This document shows, piece by piece, positions 1 to 36,255 of a DNA stretch of 36,255 bases. Origin of the DNA: a virus; the IMG/VR virus record IMGVR_UViG_3300029908_000083, positions 1 to 36,255 of that record, one strand, 5' to 3'. The position numbers and the translations under genes were made by a program. How positions within the stretch are numbered: the first letter of the stretch is position 1; each line of letters begins with the position of its first letter. The notes under the pieces are model-generated. The model was given only the letters and a program-made list of their open reading frames with translations, was not told the DNA's origin and did no database searches.

Positions 1-253
1 TGTCCGGTGTTTCTGCCCGCCGTAACGTGTCGCCTTTATGCCCCTTTTGTCCGCCACTGGCTTTGCCGGACTTGCCGCGCAAACTTCCAGCGATCCTCGG
101 CTTCTTCCCCAACCCGTCACTCGATGGTGGTTTGCTGCTGGTGTTGCTGTCCAAGCCAAGACGGCGCTCAAGTTCCGCAATACGCTGCCGTAGCAGCGCA
201 TTCTCGGCCTTCAAGGTATCAATAATCGCTTGTGCTTCGGGGGATAGTTCCAT
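1..253 (-). CDS. tnpC: IS66 family transposase, N-terminal fragment (cut by window edge)
   Basis: Reading leftward from the ATG at 253 gives 84 residues, open to the window edge. The start MELSPEAQAIIDTLKAE leads into a leucine-rich coiled coil (LRQRIAELERRLGLDS) and then SSKPPSSDGLGKKP and a GGQKGHKGDTLRR stretch. This is the usual N-terminus of IS66-type TnpC: leucine zipper followed by the KPPSSDG and zinc-binding region. The catalytic DDE domain would lie outside the window. I could not find tnpA, tnpB or a clear GTAA-type terminal repeat between 254 and 472, so the element may be the single-gene type or already damaged. Its presence at the edge may mean the phage region was interrupted by an IS, or that the assembly stopped there. 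Confidence 0.85.
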   Translation of the reverse strand, partial: MELSPEAQAIIDTLKAENALLRQRIAELERRLGLDSNTSSKPPSSDGLGKKPRIAGSLRGKSGKASGGQKGHKGDTLRRAETPD

Positions 254-472
254 CCACACGTTGACTCATATTCACGCCGTCGCCGCCACAAAAATCTTCA
301 TCCCGCCCCAAAATCGCGCAACTTTGTTGCTTTTTTGCAAAAATCACCTTGGGAGACACGTAAAAGTTAGATATTGAGGCTTGACGAATCCGCCATTAGA
401 CCAGATTCCCCATTCTCTTTTTCTTGCGTCCATTTTATCCCCCTTAGTTAGTGCTGTCTTATCAAGCGGCAG

Positions 473-1318
473 TTAATAGACAAAGCCGAGAGACTCAACA
501 TCCCGTTTAAATTCCAGCATCAAGGCAGGAAGGCGCTTTATAAGCTTAGCCTTTAGTTCTTCAGGCTCAGCGCATAATTCGGCGTCTGTAGCATCAGGCC
601 ATACGGCAGAGGAGCGGGCATAATCTAATTGACGCTCTTTCCCTTCACTCCATGCGCTAGGCTCTTCAATGATTTTAATTGTGCATTGCTGCAAGGCTTG
701 CAAAAATTCCTCTGCCTCTTTCCTTTCGTCTAGTGGGCATTCATGCCATTTTGAAACCGGATAACCGGAAAGCGTATGTTTAGGCTTAAAGTCATAACCG
801 CCGTTTTTTTCATGCTCTACAGGTACAAGAGATTGCTCCTTTAGCGACTCCGGCGATTGTTCCGCAATCCATTTTGTGAATTTTTGTTTCATGTGGTGAC
901 GGATAGGAACATCATTAAACAAAATATAAAGCTCAGTGTCTTTAACTTCACCTTTCAGCTTTCCCAAACAATCGCGATTCCCCGCAAAATGCAGCGTGTT
1001 AGCTATGTAGTGCATAGGGCCGTCGCTACTAACCAAATGCCATTTAATTAATGGCGCAATTTCTGGAAAATGCTTTTCTATTTTATCGTGTATGCAACCA
1101 CCTGAATCTTCCATCCATCGGCCATTTTTTGAAAGCCGTTCAGTTTCGCCGGTTATTGAAAACGAATTATGACCGTTTTTGCATTCATCATCATAGCGTA
1201 TCGTGGCTTTAATTCTGTAACGCTCTCCGTCCTCCTCGTATAACTTCCACCCTAAAACCTTTTTTTGGTTCATTGTCAAAACTGATTCCGGTAGTGTGTT
1301 TTTTTGCGCTTTAGACAT
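473..1318 (-). CDS. Conserved phage hypothetical protein (281 aa)
   Basis: The protein is soluble, has no signal peptide or membrane segment, and carries a segment typical of a conserved phage hypothetical: IRYDDECKNGHNSFSITGE, then GRWMEDSGGCIHDKIEKHFPE and SDGPMHYIANTLHFAG. The C-terminal part (SSAVWPDATDAEL to LPALMLEFKRDVESLGF) is also family-like in my memory. Histidine, cysteine and aspartate residues are clustered in the conserved part, which could suggest metal binding, but no catalytic motif is identifiable. It is the last gene of the leftward four-gene operon and starts 41 bases after the stop of the 172-aa gene, behind a GGAGTC ribosome-binding site. Another possible start is the internal Met at residue 16. 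Function unknown. Confidence 0.75.
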   Translation of the reverse strand: MSKAQKNTLPESVLTMNQKKVLGWKLYEEDGERYRIKATIRYDDECKNGHNSFSITGETERLSKNGRWMEDSGGCIHDKIEKHFPEIAPLIKWHLVSSDGPMHYIANTLHFAGNRDCLGKLKGEVKDTELYILFNDVPIRHHMKQKFTKWIAEQSPESLKEQSLVPVEHEKNGGYDFKPKHTLSGYPVSKWHECPLDERKEAEEFLQALQQCTIKIIEEPSAWSEGKERQLDYARSSAVWPDATDAELCAEPEELKAKLIKRLPALMLEFKRDVESLGFVY

Positions 1319-1359
1319 GATAGACTCCTGTTTTGTTTGTTGTGGTTGATAATTCGGGC

Positions 1360-1878
1360 TTAACCGAATCGCTTTCCGTCCTCGGTAAACGTGTATTCAT
1401 TGGCTGTGATTGCTTCGGAAATAACCTCTTCCGATTCCTGATATTCAATTTCACGCTCCAGCATGTGGTAGTAATCGCATAGCAATGATCCCAAAAATTC
1501 TTTGTCCATTTCCTCGCGATTGTCTTCCCAATATGAATCGTCCGCTTCTTCCTCTGTATCGCTTGGCCTTTCGCCCAAATCCGCCAGCTCTTTAAGGTAT
1601 AGCTTGGCTGTTTTATGTGTTTGGCAAGTGTCCCCATGTTGTGCAACGATTGTTTCGGCAACCTCCGGCGCTGATGTTTTAAATTCGCCTTTATTTTCCC
1701 TGTGTTTGTCTAGGGAAATGATTTTTAATCCTACTTGGCTTGCGTCTCCCTTAATCTGTTCCCATGCGTCCTCCCCGATTAAATAATTTCCGTCTAAGTA
1801 CCATTCGCTCGCCTTTTGTTTTGCTTCGTCCGAAAGCTCTTCATACGTAAAAACTTTTGTTTCGATTGTCTTAGGCAT
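1360..1878 (-). CDS. Conserved phage hypothetical protein, acidic (172 aa)
   Basis: The N-terminal segment VFTYEELSDEAKQKASEWYLDG is the recognisable part of a widespread uncharacterised phage and plasmid protein family, in which a similar EELS-(D/E)-x-AK-x-(K/R)A motif opens the protein. The rest is rich in Glu and Asp, with an acidic middle (EEEADDSYWEDNREEMDKEF) and no membrane segment or signal peptide. The acidity could suit a DNA-mimic or protein-binding role, but this is only a guess. The start is supported by an AGGAGTC site just before the ATG, nearly identical to the leaders of the 281-aa and 46-aa genes. Function unknown. Confidence 0.75.
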   Translation of the reverse strand: MPKTIETKVFTYEELSDEAKQKASEWYLDGNYLIGEDAWEQIKGDASQVGLKIISLDKHRENKGEFKTSAPEVAETIVAQHGDTCQTHKTAKLYLKELADLGERPSDTEEEADDSYWEDNREEMDKEFLGSLLCDYYHMLEREIEYQESEEVISEAITANEYTFTEDGKRFG

Positions 1879-1914
1879 GATTGACTCCTGTTGTTATTGG
1901 TTAACTTGCACGGA

Positions 1915-2055
1915 TCAAAATTCTGTGTCTAAAAGCCTCTTTACTTCTTTGTCATCCCTTTTTCTTAAAGCGTCTTTTATCTTCTCATTCTCAACAGCTA
2001 CGCTTTTGTGGATTGTGCGCTTGCTGCATTCCTCGAGAAACTCGGTATATGTCAT
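1915..2055 (-). CDS. Small charged hypothetical protein (46 aa)
   Basis: Reading leftward from the ATG at 2055 gives MTYTEFLEECSKRTIHKSV and a lysine- and glutamate-rich helix ending RLLDTEF. The predicted product is a single, highly charged, probably helical peptide with no Zn pair or membrane segment. Support for it being real: a GGAGTC ribosome-binding site at good spacing before the ATG, matching the two downstream genes, and tight packing (11 bases after the stop of the 39-aa gene, 36 bases before the start of the 172-aa gene). I do not recognise a family. Confidence 0.55.
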   Translation of the reverse strand: MTYTEFLEECSKRTIHKSVAVENEKIKDALRKRDDKEVKRLLDTEF

Positions 2056-2066
2056 AGCAGACTCCG

Positions 2067-2186
2067 TTAGCGTGAAATTGTGATGATTAAGGCAACCACT
2101 ACGGCAATGATTGTGAGAAAAGCCGCTGCATTCTCTCTTGCCGTCATGGGGTATGTCTTAGGTTGGTAGGATCGAAAGCGGTACAT
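2067..2186 (-). CDS. Small single-pass membrane protein (39 aa)
   Basis: The ATG at 2186 follows an AGGGA ribosome-binding site. The peptide begins with a short basic-aromatic segment (MYRFRSYQPKTYPMTAREN) and continues into one hydrophobic helix, residues about 20 to 37 (AAAFLTIIAVVVALIITI), ending in SR. This suggests an N-in/C-out or tail-anchored inner-membrane peptide. It is the first gene of the leftward operon. Small membrane peptides in phage accessory operons can act in superinfection exclusion, but nothing in the sequence proves this. Family not recognised. Confidence 0.55.
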   Translation of the reverse strand: MYRFRSYQPKTYPMTARENAAAFLTIIAVVVALIITISR

Positions 2187-2218
2187 TGTTTTTCCCTGTG
2201 TTTGTTCTTACAGTGATT

Positions 2219-2247
2219 AATCTAATGATTTTCCTAATACCATGCAA
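2219..2247 (-). promoter_or_regulatory. Possible sigma70-like promoter of the leftward operon
   Basis: On the minus strand there is TTGCAT (2247-2242), a 17-base spacer, then TAGATT (2224-2219). Four of six bases match each consensus hexamer (TTGACA and TATAAT). It lies just over 30 bases upstream of the ATG at 2186, in the right place to drive the four-gene operon. Judged by eye only, in an AT-rich region where chance matches are common. Confidence 0.3.
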
Positions 2248-2317
2248 GGGGAATTATTAGGGGATAACTTTTTTTCTGTCTATCTGTCTAAAATGTGACA
2301 TTTTTACAATAACCAAG

Positions 2318-2494
2318 TTATGCACCTGATTTTACATTATATATATGCTCTATCTCGCGCGCCTGTTTACATGCTGTTTTCACAAGGCTTGCTTGGCCGT
2401 TATGTTCATATCTCATGCGCTTGATAGGCCGTGTATCTCTCTGCCGTTTATTGTGTCGTGCCGTGTGTCGTGTGTCGTGCTGTGTTGTGCCCAT
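2318..2494 (-). CDS. Doubtful small basic protein (58 aa)
   Basis: An ATG at 2494 is preceded by GGTGGATAAC, an acceptable ribosome-binding site. The product starts MGTTQHDTRHTARHNKRQRD and is rich in His, Arg and Lys, which would suit nucleic-acid binding. The composition of the first part follows directly from the GTGTCGT-type DNA repeats, which makes chance more likely. It lies upstream of, and on the same strand as, the leftward operon. I list it only as a possibility; no family recognised. Confidence 0.22.
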   Translation of the reverse strand: MGTTQHDTRHTARHNKRQRDTRPIKRMRYEHNGQASLVKTACKQAREIEHIYNVKSGA

Positions 2495-2547
2495 GTTATC
2501 CACCAAATTATTATTGATACATTGTAACAGTATATCCGTACTCTATC

Positions 2548-2629
2548 TGTTCTTATTCTGTTCTTATTTGTTCTTTTGAGTGATATATCCCTTGTAAAAT
2601 TCATCAAATAGATATCCTATTTGTTCTTA
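2548..2629 (+). repeat. TGTTCTTA direct repeats, three in helical phase
   Basis: TGTTCTTA occurs at 2548-2555, 2559-2566 and 2622-2629, with TGTTCTTT at 2569-2576. The first three units start 11 and 10 bases apart, so they would lie on one face of the helix. A further copy lies outside the cluster at 2203-2210, next to the leftward operon. The pattern suggests binding sites of one protein placed before the IHF cluster. Function unknown. Confidence 0.5.
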
Positions 2630-2762
2630 ACTCATTGATATATATAGACTATTAAAATAGTTCTTTACTTATTTTATTTGTTTGTAAGTCATTGATATAT
2701 AACAATCTTTACTCTTATTAACTCATGTGAAAAGCTCACTATTTCCCTCTAAGTCATTGATA
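2628..2762 (+). promoter_or_regulatory. Three perfect IHF consensus sites before cos
   Basis: The IHF consensus WATCAANNNNTTR reads YAANNNNTTGATW on the other strand. TAACTCATTGATA (2628-2640), TAAGTCATTGATA (2685-2697) and TAAGTCATTGATA (2750-2762) each match it fully and have the same orientation. All three are followed by TATATA runs, on the side where IHF sites carry their A/T-rich element. Starts are 57 and 65 bases apart and the last site ends 14 bases before cosQ. Beyond the consensus the units share a TCATTGATATATA 13-mer, so they are also true repeats. The link to IHF is from the known consensus, not from an experiment. Confidence 0.65.
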
Positions 2763-2776
2763 TATATAATAAAAAT

Positions 2777-2823
2777 GGGTCCTTCCTTCGATCCCCACGA
2801 GACGCGGGTCTTTCGCGCCCGCG
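2777..2823 (+). other. cos: Putative cos site (cosQ and cosN) of lambda type
   Basis: GGGTCCT at 2777-2783 is identical to lambda cosQ, and the following CTT/GATCC spacing resembles the lambda sequence. In lambda the top-strand nick lies 30 bases after the start of cosQ. Here that point falls at 2806/2807, inside a GC-rich dyad with arms CGCGGG (2803-2808) and CCCGCG (2818-2823), as expected for a cosN with two symmetric nicks. After the dyad comes an AT-rich stretch resembling lambda's. It has the same order and orientation relative to the terminase genes as in lambda. The overhang length cannot be fixed by eye; the dyad centre at 2813 would fit 11 to 13 bases. Confidence 0.7.
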
Positions 2824-2875
2824 AGATTCCTGAGCGCCATATATTTTTATTTCGAGGACAAAACGTTAACCTTTC

Positions 2876-2949
2876 TGCCTATTTTTTAGGCAAATGGTTA
2901 ATTTTTCTCAATTGGGGTTTTTCTGTGTCATTGCCTATTTTTTAGGCAA
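2876..2949 (+). repeat. Two copies of a TGCCTA-T5-TAGGCA hairpin after cosN
   Basis: TGCCTATTTTTTAGGCA occurs at 2876-2892 and again within 2931-2949, where the stem is extended by one pair on each side (TTGCCTA/TAGGCAA with a loop of Ts). The copies start about 56 bases apart in the AT-rich stretch between cosN and the downstream IHF site. They could be binding dyads or cruciform-forming hairpins at the chromosome end. Neither has the downstream T-run of a classic terminator. Confidence 0.6.
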
Positions 2950-2974
2950 TAGCCACAATTCAGCCATAAATAGC

Positions 2975-2987
2975 TAAGTCTTTGATA
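2975..2987 (+). promoter_or_regulatory. IHF consensus site between cosN and the GTTGAC array
   Basis: TAAGTCTTTGATA fits YAANNNNTTGATW at every position and is followed by AATAAG. It is a diverged copy of the three upstream units. Its place, after cosN and just before the first GTTGAC element at 3001, parallels the IHF site I1 in lambda cosB, where IHF bends DNA so that terminase small subunits can bind neighbouring R sites. Confidence 0.55.
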
Positions 2988-2999
2988 AATAAGAAAACC

Positions 3000-3404
3000 A
3001 CGTTGACATAGCATAAAAAACACGTGTTTCTAAAAAATACTTTCGTAAACGATTACAGCTCTGTACCACTAGTTTCTTCTGGTGGATAAGTAAGAAACGT
3101 TCGTAACTATTTGAAATATAAGAAAAGTACGTTGACATGTTTCGTTGTGTCAACGTAAAGGTCAACGTGAGTTAAGTATATGATTTATTTGATGAAAGTA
3201 TTTTTTGTCTACATATTGTTGACCTTATAAGGATAAAAATATGTAACACAGTGAATAATCACAAACATGGGGGGTGCTAAGTGAGAGTCGTATTAGGGGT
3301 TTATGGAGAATACCCTGTTTTGTCAACAATATGTAGACAATATGATTATAGTGTTGTAAGTAAAGGAAAATTCACGTTGACCTAGTGAGTTTTTCTACGT
3401 TGAC
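3000..3404 (+). repeat. Array of ACGTTGAC/GTTGAC elements, candidate cosB terminase sites
   Basis: ACGTTGAC occurs at 3000-3007, 3129-3136, 3374-3381 and 3397-3404 on the + strand and, inverted, at 3149-3156 and 3161-3168. Two further GTTGAC cores lie in the 19-bp inverted repeat (3218-3223 and 3322-3327). The copies extend to ACGTTGACATRG or ACGTTGACCTAGT. The array sits between cosN with its IHF site and the terminase genes, which is the position of the R1-R3 sites in lambda cosB. The likely ligand is the terminase small subunit at 4364-4894, whose N-terminus looks like a winged helix-turn-helix. Alternatives: operators for the IS5-like protein or a repressor. GTTGAC also resembles a -35 element, so some copies may lie in late promoters. 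Confidence 0.55.
3205..3340. repeat. Perfect 19-bp inverted repeat enclosing 98 bp
   Basis: TTGTCTACATATTGTTGAC at 3205-3223 is repeated in inverse at 3322-3340 without a mismatch. The enclosed 98 bases contain no gene. The arms face as terminal inverted repeats would, so the unit could be a tiny MITE-like element, but I see no convincing target duplication next to it. Each arm also carries a GTTGAC core, so the pair may simply be two strong protein sites able to form a loop. Related TAGACA/TGTCTA arms occur at 3429-3448. Confidence 0.65.
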
Positions 3405-3477
3405 CTAGTTTGCTAGTGGAACAAAATGTAGACAGAAAGTTTTGTCTAAAAAAAAATGTCTGCCCTCGGAGGAAATA

Positions 3478-3735
3478 ATGCAAAAGTGGGAAATAAACGA
3501 TGATCAGTGGGAGAAAATTAGAAAATTCTTACCTGGACCGATGTCTTATGTCGGAACATTGGAGATCAATAGACGTTTGAATGTCGAAGCTGTTTTATGG
3601 GTTTTTCTGAACAAAAGATCGTGGAGAAAATTGCCGATCAAGTATGGAAAATGGTATAGTGTTTATCAGCGATATCGTCGCTGGGAGCTTGACGGAGTTT
3701 GGCAGGAAGTTTTTCCAATGTTCGGTGTAAAATGA
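3478..3735 (+). CDS. Small protein made of an IS5-type transposase N-terminal domain (DUF4096-like)
   Basis: The 85-aa product (MQKWEINDDQWEKIRKFLPGP... RRLNVEAVLWVFLNKRSWRKLPIKYGKWYSVYQRYRRWELDGVWQEVF, given here in part) matches the N-terminal DUF4096 region of IS5-family transposases: DxQWexI, the IL/VLWV-l-r-g-WR-LP element, and W-vYqRyrRW. That region is helix-turn-helix-like and binds DNA. There is no DDE catalytic domain downstream and none is expected to fit, because the gene ends in an ATGA overlap with the next. The start at 3478 is chosen because GGAGG precedes it; an upstream TTG at 3442 is less likely. It stands first in the packaging operon, right after cos. A recruited DNA-binding protein acting on cos or on late transcription is an inference. 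Confidence 0.75.
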   Translation: MQKWEINDDQWEKIRKFLPGPMSYVGTLEINRRLNVEAVLWVFLNKRSWRKLPIKYGKWYSVYQRYRRWELDGVWQEVFPMFGVK

Positions 3736-4367
3736 GCGACACAGAGTTCAGTATAAAATCAAACGTCGATGAGTTTGCAAAAGTAATCGACGATTTCGGA
3801 AGAAAACAACTGCCTTATGCGGTCTCGCTGACAATCAATAAATTAGCGAAGGCTGTAGTAGCTGGAGAGGTCGAGGGGATTGCTGAAACTTTTCCTACGG
3901 CAACACCCTTCACGAAGGGTGGCGTATCCTTTATTCCGTCCAACAAAAATATATTGGAAGCTGTGGTGTTTGTAAAAGACATTCAGGCTGAGTATTTGGA
4001 GCCGTATGAATTTGGTGGAAATGAAATTCCTGCCGGACCCTCTCATACAGCGATGCTAAGACCTATAGGAATAAAAACGAACCAATACGGAAACATTCCA
4101 TACCAGCGTGTTAAAAACTTGAAGGCACAACCCAATGTTTTTTCCGGGGAAGTTAAATTAAAAAACGGAACTAGGATTGGTGGAGTGTTTCAGCGACTTA
4201 AGGGTAAGGGTGGAGGTCCAAGATTAAAAATTCTGGTGCGTTTCGCCGATCCACATGCGGTTCATGAAGAACTGCATTATTTTGATCGAGCAAGAAAAAT
4301 TGTGGAGAGTAATTTTCTTGAACTTATGAATGAATCAATGGCACGCGCTTTAGAGACTGCAAAATGA
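3732..4367 (+). CDS. Phage protein, possible minor tail/neck-type protein (211 aa)
   Basis: Starts at the ATG overlapping the previous stop (ATGA). The N-terminal segment FGRKQLPYAVSLTINKLAKAVVAGEVEGIAETFP, followed by a PFTKGGVSFIPSNK stretch and a DIQAEYLEPYEFGG segment, resembles a common group of phage proteins, sometimes annotated as minor tail or gp10-like, that begin with a helix containing A-L-N-x-T/L-A. The C-terminus is helical. Its place ahead of the terminase genes is unusual for a tail or neck component, so the role is open. No membrane segment and no catalytic motif are visible. Confidence 0.6.
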   Translation: MSDTEFSIKSNVDEFAKVIDDFGRKQLPYAVSLTINKLAKAVVAGEVEGIAETFPTATPFTKGGVSFIPSNKNILEAVVFVKDIQAEYLEPYEFGGNEIPAGPSHTAMLRPIGIKTNQYGNIPYQRVKNLKAQPNVFSGEVKLKNGTRIGGVFQRLKGKGGGPRLKILVRFADPHAVHEELHYFDRARKIVESNFLELMNESMARALETAK

Positions 4368-4894
4368 CCATAGAAAATCTTTTGCAGACTGCAAAACATT
4401 TTAATGTTGACCGGAAAACTATACGGTCAACAATCGCAAAATATAAAAACTTTCCGTGCAGGAAAAATCCTGATAACGGCCGAACGGAATTTGACTGGAA
4501 AAAAATAAGTGATTGGATTGATGAAGGCAACGATTGGTGGAGAGGCGAGCGAGTTCAACCTGACAAAGAGGATTTGCCAGACAACATAAAAAGACTCCGT
4601 AAGGAAATAAACTCAAAAGATAGCAAGAGTGCTGTCCAGACAAAGTTGTTGCAGCTTGAATATGACAAAAAGCGTGGCGTCCTTGTGGAGCGTGAGGAAA
4701 TTATATCGCGCATGATCATCCTGATATCGCGCGTTGCGAAACAGATGGAAATGATGCCAAATTTGATCGGAAAAAAAATGGGACTTCCGAACGAAACCAT
4801 AGAGCTTTTCCGCCTTCACATGGATCAGGCGCGCGAGGCTTTGGTAAACGACTCTGAGACTGCATTCTCTAAGGATGAAATGGCTGGTGTATAA
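4364..4894 (+). CDS. Terminase small subunit, Nu1-like (176 aa)
   Basis: The N-terminus (NLLQTAKHFNVDRKTIRSTIAKYKNFPCRKNP..., with FDWKKISDWID after it) fits the winged helix-turn-helix of Nu1-type DNA-packaging proteins, which selects cosB sites. A charged linker and a helical C-terminal half (LQLEYDKKRGVLVEREEIISRM, then AKQMEMMPNLIGKKMGLP) follow, as in the terminase small subunit family, where this part contacts the large subunit. It overlaps the previous gene by ATGA and the large subunit gene by one base. The GTTGAC array upstream of the operon is its most likely target. Confidence 0.85.
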   Translation: MTIENLLQTAKHFNVDRKTIRSTIAKYKNFPCRKNPDNGRTEFDWKKISDWIDEGNDWWRGERVQPDKEDLPDNIKRLRKEINSKDSKSAVQTKLLQLEYDKKRGVLVEREEIISRMIILISRVAKQMEMMPNLIGKKMGLPNETIELFRLHMDQAREALVNDSETAFSKDEMAGV

Positions 4895-6981
4895 TGTGGG
4901 GAAACGACGAACGTGAGATTTTGGAGTTTTATCGGCCGCGCGAGCGTCTTTCTGTTTCTGAATTTTCTGAAAAATATCGCTGGCTGTTCAACGAAGGCGG
5001 TGGACACGTTGGCAAGTGGGACAACAACATCGTCCCCTATTTGAATGATCCGATGGACGAGCTTGATAATTTTGACGTTCAGACAATTGTTATCGTCGGG
5101 CCGGGACAATCAGGAAAAACTTCCATAGCGGAAAACTGGCTGATGCGCTCGATCAAGGCGAGTCCAGGAAATTTTTTGTGGTATATGCAGACCGACGACA
5201 GTTTGGAGGCGTATGTAAAAAGCCGAATCAATCCAATGATTCAGAACCACACGTTTCTGAAAGAATCTCTTGGTAAAAAACCGACCGACGACAGCTTGCA
5301 TTTTAAGGACTTCCGCACGATGCGGATTGAGCTGTTATCGGCAACATATTCAAACCTGATCAACAAATCAGCCCCGCGCATTGTGGCTGACGAAATCGAT
5401 GCGTATCCCGAAAGCCTTGGCAACATTAAGCCTCTGCTCGATGTGCGCCGTCAAACTTTCGGAAATGAATCAAAGTTACTGATCACAAGCCATCCTGATC
5501 GCGCGCGCGGGATGAATCCTGATCGTGATTGGACTGACGGAGTGATGGGAGTCTACGCCGATTCAGATCGGCGCGTGTGGTACTGGAAATGTCCAAGCTG
5601 CGGCGCGTGGTCGTCGCCGTGTCCTCTAGCTGATCGATTTATGGATTTGTCATATCCTGAAGACGGTTCGCTCGATGAGATACAAGAAAAAGCCGTTTTG
5701 GTTTGCCCGGTCAACGGTTGCGCGATTACTGATGCTGAACGTCTCAAAATGAATGCTGACGGAGGACGGTGGATAGCTACAGGACAATCTATAACGGTCG
5801 AAGGTGTCGTTACAGGCGAGCGCGTTAAACGCGCTATAGCCGGGTTCTGGGTCGTAGGCACTATGTCACCGTTTCTTCTGGGAGGTATTGGTGCGCTCGC
5901 GCGCGCAAAGGTGAAGGCAGAGCGTGAGTTTGAAGTTTCTGGTGAAGAGCAAACATTGAAAGAGGTGATGGTCAAGCAATGTGGGATTCCTTACACGCCT
6001 CCTCGTTCGATGGGAACAGTGACCGCGAATGATCTGGCGGCGCGCTCTGAAGAAAGGTTGGTTTTAAAAACTGTTCCTCAAGGTGTCAGATTTTTGACTG
6101 CTGCATTCGATATTCAGGTGGCGCATTTTGATGTAATGGTGCGCGGTTGGGGGATAGGTGGAGAAAGCTGGATTGTTGATAAGTTTAGAGTCTCTGGTGA
6201 TCCGGCAACAAATCCTAACGACTGGGATGAGATGATAAATTTATTGTTGAAACGTGCATATCCTCTGTCAGAAAATTCAGAAAAGGCGATGCCAATTCGT
6301 GGAATAGGATGGGACTCAGGCGGTCTGCCCGGTGTGACTCGGCAAGCATATGACGCTTGGATGCGCTGGAAAGATAAAGGTCTGGTTCGAAATTACGGAA
6401 TTGTAAATGAGAAAGAGGCTTGGTCGGCGTTACCGATGAAAGGTGCGTCGAGCGTGATGGCAAAAAAACTGACGGTGACTTATCCAGATACTTCAGGAAA
6501 TAAACAACGCGCCGCGTCTAAGGGTGTTGTTCCGGTTGCGATGTTCAACCCAAACCTTTTTAAGGATGAACTGAACGGTCAATTGCAGAAAGGTGATGAG
6601 GGTCCGTGGTATGTTCATTTTCCAAAATCACTGGCCAACCGCGCGCCGCCTCACCCTTGGTTCGAGCAGCTCGTGGCTGAAATTCGAGATGCGCTCGGTA
6701 AGTGGGCAAAAGTTAACAAGGGCGCAAGGAATGAAGCTTTGGATTTGATGGTAATGACCCATGTAATCGCCCATCTTCATGGAGTTTCGCAGATAAAGTG
6801 GGACAAACCGCCGCAATGGGCGGCTCCGTGGGAAACAAATAGTTTTCTGATTCCAGTGGAAAATGTCGCGACTTTGGAGCAGGTTCGAAAAGACTCTGGG
6901 TACAAATCAACTGATTCGGGTGTTAAGATCGTAGTCCAGTCAACCAATAAGAAAAAATCTTTGAGTGATATGCTCCCGTGA
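4894..6981 (+). CDS. Terminase large subunit, GpA family (695 aa)
   Basis: ATPase-nuclease motor of lambda gpA type that cuts cos and translocates DNA into the prohead. The ATPase half has a Walker A, GPGQSGKT (residues 69-76, Lys75), a Walker B, IVADEID (163-169), and a coupling-like LLITSHP motif (195-201). Two cysteine pairs (KCPSCGAW near 232 and VCPVNGCAI near 270) lie in the middle. The nuclease half shows AAFDIQ (Asp406) and GWDSGG (Asp474), the expected acidic residues. The length is normal for gpA (about 640-700 aa). Family membership implies cos-type packaging, in agreement with the cos-like site upstream. Confidence 0.95.
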   Translation: MWGNDEREILEFYRPRERLSVSEFSEKYRWLFNEGGGHVGKWDNNIVPYLNDPMDELDNFDVQTIVIVGPGQSGKTSIAENWLMRSIKASPGNFLWYMQTDDSLEAYVKSRINPMIQNHTFLKESLGKKPTDDSLHFKDFRTMRIELLSATYSNLINKSAPRIVADEIDAYPESLGNIKPLLDVRRQTFGNESKLLITSHPDRARGMNPDRDWTDGVMGVYADSDRRVWYWKCPSCGAWSSPCPLADRFMDLSYPEDGSLDEIQEKAVLVCPVNGCAITDAERLKMNADGGRWIATGQSITVEGVVTGERVKRAIAGFWVVGTMSPFLLGGIGALARAKVKAEREFEVSGEEQTLKEVMVKQCGIPYTPPRSMGTVTANDLAARSEERLVLKTVPQGVRFLTAAFDIQVAHFDVMVRGWGIGGESWIVDKFRVSGDPATNPNDWDEMINLLLKRAYPLSENSEKAMPIRGIGWDSGGLPGVTRQAYDAWMRWKDKGLVRNYGIVNEKEAWSALPMKGASSVMAKKLTVTYPDTSGNKQRAASKGVVPVAMFNPNLFKDELNGQLQKGDEGPWYVHFPKSLANRAPPHPWFEQLVAEIRDALGKWAKVNKGARNEALDLMVMTHVIAHLHGVSQIKWDKPPQWAAPWETNSFLIPVENVATLEQVRKDSGYKSTDSGVKIVVQSTNKKKSLSDMLP

Positions 6982-6996
6982 TCCCTAGGTAAAAAA

Positions 6997-7269
6997 ATGT
7001 ACGATCCATCAAAATCTGATCTCGTCGGAATACCAACTGCAACCTTGCAGCAATGGCTTTTGGACTCGCAACAGGCGATGCATGATTTGATGACCGGCTC
7101 TAAGGTCGTTCAAGTTGCTTATCAGCAAGGCGACGGACAAAAAATGGTTACATATAAACACCCCGATATCAGTATGCTGCGTGGATACATACAGGAATTG
7201 AAAGCGCAGCTAGGCATCACTTGCGGTCGTCGTCCCCTGACTCCTATATTCACATCTGGGAGATCATAA
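6997..7269 (+). CDS. Head-tail joining protein gpW (90 aa)
   Basis: The segment QQAMHDLMTGSKVVQVAYQ, followed by a short beta hairpin and MLRGYIQELKAQLG, closely follows lambda gpW, with its AALHDLMTGKRVATV and LKKYIAELEVQTG parts. gpW seals the portal after packaging and accepts the tail connector FII. The residues before the core (MYDPSKSDLVGIPTATLQQW) form an extra N-terminus compared with lambda. It ends in TAATG with the portal gene. Position between terminase and portal is as in lambda. Confidence 0.9.
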   Translation: MYDPSKSDLVGIPTATLQQWLLDSQQAMHDLMTGSKVVQVAYQQGDGQKMVTYKHPDISMLRGYIQELKAQLGITCGRRPLTPIFTSGRS

Positions 7270-8909
7270 TGGATGGCCAAGTAAAAATCCTTGATTCTTC
7301 AGGCAAGCCGATGACACCAGCGACTGTCAATAATCGCATGGGTGCGATTTCTGGTAACGGGCTGTCTGGTTCTACGCCTTATGACTCGGCGGACATGCGC
7401 GGTCAACGCATGGGAACTTGGAATCCTTTTCTCGGCTCACCGGATCAGGAAATCAATTTATGGCGTGATCGTATTGTTAGCCGCTCGCGCGATATTACGC
7501 GCAACGATGGTTGGGCTACCGGCGCGGTGACGCGTACGTTGGATAATATAATCGGAGGATGTTTTCGTCCGATTGCAAAACCAGATTACCGCGCTCTTCA
7601 AGCATACACCGGGAACAAAAAATTTGATGCTGTATGGGCAACAGAATATGGCCGCGAATTGGAAGCTCACTATCGCACCTGGGCGAATGATCCAAACCAT
7701 TATTGCGATGCAGCGCGCCGTCAAACTATTTCTGAAATTCTCTATCTTGCGTTACGTCATCAATTGATCGACGGCGATTGCGTAGCCACTGCTTTATGGC
7801 TTCCAGAGAGAATTGGGTACGGAAAAGCTCGTTATGCTACTTCGATACAGCTCATCGATCCTGATCGTCTCAGCAATCCTCAAAATCAATACGATAATCA
7901 AACCTGGCGCGGAGGAGTAAAAGTCGATCATCTTGGCGCGCCGGTAGGTTACTATATTCGCCGCGCGCATATCGGTGATTGGTTCAACGCTGCTGATGCG
8001 ATGATCTGGGACGAATTACCCCGCGAAACTTCATGGGGCCGTCCTGTTGTTATTCATTCCTTCGTCGCTGATCGGGCCGGGCAGCATCGCGGTGGTATCG
8101 GTATTTTTAATTCTGTCATGGAGCGTCTGAAGATGCTCACGCAGTATGACGGCGCTGAACTCGATCAGGCGGTCATCAATGCGATTTTTGGGGCCTATAT
8201 AAAATCGCCGTTCGATCCTGAGATTGTAGCTTCGGCTCTCGGTAACGAGGGAGCGCTGAACGCTTATCAGCAAGAGCGAATTAAATATCACCAAGGTCGA
8301 AATATCAATGTCGGCGGCGCGAAGATGCCGCACTTGTTTCCCGGCGAAGAAATCGTGACCGTGAAGGCCGAACATCCGGCCGCTGCGTTTGCTGATTTTC
8401 AGGCAACATTTCTTCGAAACTTTGCGTCGGCTACAGGCTTGTCTTACGAACAGGTGAGTAGCGATTGGTCAAAATCGAATTATAGTTCGGCGCGCGGAGC
8501 GATTGTCGAAGCATGGAAAACATTGCAGCGCCGCCGCGCGCATTTCTCAACTGGTTTTGCCAATCCAGTTTTCTCGCTGTTTGTAGAGGAATGTTTTGAC
8601 GTTGATCATCTTCCTCTGCCAAAAGACGCACCTGAATTTGCAGAATGTCGTGGAGCGTACTCAGCATGTCGCTGGCTCGGACCTTCGCGTGGAGCTATCG
8701 ATCTCGACAAGGAAATCAAGGGCAGTATGTTGTCGATGGAGGCTGGCCTGTCTACGCTGGAGGCAGAAGCTGAAATTTACGGTGAGGATTGGGAAGAAAC
8801 GCTCGACCAACGTAAGACAGAGATCGACGCGTTCAAAGAGCGCGGCATTCCTGTTCCTTCGTGGGGCAACAAACCTGACGAAGTTGTGCAAACTGAAAGG
8901 ATTGGTTGA
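7269..8909 (+). CDS. Portal protein, lambda gpB family (546 aa)
   Basis: The N-terminal part contains SPDQEINLWRDRIVSRSRDI, then RNDGWATGAVTRTLDNIIG, typical of lambda-family portals. LRHQLIDGDCVATALW and IQLIDPDRLSNP follow, with a long helical clip/crown region. The FRNFASATGLSYEQVSSDWSKSNYSSAR segment is a signature of these portals. It forms the dodecameric ring through which DNA enters. The start used here overlaps the gpW stop (TAATG); a longer reading from 7221 lies inside gpW and is less likely. Length is normal for the family. Confidence 0.93.
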   Translation: MDGQVKILDSSGKPMTPATVNNRMGAISGNGLSGSTPYDSADMRGQRMGTWNPFLGSPDQEINLWRDRIVSRSRDITRNDGWATGAVTRTLDNIIGGCFRPIAKPDYRALQAYTGNKKFDAVWATEYGRELEAHYRTWANDPNHYCDAARRQTISEILYLALRHQLIDGDCVATALWLPERIGYGKARYATSIQLIDPDRLSNPQNQYDNQTWRGGVKVDHLGAPVGYYIRRAHIGDWFNAADAMIWDELPRETSWGRPVVIHSFVADRAGQHRGGIGIFNSVMERLKMLTQYDGAELDQAVINAIFGAYIKSPFDPEIVASALGNEGALNAYQQERIKYHQGRNINVGGAKMPHLFPGEEIVTVKAEHPAAAFADFQATFLRNFASATGLSYEQVSSDWSKSNYSSARGAIVEAWKTLQRRRAHFSTGFANPVFSLFVEECFDVDHLPLPKDAPEFAECRGAYSACRWLGPSRGAIDLDKEIKGSMLSMEAGLSTLEAEAEIYGEDWEETLDQRKTEIDAFKERGIPVPSWGNKPDEVVQTERIG

Positions 8910-8911
8910 TC

Positions 8912-9772
8912 ATGAATCGATTCCCGGAATTATCTCAGCGAATATTCAATACACCGCTCGCGATTTCTCCGGCGAAAGCGGAGATTATTCTGTGCGGTTT
9001 GTACGGCCGATTTGGAGTAATGGAAGCATATCGTGAAGATGGCTCTGAAATACACCTCGCAGCGCAAATCGCGAACGGTCAAGTCGGTTCTGAAAAAGAT
9101 TACGCGGTTGAGCAGGGTATAGCGATTATTCCGGTAACTGGAACTCTCGTCCACAAGAGCAGCTATATGGGTGCTCTTTCTGGTGTGACCGGGTATGATC
9201 GAGTTCGCCGTGATTTTAATGCTGCGCTTTCTGATTCTACCGTCAAAGGAATTGCTTTCGATATCGATTCTGGTGGGGGCGAAGTTTCTGGTTGTTTTGA
9301 TCTTGTCGAAGAAATTTACGCCGCGCGCGGCGGTGGTAAGCCGATGATGGCGATCTTGAGTGAGTGTGCATATTCGGCCGCATATGCGATTGCATCGGCT
9401 TGTGAAATTGTTACCGTCCCGCGCACTGGCGGCACCGGCTCGATTGGTGCGGTAATGATGCACGTTGATTGTTCAGAACATCTTGAAAAAGAAGGCATGC
9501 GCGTAACAATGATTCATTACGGCGCTCGCAAGGTAGACGGTAATGAGGCATCGCCATTGAGCAAAGAGGCGCGCGCAAAAATGCAGCACATGGTCGATGA
9601 GACTGGTGAATTATTCGTGGATACCGTTGCGCGAAATCGGCGCATGACAAAGAAGGCCGTTAGGGCGACTCAGGCCGGTACTTTTTACGGAAAATATGGC
9701 GTTGAAGCCGGACTTGCTGATGGTGTTCATTCGCCGCATGAGGCGTTTGCCGAGCTTCTTGAACTTATTTGA
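8912..9772 (+). CDS. Prohead maturation protease, S49 family (gpC-like, 286 aa)
   Basis: Serine peptidase of the SppA/S49 type which removes scaffold and trims head proteins. VKGIAFDIDSGGGEVSGCFD (residues 111-130) forms the oxyanion and glycine-rich part. The nucleophile is Ser155 in CAYSAAYAIASA and the general base is Lys207 in GARKVDGNEA; their separation of 52 residues suits this Ser-Lys dyad family. The start at 8912 (ATG with AAAGGA before it) is preferred over a TTG six bases upstream. Lambda gpC carries a scaffold at its C-terminus; here this protein stops after the protease domain and a separate gene follows. Confidence 0.92.
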   Translation: MNRFPELSQRIFNTPLAISPAKAEIILCGLYGRFGVMEAYREDGSEIHLAAQIANGQVGSEKDYAVEQGIAIIPVTGTLVHKSSYMGALSGVTGYDRVRRDFNAALSDSTVKGIAFDIDSGGGEVSGCFDLVEEIYAARGGGKPMMAILSECAYSAAYAIASACEIVTVPRTGGTGSIGAVMMHVDCSEHLEKEGMRVTMIHYGARKVDGNEASPLSKEARAKMQHMVDETGELFVDTVARNRRMTKKAVRATQAGTFYGKYGVEAGLADGVHSPHEAFAELLELI

Positions 9773-9777
9773 TTGAC

Positions 9778-9806
9778 ATAAAAATCCCATAGGGATAGAT
9801 TTTTAT
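9778..9806 (+). terminator. AT-rich hairpin between protease and scaffold genes
   Basis: ATAAAAATC at 9778-9786 pairs perfectly with GATTTTTAT at 9798-9806, and the loop itself contains CCC-AT-AGGG. It lies six bases after the protease stop. With a T-rich arm it may act as a weak terminator or an mRNA stabiliser that adjusts the ratio of protease to scaffold. No strong GC stem, so the effect is uncertain. Confidence 0.4.
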
Positions 9807-9846
9807 TCAACGAATCACTCAATATCTTGTTTTTCTGGAGAAACTG

Positions 9847-10539
9847 ATGTCCAAATCCGCAACATACGCGCATCTCCTGCAATCAAACGCTGTAGCTGCC
9901 AAGGGCGCTGGCGCGAAAGAAGTCGATCCGAACGAATCAGAAACAATGGAAGCTCCTCCCGCCAATGATAAGGAAGATGGCAAGAAAGCCAAATCCAAGG
10001 CCAAAGTGAAGGCCGGTGAGGGCGATACAGAAGAAGACGAGGAAGATAAAGATTCTGACGAAGGCGAAAGCGACGAGAAAAAGGAAAAGAAAAAGGAAAA
10101 GGAAAATAAGGATCGCGATGACAAAGAGGACAAAAAAAGCAAAAAGGCTGCTGCCTCTGGGGATATGATCCGCGCTGCTGTTCTCGAAGAGCGCATTCGT
10201 TGCGCGACTATTTTCCGTAGTCAAGCTGCTGCTGGTCGTCCGCATGTCGCTGCTCAATTTGCGTTTCACACGGAGCTTGACGCTGAAGCGGCAATTGCTG
10301 TTATGGAAGCCACTATGATTGATACTCCTGCCGCGCCGACTCGCCGCGCGAGTATTGATGAGCGTATGGCGAAGGTTCAAAATGCAAATGTTGGCGTTGA
10401 TTTTGAAGAGCAAACTGCGGCTGGCCCTGTATCGTTTGAACGTCTTGCCACCCTTTCTCCAGACCAAAGGGCGTTGGCGATTGTGAATGCAGGTCGCTCG
10501 AATCGTGGTGAAGAGCCTTTGAAGAAATTACCCGCCTGA
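9847..10539 (+). CDS. Capsid scaffold-like protein with long charged region (230 aa)
   Basis: Residues about 20-105 are almost entirely Lys, Glu, Asp, Ser and Ala (for example EEDEEDKDSDEGESDEKKEK), a typical extended, highly charged scaffold segment. The C-terminal part AVLEERIRCATIFRSQAAAGRPHVAAQFAFHTELDAEAAIAVME resembles the scaffold C-terminal domain that in many phages is fused to the S49 protease. Here the two are separate genes, 74 bases apart. Scaffold protein binds capsid subunits inside the prohead and is then removed. The C-terminus continues with a Leu/Ala helix (SFERLATLSPDQRALAIVN). The assignment depends on position and composition. Confidence 0.75.
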   Translation: MSKSATYAHLLQSNAVAAKGAGAKEVDPNESETMEAPPANDKEDGKKAKSKAKVKAGEGDTEEDEEDKDSDEGESDEKKEKKKEKENKDRDDKEDKKSKKAAASGDMIRAAVLEERIRCATIFRSQAAAGRPHVAAQFAFHTELDAEAAIAVMEATMIDTPAAPTRRASIDERMAKVQNANVGVDFEEQTAAGPVSFERLATLSPDQRALAIVNAGRSNRGEEPLKKLPA

Positions 10540-10557
10540 GGCGAGTAGAGGGGCTTG

Positions 10558-10583
10558 GCCGGGGGACATAAAAATACCCCGGC
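10558..10583 (+). terminator. GC-rich hairpin before the decoration protein gene
   Basis: GCCGGGG (10558-10564) pairs with CCCCGGC (10577-10583) over a 12-base AT-rich loop (GACATAAAAATA). No T-run follows, so it is more likely a processing or stability element, or a partial terminator, ahead of the highly expressed decoration and capsid genes. The next gene starts 37 bases later with GGGAG before its ATG. Confidence 0.45.
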
Positions 10584-10619
10584 TGAGTTCAGAACAAAAC
10601 TTAATTTTGGGAGTATAAC

Positions 10620-11342
10620 ATGACGGTCACAGTAACTTCAAACGGCGATGTACCCCAACAGCCGATGAATTTCGACAATAGTTATTTGCCAGATCAACTA
10701 ATCGCTGGTGTATTCCCGCGAGTAACCGGGAACGTCACCATTTCTTCTGGTGCGACCGTCAATAGCGTGACGCCGTTGCCACGCGGCACTATTCTAGGAC
10801 AGGTATTGCTCGGCGCTGTTACCTCGGTAGCTGGGACAAATACGGGAACTGGTACGTTCACTGTGGACGGGACCAATCCGCTCCAGGCCAACGCAAAAGT
10901 TGGAGCTTACGTTCTTACAATTCTTGCAACTGGCCGCGCGCAATTGCTCGATCCCAGAGGTGTTGATATTGGCGAATATGATTACGGCTCTGCTGGCAGC
11001 GTCACAATTAACAATGAAATTAAAGGAGTTCTGGCTGATACCTCAACGCATTTTGTGGCGGGTGATAAATTTACCATCACAGTTGCGGCTGGCTCTGGGA
11101 ATTACATTCCTTCGGTTACAACGGCTGTTGACGGTAGCCAAAATCCTACTGCTGTTTTAGCTGATGTCTCTGATCCAAGTGCAGGGGCTGTTAACGCCGG
11201 GGTTTATTTCACTGGTGAGTTCAATCAAAACGCAATCACATTCGATACGAGCTGGACGGTTGCTACATTGACTTCGCCTCTTCGTTCATTGAGCATCTTC
11301 CTCAAGAACTCCGTAAGTGCGGCTGATCCGACCAACGAGTAA
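10620..11342 (+). CDS. Head decoration protein, gpD family, with inserted domain (240 aa)
   Basis: The N-terminal MNFDNSYLPDQLIAGVFPRV, then TGNVTISSGATVNSVTPLPRG and the C-terminal AGVYFTGEFNQNAITFDTSW part form the lambda gpD-like (HDPD) core that binds trimeric positions of the expanded capsid. Lambda gpD has 110 residues. Here an additional segment, roughly residues 60-160 (GTNTGTGTFTVDG to FVAGDKFTITVAAGSGNY), is inserted between beta elements. A similar GTG-x-FT...AGD-x-F-T-I-TVAAG module occurs in other phage decoration proteins. The module could project from the virion surface. It precedes the capsid gene, as usual. Confidence 0.88.
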   Translation: MTVTVTSNGDVPQQPMNFDNSYLPDQLIAGVFPRVTGNVTISSGATVNSVTPLPRGTILGQVLLGAVTSVAGTNTGTGTFTVDGTNPLQANAKVGAYVLTILATGRAQLLDPRGVDIGEYDYGSAGSVTINNEIKGVLADTSTHFVAGDKFTITVAAGSGNYIPSVTTAVDGSQNPTAVLADVSDPSAGAVNAGVYFTGEFNQNAITFDTSWTVATLTSPLRSLSIFLKNSVSAADPTNE

Positions 11343-11380
11343 CTATTTTTTGGGTTAAACACCAGTAAAGGGAACAAACC

Positions 11381-12469
11381 ATGGGCGCTTATAACTTTCC
11401 GTCAATTTTCGACACAAATACGCTGATCGCGGTTGTTCCTAATCTGAAGGTCGCCCAGACTTTCATTTTGGATCAGTTCTTTCCTTTGATCGAACAATCT
11501 GAATCGGAATTTGTCAGCATCGACGTTGATGTTGGTAAACGGCGTTTGGCACCTTTTGTCTCGCCAATGGTTGAGGGCAAATTGGTCGAGCAACGCCGCA
11601 TTCAGACAAATACTTTTAAACCGCCTTACATCAAAGATAAGCGCGCGCCTGATCTTCGTCGTCCTGTTCGCCGTATGATCGGTGAGCGCATCGGCGGTGA
11701 TAAAGACCCGGCTGTTCGCATGATGCAGAATCTTGAATTTGAAATGGCCGACCAGATCGATATGATTCAGCGCCGTCTTGAATGGATGGCTTGCCAAGAA
11801 CTGATCAACGGCACGATTACGATGCAGGGTGATGGTTTTCCTGCCGTTACCATTGATTTCGGCCGTTCTTCTTATCTCACGATCACGCTGACGGGAACCG
11901 CTCTTTGGGATAGTGGCAACGCGGCTGCTACACCGGCTCTCAACATTGACACTTGGCAGAATCAGGTTTTGCGTGAGTCCGGTGCGGTCGTAACCGACAT
12001 CATCTTTACGCCAACTCCTTATTACTACTTTATGAAGGACTCCACGGTTCTTGCGGCTGTTGTCTATGATACGTCGCGTTTTGGTTATCCCGGTAAGAAC
12101 CAAGTCCAGATGGCTTCGGAAGCGCAGCATGGCGCGATCCTGAAGGGCATGTGGGGTTCATATCGCCTGTGGGTCTACAACGATTGGTATGTCGATGACG
12201 GCACTGAAGGCGGCACGCTCAATCAAGAATATCGCATGATCCCTGATGGCACTATTTTGATGACCTCTCGTGCTCTTATGGGCGTCCGGGCATTTGCCAC
12301 GATCCTTGATCCTGACTTCAGCTATGCCACGATGCCGTATGCGCCGAAGGTTTGGACGCAGCCCGATCCAGCGCAGCGGTTTATGCTCATGCAGTCTTCG
12401 CCGTTGCCGATCCCGGCTCGTGTGAATGCTTGCTTGGCAGCTACCGTAACAGCTAGTGTAATGCCGTAA
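11381..12469 (+). CDS. Major capsid protein, lambda gpE family (362 aa)
   Basis: HK97-fold coat protein. Characteristic parts are the N-terminal IFDTNTLIAVVPNLKVAQTFILDQFFP, the PFVSPMVEGKLVEQ and FKPPYIKDKR elements that belong to the E-loop area, and RRPVRRMIGERIGG. The C-terminal half contains YPYAPKVWTQ-like residues (here MPYAPKVWTQPDPAQRFMLMQSSPLPIPARVNA), a hallmark of gpE-type coat proteins. The length is close to lambda's 341 aa. A good GGGAAC leader and start context are present. It follows the decoration protein, as in lambda. Confidence 0.95.
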   Translation: MGAYNFPSIFDTNTLIAVVPNLKVAQTFILDQFFPLIEQSESEFVSIDVDVGKRRLAPFVSPMVEGKLVEQRRIQTNTFKPPYIKDKRAPDLRRPVRRMIGERIGGDKDPAVRMMQNLEFEMADQIDMIQRRLEWMACQELINGTITMQGDGFPAVTIDFGRSSYLTITLTGTALWDSGNAAATPALNIDTWQNQVLRESGAVVTDIIFTPTPYYYFMKDSTVLAAVVYDTSRFGYPGKNQVQMASEAQHGAILKGMWGSYRLWVYNDWYVDDGTEGGTLNQEYRMIPDGTILMTSRALMGVRAFATILDPDFSYATMPYAPKVWTQPDPAQRFMLMQSSPLPIPARVNACLAATVTASVMP

Positions 12470-12559
12470 CAAATGCCCCAGAGGGAACGCCGCCGCATAT
12501 AAAGACACAGCGCGTGACAAGCCGGGAGAGACCGGCAACCAATCACTCAGGAGAGAAAA

Positions 12560-12877
12560 ATGCCCGTTATCGAAAAATCAGAAAAAATGGTTGAAGTCAC
12601 CGTTGCTCCGCGCCGCTCGATTCAAACAACGGGCATTGACGGCCGTGCAAAACTCAACGGTCCAGGAAGCAAAGTTATGGTTTTGGAATGGGACGTTGAG
12701 CGTCTGGCAAAGCAGGGTTTCATTATCGATCCTCACGCAAAAGGCCGTCAGTTCACGGCTGATGAAATCGCCGCCGCTGATGTGTCGGCTTATCTTCCGA
12801 AAGACGGTGGAGTGAAGATCGAGGAAGACACTGATCAAAAAATCATCAAACCAATGCAAGGGAAAGCGTCTCGCTGA
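12560..12877 (+). CDS. Phage hypothetical protein in the gpFI position (105 aa)
   Basis: A small soluble protein with two parts. The first, residues 12 to 60 (VTVAPRRSIQTTG, GPGSKVMVLEWDVERLAKQGF), is probably beta-alpha. The second is acidic and probably disordered (ADEIAAADVSAYLPKDGG...). It has no membrane segment. Its place right after the capsid gene corresponds to lambda FI, a packaging accessory or connector, although I see no clear sequence similarity. The start follows GGAGAG. Between the capsid stop and this gene lies a small GCCGG/CCGGC dyad (12521-12536). Confidence 0.65.
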   Translation: MPVIEKSEKMVEVTVAPRRSIQTTGIDGRAKLNGPGSKVMVLEWDVERLAKQGFIIDPHAKGRQFTADEIAAADVSAYLPKDGGVKIEEDTDQKIIKPMQGKASR

Positions 12878-12889
12878 CGCTGAAGCTTC

Positions 12890-13237
12890 ATGGGATTAAG
12901 CTTTGATCAGCTCATTCTCGCCCCCTGTATGAATACCTTTGGTGAGGTAAATCAGGGATACCCTATTCCTACCTATTATCCGAGACTGGGAGAGCCATTC
13001 GAGCTGAATGGTGTCTTCGATCATGCTTATCGTGAACACGTCATCCAAGACGGTTTGCCGGTAACGGTCACGATGCCTGTTTTTGGGGTGCGCGCTTCGG
13101 ATTGTGTGATATATCCTGAGCCAGATGATGAAATTTCAATTCGCGGAAAAACATATGTTGTGCGCGAAGCTCGGCCTGACAGTCACGGTCACATAAAATT
13201 GATGCTCAATTTCTCACAAGACTACCAGAGTCCATGA
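12890..13237 (+). CDS. Head-tail attachment protein, gpFII-like (115 aa)
   Basis: The sequence SFDQLILAPCMNTFGEV, then YYPRLGEPFELNGVFDHAYREH and FGVRASDCVIYPEPDDEISIRGKTYVVREARPDSHGHIKLML, follows the pattern of the lambda FII family. There a small beta-rich protein plugs under the portal-gpW complex to accept the tail: G-v-FD-A-y and ...GKTYVV-r-e-..D..G. Length is close to lambda's 117 aa. Overlaps the following gene by ATGA. This is probably the last strictly lambda-type gene before the Mu-like tail. Confidence 0.8.
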   Translation: MGLSFDQLILAPCMNTFGEVNQGYPIPTYYPRLGEPFELNGVFDHAYREHVIQDGLPVTVTMPVFGVRASDCVIYPEPDDEISIRGKTYVVREARPDSHGHIKLMLNFSQDYQSP

Positions 13238-13770
13238 TGCTTGAACGTGTGCGTCTCAGAAAAATCGCGTTACAGGCGATAATCGATGCAGCTACATTGG
13301 CTGGACCTAACGTCTATGAATACGATTGGCCAACCGGGGAACAGAAATCGCCCGCCATCTTGTTTAACAAAGATTCGGAAGTTAAGCGTTCTATGGGGCG
13401 CTACCAGCCGAATTTTACTACGATTGCCACCCTCGAATTTGATGTTCGATTATTTGCCAATTCAAAAGAAAAAGCGCGCAAAGAAATTGATTTGTTATTG
13501 TGGCAAATTGATCAGGCTATTCTTACGAATTATTATCTTCGCAAGGACACGCAGCAATTTATTTTTGTAAACTCTGACGGCCATATTGATTCGACTACAG
13601 GAAAGCACATTGCTCATTATACTGTGGCTTACGGCCTTGAGTTCTTTGAGGACCAAAATCAATATCCCGCGATCCCGGCAGTTCCTCTAACAGAAATTGA
13701 CATCACGGTTGGAAAGTCCTTCACTGATCCTGACGCAAAAGAGCTTGTAATAAAACTGCCACAGACTTAG
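13234..13770 (+). CDS. Tail terminator-like protein, gpU type (178 aa)
   Basis: The N-terminal helix LRKIALQAIIDAATLAGPNVYEYDWPTGE, followed by SPAILFNKDSEVKR and the strand TIATLEFDVRLFANS, then a helical KARKEIDLLLWQIDQAIL, agrees with the alpha-beta fold of tail terminators (gpU), which cap the finished tail tube. Two ATGs are possible, at 13234 and 13237; the first overlaps the previous stop (ATGA). The C-terminal extension (PAIPAVPLTEIDITVGKSFTDPD) repeats a motif often seen in this family. At 178 aa it is longer than lambda gpU (131 aa). It lies exactly at the head-tail module boundary. Confidence 0.7.
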   Translation: MMLERVRLRKIALQAIIDAATLAGPNVYEYDWPTGEQKSPAILFNKDSEVKRSMGRYQPNFTTIATLEFDVRLFANSKEKARKEIDLLLWQIDQAILTNYYLRKDTQQFIFVNSDGHIDSTTGKHIAHYTVAYGLEFFEDQNQYPAIPAVPLTEIDITVGKSFTDPDAKELVIKLPQT

Positions 13771-13778
13771 GATACCGC

Positions 13779-13961
13779 ATGTTTATCAAACCGAATCAGG
13801 GTATAAAAATTCGTGATCCGTTCACTCGGACATTCCTGCCTGACGACGGCGGTAATGTAGAAAATACGCCATTCTGGGCGCGCCGCTTGCGTGACGGAGA
13901 TGTGACTTTGGTGCAGACCGAATCAGATTCAAAAACAGCGGTCAAGGGGAATAAAAAATGA
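13779..13961 (+). CDS. DUF2635 protein, Mu gp38-like (60 aa)
   Basis: The peptide KPNQGIKIRDPFTRTFLPDDGGNVENTPFWARRLRDGDV is a good match to the DUF2635 family: v-x-P-x-x-G-x-x-V-RDP-x-T-x-x-x-L-P, then W-x-RRL-DGDV. In Mu this gene lies right before the sheath gene L, as it does here, with an ATGA overlap. Its role in tail building is not known. It begins the Mu-like tail block. Confidence 0.88.
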   Translation: MFIKPNQGIKIRDPFTRTFLPDDGGNVENTPFWARRLRDGDVTLVQTESDSKTAVKGNKK

Positions 13962-15451
13962 CGACGATTCCTTTCAACTACATTCCGTCCAATCTTCGTC
14001 TTCCGTTGTTCTATGCTGAACTTGACAATTCACAAGCCAACACCGGGCAGCAAACTTCGCGAGCGGTTGTTATTGGTCAGATTACTTCGGCTGGTGTTGC
14101 CGTTCCCAATGTTCCGATTATTTCTCAGGGTCCTTCAGACGCGATCACGCAGGGTGGTCCTGGATCGATTCTGGCTCTGATGACGGCCGCATATCGCAAG
14201 GCTGATCCATTTGGCGAATTGTGGTATCTTCCTCTGTCTGATAACGGTTCAGGCGTTAAGGCAAACGGATCGATTGCGTACACCGCCGCTCCGACCCAAA
14301 ACGGAACACATAATTTGTATATTGCTGGCGTCAATCTTCAGGTTGCGATCAGCTCAACTATGACAGCCGCGAATGTTGCGACGGCTGTTGTCGCCGCTGT
14401 TGCGGCGAACACAAATCTTCCTGTGACGGCCGCTATCGACGGAACAAACACGTATCAGGTAGATTTTATTGCGAAGAATGCAGGTCTCACCGGAAACGAT
14501 ATTGACATTCGTACGAATTATATTGGCGCTGCATCTGGGGAAGTTGACCCGGCTGGACTTGCCTATACCATCACAGCGATGGCGAACGGAGCTACGAATC
14601 CTGTTTTGACAACGGCGCTCGCGAACCTTGACGCACAGGCTTATGATTTTTTGGTTTGTTCATTGACCGATGTAACATCAATGCAAGCGATCACTGCCTA
14701 TCTGAATGATTCCACGGGAGCCTGGAGCTGGGAGCAGCAATTTTATGGGCATGCGTGGTATGCGCGTAAGGGAACATTTGGATCGTTGGTTTCTTTCGGA
14801 ACTGCGCTGAACGATCAGCATTCTTCTGTTTTAGGGTACTATAATTCTCCGACTCCGTCATGGGTTGTTGCGGCTGATTTTGCTGGTACGGCAGCACCTG
14901 CTCTCCGCGCGGACCCTGCGCGCCCACTGCACACACTCGCGATGAGTTCGTTGCAGCCACCGCCGTTGGTCTCGCGGTTTCCTGCGACAGAGCGTAATTC
15001 TTTGTTGTTTGATGGTATTTCGACATTCACTGTGACGGATTCCGGCCAGTGTTTGTTGGAGGGAACTATCACGACCTATCAGTTGAACAAATTTAATCAA
15101 CCTGATGATTCATATTTGCAGATTAATACTTTGTACAATCTTGAATCGATTTTGCAGCAATTGAAATCTGCTGTCACTTCAAAATTCGCGCGCGTTAAAT
15201 TGGCCGCTGATGGAACAAAATTCGCTGATGGAGCTTCGATTGTCACGCCGTCAACGATTAAGTCAGAACTGATCGCTCAGTACATGACGATGGAATATAA
15301 CGGCCAGACACAAAACAGCGATGAGTTTATTGCTGGTCTGATCGTTCAGCAGAACGCGACGTATCCAAATCGCGCCGATGTCCTGTTCGACCCGGCGCTG
15401 ATCGATCAGCTCGATATTCTAGCTTTGCTGTGTCAGTTCAGGCTAACCTAA
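13958..15451 (+). CDS. Contractile tail sheath protein, Mu gpL-like (497 aa)
   Basis: Length is almost that of Mu gpL. Typical elements are IPFNYIPSNLRLPLFYAELDNSQAN, then SRAVVIGQITSAG, GPGSILALMTAAYRKADPFGELWYLPLSD, a variable insert domain (GSIAYTAAPTQNGTHNLYIAG to NGATNP), and the C-terminal YTIDPALIDQ-type ending (PNRADVLFDPALIDQLDILALLCQFRL). These show a contracting tail machine of the myovirus type. Sheath subunits polymerise around the tube and shorten on infection. The next gene is the tube protein, as expected. Confidence 0.93.
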   Translation: MTTIPFNYIPSNLRLPLFYAELDNSQANTGQQTSRAVVIGQITSAGVAVPNVPIISQGPSDAITQGGPGSILALMTAAYRKADPFGELWYLPLSDNGSGVKANGSIAYTAAPTQNGTHNLYIAGVNLQVAISSTMTAANVATAVVAAVAANTNLPVTAAIDGTNTYQVDFIAKNAGLTGNDIDIRTNYIGAASGEVDPAGLAYTITAMANGATNPVLTTALANLDAQAYDFLVCSLTDVTSMQAITAYLNDSTGAWSWEQQFYGHAWYARKGTFGSLVSFGTALNDQHSSVLGYYNSPTPSWVVAADFAGTAAPALRADPARPLHTLAMSSLQPPPLVSRFPATERNSLLFDGISTFTVTDSGQCLLEGTITTYQLNKFNQPDDSYLQINTLYNLESILQQLKSAVTSKFARVKLAADGTKFADGASIVTPSTIKSELIAQYMTMEYNGQTQNSDEFIAGLIVQQNATYPNRADVLFDPALIDQLDILALLCQFRLT

Positions 15452-15461
15452 GGGGACGATT

Positions 15462-15842
15462 ATGGCTACAAATAGAATTGCTGGTATTGCCTCCGTCACG
15501 GTTGACGGCCTGAGTTATTTACTTCAGGGAGAACTTGAATGGTCTCCGTCCACAGTCACGCGCGAGACGATGGCCGGTGAAGATCAAATTCACGGTTACA
15601 AGGAAATGCCAGTTTCAGGTTACATCTCAATGGTTCTGCGCGACACAGGAGGTTTAGCGGTTGAAGATTTTAATCAGATGACGGATGTGACGGTTAACAT
15701 CCAGCTTGCGAACGGCAAGAGCGTTGTCGGGAACAATATGTGGACCGTTAAAGAACAGGAAGTAAAATCAACAGAGGCAACATTCCCGGTTCGATTTGAA
15801 GGACCGACAGGTTGTGTAACTGAGGTATTGGCGACATCATGA
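15462..15842 (+). CDS. Tail tube protein, Mu gpM-like (126 aa)
   Basis: A small beta-rich protein: RIAGIASVTVDGLSYLLQGELEWSPSTVTRETMAGEDQIHGYKEMPVSGYISM. This ordering (AG-a-x-v-x-V-dG..y...G...y-p...re-t..G.D..hGy.e.p..p) is the signature of the phage tail tube family represented by Mu gpM. It forms hexameric rings of the inner tube. It overlaps the chaperone gene by ATGA. The length is near Mu's 118 aa. Confidence 0.92.
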   Translation: MATNRIAGIASVTVDGLSYLLQGELEWSPSTVTRETMAGEDQIHGYKEMPVSGYISMVLRDTGGLAVEDFNQMTDVTVNIQLANGKSVVGNNMWTVKEQEVKSTEATFPVRFEGPTGCVTEVLATS

Positions 15843-16138
15843 CATCAACAGTTCTTGAATCCAAGGTAATCACGCTCAGGAAGCCGATTATCACTGAGGG
15901 AAACACCATCTCCGAATTGACGATCCGCGAACCAACAGCCTTTGAGCTTGAGGCCGCTGAGGAAGCTGGTAAAACGAGCGATACTGCCCGTACGATCAAG
16001 CTCGTGTCCTTGGCCGCGAACGTTCATCCGAAGATCGTGAAAAACTTACTGGGGAGCGATCTGTTGCGAGCCAACAGGATTATTTCCGATTTTTTGGACA
16101 TTGGCCAAGAGGATGGAGAACCATCCTCGCCGACTTAA
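15839..16138 (+). CDS. Tail assembly chaperone, zero-frame product (Mu gp41-like, 99 aa)
   Basis: The sequence LRKPIITEGNTISELTIREPTAFELEAAEE fits the Mu gp41/E family (LrkPi...G..v.eL.lReP...e...ae). Such chaperones coat the tape measure before tube polymerisation. The gene overlaps the tube gene by ATGA. It contains a -1 frameshift site at 16090-16096, through which a minority of ribosomes would make a longer 136-aa protein (see the next entry). The arrangement between tube and tape measure is the same as in lambda G/GT and Mu 41/42. Confidence 0.88.
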   Translation: MTSTVLESKVITLRKPIITEGNTISELTIREPTAFELEAAEEAGKTSDTARTIKLVSLAANVHPKIVKNLLGSDLLRANRIISDFLDIGQEDGEPSSPT

Positions 16139-16248
16139 CGTACACGTTTCACTGGGGACCTAATGAAGCTTGGAGTTTAACGGGCAGTCAAATTGTTTGG
16201 TGGGAAAAACAGGCTCGTAGAATCTCCAAGATTCTGAAGGAACCGTGA
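16090..16248 (+). CDS. -1 frameshift extension of the tail assembly chaperone (slippery site T TTT TTG)
   Basis: In the zero frame the codons GAT TTT TTG at 16088-16096 contain the heptamer T TTT TTG (16090-16096), a perfect X XXY YYZ slippery site. The -1 frame stays open to TGA at 16246-16248, one base before the tape measure ATG. It reads on as GHWPRGWRTILADLTYTFHW, GPNEAWSLTGSQIVWWEKQ and ARRISKILKEP. The FHW-P-EAW part is what one expects of the T domain of gp42-type proteins. The fusion would have 136 residues (86 zero-frame codons plus 50). No start codon or RBS would serve the extension alone. Confidence 0.85.
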   Translation, partial: FFGHWPRGWRTILADLTYTFHWGPNEAWSLTGSQIVWWEKQARRISKILKEP

Positions 16249-16249
16249 G

Positions 16250-17743
16250 ATGGCCAAAGATTTCAAATTTGTAATCTCCGCTGATAACAATCCGGCTCTC
16301 AAAAGTTTGCGAGCCGTCAATGCTGAGTTATATCGTGTCAACGCTGCCTTCAGGCGCACGCGTGGTAAGTCAGAAGGGTCGGGTGGTCCTCTCGACCCTA
16401 AATCTCTTAATGTGATTTCCAGCGAGCTTAAAAACGTGAATAACGTTTTTAAAACCATGACCGCATCCAAAAATCAGTGGGAAAGAGACGCCGGGTTCAC
16501 TCAAATCAAAAATGGTCTGAAGGGGACGACTGAGGCTGCTGATCTTCTGAAGCTTGCTATGGACAACATCCTTTCCCCTTTTATGGCGCTTACTGGCATA
16601 GCTGGGGTTTCTGTGTTCGCGAATATGGCCGCTGGCTGGGGACACGTTGCTGCACAGATCAAACAGACAAGTTATGAAACAGGTATGGCGAATCAGGGGA
16701 TTCAGAATTGGATAAACCTCGGAAAAATGTTTGGAATCCAGACCGATGATATGATGTCCGGTCTTAAAACATTCTCGAAAAATATGGAAGATACTGCCTT
16801 CGGCCGAAATAATCCATTGATGGCGTTTTTGTCTCGTCCAGACATAGGAATAAAAGATATTCGAGCTAGGATTCAGGCTCCTGGTGGAGTCGATAGTTTG
16901 ATGCGCGAGATTTCAGGAAAGTTACAGAATTTTTCCCCCATAGTTCGCTCACAAATGTTGGATACGGCGCAGCTTGGTTTTATGAAACCTATGCTGATGT
17001 ACGGAGAAGATGAATTTAATAAAAGAAAAAAAATGGCCGGCGATCTTGGACTTATTGCAACAGACAAACAATCTGAGGATTTTTTAAAGATCGAACGTTC
17101 AGCGAACGGCGCGCGTCTTGCTATCGAAAATTATCAGAAGAGTTTAACTCTTTTGTACGCACCAGCCGCAGTTCCTGTCGTCAATTTGTTTTCTAAAACA
17201 TTGTCTTATTTTAATACCCTTGTTAAGGATGCAGAAATCATAAATACTGCTATAGTCTCATCTATATCGAGGCAGGTTAAACCCGTCGATCTCACGTCAA
17301 AGCCAATGGAGATGTTGGGTTCTGCATCGGATTTGTGGAACGGTTATAAATCATGGCGTAGTCAATATCCTGATTATCACCGTGGTGCGTCATCGTTCGG
17401 CAACAAAAATTCTGATTCCTCCGGTAATACACCAAGTGATTTTTCTGTAGCTCTGAGAAAATCCGCCAAGGATTTTTTTGGTGTATCCCCGAATGCTATG
17501 GGTGATGTAGATACTACCAGCCAAAGCGGGATTTCTCTGCCCGGTTCTCCACCACCCGATTTTTCTGATGACAGCACTATCTTGGGAGCCGTAGGAGGAA
17601 AAAATTCTGGTGGAGGTCAGGGCGGCTCTCCTGTCACAGTAAATGTTTACAATGCTCAACCAGGCACTAAGGTAACAACGCAAGGTCCAAACGGACAAAA
17701 AGTTCCCGTCAACATTAGTTATTCGTTACAGAACATACCATGA
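16250..17743 (+). CDS. Tail tape measure protein (497 aa)
   Basis: Large helical protein directly after the assembly chaperone, with an N-terminal FKFVISADNNPALKSLRAVNAELYRVN segment typical of tape measures. A hydrophobic segment lies around residues 105-130 (LSPFMALTGIAGVSVFANMAAGW), probably used for membrane penetration. The C-terminus is Gly- and Ser-rich and ends with TVNVYNAQPGTKVTTQ. It is short for a tape measure. With the usual rule of about 1.5 angstrom per residue the tail would be roughly 75 nm long (inference). Coupled to the next gene by ATGA. Confidence 0.88.
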   Translation: MAKDFKFVISADNNPALKSLRAVNAELYRVNAAFRRTRGKSEGSGGPLDPKSLNVISSELKNVNNVFKTMTASKNQWERDAGFTQIKNGLKGTTEAADLLKLAMDNILSPFMALTGIAGVSVFANMAAGWGHVAAQIKQTSYETGMANQGIQNWINLGKMFGIQTDDMMSGLKTFSKNMEDTAFGRNNPLMAFLSRPDIGIKDIRARIQAPGGVDSLMREISGKLQNFSPIVRSQMLDTAQLGFMKPMLMYGEDEFNKRKKMAGDLGLIATDKQSEDFLKIERSANGARLAIENYQKSLTLLYAPAAVPVVNLFSKTLSYFNTLVKDAEIINTAIVSSISRQVKPVDLTSKPMEMLGSASDLWNGYKSWRSQYPDYHRGASSFGNKNSDSSGNTPSDFSVALRKSAKDFFGVSPNAMGDVDTTSQSGISLPGSPPPDFSDDSTILGAVGGKNSGGGQGGSPVTVNVYNAQPGTKVTTQGPNGQKVPVNISYSLQNIP

Positions 17744-18564
17744 GTATTCTCGATCAAATCTTGGCTTTGTCGAATCCTTTGGCAACGCTCGACAGCTATT
17801 TCTCCCAGCTTTACCCAGCTTCGTGGAACGGTGTTCCTTTCTTCACAGAGGGAAACGACACGGATATTGGTCGCAGAAATGTTGAGCACACTTATCCATT
17901 CAGAGATATTCCTTGGCAGGAAGATATCGGCCGTAAATCAAGAAAATATAATTTGATCGGGTTCATCGTCGGTGATGACGTGATCTCGCAAAGAGATTTG
18001 ATGCAGACGGCCGCTGAGATCGCCGGTCCTGGAACTTTAGTACATCCTACTTATGGCACTCTTACGCTGAGTATCTTGTCGTGTCAGTTTCGCGCGCATA
18101 AATCGCATGGTCGCGTTATCGAAATTAATTTTCAATTCGGAGAATCCGGCGCCAAAATTTATCCATCTCAAGGTGTATCAACTGGTGTTGCTGTAACGAA
18201 TGCAGGTTCTGATGCCAATCAAGCGATGAGTGATGACTTTGCGACGCAGGTCACATCGAGTCTTCAGGAGGGAGCGTCTGTGGTCTCCCAGGCATTTCGA
18301 ACTGTATCAAGTTGGACTGGAATTGCTTCAACGTTGGGGAACGACGCGACGAATATTTTTCATCTTGCATCTGGTATTATCGGACCATTTGGAAGATTTT
18401 TTGGTGGTTCAACCGGCAGCAGTAGCGGCAGCATCAGTGGTTCATATGTTTCTCCAAGTCAGCTCGCGAGTCAGGTGGCGAATTTGACGAACACAAGTAT
18501 TGCTGATCGAGGACAAATTTCCAGCGCAGTGAACAATATTTCATCTGTAGCGGAGGGATTATGA
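17740..18564 (+). CDS. Mu gpN-like baseplate protein, N-terminal half (DNA circularisation domain family, 274 aa)
   Basis: The N-terminal 150 residues contain LYPASWNGVPFFTEGNDTDIGRRN, YPFRDIPWQEDIGRKSRKYNLIGFIVGDD, and AAEIAGPGTLVHPTYGTL. These are the marks of the family named DNA circularisation protein N-terminus (Mu gpN), now understood as a baseplate hub/tail component. In Mu the protein has about 490 residues in one chain. Here the reading stops at 18564, and a second gene with its own GGAGGG site continues. The C-terminal part is Gly/Ser-rich and low in complexity. A good fit after the tape measure. Confidence 0.85.
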   Translation: MSILDQILALSNPLATLDSYFSQLYPASWNGVPFFTEGNDTDIGRRNVEHTYPFRDIPWQEDIGRKSRKYNLIGFIVGDDVISQRDLMQTAAEIAGPGTLVHPTYGTLTLSILSCQFRAHKSHGRVIEINFQFGESGAKIYPSQGVSTGVAVTNAGSDANQAMSDDFATQVTSSLQEGASVVSQAFRTVSSWTGIASTLGNDATNIFHLASGIIGPFGRFFGGSTGSSSGSISGSYVSPSQLASQVANLTNTSIADRGQISSAVNNISSVAEGL

Positions 18565-19124
18565 GTCAGCCATCCGATCTCGCAAATGCAGTTCAGACCT
18601 TGGCAAATACGTTGCTCCAGGCGATCACCGATCCAGCAGATGCGATCCGTATTTTTACACAACTTAATGCCTTCGTTACTACGGCCGTCACATCAAGTTC
18701 AGCTATAGGACTCGCGCAGACGAATGTTCAAAATGGTGTTGCTGATTTGTGTCGCCGAACTGCCGCAGTAGCTTTGGCCCAAGCGTCCGCTAATTATCAA
18801 CCATCCTCACAAAACGACGCTGAGACAATCCAAACTGCCGTTTGCGATATTCTCGATGCTGAAATTTTGATAGCAGGAAATCAAGGGCAGGATGAAACGT
18901 ATCTGGCGTTTAAAAATCTAAGAACCGCAGTTTCTCAGGATTTGACCGCGCGCGGTTCTGCGTTGCCTCCATTAAAAACGTTCACGAATTATGCTCCTGT
19001 TCCATCTCTGGTTTTGGCTTATAGATATTACCAAGATATCACCCGTACAGATCAATTGGTAGGTTTTGCAAATCCCGTTCATCCCGCGTTTATGCCATTG
19101 TCTTTTCAGGCGGTGAGTTATTGA
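18561..19124 (+). CDS. Mu gpN-like baseplate protein, C-terminal half as separate gene (187 aa)
   Basis: Helical first part (NAVQTLANTLLQAITDPADAIRIFTQLNAF), then LCRRTAAVALAQASANYQ and the C-terminal RGSALPPLKTFTNYAPVPSLVLAYRYYQDITRTDQLVGFANPVHPAFMP. The last element corresponds to the conserved C-terminal region of long gpN proteins (LP...PSLVLAy...gda.r...i..rN...hP.FVp). A GGAGGG ribosome-binding site and the ATGA overlap show it is translated on its own, so this is a natural split and not an error. Both halves probably assemble together in the baseplate. Confidence 0.8.
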   Translation: MSQPSDLANAVQTLANTLLQAITDPADAIRIFTQLNAFVTTAVTSSSAIGLAQTNVQNGVADLCRRTAAVALAQASANYQPSSQNDAETIQTAVCDILDAEILIAGNQGQDETYLAFKNLRTAVSQDLTARGSALPPLKTFTNYAPVPSLVLAYRYYQDITRTDQLVGFANPVHPAFMPLSFQAVSY

Positions 19125-19125
19125 T

Positions 19126-20340
19126 ATGTCAGATGATGTAACAATTGTCACAGGACAACAATCGATATCAGGATGGACATCTGTCCGGGTGACTCGCGCG
19201 ATAGAGCGTATGCCGAATGATTTTCAGATAGAATTGACGGAATTTTTTCCTGCCGATGGTTCGAAGATAATCATACAGGCGGGTGCTCCGTGTCAGTTAA
19301 AACTTGGCAATGATCTGGTCTTGACCGGATATATAGACGAATATGAAGCTAAGATCGAAGCGCAGCAGCACTCCGTCAGTGTTTCAGGCCGCAGCATGAG
19401 TGAAGATGTGGTAGATTGTTCTGCCGAATGGAATAGCGCGCAGTTTGTAAATTCTAGCGCATTACAGATTATTCAGGGGTTAGCATCAGTCTATGGGATT
19501 CCTGTGGCCCAGACTCCAAATACAGGTAATTCAAAACCTATTCCTCAATTTAATTTGATGTACGGTGAAACTGCTGTCGAAATTATTGAGAGGATCACGC
19601 GATATGAGCAGTTGATTTATTACGATATGCCTGACGGAAGTATTTTGCTTAGTCAGGCATCAACTATAAAGGCTGGGAGCGCGTTGGTTCAGGGAGTGAA
19701 CGTGCAATCCGCAACCGTGCGTTTATCGATGAAGAGATACAGTAATTACGTCTGTGTATATCAATCTACAGCATCATTTTCTGATGGACAGAGTCTCGGT
19801 AGCGGACAAAACAATTCGATGAATGAGTTTTCTCAGGCGGTTGATAATACGGTTCCGCGTCATCGTCAGAAATTCATCGTGGTAGAAAGTGGTGATTATG
19901 TTGGTTACACTGTTACTAAGCTGCGCTCGCAATGGGAGTGTAATCGCCGCGCTGGTAAAGATTATGAATTGCAGGTTGTGGTGGATAGCTGGAGGGACGG
20001 ATCGGGAAATTTATGGCAACCAAACACTTTGGTTGATATCAATATTCCTGCGTTGAAACTTGCCGACAGAACATGGTTGATCGGGCAGGTGACATATTCA
20101 AGAAATGAAGAAACTGGAACAACTGCAACGCTGGTTTTGAATCCTCCTATAGCGTTTCAACCGGAGCCAATTATTTTGGTTCCTCAGCCGTTTGCAGAAG
20201 GGACGCCAGTTCCACCGGCCATATCTTCTCCAGATACCACTGGCGTTTCCTCTACTGTTGATCAGCTAAAGGCGTCCGATCTGACGACACCTATAGTGAA
20301 CACGAGTCCGATTCCTCTTCCTGCGGGGTCTGGGCAATGA
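19126..20340 (+). CDS. Baseplate hub protein, Mu gp44/gpD-like (404 aa)
   Basis: Sequence starts with VTIVTGQQSISGWTSVRVTRAIERMPNDFQIELTEFFP, then LKLGNDLVLTGYIDEYEAKIEAQQHSVSVSGRSMSEDVVDCSAEW. This is the first beta-barrel of gp44-type hubs (late control gene D superfamily). The long middle part with LMYGETAVEIIERITRYEQLIYYDMPDGSILLSQ and DYELQVVVDSWRDGSGNLWQPNTLVDINIPALKLADRTWLIGQVTYS is typical too. The hub trimer carries the spike and joins the tube. The C-terminus is Pro-rich. Overlaps the next gene by ATGA. Confidence 0.92.
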   Translation: MSDDVTIVTGQQSISGWTSVRVTRAIERMPNDFQIELTEFFPADGSKIIIQAGAPCQLKLGNDLVLTGYIDEYEAKIEAQQHSVSVSGRSMSEDVVDCSAEWNSAQFVNSSALQIIQGLASVYGIPVAQTPNTGNSKPIPQFNLMYGETAVEIIERITRYEQLIYYDMPDGSILLSQASTIKAGSALVQGVNVQSATVRLSMKRYSNYVCVYQSTASFSDGQSLGSGQNNSMNEFSQAVDNTVPRHRQKFIVVESGDYVGYTVTKLRSQWECNRRAGKDYELQVVVDSWRDGSGNLWQPNTLVDINIPALKLADRTWLIGQVTYSRNEETGTTATLVLNPPIAFQPEPIILVPQPFAEGTPVPPAISSPDTTGVSSTVDQLKASDLTTPIVNTSPIPLPAGSGQ

Positions 20341-20909
20341 GCGAAAAATTGATATCTATTTGTTTGAATGAAATCCGCCGTCTTCGCAGACAAATTACAC
20401 TCGCTCTCTCGCGCGGCAGGACGACCACTCCTGTGAATGATTCAGGTCTAGTCCGAGTTGTACAGGGAAATTTAGGAATCAATCAGATCGTTGACGATAT
20501 CCCTTTGGTCCAACAATACGGTTTCGCATCAAATCCACCAGTTGGCACCGATTTCTTTATGGGCTGTTTGGCCGGTGATAGGTCTAACGGTGCCATCACA
20601 GCGACGAATAATCAGACTTATATTTTGAAGAATCTCGGCAACGGCTCTGTTGCTCTGTATGATATGTTTGGAAATAAAGTTGTGTTATCTTCTGTTGGTT
20701 TTTCTCTGACAGATTTTTCCGGTAATTCGGTTGTCTCTAGCTCGGCAGGAATCAAAGTACATGGCGCGAGTTGCTATGAATGGGATGTTAACGGCTATGG
20801 TCAGAAGATCACTTGGACAGGCGGCACGAGCTGGACAATCGATAACTACACGACTGGTGCAACTGTGACGACAAATACTCACGCAATAAATCCGCCAGGT
20901 CCACCATGA
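20337..20909 (+). CDS. Baseplate spike protein, Mu gp45-like (190 aa)
   Basis: The gene follows the hub and has a helical N-terminus (NEIRRLRRQITLALSRG) and an OB-like part (LVRVVQGNLGINQIVDDIPLVQQYGFASNPPVGTDFFMGCLAGDRSNGA). A beta-helical C-terminal part with alternating Val, Ser and Gly comes after it, ending VTTNTHAINPPGPP. Mu gp45 is the membrane-piercing spike with exactly this order and a length of 197 aa. The final THAINPPG is the kind of loop that often ends such spikes; whether His binds metal cannot be seen. ATGA overlap with the following gene. Confidence 0.88.
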   Translation: MSEKLISICLNEIRRLRRQITLALSRGRTTTPVNDSGLVRVVQGNLGINQIVDDIPLVQQYGFASNPPVGTDFFMGCLAGDRSNGAITATNNQTYILKNLGNGSVALYDMFGNKVVLSSVGFSLTDFSGNSVVSSSAGIKVHGASCYEWDVNGYGQKITWTGGTSWTIDNYTTGATVTTNTHAINPPGPP

Positions 20910-21367
20910 GCGATGTTCAGACGATATGGGATACTTTAAACGCACGCGGCGACTGGGCGATGTCTGGTCCATCTTTGGCCAGCGGTAACGATCTTTACAC
21001 GGCCGTTTTGATTAGTCTTTTTACGGATCGAGTTGCCCATCCAACGGATGTGATTCCTGACGGTACGACGAACCCTCGCGGTTGGTGGGGGGACAACCAA
21101 ATTGACGGAAGCGTTGATCCTATAGGATCGCGTTTATGGCTGCTCGACCGAAGCAAAGCGCCAACGACTCAGGTATTAAATCAGGCGGTCGATTATTGCA
21201 AAGAGGCATTGCAATGGATGCTGGATGACGGTGTGGCTGCGAATATTAATGTTCAAGCATCATGGAATGCACCTAATTATCTCGCATTGGTCGTGACTAT
21301 TTCTCAAACTAATGATACAACACCTAAGCCTTTTAAATTCGATTTGCTCTGGCAGGAGATAGTATAA
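20906..21367 (+). CDS. Baseplate protein, Mu gp46-like (153 aa)
   Basis: Phage GP46 family. The motifs ASGNDLYTAVLISLFTDRVA, GWWGDNQIDGSVDPIGSRLWLLDRSKAPTTQVL (in parts) and DYCKEALQWMLDDGVAANINVQASWNAPNYLALVVTI agree with the family (gDl..AvlisL.tdr.A......G.rGWWgD...dGsrLWLL.R.k....tl..a..y..eAL.WL..dGva). It is a baseplate wedge component between spike and gp47. Starts with the ATGA overlap and ends next to the gp47 ATG. Confidence 0.93.
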   Translation: MSDVQTIWDTLNARGDWAMSGPSLASGNDLYTAVLISLFTDRVAHPTDVIPDGTTNPRGWWGDNQIDGSVDPIGSRLWLLDRSKAPTTQVLNQAVDYCKEALQWMLDDGVAANINVQASWNAPNYLALVVTISQTNDTTPKPFKFDLLWQEIV

Positions 21368-22510
21368 ATGCCGTTCCCACGCCCCACACTTTCAACGCTA
21401 CGGCAACAGGCAGCGGCGGACATCAACGGCGCGCTTGCCGGAGCTGATGGTCTTTTACGGCGCGCGAATTTAAACGTTATCGGAACGGTTCAGGCTGGAT
21501 TCGCTAATTTGCAGTATGGGTATCTTGATTGGATCGCTCTGCAAGCCGTTCCATTCACGGCGACCGGCGAATATCTTCAGGCATGGGGGGCTTTGAAAGA
21601 TATTTATCAGCAAGGTCCTCAGGCGGCATCAGGCGGAACGACATTCTCAGGAACTCCCGGAACTGATATCCCCCTTAATACGATTTTAGTTCGCGCCGAT
21701 GGTGCAACATTCATTTCGACGGCCGATGTTCAAGTGGGCGGTGGCGGCACGATTCAAGTTCCTGCGACAGCCCAGACAGCAGGTTCTGCCGGAAATACAC
21801 CTGTAAGTTCAGTGATGAGCATCAGTCAGGCAATCGAAGGTGTGACGACAAACGGAACAGTGACGCTTGCCTATACTGGCGGCACCGATACACAATCACC
21901 TGATTCATTTCGCAGTGACGTTCTACAAGCCTTCGCAAATCCACCACAAGGCGGTGCAGCTCAGGATTATGTGACTTGGGCGCTCGCTGTCAATGGCGTC
22001 ACGCGCGCATGGTGTTTGCCTAACGGCATGGGATCAGGAACCGTTATTGTCTACACAATGTTTGACGAATCGGAATCTGCATATAATGGATTTCCACAAG
22101 GCAGTAATGGCGTTGCCACTGGTGAGCCGCGCGACACCGCAGCGACAGGAGACCAGCTCGCGGTAGCTAATTACATTTTTGGTCCTTATCGACAACCGGT
22201 AACCGCACTCGTTTATTCATGTGCTCCTATTGCTGATCCGAAAAATTTCACGATCACAAATTTAAATCCAAACACAACCGCGATGAAGACAGCGGTTGCT
22301 GCGGCCATAACTGATACTTTTTTGAGGGAAGGAACGCCTGGAGGTGTGAGGCTTGCAGACGGAACGACCGGAGGAACGATTGCGTTGGCCGATGTTATAG
22401 CTGGAATTGATGCTGTTCCAGGACTAATTGATTTTATCGTAACTTCTCCAGCTACCGATATCGTGAGTACAACTGGATATTTGGCAACATTGGGTACGAT
22501 TACATGGTGA
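21368..22510 (+). CDS. Baseplate J-like wedge protein, Mu gp47-like (380 aa)
   Basis: Family features: PRPTLSTLRQQAAADINGALAGADGLLRRANLNVIGTVQAGFANLQYGYLDW at the N-terminus, then GEYLQAWGALKDIYQQGPQAASG, AGSAGNTPV and GTDTQSPDSFRSDVLQAFANPPQGGAAQDYVTWALAVNGVTRAWC (quoted in part). The last is the classic (e)-d-D-e-x-x-R-x-R-(l/v) type element. The C-terminal domain has NFTITNLNPN and the FLREGTPGG loops. Wedge protein that triggers sheath contraction. Length is normal (Mu gp47: 360 aa). Confidence 0.93.
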   Translation: MPFPRPTLSTLRQQAAADINGALAGADGLLRRANLNVIGTVQAGFANLQYGYLDWIALQAVPFTATGEYLQAWGALKDIYQQGPQAASGGTTFSGTPGTDIPLNTILVRADGATFISTADVQVGGGGTIQVPATAQTAGSAGNTPVSSVMSISQAIEGVTTNGTVTLAYTGGTDTQSPDSFRSDVLQAFANPPQGGAAQDYVTWALAVNGVTRAWCLPNGMGSGTVIVYTMFDESESAYNGFPQGSNGVATGEPRDTAATGDQLAVANYIFGPYRQPVTALVYSCAPIADPKNFTITNLNPNTTAMKTAVAAAITDTFLREGTPGGVRLADGTTGGTIALADVIAGIDAVPGLIDFIVTSPATDIVSTTGYLATLGTITW

Positions 22511-22514
22511 CGAT

Positions 22515-23129
22515 ATGCCAGCAGCCGTAGTCCCCTTATATTCTGCGGAAGATTTCGCAACGGCGTTTCAAAATTTATTGCCGACAGGACGTGTTTGGCC
22601 GCGCGATCCAGATGCTTTGCAAACTGATTTTTGTGAGGCAATGGCTCCGACAATTCAGCGCGTGGCGAATGCTGGAGCTGGTTTGATTGCTGACGCGTTT
22701 CCTGAATTTCCTGTAAATTTACTGCCTGAATGGGAGGCGACTCTGGGATTGCCTAACCCAAACTATGGACCCGTAACAACTCTCCAACAGAGACAGAAAT
22801 TAGTTTACACAAAATTTATCGCTCTAGGTGGACAAAGTGTGCAATATTTTTTAGACCTTTTGACATCATTGGGTTACATTGGATGCACTATAACGCAGTA
22901 TGCTCCATTTAGAGCTGGAAAAAGTAGAGCCGGAGACCCATGCTACGGAGCCGGGTGGATTTTCACATGGTTGATAACATCGCCCAGCTTGAGCGTGACC
23001 TATTTTAGGTCTGGGCAATCTTCTGCCGGGGATGCTTTGTATACGATCAATGGTGGAACTGTTTTGGAGGGGATAATTGAAGAATTTGCCCCGGCTCATA
23101 CAAATCCTTTATTTGCGATCACTTCGTGA
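22515..23129 (+). CDS. Baseplate wedge protein, Mu gp48-like (DUF2313/YmfQ family, 204 aa)
   Basis: The sequence YSAEDFATAFQNLLPTGRVWPRDPDALQTDFCEAMAPTIQRV, then LIADAFPEFPVNLLPEWEATLGLPNP and TLQQRQKLVYTKFIALGGQSVQYFLDLLTSLGY, is diagnostic for gp48/YmfQ (lLP.G..Wp.......l.........r......ll.e..P.ta...L..WE...GLP). It joins baseplate to fibres. It is followed directly by the fibre gene. The C-terminal part is predicted beta-rich. No in-frame defects. Confidence 0.92.
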   Translation: MPAAVVPLYSAEDFATAFQNLLPTGRVWPRDPDALQTDFCEAMAPTIQRVANAGAGLIADAFPEFPVNLLPEWEATLGLPNPNYGPVTTLQQRQKLVYTKFIALGGQSVQYFLDLLTSLGYIGCTITQYAPFRAGKSRAGDPCYGAGWIFTWLITSPSLSVTYFRSGQSSAGDALYTINGGTVLEGIIEEFAPAHTNPLFAITS

Positions 23130-23181
23130 CAGACTGCATAGAATCATGTTAATCCGAATCAGTCAATAAAGGGGAACTGCC

Positions 23182-24039
23182 TTGTTCGCAATCGACAACT
23201 CAACATCATCATCTACCCTGCCGACACCGGCCACTGCTGGTACTCCTGCGTATTTTACTGATGGTAATCCTGGAACTGGATCACCGGCAACCGTTGTTGA
23301 GGCAGATTGGCTGAACATGATTCAGCAAGAATTATTGAACGTTCTTGCTGCCGCTAGTGTTGCTCCATCAAAAACAACTTATAACCAAGTTATCACTTCC
23401 ATTAATGATTTAATAGCTGCTGCAATCAGCGGAGGCACAAGCGGTTTATTGCATTCAGCAAACAATCTTTCGGACGTTGCTAATTCGGCGACTGCGGCTA
23501 CAAATATTGGACTTGGGACCGGAAATAGTCCTACATTCTCGTCGGTAGTTACGGCCAGTGGATATTTGATGAATTTTACCGGAGAGGTTAGGTCTGGAGA
23601 TTCTGGAGGAACACCACGCAATCTTCTTCAGGTTATCTCTGGAAATAATATAAAACTTGGTGATTCTGGTTTAACTGGCGCTATTCAAGCTCAACAGCCC
23701 ATGAGCTGGGGAAGCAACGCTGGTACAACGCAAACTAATTTGGGAGTTCTCGGTTGTCCCGGTCAAGTTTGGGCGGTTGTCACTGGAAGTCGTGCGCTAG
23801 GAACAGTCTATACTAACAGCACTGGACGGCCGATATTTGTTTCAGTTAGCTTCACCTCTTCAAGTGGAAGCGATGGGATTCAAGTTCAACTTAACGGTGG
23901 AGCTTTTGCACAAATAGGATGCTCGACAGCATCTTATTCTGTAGCGAATGCTTGGTTCATTGTTCCTGCTGGAGCAACTTATGAGCTAATCACAACGGCT
24001 GGAAGCCCGAACTTAACTTATTGGTCGGAATTGAGGTAA
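23182..24039 (+). CDS. Tail fibre protein (285 aa, TTG start)
   Basis: The N-terminal TPATAGTPAYFTDGNPGTGSPATVVEADWLNMIQQELLNVLAAASVAPSKTTYNQV is the usual attachment region of fibres in this type of phage. A repeating Gly/Ser/Thr segment (residues about 90-160) and a beta-rich C-terminal part (SFTSSSGSDGIQVQLNGGAFAQIG) follow, with the C-terminal part presumably binding the receptor. The best start is TTG at 23182 with GGGGA before it; no ATG gives a complete N-terminus. The rare start may lower fibre synthesis. At 285 aa it is short. The following gene is its chaperone candidate. Confidence 0.8.
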   Translation: MFAIDNSTSSSTLPTPATAGTPAYFTDGNPGTGSPATVVEADWLNMIQQELLNVLAAASVAPSKTTYNQVITSINDLIAAAISGGTSGLLHSANNLSDVANSATAATNIGLGTGNSPTFSSVVTASGYLMNFTGEVRSGDSGGTPRNLLQVISGNNIKLGDSGLTGAIQAQQPMSWGSNAGTTQTNLGVLGCPGQVWAVVTGSRALGTVYTNSTGRPIFVSVSFTSSSGSDGIQVQLNGGAFAQIGCSTASYSVANAWFIVPAGATYELITTAGSPNLTYWSELR

Positions 24040-24042
24040 AAA

Positions 24043-24516
24043 ATGACGATGCGATATTTTCAAAACAACGGAAAAACATACGGTTACGATACAGGTGTTT
24101 CTACAGATGAAACTCTTATAGCCGACGCTATTGCCGCCAACTGGACCGAAGTAACTGGTAGCTGGCCTCCTGCCCCTACTGCCATACAAACCGCTGCCAT
24201 TGCCGCAACATCTGCCCTCGCTTCAGGGATGATTCTTACCTGTACGAGCAATGGAGATTTGAATGCCACATACGCCACTTCAATGAACACGAAGGTAGAT
24301 GTGCTAGGTATCCTGGGATATATCGGTCTTAAGGGAAGCTTTATTGGCGGTGCTACGTCAATGAATTGGTACGATATCTCTGGTATCCCTCATAGCTTCA
24401 CCGTCTCTCAATTTACAGAATTTGCTGAAGCCCTCGGCGGCTTTATTCAGGCTGTTGAGGATTACGCAATCACCGGAAGTGGTTCCATACCATCGAATGC
24501 CGTAACGATTGCTTAG
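24043..24516 (+). CDS. Tail fibre assembly-like protein with DUF4376-like domain (157 aa)
   Basis: N-terminus MTMRYFQNNGKTYGYDTGVSTDETLIADAIAANW and a Pro-rich hinge are followed by a C-terminal helical part (WYDISGIPHSFTVSQFTEFAEALGGFIQAVEDYA). The latter resembles DUF4376, found in tail fibre assembly chaperones. Such proteins help the fibre trimerise, and some stay bound. It starts three bases after the fibre stop, behind GAGG. The pairing of fibre and chaperone would be expected to exchange together between phages. Confidence 0.65.
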   Translation: MTMRYFQNNGKTYGYDTGVSTDETLIADAIAANWTEVTGSWPPAPTAIQTAAIAATSALASGMILTCTSNGDLNATYATSMNTKVDVLGILGYIGLKGSFIGGATSMNWYDISGIPHSFTVSQFTEFAEALGGFIQAVEDYAITGSGSIPSNAVTIA

Positions 24517-24523
24517 GTGATGT

Positions 24524-24829
24524 ATGAACCAGGAAGAAAAATGCTTCCTTGGGATAGCTGAGGGATTGGACGAAACAGGTAACGCTGTTTTGGGATGCGT
24601 GAATGGGATTCCTGAAGCTGGTAATCCGCATTACACAATGTCTCAGCGTTGGGCATATGAGCGAGCGGCAGGACCTAAAATAATGGGACTGAAAAATTGG
24701 GCTAGAGCATGTGTGATCTGTAAAATTCTAACGTGGTGCTTCAAAAGGTTTAACAAGGGCAAACCGAATTATGATCACTGCACAGATGCAATCGCAGGGT
24801 TTGACCCAAACCTTCCTTGGTCAGGATAA
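24524..24829 (+). CDS. Phage hypothetical protein, Cys-rich (101 aa)
   Basis: A small protein with six cysteines (positions 7, 25, 63, 66, 72 and 86), including ACVICKILTWC and NYDHCTDAI. The segment GNPHYTMSQRWAYER followed by the VICKILTWC part resembles a group of short phage proteins with GNP-x-x-T-x-S...C-x-x-C-x-x-L, for which I know no function. No signal peptide. It lies after the fibre chaperone and before small membrane proteins, so a role in lysis or host interaction is possible. The start has a weak ribosome-binding site (TAGGTG). Confidence 0.6.
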   Translation: MNQEEKCFLGIAEGLDETGNAVLGCVNGIPEAGNPHYTMSQRWAYERAAGPKIMGLKNWARACVICKILTWCFKRFNKGKPNYDHCTDAIAGFDPNLPWSG

Positions 24830-24833
24830 CAAC

Positions 24834-25166
24834 ATGAACGACATGAACCGCGTTATTGACAAATATGCTGATCAAAAATTTTGCGATCTTGATGCTGAAG
24901 CACAAAAAGAATATCTCGGTGCGTTTGCACAGCGAGCGGCAAGTGAGGTATTGAAACAACTGGGTCTCGACGATGAATCCGCCGCCGCAGATTTACGCGA
25001 TGTTCGTGATCTTCTTAGGGGGTTTCGTGTTGTAAGAAAAACAGCCATGACTACAGTCCTCGGCGGTGTGGGAAGGGTGGCTGGTTGGATTATAGTAATT
25101 ATTCTGGCTGGATTGATATTGCACAGTGAAACTGGTAAAAAACTTGCGTCTACTATTCTTCAATAA
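24834..25166 (+). CDS. Single-TM phage protein, possible holin-like (110 aa)
   Basis: A soluble helical part (MNRVIDKYADQKFCDLDAEAQKEYL to RDVRDLLRGFRVVRKTAM) is followed by one hydrophobic helix at residues about 79-97 (VGRVAGWIIVIILAGLILH). The layout recalls one-TM proteins common next to lysis genes of alphaproteobacterial phages. The start at 24834 with AGGATAAC before it was chosen; an ATG nine bases later is equally possible. Function not proven; the position after the fibre genes favours lysis or assembly. Confidence 0.6.
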   Translation: MNDMNRVIDKYADQKFCDLDAEAQKEYLGAFAQRAASEVLKQLGLDDESAAADLRDVRDLLRGFRVVRKTAMTTVLGGVGRVAGWIIVIILAGLILHSETGKKLASTILQ

Positions 25167-25219
25167 GAGCCGCGTATCGACCAGCGGATCATCGGTCGAA
25201 AAAACAGGAGTAAGTAAAT

Positions 25220-25636
25220 ATGGTTGATTCAACAGCAGTTACCACGGTCAATAAACCCGAAACATGGGAACAAGAATCTTGGGACCTTTTAGAATCAGGG
25301 GAACAAAAAGTTGTTTCTTCTCTGCATGAAATTGGCCTTGTTTTTGGCAATGACGTTTGGCCGGTTGTCAAAGCATCCTTGGGCGTTCTGTTCAGCCAGC
25401 TTTGTACAGCGGTGCTTGGCGCCATCACTGCAACAATTGCTGACCCGGCGCTTCTGCCTTCGGCAGTCGGCTCGGCGTTGCTGTTGACGGCCTCAACCAC
25501 GGGCGTTGCTGACGCAAAAACAGCTCTTGCGAGTGCTGAAGTAGCCATTGATGCTGATCCAACTGTGCAAGCATTGCTTAATCCTCCCGCTGCTGAATCA
25601 GTAGCTAATAGCGCCGGGGCAAACGGTTCAACTTAA
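25220..25636 (+). CDS. Hypothetical phage protein with hydrophobic centre (138 aa), holin candidate
   Basis: Residues about 46-90 (DVWPVVKASLGVLFSQLCTAVLGAITATIA to SAVGSALLLTASTTG) are hydrophobic enough for one or two membrane segments. The C-terminal part is Ala-rich and acidic. A GGAG leader precedes the ATG. It is followed at once (TAATG) by the spanin genes. Together with the single-TM protein upstream it could be the holin, but many virion proteins have a similar composition, so the role is open. Confidence 0.55.
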   Translation: MVDSTAVTTVNKPETWEQESWDLLESGEQKVVSSLHEIGLVFGNDVWPVVKASLGVLFSQLCTAVLGAITATIADPALLPSAVGSALLLTASTTGVADAKTALASAEVAIDADPTVQALLNPPAAESVANSAGANGST

Positions 25637-25854
25637 TGGTTTCGTTTTTTGCATCGTTGGTAGAGGCGGTTTTCGGTTCACTCTGGAACCGCCTCTTTCC
25701 GCCTAAGACGGCAGCAGATCAAAAATCTGCCGATCTTTCTGCAAGCGTTTCGGAGGCTAAAAATGCAATCAATATTTCAGAAAAAGTTTCTCACGAAAGC
25801 GATTCTGCTCTTGATTCTGATCTCGCTAAACGGATGCACAACCGCGATTCCTGA
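25636..25854 (+). CDS. Inner-membrane spanin-like protein (Rz-like, 72 aa)
   Basis: Short N-terminal hydrophobic helix (MVSFFASLVEAVFGSLWNRLFPP) followed by a charged helical tail (KTAADQKSADLSASVSEAKNAINISEKVSHESDSAL) without further hydrophobic parts. The product is shorter than lambda Rz (153 aa) but matches small alphaproteobacterial phage forms that end in DSDLAKRM-like residues. The lipoprotein gene at 25763-25981 starts inside it in another frame, the classic Rz/Rz1 overlap. Inner-membrane and outer-membrane subunits bridge the periplasm and disrupt the outer membrane. Confidence 0.6.
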   Translation: MVSFFASLVEAVFGSLWNRLFPPKTAADQKSADLSASVSEAKNAINISEKVSHESDSALDSDLAKRMHNRDS

Positions 25855-25981
25855 CGCCTGTGCATGGTTACGGCCGGTTTCTCCCGATCAAGGGTTTCAG
25901 GATCGCTGGACGCACAATGAAAAAGTCCAAATCGATCAGCTTGATCAATCCATCGACAAAAACTGCGGAGCATCCCTATGA
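25763..25981 (+). CDS. Outer-membrane spanin-like lipoprotein (Rz1-like, 72 aa)
   Basis: N-terminus MQSIFQKKFLTKAILLLILISLNGC is a lipoprotein signal with the lipobox LNGC, so Cys25 would be lipidated. The mature part has CAWLRPVSPDQGFQDRWTHNEKVQIDQLDQSIDKNCG, including a C-x-W-x-RP element and a HN-x-x-x-x-x-x-x-x motif familiar from small phage Rz1-like proteins. GGAGG precedes the start, inside the Rz-like gene in the +1 frame. Overlaps the next gene by ATGA. Confidence 0.75.
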   Translation: MQSIFQKKFLTKAILLLILISLNGCTTAIPDACAWLRPVSPDQGFQDRWTHNEKVQIDQLDQSIDKNCGASL

Positions 25982-26406
25982 CAACGCGTGGAATTATGCT
26001 CAACAATCCAATGAATCTCATGGACTACCCTGAGATCACATGGCAGGGACAACAGCGCCCCACGCGCGATCCTGACGGCCGCTTGTGCGATTTTGATCTG
26101 ATGTCGAACGGTGTGCGCGCAGGTGCGAAAAACCTATTGTCCTATTTTAGGAAGGACGGTTGTAAGACCATCAGTTCCATCGTATCGCGCTATGCGCCTC
26201 CGACTGAAAACCCCACGCAAAATTATGTGGCCTTCGTTTCTAATTATTGTCAGACATCGCCCGACAATCCCGTTCAGCTTGAGAGCCAAACGTTTTTAAG
26301 TTTGCTGGTCGATGCCATTATTCGTTTTGAACAAGGTCAACCGGCGACTGACGTGGTTGATTCTCGTGATATCCAGCAGGGCGTGATGGACGCGCTCGCG
26401 GATTAA
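25978..26406 (+). CDS. Putative lysin / virion P5-like protein (142 aa)
   Basis: N-terminus TTRGIMLNNPMNLMDYPEITWQGQ, then DFDLMSNGVRAGAKNLLSYFRKDGCKTISSIVSRYAPPTENPTQNYV. This is the pattern RGI-x-N-N-P-x-N(I/L)...W-x-G...F-x-x-x-x-x-G-x-R-A...L-x-x-Y......T-x-x-x-I-x-x-R-(Y/W)APP-x-x-N, known from phage proteins labelled structural protein P5 or lysin. I cannot assign catalytic residues with confidence. Its place as last gene after the spanins and before the operon end suggests it is the endolysin. It lacks a signal peptide, so a holin would be needed. Confidence 0.65.
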   Translation: MTTRGIMLNNPMNLMDYPEITWQGQQRPTRDPDGRLCDFDLMSNGVRAGAKNLLSYFRKDGCKTISSIVSRYAPPTENPTQNYVAFVSNYCQTSPDNPVQLESQTFLSLLVDAIIRFEQGQPATDVVDSRDIQQGVMDALAD

Positions 26407-26410
26407 AGTC

Positions 26411-26478
26411 CGCCATCGGTACTTCCTGGCTGATGGCGTGATCCCCGGCTCCGATGTTCTTGCTTCGTCGGAGCCGGG
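26411..26478 (+). terminator. Two tandem hairpins at the end of the late operon
   Basis: CGCCATC/GATGGCG (26411-26417 with 26432-26438) is followed by CCCGGCTCCGA/TCGGAGCCGGG (26444-26454 with 26468-26478). The second has an 11-bp GC-rich stem and a 13-base loop. No T-run follows, so Rho-independent termination is not assured; the pair may stabilise the late mRNA or end it with other factors. Both lie right after the lysin gene. Confidence 0.6.
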
Positions 26479-26571
26479 TTGATCTAAAAATAATAAATTT
26501 GATAAAAATCAAAACATTTTATTTTTTTATCTATACCACTTGTCTTCCGAAAACAAACTTGGAGAATCACT

Positions 26572-26730
26572 ATGGCTCAACCACATGAAAATGCTAAGGC
26601 ACTCATCGTTAAGATCGATGCTTTTGTAAGTGCCGTGAAGGAATCAAAGAGTGCCGGTCTGGGTAGCGTTGAGGTGGGTGAATTTCTCGCGGAAGCCGCT
26701 GAACTTAAGACAGCGTTACAAGGCGTTTAA
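26572..26730 (+). CDS. Small hypothetical moron-like protein (52 aa)
   Basis: ATG at 26572 with GGAGA before it. The product (MAQPHENAKALIVKIDAFVS, AVKESKSAGLGSVEVGEFLA, EAAELKTALQGV) looks like a two-helix soluble protein with a central Gly-containing turn. It lies alone after the late-operon hairpins, with an AT-rich stretch in front (26480-26545) that could hold its own promoter; I cannot place the hexamers with certainty. The following hairpin (26736-26763) would end its transcript. No family recognised. Confidence 0.6.
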   Translation: MAQPHENAKALIVKIDAFVSAVKESKSAGLGSVEVGEFLAEAAELKTALQGV

Positions 26731-26735
26731 TTTCT

Positions 26736-26763
26736 ATGGCCGCGTGAGAGATCGCGCGGCCAT
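26736..26763 (+). terminator. GC-rich hairpin after the 52-aa gene
   Basis: ATGGCCGCG (26736-26744) pairs exactly with CGCGGCCAT (26755-26763) around a 10-base loop. It begins six bases after the stop codon at 26730. There is no following T-run; it may act as a processing stop. The DUF3309-like gene starts 18 bases later. Confidence 0.5.
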
Positions 26764-26780
26764 TAACTTAGGAGAAAAAA

Positions 26781-26939
26781 ATGTCCGCAGGAACACTGCT
26801 TCTCATTCTTCTTATTTTCCTGCTGGTAGGCGGACTTCCTGTGTGGCCTTACAGCCAAAATTGGGGATATCACGCCTCTGGAGGTTTCGGAATAATATTG
26901 CTTGTCATTTTGGTATTGGTAATTTTTGGAAGAATATAA
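26781..26939 (+). CDS. DUF3309-like small membrane protein (52 aa)
   Basis: The product has two hydrophobic helices, residues 4-17 (GTLLLILLIFLLVG) and 36-50 (GFGIILLVILVLVIF), with GLPVWPYSQNWGYHASGG in between. The order LLLI..LLLLlg.lP.WPyS..WGY.PSGg.G.lLLIlLvLvLLGRI is the DUF3309 family, a chromosomal small membrane protein common in proteobacteria. A good AGGAG site precedes the ATG. In a phage it would be a moron, perhaps acquired from the host and expressed in the lysogen. It ends three bases before the convergent ATPase gene. Confidence 0.8.
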   Translation: MSAGTLLLILLIFLLVGGLPVWPYSQNWGYHASGGFGIILLVILVLVIFGRI

Positions 26940-26941
26940 TT

Positions 26942-27982
26942 TCACTCTACAGCGATTACCGGATTTTCCGGGTCGGCGAAAGGATCAGTCTTGTTCCGCG
27001 CCGCCTGTTGTTCGGTCTTGACCGAATTATCATTCTCAGCCTTGGCTTGTGCCGCAGCATCGTCGGCCGTCTTAGCGATGCTGTTAAAGTTGTCAAGGAA
27101 GGGCTTTAGGCTCGCGCGTTTCGGTTTGATGGCATCACTGTTCCACCATTTTACAAACACGTCCTTGCCCTTTCCTGCTGCCTCATCACCGGCTAGTCTC
27201 AGTTTCTCCAAATCGTAGTTTATGGGTTCCCTCTTATTAACCCAGTCAGCCAGAAGCTCACCCGTCCTCATCGTGATTCGGTCGCCAGTTTTAAAAATGT
27301 GCCGAAGGTTTTTTGGGCACTTACTGACTCGATAATACCCCTCACGATCATCGCCGTCCTCCATGATGAGCTGAACGGTCATCTCAAATTTGAATCTCTT
27401 TTCCTGAACGGATTTCTTTCCTTTATTGACGATGACTTTTTTATTTTTCTTCGTCTGCTCATCAAACTGCTCAATCTGCTCTACATCATCCTTGGCGCGC
27501 AGAACGAGAATATGGTGCATCTTACTCCGGCTTAGAAAGTGCATTAGTTTTTTGTGGCGACCCTTCGGCTTCGCCCATTTTACCAATCCGCTGAGATCAC
27601 CACCTGAATTTGTTTTTGCCGATTCAGCAATATCGATAATTCCGCCTAGACCCTCCCATTCATGGCTGAACGTATCCGTGATCATCACTTCAGACTTGGC
27701 CTGTTCTGCGTCCTGTATGCCCTCTATGAAACGCTCTGGCGTGAAGGGCGGCGTAAGCTCACCATAGATATATCCTCCCACCTGGTCATCATCGGCATAA
27801 TCCTCGCCACGGCCGTTCTCTGTGTCCATCAGGAATGGCTTGCTATCTTTCTTCAGGCCGCGCGCAAGGCCCCAGGCGATCAGCAACGCGCTGAAAGTTT
27901 TCCCGGAGCTGGACTCTCCGATCATGCACAGAAGGACTCGGCGCTGTCTTACTTGAGCTGGTGCGAAGTTAACAGTAGGCAT
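26942..27982 (-). CDS. RecA-like AAA ATPase, Sak4-like recombination protein (346 aa)
   Basis: Walker A GESSSGKT at residues 22-29, an LMDTENGRG segment at 51-59 and a Walker B VMITDTFSHEWEG (Asp103). The pattern LPL-G-x-x-SGKT...iDtE...ELTPPF-PERFIEGIQDAE is typical of the AAA_24/Sak4 group of phage ATPases. These stimulate single-strand annealing recombination, usually with a nuclease and SSB. The C-terminal 100 residues are charged and lack conserved motifs. The gene starts in an overlap with the nuclease stop (TGATG), so the two form a leftward operon. Confidence 0.8.
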   Translation of the reverse strand: MPTVNFAPAQVRQRRVLLCMIGESSSGKTFSALLIAWGLARGLKKDSKPFLMDTENGRGEDYADDDQVGGYIYGELTPPFTPERFIEGIQDAEQAKSEVMITDTFSHEWEGLGGIIDIAESAKTNSGGDLSGLVKWAKPKGRHKKLMHFLSRSKMHHILVLRAKDDVEQIEQFDEQTKKNKKVIVNKGKKSVQEKRFKFEMTVQLIMEDGDDREGYYRVSKCPKNLRHIFKTGDRITMRTGELLADWVNKREPINYDLEKLRLAGDEAAGKGKDVFVKWWNSDAIKPKRASLKPFLDNFNSIAKTADDAAAQAKAENDNSVKTEQQAARNKTDPFADPENPVIAVE

Positions 27983-29013
27983 CAGTTGAACTCTCTGCGC
28001 TCTTCCCGTTCAGCAAGTTGAAAATATGCCCGTGTTGGCAGGTCCACCGTGATCACGCCGTCCTGATCCGGCCGCGATGGATCACGATAACCGTGCCAGA
28101 TTCCTTTATCCAGGCAGTCAGCAAATTTTCTGATCGCCTTACGCATTATTTTTTGTCCGTATTCTATGGCCTCAGGCTTGATCTCAATGATCGACACCAG
28201 ATATGGATACTCTTTTTCCTGGGCAATGAAATACCACTCATCAATCTGCTCGCCAGTGATCTCTTTAATGATGTGTTGATACCACGGCTGCTGAATGTAA
28301 TAACCAAAGTTATACACCGAATTTGAAAAATCGACCGGGTTTGCGGACTCGGTGGTTTTGTAATCGCACAGGATGCGTGGTGTGAACATTTCCCAGTCCG
28401 GCCGCGCCTTCAGCCATACGCCGGTCTCTTTGTCCTTCACAAAATAGCTGCGCTCTGCAACTCCTTTAGTGAATGATTTTCGAGCTATGGGATCGCTCAT
28501 CAGTGCTTCGCGCATCCGAATGATTGTCCGTAAATCTTTCGTCAGCAAAGGAACTTTGCCGCGCTCACGCGCGACATATCTTTGGCGCTTCGCTTCGTCT
28601 TTCTGATAGGTATCAAATTCAATTTCTTGAATGCTGTCAGCAAATTTTTCCGGCTCTAGGAAGATTTTATGTAGCGCATGTCCGAGATCAAAATTCTTGT
28701 TTTCCTTTTTCTCACGGTTTGGATCGAGGTAAGAATCCGACCACATCTTTTTTGGGCATTCTTCAATCAGAAGTTTCGCCATCGAACTGCTCATTGACGG
28801 AGAAACACAGCAATCTCCGTGGTAAATGTCATCAGGCATACCGTCTATAAATCCATTGGCTTTAACTTTGGGGAATGAAATAACAGAGGACTGCGGTAGC
28901 GAAGACGCTACCGCAGGAGTCATTTTTTTTGTTTTTTCGATCTTCACCTCTGCCTTTGTAACAGTCGGCATTTTTGCTGGAGGACGGAGTGAGATACGTG
29001 GTTTTTTGGGCAT
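27982..29013 (-). CDS. PD-(D/E)XK exonuclease, DUF3799 type (343 aa)
   Basis: PDDIYHGDCCVSPSMSSSMAKLLIEECPKKMW (residues 60-91, given in part) is the entry motif of DUF3799/YqaJ-like phage nucleases. DLGHALHKIFLEP follows, with the conserved His. The catalytic elements are Asp206 in RPDWE and Asp217-x-Lys219 in CDYKTTE. The start at 29013 is preferred over 29061 and 29043 because a likely promoter (29042-29069) would place the mRNA start downstream of those codons. Together with the ATPase it forms an exonuclease-annealing type recombination pair. The N-terminal 50 residues are basic and probably disordered. Confidence 0.82.
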   Translation of the reverse strand: MPKKPRISLRPPAKMPTVTKAEVKIEKTKKMTPAVASSLPQSSVISFPKVKANGFIDGMPDDIYHGDCCVSPSMSSSMAKLLIEECPKKMWSDSYLDPNREKKENKNFDLGHALHKIFLEPEKFADSIQEIEFDTYQKDEAKRQRYVARERGKVPLLTKDLRTIIRMREALMSDPIARKSFTKGVAERSYFVKDKETGVWLKARPDWEMFTPRILCDYKTTESANPVDFSNSVYNFGYYIQQPWYQHIIKEITGEQIDEWYFIAQEKEYPYLVSIIEIKPEAIEYGQKIMRKAIRKFADCLDKGIWHGYRDPSRPDQDGVITVDLPTRAYFQLAEREERREFN

Positions 29014-29041
29014 GTTAATTCCATAAAGAGGTACATATCTC

Positions 29042-29069
29042 ATTCTCGCTTTATCACCCATATTGTCAA
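29042..29069 (-). promoter_or_regulatory. Likely promoter of the leftward recombination operon
   Basis: On the minus strand there is TTGACA (29069-29064), a 16-base spacer and GAGAAT (29047-29042). The -35 is perfect, the -10 has four of six consensus bases. Transcription would start about 29035, which supports the nuclease start at 29013. The -35 lies only five bases from the operator-like palindrome at 29075-29092, so a bound regulator could control it. Confidence 0.45.
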
Positions 29070-29074
29070 GCTAT

Positions 29075-29092
29075 TTTTGTCTATTGACAAAA
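29075..29092. promoter_or_regulatory. Operator-like palindrome between divergent early operons
   Basis: TTTTGTC at 29075-29081 and GACAAAA at 29086-29092 are perfect inverted arms around TATT. A second half-site, TTGTCAA, lies at 29063-29069. The + copy contains TTGACA (29084-29089) and the minus copy too, so the sites overlap both possible -35 elements. This is what one expects of a site for the small helix-turn-helix regulator encoded at 29119. A TTTTGTCTA sequence like the left arm also occurs near the late genes (3440-3448 and 3203-3211). Confidence 0.55.
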
Positions 29093-29118
29093 TAACAAAT
29101 AAGGGGGAGATTCGGGGC

Positions 29119-29343
29119 ATGAAAATAGGCGTAACAAAACTTCAGCAATGGCTTCAAGAGAGACGCATGAGACCGTCTCGCTTTGCCTCAATAATTAAAA
29201 AATCACCATCGACGATCACAAGGATTCTCGATGGTACAAACGTTCCTGATATCGAAACTGTTTACCTGATATGGAAACATACGGAGGCGGCTATTCAGAT
29301 AGAAGACTGGGTAACTGATCAACCAAAGAGGAAAGCAAAATGA
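29119..29343 (+). CDS. Cro/CI-type helix-turn-helix regulator (74 aa)
   Basis: LQQWLQERRMRPSRFASIIKKSPSTITRILDGTNVPDIETVYLIWKHT is a helix-turn-helix of the XRE/Cro type: helix 2 at RPSRFASIIKK, recognition helix at SPSTITRILDG. The chosen ATG at 29119 has a GGGGGAG site; an upstream TTG reading from 29077 would pass through the operator and is rejected. The short length suggests a Cro-like protein that controls both divergent operons. The following genes are linked by ATGA overlaps, so it is first in the early rightward operon. Confidence 0.8.
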   Translation: MKIGVTKLQQWLQERRMRPSRFASIIKKSPSTITRILDGTNVPDIETVYLIWKHTEAAIQIEDWVTDQPKRKAK

Positions 29344-29540
29344 CTGGATATAAAAAGGTAACGCCAACCGCCATTGCTTTTGAGATGTCATGTCCAGATT
29401 GTGATCAAGGTATTGAAGTAAATTTGAATGAACAAAATGACGGTCGATCATTTGATCCGGCAGATGATGCACGTTTCGTCAAATGCTATAATTGTGGGTG
29501 TTTAATCGAAGTTAACGGCATTACCATTGATTCAAAATGA
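29340..29540 (+). CDS. Zinc-ribbon small protein (66 aa)
   Basis: Two CxxC-like knuckles, MSCPDCDQ (Cys18 and Cys21) and VKCYNCGC (Cys49 and Cys52), enclose about 27 residues, the layout of a zinc ribbon. No other domain. It begins in the ATGA overlap with the regulator and ends in the ATGA overlap with the exonuclease. It might help the exonuclease or the transcription machinery, but no partner can be named. Family not recognised. Confidence 0.65.
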   Translation: MTGYKKVTPTAIAFEMSCPDCDQGIEVNLNEQNDGRSFDPADDARFVKCYNCGCLIEVNGITIDSK

Positions 29541-30160
29541 CAAAAAAAATCCTCGCCCTTGATACCGAAACAACCGGCTTTATCAAAATGGATATTTCTC
29601 CAGATAATATCCTCCAGCCTTGGCCGGTTCAGATTGCCGCTATTCTCGCCGGAGAGGACGGCGTGAAACATTCCACAATGAATTTTCTGGTGAACCCACC
29701 GATTCCAATTGAGCCTGGAGCAATGGAGGCGCATGGAATCACGCAGGAACGTGCGCGTGAATATGGCCTGAAGCCAATCACGGCCGTTACTATGCTTTAT
29801 TCGCTTATAGCGCGCGCCGATGTTATTGTTGGTCACAATCTTGATTTCGACGTGAATATAATTAAACTTGCCAAACTTCGTCTTGGCATTGCACATCAAT
29901 CTGATCTGTTCGATGGCAGGGAACATTTTTGTACACAAAAAAATAGTGCTCACATTATCAACCTTGCTCCAACTGAAAAAATGGTCAAGGCCGGAATGCA
30001 CGAAGTTCCTAAGTCCCCAAAACTTTCTGAAGCTTTTAAATTTTTCTTCAACGAAGAAATCGTTGGTGCTCACGATGCGTTGGTTGACACTGAAGCGGCG
30101 CTGAGAATTTATCTCAGAATTAAACACCTAAGAGCGCCGGGTACAAACAATGTCATATAA
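29537..30160 (+). CDS. DnaQ-like 3'-5' exonuclease, DEDDh family (207 aa)
   Basis: Exo I: LALDTETTG (Asp9, Glu11). Exo II: VGHNLDFDVNII (His100 to Asp105). Exo III: GAHDALVDTEAAL (His179 and Asp184), giving the DEDDh set. Between Exo II and III is a helical region. There is no polymerase domain. Such proteins in phages proofread or degrade single strands during replication. It overlaps the helicase gene by 11 bases and fits a replication/repair set with helicase, nuclease and VirE-type primase. Confidence 0.88.
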   Translation: MTKKILALDTETTGFIKMDISPDNILQPWPVQIAAILAGEDGVKHSTMNFLVNPPIPIEPGAMEAHGITQERAREYGLKPITAVTMLYSLIARADVIVGHNLDFDVNIIKLAKLRLGIAHQSDLFDGREHFCTQKNSAHIINLAPTEKMVKAGMHEVPKSPKLSEAFKFFFNEEIVGAHDALVDTEAALRIYLRIKHLRAPGTNNVI

Positions 30161-31607
30161 ATTCGAAGATCGTCCCTATCAGGACAAAATGATCGATGAT
30201 ACGCGCGATGCTTTAAAAACTAACCGCGCTGTTCTTTTGGTGTCTGCAACAGGCTCCGGTAAGACACGCATTGCAGCAAAAATGATTCATGGAGCTGTCG
30301 CTAAAGGCAAGACAGCACTTTTTACGGTCCACCGGCAGGAACTCATGGATCAATCCATTGAGGCGTTTAATCGGGAGGGTATCGAGCATGGATGTGTGGC
30401 AGCAGGATATTCTTTCAACCCGGTACAGCCGGTTCAGATCGCGAGTATTGATACACTTAGACGAAGACTGGAAAAATTTCCGTTCATGCCTGATCTCATC
30501 GTCGTCGATGAATGCGCCCATTCTTGTTCCCCAACTTGGAAGGCTGTCATCGATCATTTTTCAAGTGCGCGTGTTGTCGGTCTCACCGCGACACCTGAGA
30601 GACTTGACGGTAAGGGACTCGGAAATATTTACACGTCGATGGTTCAAGGGCCGTCCGTTCGGTGGTTGATAGACAATGGATATCTTTCGGATTATGAAGT
30701 ATTTGAACCGGGCATACCGGATGTGAGCAACCTCGATATTAGAGCAGGTGACTATGCGACAGACCAAACAGAATCCCTTATGGATACGCCGTCTATTACG
30801 GGAGATGCAATCAGAGAGTACATCAAGCACTCGGCCGGAAAAAGGGCGGTGGCGTTCTGTGTGTCCGTCAAGCATTCGGAACACGTTGCACAACAATTTA
30901 GAGATTCGGGAATCTCTGCCGTTCACGTTGATGGCTCTACGCCGCGCGCACAAAGGAAAGCGGCAGTCAACGCCTTCCGTTCTGGCGAGATCACTATTCT
31001 TACATCTGTTGACATCTTTGGAGAAGGATTTGACTTACCGGCAATGGAAACGGCGATCCTACTCAGGCCAACGCAGTCGCTAGCTCTTTATGTGCAGCAG
31101 GTCGGTCGTGTTCTTAGAAAATATGAAGGCAAGGAACGAGCCTTAATTCTTGATCATGCCGGTAATGTTCGTCGCCATTTTCTTCCCGACGAGCCAAGAA
31201 CATGGTCGCTTGAAGGAAGAAAAAAGAAAAAGAAAAAGGATATGGAAAGTGAAGTCAAAATTAAAATTCGTAACTGTGGGAAGTGCCTCTACGTTCATCG
31301 CCCAGCTCCATCTTGTCCTTTTTGTGGTTACGTTTATCCGATACAAAGTCGGCAGGTCGAGCAGGTGGACGGTGAGTTGGTCAAGCTTGACAAAGCTGCC
31401 TTGGTTAATAAAAAGAAAGATGCCGTGCGAGCTGCAAACGATGCACGATCACTGGACGAACTAGAGGCTGTAGGAATTGAGCAGGGGTATAAAAATCCGT
31501 TCATCTGGGCAGAGCTGAAGACGGCGGCGCGAGAAAAACGACAACCAAATTATGCTCGCGCTAAAGCAAGAGAAAAAATCTACAACGAAAGTGTGCAAGA
31601 TGTCTAA
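30150..31607 (+). CDS. SF2 DEAD/DEAH-type helicase with C-terminal zinc ribbon (485 aa)
   Basis: Motif I ATGSGKT (residues 33-39), motif II DECAH (120-124), motif III LTATP (145-149), motif VI QQVGRVLR (316-323), all as in Rad25/XPB- or ComFA-like phage helicases of superfamily 2. The N-terminal PYQDKMIDD is the Q motif. A Lys-rich patch KKKKKKD (358-364) precedes a zinc ribbon NCGKC (376-379) and CPFCGY (389-394). The C-terminal 85 residues are charged. Likely unwinds DNA or DNA-RNA for phage replication. Tightly coupled to the exonuclease gene. Confidence 0.9.
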   Translation: MSYKFEDRPYQDKMIDDTRDALKTNRAVLLVSATGSGKTRIAAKMIHGAVAKGKTALFTVHRQELMDQSIEAFNREGIEHGCVAAGYSFNPVQPVQIASIDTLRRRLEKFPFMPDLIVVDECAHSCSPTWKAVIDHFSSARVVGLTATPERLDGKGLGNIYTSMVQGPSVRWLIDNGYLSDYEVFEPGIPDVSNLDIRAGDYATDQTESLMDTPSITGDAIREYIKHSAGKRAVAFCVSVKHSEHVAQQFRDSGISAVHVDGSTPRAQRKAAVNAFRSGEITILTSVDIFGEGFDLPAMETAILLRPTQSLALYVQQVGRVLRKYEGKERALILDHAGNVRRHFLPDEPRTWSLEGRKKKKKKDMESEVKIKIRNCGKCLYVHRPAPSCPFCGYVYPIQSRQVEQVDGELVKLDKAALVNKKKDAVRAANDARSLDELEAVGIEQGYKNPFIWAELKTAAREKRQPNYARAKAREKIYNESVQDV

Positions 31608-31830
31608 ATGGCTTGGACCAGATGTGTCCTTTATGGATCGAGTTAACGCTGCAAAAATTATGCACGAATTACGCAACTCTCGCGGAAGAAAATATGTGGC
31701 AAACATGTTGGGAATTACGCCAATTTATGTTACATATGCTGAGAAAAATTACCGCAGAACTGAAGAAACTTTTCTTACACCACGGTGGGTTATCAAACGC
31801 ATTCTCGAATGGAAACTGGAGCAAAAATAA
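31600..31830 (+). CDS. Small basic hypothetical protein (76 aa)
   Basis: The start at 31600 overlaps the helicase end. The sequence (FMDRVNAAKIMHELRNSRGRKYVANMLGITPIYVTYAEKNYRRT) has a possible helix-turn-helix with the GITPIYVTYAEK recognition-like helix. The C-terminal WVIKRILEWKLEQK is amphipathic. It is rich in Lys and Arg, so DNA or RNA binding is plausible. First of thirteen small overlapping genes. Family not recognised. Confidence 0.6.
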   Translation: MSKWLGPDVSFMDRVNAAKIMHELRNSRGRKYVANMLGITPIYVTYAEKNYRRTEETFLTPRWVIKRILEWKLEQK

Positions 31831-31831
31831 A

Positions 31832-32029
31832 ATGTCAAATAAAACTCTAACCACGAACCCGGAAAACGTTTACGTCTCATGCGGTTGCGGATGGTACGGT
31901 CGGCTAGAGAGTACAGCCGATGGCAATTGTCCGAGGTGCGGGTATGCAGACGACTTAACTTGCAAGCAGATCAATTCATGGGAGAGCAGATGCAACGAAG
32001 GACTTCCGGCAATCAGCGTGATCCAATGA
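31832..32029 (+). CDS. Zinc-ribbon microprotein (65 aa)
   Basis: The ATG is one base after the previous stop (TAAaATG). The sequence VSCGCGWYGRLESTADGNCPRCGYADDLTC gives two pairs, CGC and CPRC, suitable for one zinc ribbon. The rest (QINSWESRCNEGLPAIS) has no motif. No membrane part. Overlaps the next gene by ATGA. Function unknown. Confidence 0.6.
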   Translation: MSNKTLTTNPENVYVSCGCGWYGRLESTADGNCPRCGYADDLTCKQINSWESRCNEGLPAISVIQ

Positions 32030-32226
32030 CTCAAACCACCTGCCCCAACGATGCAGCCTATCGCTACATCTGGCCTTCGGATGGTGAGCATTTTATTTGT
32101 GAGCAACATTTTCCAAAGTTGAAAGCCGTTGCCGAAGCTATGGGGCTGCATATTGCTGTGTCGAGACTTCAGGAGCCGACCGAACAATGGTGTCCGCCAC
32201 GATGCGATCAAAAGGTGAAGTCATGA
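32026..32226 (+). CDS. Cys/His-containing hypothetical protein (66 aa)
   Basis: Starts MTQTTCPNDAAYRYIWPSDGEHFICEQHFPKLKAVAEAMG, with C-x11-H pattern and a CEQH pair that could bind zinc, and ends CPPRCDQKVKS. The ATG at 32026 overlaps the previous stop; an alternative ATG at 31990 has a GGGAGAG site and would add twelve residues. The protein is not similar to anything I know. The ATGA chain argues it is a real gene. Confidence 0.5.
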   Translation: MTQTTCPNDAAYRYIWPSDGEHFICEQHFPKLKAVAEAMGLHIAVSRLQEPTEQWCPPRCDQKVKS

Positions 32227-32492
32227 TACCGAACGTAATAAACTGCGAAACGCAAAAAGCGCATATCTTTGGAAGCGAAAGTAAGTGCATATTTTGTGGA
32301 ATGCCGAAGCCAGATATTGACCTGTCGAAAAACGCAATTTGTGAATTTATCAAATTAAAGCGCGACACAGCAACGGGCGATGAAAAAAGATATTTTGGCG
32401 CAGTCTATTTTGTTCTGCGTAACCGCACAGAAGAACACTGGGGTCCGAAAGACCTAACAATGGAAGAAGCTATGAGCGGTAGATTGCCATGA
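32223..32492 (+). CDS. Zinc-knuckle hypothetical protein (89 aa)
   Basis: MIPNVINCETQKAHIFGSESKCIFCGMPKPDID has one CxxC knuckle with an additional Cys and His upstream that may form a zinc site. The rest is helical and basic (EFIKLKRDTATGDEKRYFGA) and ends in EEHWGPKDLTMEEAMSGRLP. The start at 32223 has AAGGTG before it and overlaps the previous stop. No family known to me. Confidence 0.55.
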   Translation: MIPNVINCETQKAHIFGSESKCIFCGMPKPDIDLSKNAICEFIKLKRDTATGDEKRYFGAVYFVLRNRTEEHWGPKDLTMEEAMSGRLP

Positions 32493-32653
32493 CAGTAACC
32501 ACGACCGATGGTGACATTAGAGCAGTGCGGCAGGCTATGCAGATAGCAGCAAAGGCAAAACCATCCCCAGTATGGGAATGCGAACATGCACTTCCGGCGT
32601 TTGAACGGTTGGTAGAATTAATCGACAACTATGTACCGAAGGTTTTCAAATGA
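32489..32653 (+). CDS. Small hypothetical protein (54 aa)
   Basis: Starts at an ATG overlapping the previous stop and ends overlapping the next start (ATGA both ends). MTVTTTDGDIRAVRQAMQIA and KAKPSPVWECEHALPAF, then ERLVELIDNYVPKVF, suggests a helical soluble peptide with one Cys-His pair (WECEH). Too small for a confident family. Coupling at both ends is the main evidence that it is translated. Confidence 0.5.
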   Translation: MTVTTTDGDIRAVRQAMQIAAKAKPSPVWECEHALPAFERLVELIDNYVPKVFK

Positions 32654-32883
32654 GTGATCCACAAACGACACCGCAAGCCAACGCGGAAATGATCGAAGGC
32701 TTCGTGGATGGCTATGACCTCTCCAATCCAGAACCTTCGGATAATCGCTCTCGCAGCTACCGTCACGGGTTCAGAAGCGGTCGAGCCGACAAAGGACTTC
32801 CCCGAAAGGAAAGTTTTGATGAAGTGAGGGCTATGGCCGAAGAAGCGATGAAATTGGATGCTCTTGATAGAGTTGCACCATGA
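32650..32883 (+). CDS. Small conserved-looking phage protein with GYxxG-type motif (77 aa)
   Basis: FVDGYDLSNPEPSDNRSRSYRHGFRSGRADKG carries the P-x-P-x-x-x-x-R-S-x-x-YRHGFxxGRxDK pattern that occurs in many small phage proteins of unknown function. The C-terminal half is an acidic helix (FDEVRAMAEEAMKLDAL). No membrane segment. ATGA overlap at both ends. The repeated appearance of this motif in phage early regions suggests a real gene, but I have no function. Confidence 0.6.
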   Translation: MSDPQTTPQANAEMIEGFVDGYDLSNPEPSDNRSRSYRHGFRSGRADKGLPRKESFDEVRAMAEEAMKLDALDRVAP

Positions 32884-32993
32884 CTTGCTGTGATATCATC
32901 AGTTCTATTTTTCTTTTGATAATCCTGATCGGGCTTCTTTCGCTCGCCTACCTCGGTGGGTATGCCTTCGCAAAATACAGGAGTTTAAAATGA
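32880..32993 (+). CDS. Single-TM microprotein (37 aa)
   Basis: MTCCDIISSIFLLIILIGLL and SLAYLGGYAFAKYRSLK form one hydrophobic helix (residues about 6-26) followed by a small basic tail, which suggests an N-out/C-in inner-membrane peptide. Two cysteines at positions 3 and 4 could be modified. It overlaps its neighbours by ATGA at both ends. Function unknown; one of two membrane peptides in this microgene run. Confidence 0.55.
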   Translation: MTCCDIISSIFLLIILIGLLSLAYLGGYAFAKYRSLK

Positions 32994-33172
32994 CTCAAAC
33001 GACGACTTGGCAGCAAAGAGTAGAGTTTGAGGAATGGGTTAAGACCGAGTGCAAATATCTTCCGTTGGATTTAAACGAAGATGGCACAGACTACTCGAAC
33101 CCATTTACATCGTTTTCTTTGAGGGCTTATCGAGCAGGTTTTGAGGAGGCTTGGCAGCATGTCAGTGGATAA
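32990..33172 (+). CDS. Small hypothetical protein (60 aa)
   Basis: MTQTTTWQQRVEFEEWVKTECKYLPLDLNEDGTDYSNPFTSFSLRAYRAGFEEAWQHVSG (given here in pieces only: FEEWVKTECKYLPLD, then YSNPFTSFSLRAY and RAGFEEAWQHV). The end segment, a short helix with RAGFEEAW, resembles the F-x-x-G-W/A motif of phage ea-type small proteins that begin with a -FE-W- helix. ATGA overlap with the previous gene; the next gene starts inside it. Confidence 0.55.
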   Translation: MTQTTTWQQRVEFEEWVKTECKYLPLDLNEDGTDYSNPFTSFSLRAYRAGFEEAWQHVSG

Positions 33173-33359
33173 ACATCAAGCGACGAGATTTAATCTGAGA
33201 AAGTGGGAGTGGGATGAATGTAAACTTGTCAACCCGATCTTGTTGCTATGGCGGCTGGCGCTTTATCCTTTGATGATACCGATTATGCTTTTGCTTTGGG
33301 TTTTGCTTTTCATCACTTGGCAAAAACCTGCATCAATCTTTGAATGGAGCTTTTCATGA
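33159..33359 (+). CDS. Basic membrane protein (66 aa)
   Basis: After a basic N-terminus (KHQATRFNLRKWEWDECK) comes a long hydrophobic part, residues about 25-51 (LVNPILLLWRLALYPLMIPIMLLLWVLLFITW is its core, quoted in part as LLLWRLALYPLMIPIMLLLW), probably one or two helices. GGAGG lies eleven bases before the ATG. It overlaps the previous gene by 14 bases and the next by four. Function unknown; superinfection exclusion or a membrane-targeted early role are possible. Confidence 0.55.
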   Translation: MSVDKHQATRFNLRKWEWDECKLVNPILLLWRLALYPLMIPIMLLLWVLLFITWQKPASIFEWSFS

Positions 33360-33544
33360 ATATTTCGATTCCTAGCAAGAAGGATTGGGGCAAAGACTTC
33401 TCCCATGAGAACGGCAATTATGAATGCCGATGCTGCTCCTGCGGTCATTCATTTATTGGTCACAAGCGCCGTGTGGTTTGTTTTGAGTGCGCGAATACAG
33501 AATATAAAAACTTTGATGCTATGCGGGTGCAAAATGCCCAGTGA
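33356..33544 (+). CDS. Zinc-finger-like small protein (62 aa)
   Basis: ECRCCSCGHSFIGHKRRVVCFECANTEY carries CxCCxC and CFEC knuckles with His residues between them, a probable zinc ribbon. The start at 33356 overlaps the previous stop; an ATG at 33344 is inside the previous gene. The N-terminal IPSKKDWGKDFSHE has no family marks. Probably small nucleic-acid or protein-binding factor. Confidence 0.55.
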   Translation: MNISIPSKKDWGKDFSHENGNYECRCCSCGHSFIGHKRRVVCFECANTEYKNFDAMRVQNAQ

Positions 33545-33788
33545 ATCTGAAACGACGAATGATACCGAAAAGATGACTGTCATGGTAAAAGTTTTGGATC
33601 AAGGCGACATTCGCCATGCACATTATGAGCTAGACCACTTGTACGACCAAGAAACCGACCCGGTGAAAAAGCAATCGCTCAAGAATGTTTGCGATGCTCT
33701 TTGGGATATGATGAACTGGTACGGCGTTGAGGCTATAGCTTCGAATGCTATCGTTCATGACAAGGAATATATGGGAGGCAAGATATGA
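33534..33788 (+). CDS. Small acidic hypothetical protein (84 aa)
   Basis: MPSESETTNDTEKMTVMVKV and LDQGDIRHAHYELDHLYDQETDP, then VKKQSLKNVCDALWDMMNWYGVEAIA, is acidic and helical. It looks like a small phage protein of unknown role. The ATG was chosen because it is the first after the previous gene body; the overlap with that gene is 11 bases. It ends in ATGA with the next gene. Confidence 0.5.
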   Translation: MPSESETTNDTEKMTVMVKVLDQGDIRHAHYELDHLYDQETDPVKKQSLKNVCDALWDMMNWYGVEAIASNAIVHDKEYMGGKI

Positions 33789-34054
33789 CAACTGAAACCA
33801 CGCCAATCTTTATTGATGACGTTGAAACTTTCGGTCAAATCCAGAACTGGTCTTGGAGGCGCAGAAAGAAACTACCAGATGGAAGTCCAGACTTTGGAAC
33901 TGTCGCCGAAGCAGCAAAACATTTTAATATTGATCCAGCATACATTGCCAACCTAATAGGTAGATGTGGAAGCGATGCAGGAAGTCCATACTTTTTTTGG
34001 GAAGGTCCAGACGATGATTTCTCAAAAATGAGGTTCGATCATGACGGAGAGTAA
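33785..34054 (+). CDS. Conserved phage hypothetical with HTH-like segment (89 aa)
   Basis: GTVAEAAKHFNIDPAYIANLIGRC resembles a helix-turn-helix (AEAA..F.I.....a..i). The C-terminal SPYFFWEGPDDDFSKMRFDHDGE corresponds to the W/F-x-GP-x-DDF-x-x-MxxxHDGE ending of a group of small phage proteins. It might bind DNA. Overlaps its neighbours on both sides (4 and 14 bases). Confidence 0.6.
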   Translation: MTTETTPIFIDDVETFGQIQNWSWRRRKKLPDGSPDFGTVAEAAKHFNIDPAYIANLIGRCGSDAGSPYFFWEGPDDDFSKMRFDHDGE

Positions 34055-34277
34055 ACCACAAACCACCCGTAAATGGGAATACCATGTCACCCAAAATACG
34101 CTTCCACCAAATTGTGGAACCCCCGTTCCACACGCAGAAGCTATTGAGTGGTTTCTAAACATGATGGACACGGAGGGTTGGGAATATGTAGGACCGGCGG
34201 TCAGACAATGGCGTTCACCGGAAGAGCTTTTCACATGGTTTGTTTTTCGCCGTCCATTCAAGGAGAAAAAGAAATGA
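34041..34277 (+). CDS. DUF4177-like small protein (78 aa)
   Basis: KWEYHVTQNTLP, then EAIEWFLNMMDTEGWEYVGPAVRQW and LFTWFVFRRPF, agrees with the DUF4177 pattern (kWEYkv........l...Ln..g.eGWElv......y.v.FkR). It is a small alpha-beta protein without known function, frequent in phages and bacterial chromosomes. The ATG overlaps the previous gene by 14 bases. Coupled to the methyltransferase gene by ATGA. Confidence 0.6.
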   Translation: MTESKPQTTRKWEYHVTQNTLPPNCGTPVPHAEAIEWFLNMMDTEGWEYVGPAVRQWRSPEELFTWFVFRRPFKEKKK

Positions 34278-35074
34278 ACAGAACAACCATAGGCACATGT
34301 GATATATATCACGGTGACTGCATCGAGGTGATTAGTTCGTTTTCAACGAAGGTTGATCATTTTATCTGCGACCCTCCTTATGATTCCGAGGCTCATAAAC
34401 AATTCCGTCCACGGCGCAAAAAAAAAGGTGGCGCAAGAGATCGTGACGATCTGGATTTTATCCCACTTGATGATCGTCTCAGGATCAAGGTATGTGCTGA
34501 GGCTAAGAGACTCTGCGATGGATGGTTTATCGCTTTCTGCCAAACTGAACAGGTTTCTTTCTGGCGCGACAGTATCGAATCTGAGGAATTAAAATATAAA
34601 TCTCCGATGGTCTGGGTCAAACCTGATGCTACGCCTAAAATGAATGGGCAAGGACCGGCTATAGGATACGAATCGATGGTGACGGCTTGGTGCGGCAAGG
34701 GATACTCTCGCTGGTCTGCTGGTGGAAAACGTGGGGTCTATACGCACCTTACAAATTCTAAGACGCGCCACGGCGTTCACAAAACGGAAAAACCACTTCT
34801 ACTGATGCGCGAGTTGATATTGGATTTTACGGATCACGGACAAATTATACTTGATCCATTCGCAGGTTCCGGCACAACCGGCGTTGCTGCCGTTCAGCTT
34901 GGCCGTAGGTGTATATTAATCGAGCAAGACGCGAAGTATTTTGACATCTGCTGTGAGCGCGTTCATGCTGCTACCAAAGAGGCGGATATGTTTATTCCGT
35001 ATGTTAAGTTGAAACAGACATCTTTGGACATTCCTCATGAGCGAGTCGAACGTACAGCGCGAGGCGCAAATTGA
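34274..35074 (+). CDS. DNA methyltransferase, N6-adenine/N4-cytosine class (266 aa)
   Basis: Motif IV DPPY at residues 33-36 comes early and motif I DPFAGSGTTGVAAVQLGRRCILIEQD at 194-219 comes late, i.e. the order IV...I of class beta enzymes that make N6-methyladenine or N4-methylcytosine. DIYHGDCIEV at the N-terminus is usual for the family. The middle part LMRELILDFTD (about 176-188) precedes motif I. The start at 34274 with AGAAAAAG before it is preferred over longer readings. No restriction endonuclease of usual size is beside it; a VRR-NUC gene overlaps its end by 38 bases. It may protect phage DNA. Confidence 0.88.
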   Translation: MNRTTIGTCDIYHGDCIEVISSFSTKVDHFICDPPYDSEAHKQFRPRRKKKGGARDRDDLDFIPLDDRLRIKVCAEAKRLCDGWFIAFCQTEQVSFWRDSIESEELKYKSPMVWVKPDATPKMNGQGPAIGYESMVTAWCGKGYSRWSAGGKRGVYTHLTNSKTRHGVHKTEKPLLLMRELILDFTDHGQIILDPFAGSGTTGVAAVQLGRRCILIEQDAKYFDICCERVHAATKEADMFIPYVKLKQTSLDIPHERVERTARGAN

Positions 35075-35426
35075 ACTCGCAAAACATGGCATCAAAACGT
35101 TTCGCAATAACGTGGGTGTCGGGTGGATCGGTAAACTCGTTAGAAAAAATCCTGACGGTTCGATTTTACTTGCAAACGCTCGCCCTCTTCACGCAGGACT
35201 TTGCAAAGGGTCCTCTGACCTCATCGGTTATAAATCCGTTATCATTACTCAAGATATGGTCGGTCAGCGTATCGCCATCTTCGCCGCGCCCGAAGCCAAA
35301 TCTACATCCGGCCGTTTAACCGAAGATCAGAAAAATTTCATTCGTGTTGTACAACAGGATGGAGGTATCGCCGGTCACTTCAGGTCTCTTATCGGCGCGC
35401 TAGAACTCTTCGGGATTAAGATTTAA
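35037..35426 (+). CDS. VRR-NUC domain nuclease (129 aa)
   Basis: Single-domain VRR-NUC: VQREAQIELAKHGIKTFRNNVGVGW, then ARPLHAGLCKGSSDLIGYKSV and AIFAAPEAKSTSGRLTEDQKNFI. The GSSDLIG and EAKS elements carry the PD-(D/E)XK residues (Asp and Glu-x-Lys). Family members act in junction resolution or flap cleavage, and short phage forms are common beside replication genes. The 38-base overlap with the methyltransferase gene argues for coupled expression. The last 27 bases overlap the convergent VirE-type gene. Confidence 0.85.
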   Translation: MSESNVQREAQIELAKHGIKTFRNNVGVGWIGKLVRKNPDGSILLANARPLHAGLCKGSSDLIGYKSVIITQDMVGQRIAIFAAPEAKSTSGRLTEDQKNFIRVVQQDGGIAGHFRSLIGALELFGIKI

Positions 35427-36255
35427 ACAGTCAGGATTTATGAAATACCATGTGGGGTCCTTGTAAGCTGACGGCCTCATTTTCTTTCTGGACCAGCCTA
35501 TACGACGCATATGATGTCCAATTCTGCGCTCACATTTCCTGTCACGTTTTTCGATTGGAACGTGCATGGCATGAAGAATTTCATTGATAGTCGTCCTTGT
35601 CTTTCCGTGTACGCATTCGTTGATCAGTTCACCCCACACATCATCGGACTCACGCATCTCCTGTTGCTCGCGCGCCAAGGCAATCGCCTCCTCGCCTTCT
35701 AGCCACCATTTTTCTCCGGCCTTATAACGCTCTATAGCCTCTGCCCAGAGCTGATCGCGACATGTTCTGATGAGGTCAAGGTTGATTTCTTTGCAGCTCA
35801 CTGGCCAGTATCTGCGCGCGCCCGTGGGGTCCTCAAACAATCCTGTGTTATCAGGGTTCCATGTTCCTCCGAAAATGCAGCGGCGCGGCGACTCCACCAG
35901 CATGATGCCGTATGGAGGGCGATAACGATCTGATGTCCGGCTCAACCACGGTACAAAAACATTTCTGTCTGTACGGATCAATGCTTGCATTTCTGGAAGC
36001 TCAACGATGATCACGCCTTGCAATTGGATCGAGCAGTCTTTCGTTCCTGGTGGTGCGAGATCGTCTGTGAAATACGCTTTATCGTTGAACGTGGCCAGCT
36101 CCTTGAACACGGTCGATTTACCGATGCCCTGATCACCTTCGAGTATCAGCGTATTGTCCATCTTGCATCCCGGCCTAAAAACACGGGCGGCGGCTCCTAT
36201 CATCCACTTCGCTCCGACAGTTCTGACGTAAGGCGTATCTTCAGTTCCACATGTG
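35400..36255 (-). CDS. VirE-type ATPase/primase-helicase C-terminal part (partial)
   Basis: The reading stays open to the right edge: upstream of the internal ATG at 36203 the frame continues as TCGTEDTPYVRTVGAKWMIG, which is the usual run of the virulence-associated E family, so the true N-terminus lies outside. GDQGIGKST is the Walker A, VIIVELPEM a Walker B, and LSRTSDRYRPPYG plus DPTGARRYWPV are further family marks. In phages and plasmids such proteins are often fused to primase domains and start replication. The C-terminus is a winged-helix-like part (RTTINEILHAMHVP). Confidence 0.9.
   Translation of the reverse strand, partial: TCGTEDTPYVRTVGAKWMIGAAARVFRPGCKMDNTLILEGDQGIGKSTVFKELATFNDKAYFTDDLAPPGTKDCSIQLQGVIIVELPEMQALIRTDRNVFVPWLSRTSDRYRPPYGIMLVESPRRCIFGGTWNPDNTGLFEDPTGARRYWPVSCKEINLDLIRTCRDQLWAEAIERYKAGEKWWLEGEEAIALAREQQEMRESDDVWGELINECVHGKTRTTINEILHAMHVPIEKRDRKCERRIGHHMRRIGWSRKKMRPSAYKDPTWYFINPDCLNLNPEEF

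Follow-up and report, generated by a model that had tools for sequence, protein, structure and literature searches.

The window analyzed here, a 36,255-bp IMG/VR virus record, raises the question of whether a phage with a Mu-like tail packages its DNA from a lambda-type cos site and, if so, where its virion ends lie. An initial annotation had placed such a site at positions 2777 to 2823, a segment of a non-coding region between leftward- and rightward-oriented genes. This segment almost certainly comprises cosQ and cosN of a lambda-type cos site, a reading based on (i) its score against a matrix built from relatives; (ii) its conservation and orientation; (iii) contig ends located at the predicted top-strand nick; and (iv) a 13-nt terminal overlap in a relative. 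Packaging is of the cos type, as the annotation had proposed, and stands behind a contractile tail module with Mu-type baseplate proteins.

Sequence and conservation of the cosQ-cosN segment

The segment reads GGGTCCTTCCTTCGATCCCCACGAGACGCG^GGTCTTTCGCGCC^CGCGAG, where the carets represent the proposed top-strand (2806/2807) and bottom-strand (2819/2820) nicks within cosN (Table 1). The heptamer GGGTCCT was found to be identical to that of lambda cosQ, the CGCGGG/CCCGCG dyad was found at the position expected for cosN, and the order and orientation relative to the terminase genes are those of lambda. The GC content is 66.7% at 2777-2836 compared with 24.5% at 2500-2776 and 32.9% at 2840-3477, and the patch is the highest-GC 47-bp stretch within 2200-3477, consistent with its earlier description as a GC-rich island in an AT-rich stretch. 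Two identical copies of TGCCTATTTTTTAGGCAA, each a small palindrome, are located just downstream of cosN (2876-2893 and 2932-2949), and a related sequence, TTGCCTATTATTTAGGCA, is found in L004, an IMG/VR contig of 36,801 bp.

The heptamer occurs five times in the window, always on the plus strand, and is by itself weak evidence, while the whole cosQ plus cosN site is diagnostic at the level of sequence. Further copies were detected at 35208, 35455, and 35827 (plus strand), near the right end and in or beside a VapE-like gene, and none of the three has a cosN-like partner. A matrix of cosQ, 28 to 31 nt, and cosN was built from 28 distinct sites of relatives, with the window and its nearest relative excluded. 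This matrix scored 44.1 bits at position 2777, compared with 3.4 bits for the best site elsewhere in the window and a maximum of 10.8 bits in 30 Markov shuffles. The proposal that a cos site can be identified here is upheld for the full site but not for the heptamer alone. Likewise, the boundaries of 2777-2823 are appropriate for cosQ-cosN but too narrow for the cos region as a whole, in which a conserved core extends to about 2838, the candidate cosB to about 3406, and IHF-like sites begin at 2628.

A terminase alignment was used in two scans, which yielded relatives among both viral contigs and the genomes of bacteria. At 79 of 161 loci, a GGGTCC site differing from GGGTCCTTCC at two positions or fewer was detected on the sense strand upstream of gpA, mostly 650 to 830 bp before the gene; the density of such sites was 112 per Mb there, versus 33 per Mb for the opposite strand and 11 per Mb for downstream sequence. 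An alignment was then made of the 43 alignable relatives nearest in GpA, a set preselected for the cosQ motif. Upstream of a related GpA terminase, and in the orientation of the window, all 43 displayed cosQ, 29 to 31 nt, and a block approximating ACGCG^GG(C/T)NNTKCGCRC(C/G), with relatives keeping the longer cosQ form GGGTCCTTCC (2777-2786 in the window). Other relatives have the element in a lambda-like form. Comparison with phages of GpA-type terminase had been suggested as a check on the annotation, and the segment was found to be conserved. In L004, whose GpA is 83% identical, a 24-nt cosN core (GACGCGGGTCTTTCGCGCCCGCGA) is identical to that of the window, while the flanks align in patches only. 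Outside this set were two further relatives, L062 (72% GpA identity) and L063 (56%), in which no GGGTCC-type cosQ was found in the available sequence although it was well covered; these may possibly use another cos signal or be truncated records.

Table 1. Coordinates of the cos-associated features and neighboring genes in the window.
Feature	Position	Strand	Remarks
IHF-consensus site YAANNNNTTGATW (TAACTCATTGATA)	2628-2640	+	
IHF-consensus site (TAAGTCATTGATA)	2685-2697	+	
IHF-consensus site (TAAGTCATTGATA)	2750-2762	+	Just upstream of cosQ; L004 counterpart, -57 and -56 from nick
cosQ GGGTCCT	2777-2783	+	29-31 nt before cosN in 43/43 aligned relatives; identical heptamer in lambda
cosN dyad CGCGGG-TCTTTCGCG-CCCGCG	2803-2823	.	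Center 2813; CGCGGG 2803-2808, CCCGCG 2818-2823
Predicted 13-nt 5' cohesive end GGTCTTTCGCGCC	2807-2819	+	By homology to G028 terminal repeat
IHF-consensus site (TAAGTCTTTGATA)	2975-2987	+	Between cosN and first cosB-like repeat
Candidate cosB, eight GTTGAC sites	3002-3404	.	Presumed small-terminase binding; 8 vs 0.33 expected
Individual GTTGAC sites	3002, 3131, 3149, 3161, 3218, 3322, 3376, 3399	+, +, -, -, +, -, +, +	
DUF4096 ORF (IS4/5 transposase N-terminal domain), 85 aa	3478-3735	+	Between candidate cosB and terminase genes
Minor tail protein-like gene (phrog_1924), 211 aa	3732-4367	+	Upstream of small terminase
Terminase small subunit, Nu1-like, winged-helix N-terminus	4364-4894	+	Profile and predicted fold
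Terminase large subunit, GpA ATPase and nuclease domains	4894-6981	+	

Repeat arrays and the small terminase subunit

Downstream of cosN, the GTTGAC array begins 195 bp from the nick and ends at about 600 bp; we infer that it is a candidate cosB in which GTTGAC serves as the binding site of the small subunit. Six of the seven GTTGAC sites of L004 agree with those of the window in strand and, to within 3 nt, in distance from the nick. None of 100,000 random placements matched this agreement, which is due in part to common descent, as the sequence immediately around the sites can be aligned in short stretches too. The positions are kept despite divergence of much of the neighboring sequence. The candidate cosB also contains a perfect 19-nt inverted repeat, TTGTCTACATATTGTTGAC (3205-3223) and GTCAACAATATGTAGACAA (3322-3340).

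IHF-consensus sites are likewise concentrated near cos, with four in 2500-3199 (0.11 expected) and five in the whole window. In lambda, cosB spans 120 bp with three R sites and has an IHF site between R3 and R2 (PMC4669245). No IHF-type site was found between the first two GTTGAC repeats of the window, whose sites lie instead at the positions listed in Table 1; as N15 also has no IHF site between R3 and R2 (PMC4669245), this element is not universal in lambda-like phages.

On the evidence of profiles and predicted fold, the terminase of the window is composed of a Nu1-like TerS with a winged-helix DNA-binding domain and a GpA-type TerL. With hhalign, the small-subunit family could be aligned to lambda Nu1 (97.2%), and its profile finds the Nu1 DNA-binding domain (PDB 1j9i, E-value 1.6e-7). 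The predicted fold of the N-terminus resembles the terminase small-subunit domains 7lwr and 7lw0, with weak Foldseek E-values (0.08 to 0.14) and a probability of 1.00.

An alternative is that cosQ and cosN are real while the GTTGAC and IHF-like repeats represent replication-origin iterons or repressor operators. The arrays are iteron-like, they occupy an AT-rich non-coding stretch with a change in GC skew, and the binding of GTTGAC is only predicted. Nonetheless, we consider this assignment unlikely as (i) L004 has kept the layout with respect to cosN; (ii) many relatives have another repeat, CGTTACAC, in 4 to 6 copies at the corresponding place after cosN; and (iii) the small subunit has a DNA-binding domain of the Nu1 type. 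At L121 5283-5400 and comparable loci of Paraburkholderia prophages, the CGTTACAC repeats apparently extend into the start of the small terminase gene, and the N-terminus encoded at such loci displays repeated GVT/VTP motifs, as if binding sites were translated.

Contig ends and overhang length

The initial annotation had predicted a nick 30 bases after the start of cosQ, and contig L001, which is 100% identical to the window, was found to start at exactly that base, 2807. L001, L002, and L003 are contigs of the same virus with six ends in total, and by our own arithmetic the chance that any of these ends coincides with a given position among 36,255 is about 2 in 10,000. The base homologous to 2807 is the first base of six contigs of relatives (L210, L214, L215, L290, L292, and L310), with L290 and L292 near-identical at the cos end and so not fully independent; two more, L065 and L078, start at the corresponding base of lambda-like sites. 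GpA is present on the relatives' contigs that start at the nick. The ends at the top-strand nick look virion-like and indirectly point to fixed virion ends at cosN. Several other records were set aside: the match in L221, which had resembled a near-end match, is internal, and this contig has no GpA; cos of L307 is near the contig end, yet this end is not at the nick; L306 is merely a cut locus; and the ends of G029, G030, and G031 opposite the nick are not cos ends.

The length of the overhang was examined with a relative of 54,543 bp (G028) in which both ends are present. This record starts with GGCACTGCGCGCG and ends with GGGTCCTCCGACCGCCCTTCCGGTCACGGG followed by GGCACTGCGCGCG, with cosQ 30 nt before the repeat; such a 13-bp terminal direct repeat would be expected after end repair of molecules carrying a 13-nt 5' overhang. 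The dyad score for the window and L004 was 0.67 at an overhang length of 13 versus 0.22 at 12, and for the family it was 0.61 at 13 versus 0.36 at 12, with lengths 9, 11, and 15 at 0.53 to 0.55. This one relative and the dyad symmetry suggest that the overhang of the window phage is probably 13 nt instead of the 12 nt of lambda, which would place the bottom-strand nick at 2819/2820; the overlap pattern and homology point to 5' polarity. An overhang of 12 nt (2807-2818), with the bottom-strand nick one base nearer, would follow the precedent of lambda and fits the record of Hafnia phage yong2 (about 12), but the terminal repeat of G028 and a dyad score that peaks at 13 and is low at 12, in both window and family, make this length improbable for the window phage.

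The most general alternatives fare worse. Headful packaging from a pac site, with the cos-like motif as a relic, could be entertained as the window may be an integrated or damaged prophage, given its transposase-like left edge and the sequence of L002 beyond it. This is nonetheless hardly credible for a site and terminase that are both of the cos-cutting GpA/Nu1 type and for a virus of which one contig, L001, ends exactly at the nick. Similarly, the GC-rich dyad, as a palindrome in an AT-rich intergenic region between leftward and rightward genes, might be viewed as a transcription terminator, RNA element, or regulator site of divergent operons, but we give this next to no credence since no intrinsic terminator (stable hairpin and T run) was found at the cos patch by RNA folding or terminator scans, the folding is ordinary (z -0.29), and such a role would explain neither the spacing of cosQ, nor conservation with respect to gpA, nor the contig ends at the nick.

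Contig L002 extends 148 bp (L002 1-148) to the left of the window start, such that the left end of the window is not a phage end. This extension differs from the right end of the window, which rules out a self-closing record. Both the window and L002 read through cos, as is expected for prophage, replicating, or rejoined DNA. By eye, an IS66-type transposase-like fragment is present at the left edge of the window (1-270, minus strand).

Proposed mechanism and comparison with known phages

The features of the lambda-type cos site suggest a packaging scheme in which protein binding, the role of IHF, and direction are inferred. The Nu1/GpA terminase (4364-6981) would be anchored through its small subunit on the GTTGAC repeats, with IHF or a protein like it bending the DNA. 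Nicking of the two cosN strands by GpA would generate the 13-nt 5' overhang. Packaging would proceed rightward through the terminase, head, and tail genes, with gpW, a lambda-family portal, and an S49 protease encoded after the large terminase on the same strand, and would stop once the following cos in the concatemer is reached, a step for which cosQ would be needed.

Shared with lambda are (i) cosQ GGGTCCT and its 30-nt distance to the top-strand nick (measured from the lambda right end); and (ii) the order cosQ-cosN-cosB-terminase (cosB being a candidate in the window), the orientation, and the Nu1-like small and GpA large subunits. Differences include the sequence and probable length of the overhang, the presence of two additional genes separating cos from the small terminase gene, and a candidate cosB of eight short repeats set far from the nick compared with three R sites in about 120 bp of lambda; if this reading of a displaced cosB is true, the loop to be bridged by the enzyme must be longer than that of lambda. 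Prophages of Paraburkholderia, Caballeronia, Variovorax, Azospirillum, and Gluconacetobacter (GpA 48 to 61% identical to the window) have the same cosQ, spacing, type of cosN block, and orientation, but many have the CGTTACAC repeats close to cosN, and their cos is about 0.7 to 0.8 kb from gpA versus 2.1 kb in the window. L004 shares the cosN core, the GTTGAC layout, and a related gene between cos and terminase, and differs in that two IHF-consensus sites, not four, are located near cos.

Nucleotide searches of named phages returned only AT-rich, chance-like matches to the cos segment and no match to a Paraburkholderia cos. Among 50,697 phage records no close relative was found, with the best GpA matches at 31 to 33% identity, and the literature returned nothing relevant on a 13-nt cos or on cosQ in Burkholderia, for which myoviruses without cohesive ends have been described (PMC7266877). 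The clade has no close characterized relative in the collections searched; new are an overhang of probably 13 nt, repeat arrays specific to the clade, and the inserted genes. A broader proposal, which we regard as an even call, is that a large clade of Proteobacteria phages with GpA terminase has a lambda-type cos whose overhang measures 13 nt and whose cosB repeats are clade-specific (GTTGAC here and CGTTACAC in Paraburkholderia and Azospirillum prophages), with cosB of the window lineage displaced and spread over 400 bp and an IHF-type bend array upstream of cosQ.

The virion ends would hereby be fixed for an uncultured phage, and those of a whole clade pointed to. Sequence alone may suffice to annotate cos in GpA phages by this motif, with metagenomic contig ends as a cheap check. 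Furthermore, a conserved cutting signal (cosQ-cosN) would be separated from a fast-changing, family-specific recognition signal (cosB), whose divergence is testable against the DNA-binding domains of the small subunits.

The genes inserted between cosB and terminase are a new point, represented in the window by the DUF4096 ORF and the minor-tail-like gene. The former encodes a DUF4096 transposase domain only and overlaps the next gene by a few bases; no counterpart was seen in L004, and it may derive either from the capture of a transposase N-terminus or from domestication as a DNA-binding protein. In L210, a long gene (508-1911), named from its sequence as ParB-domain DNA methylase-like, is positioned between cos at the contig start and the terminase genes.
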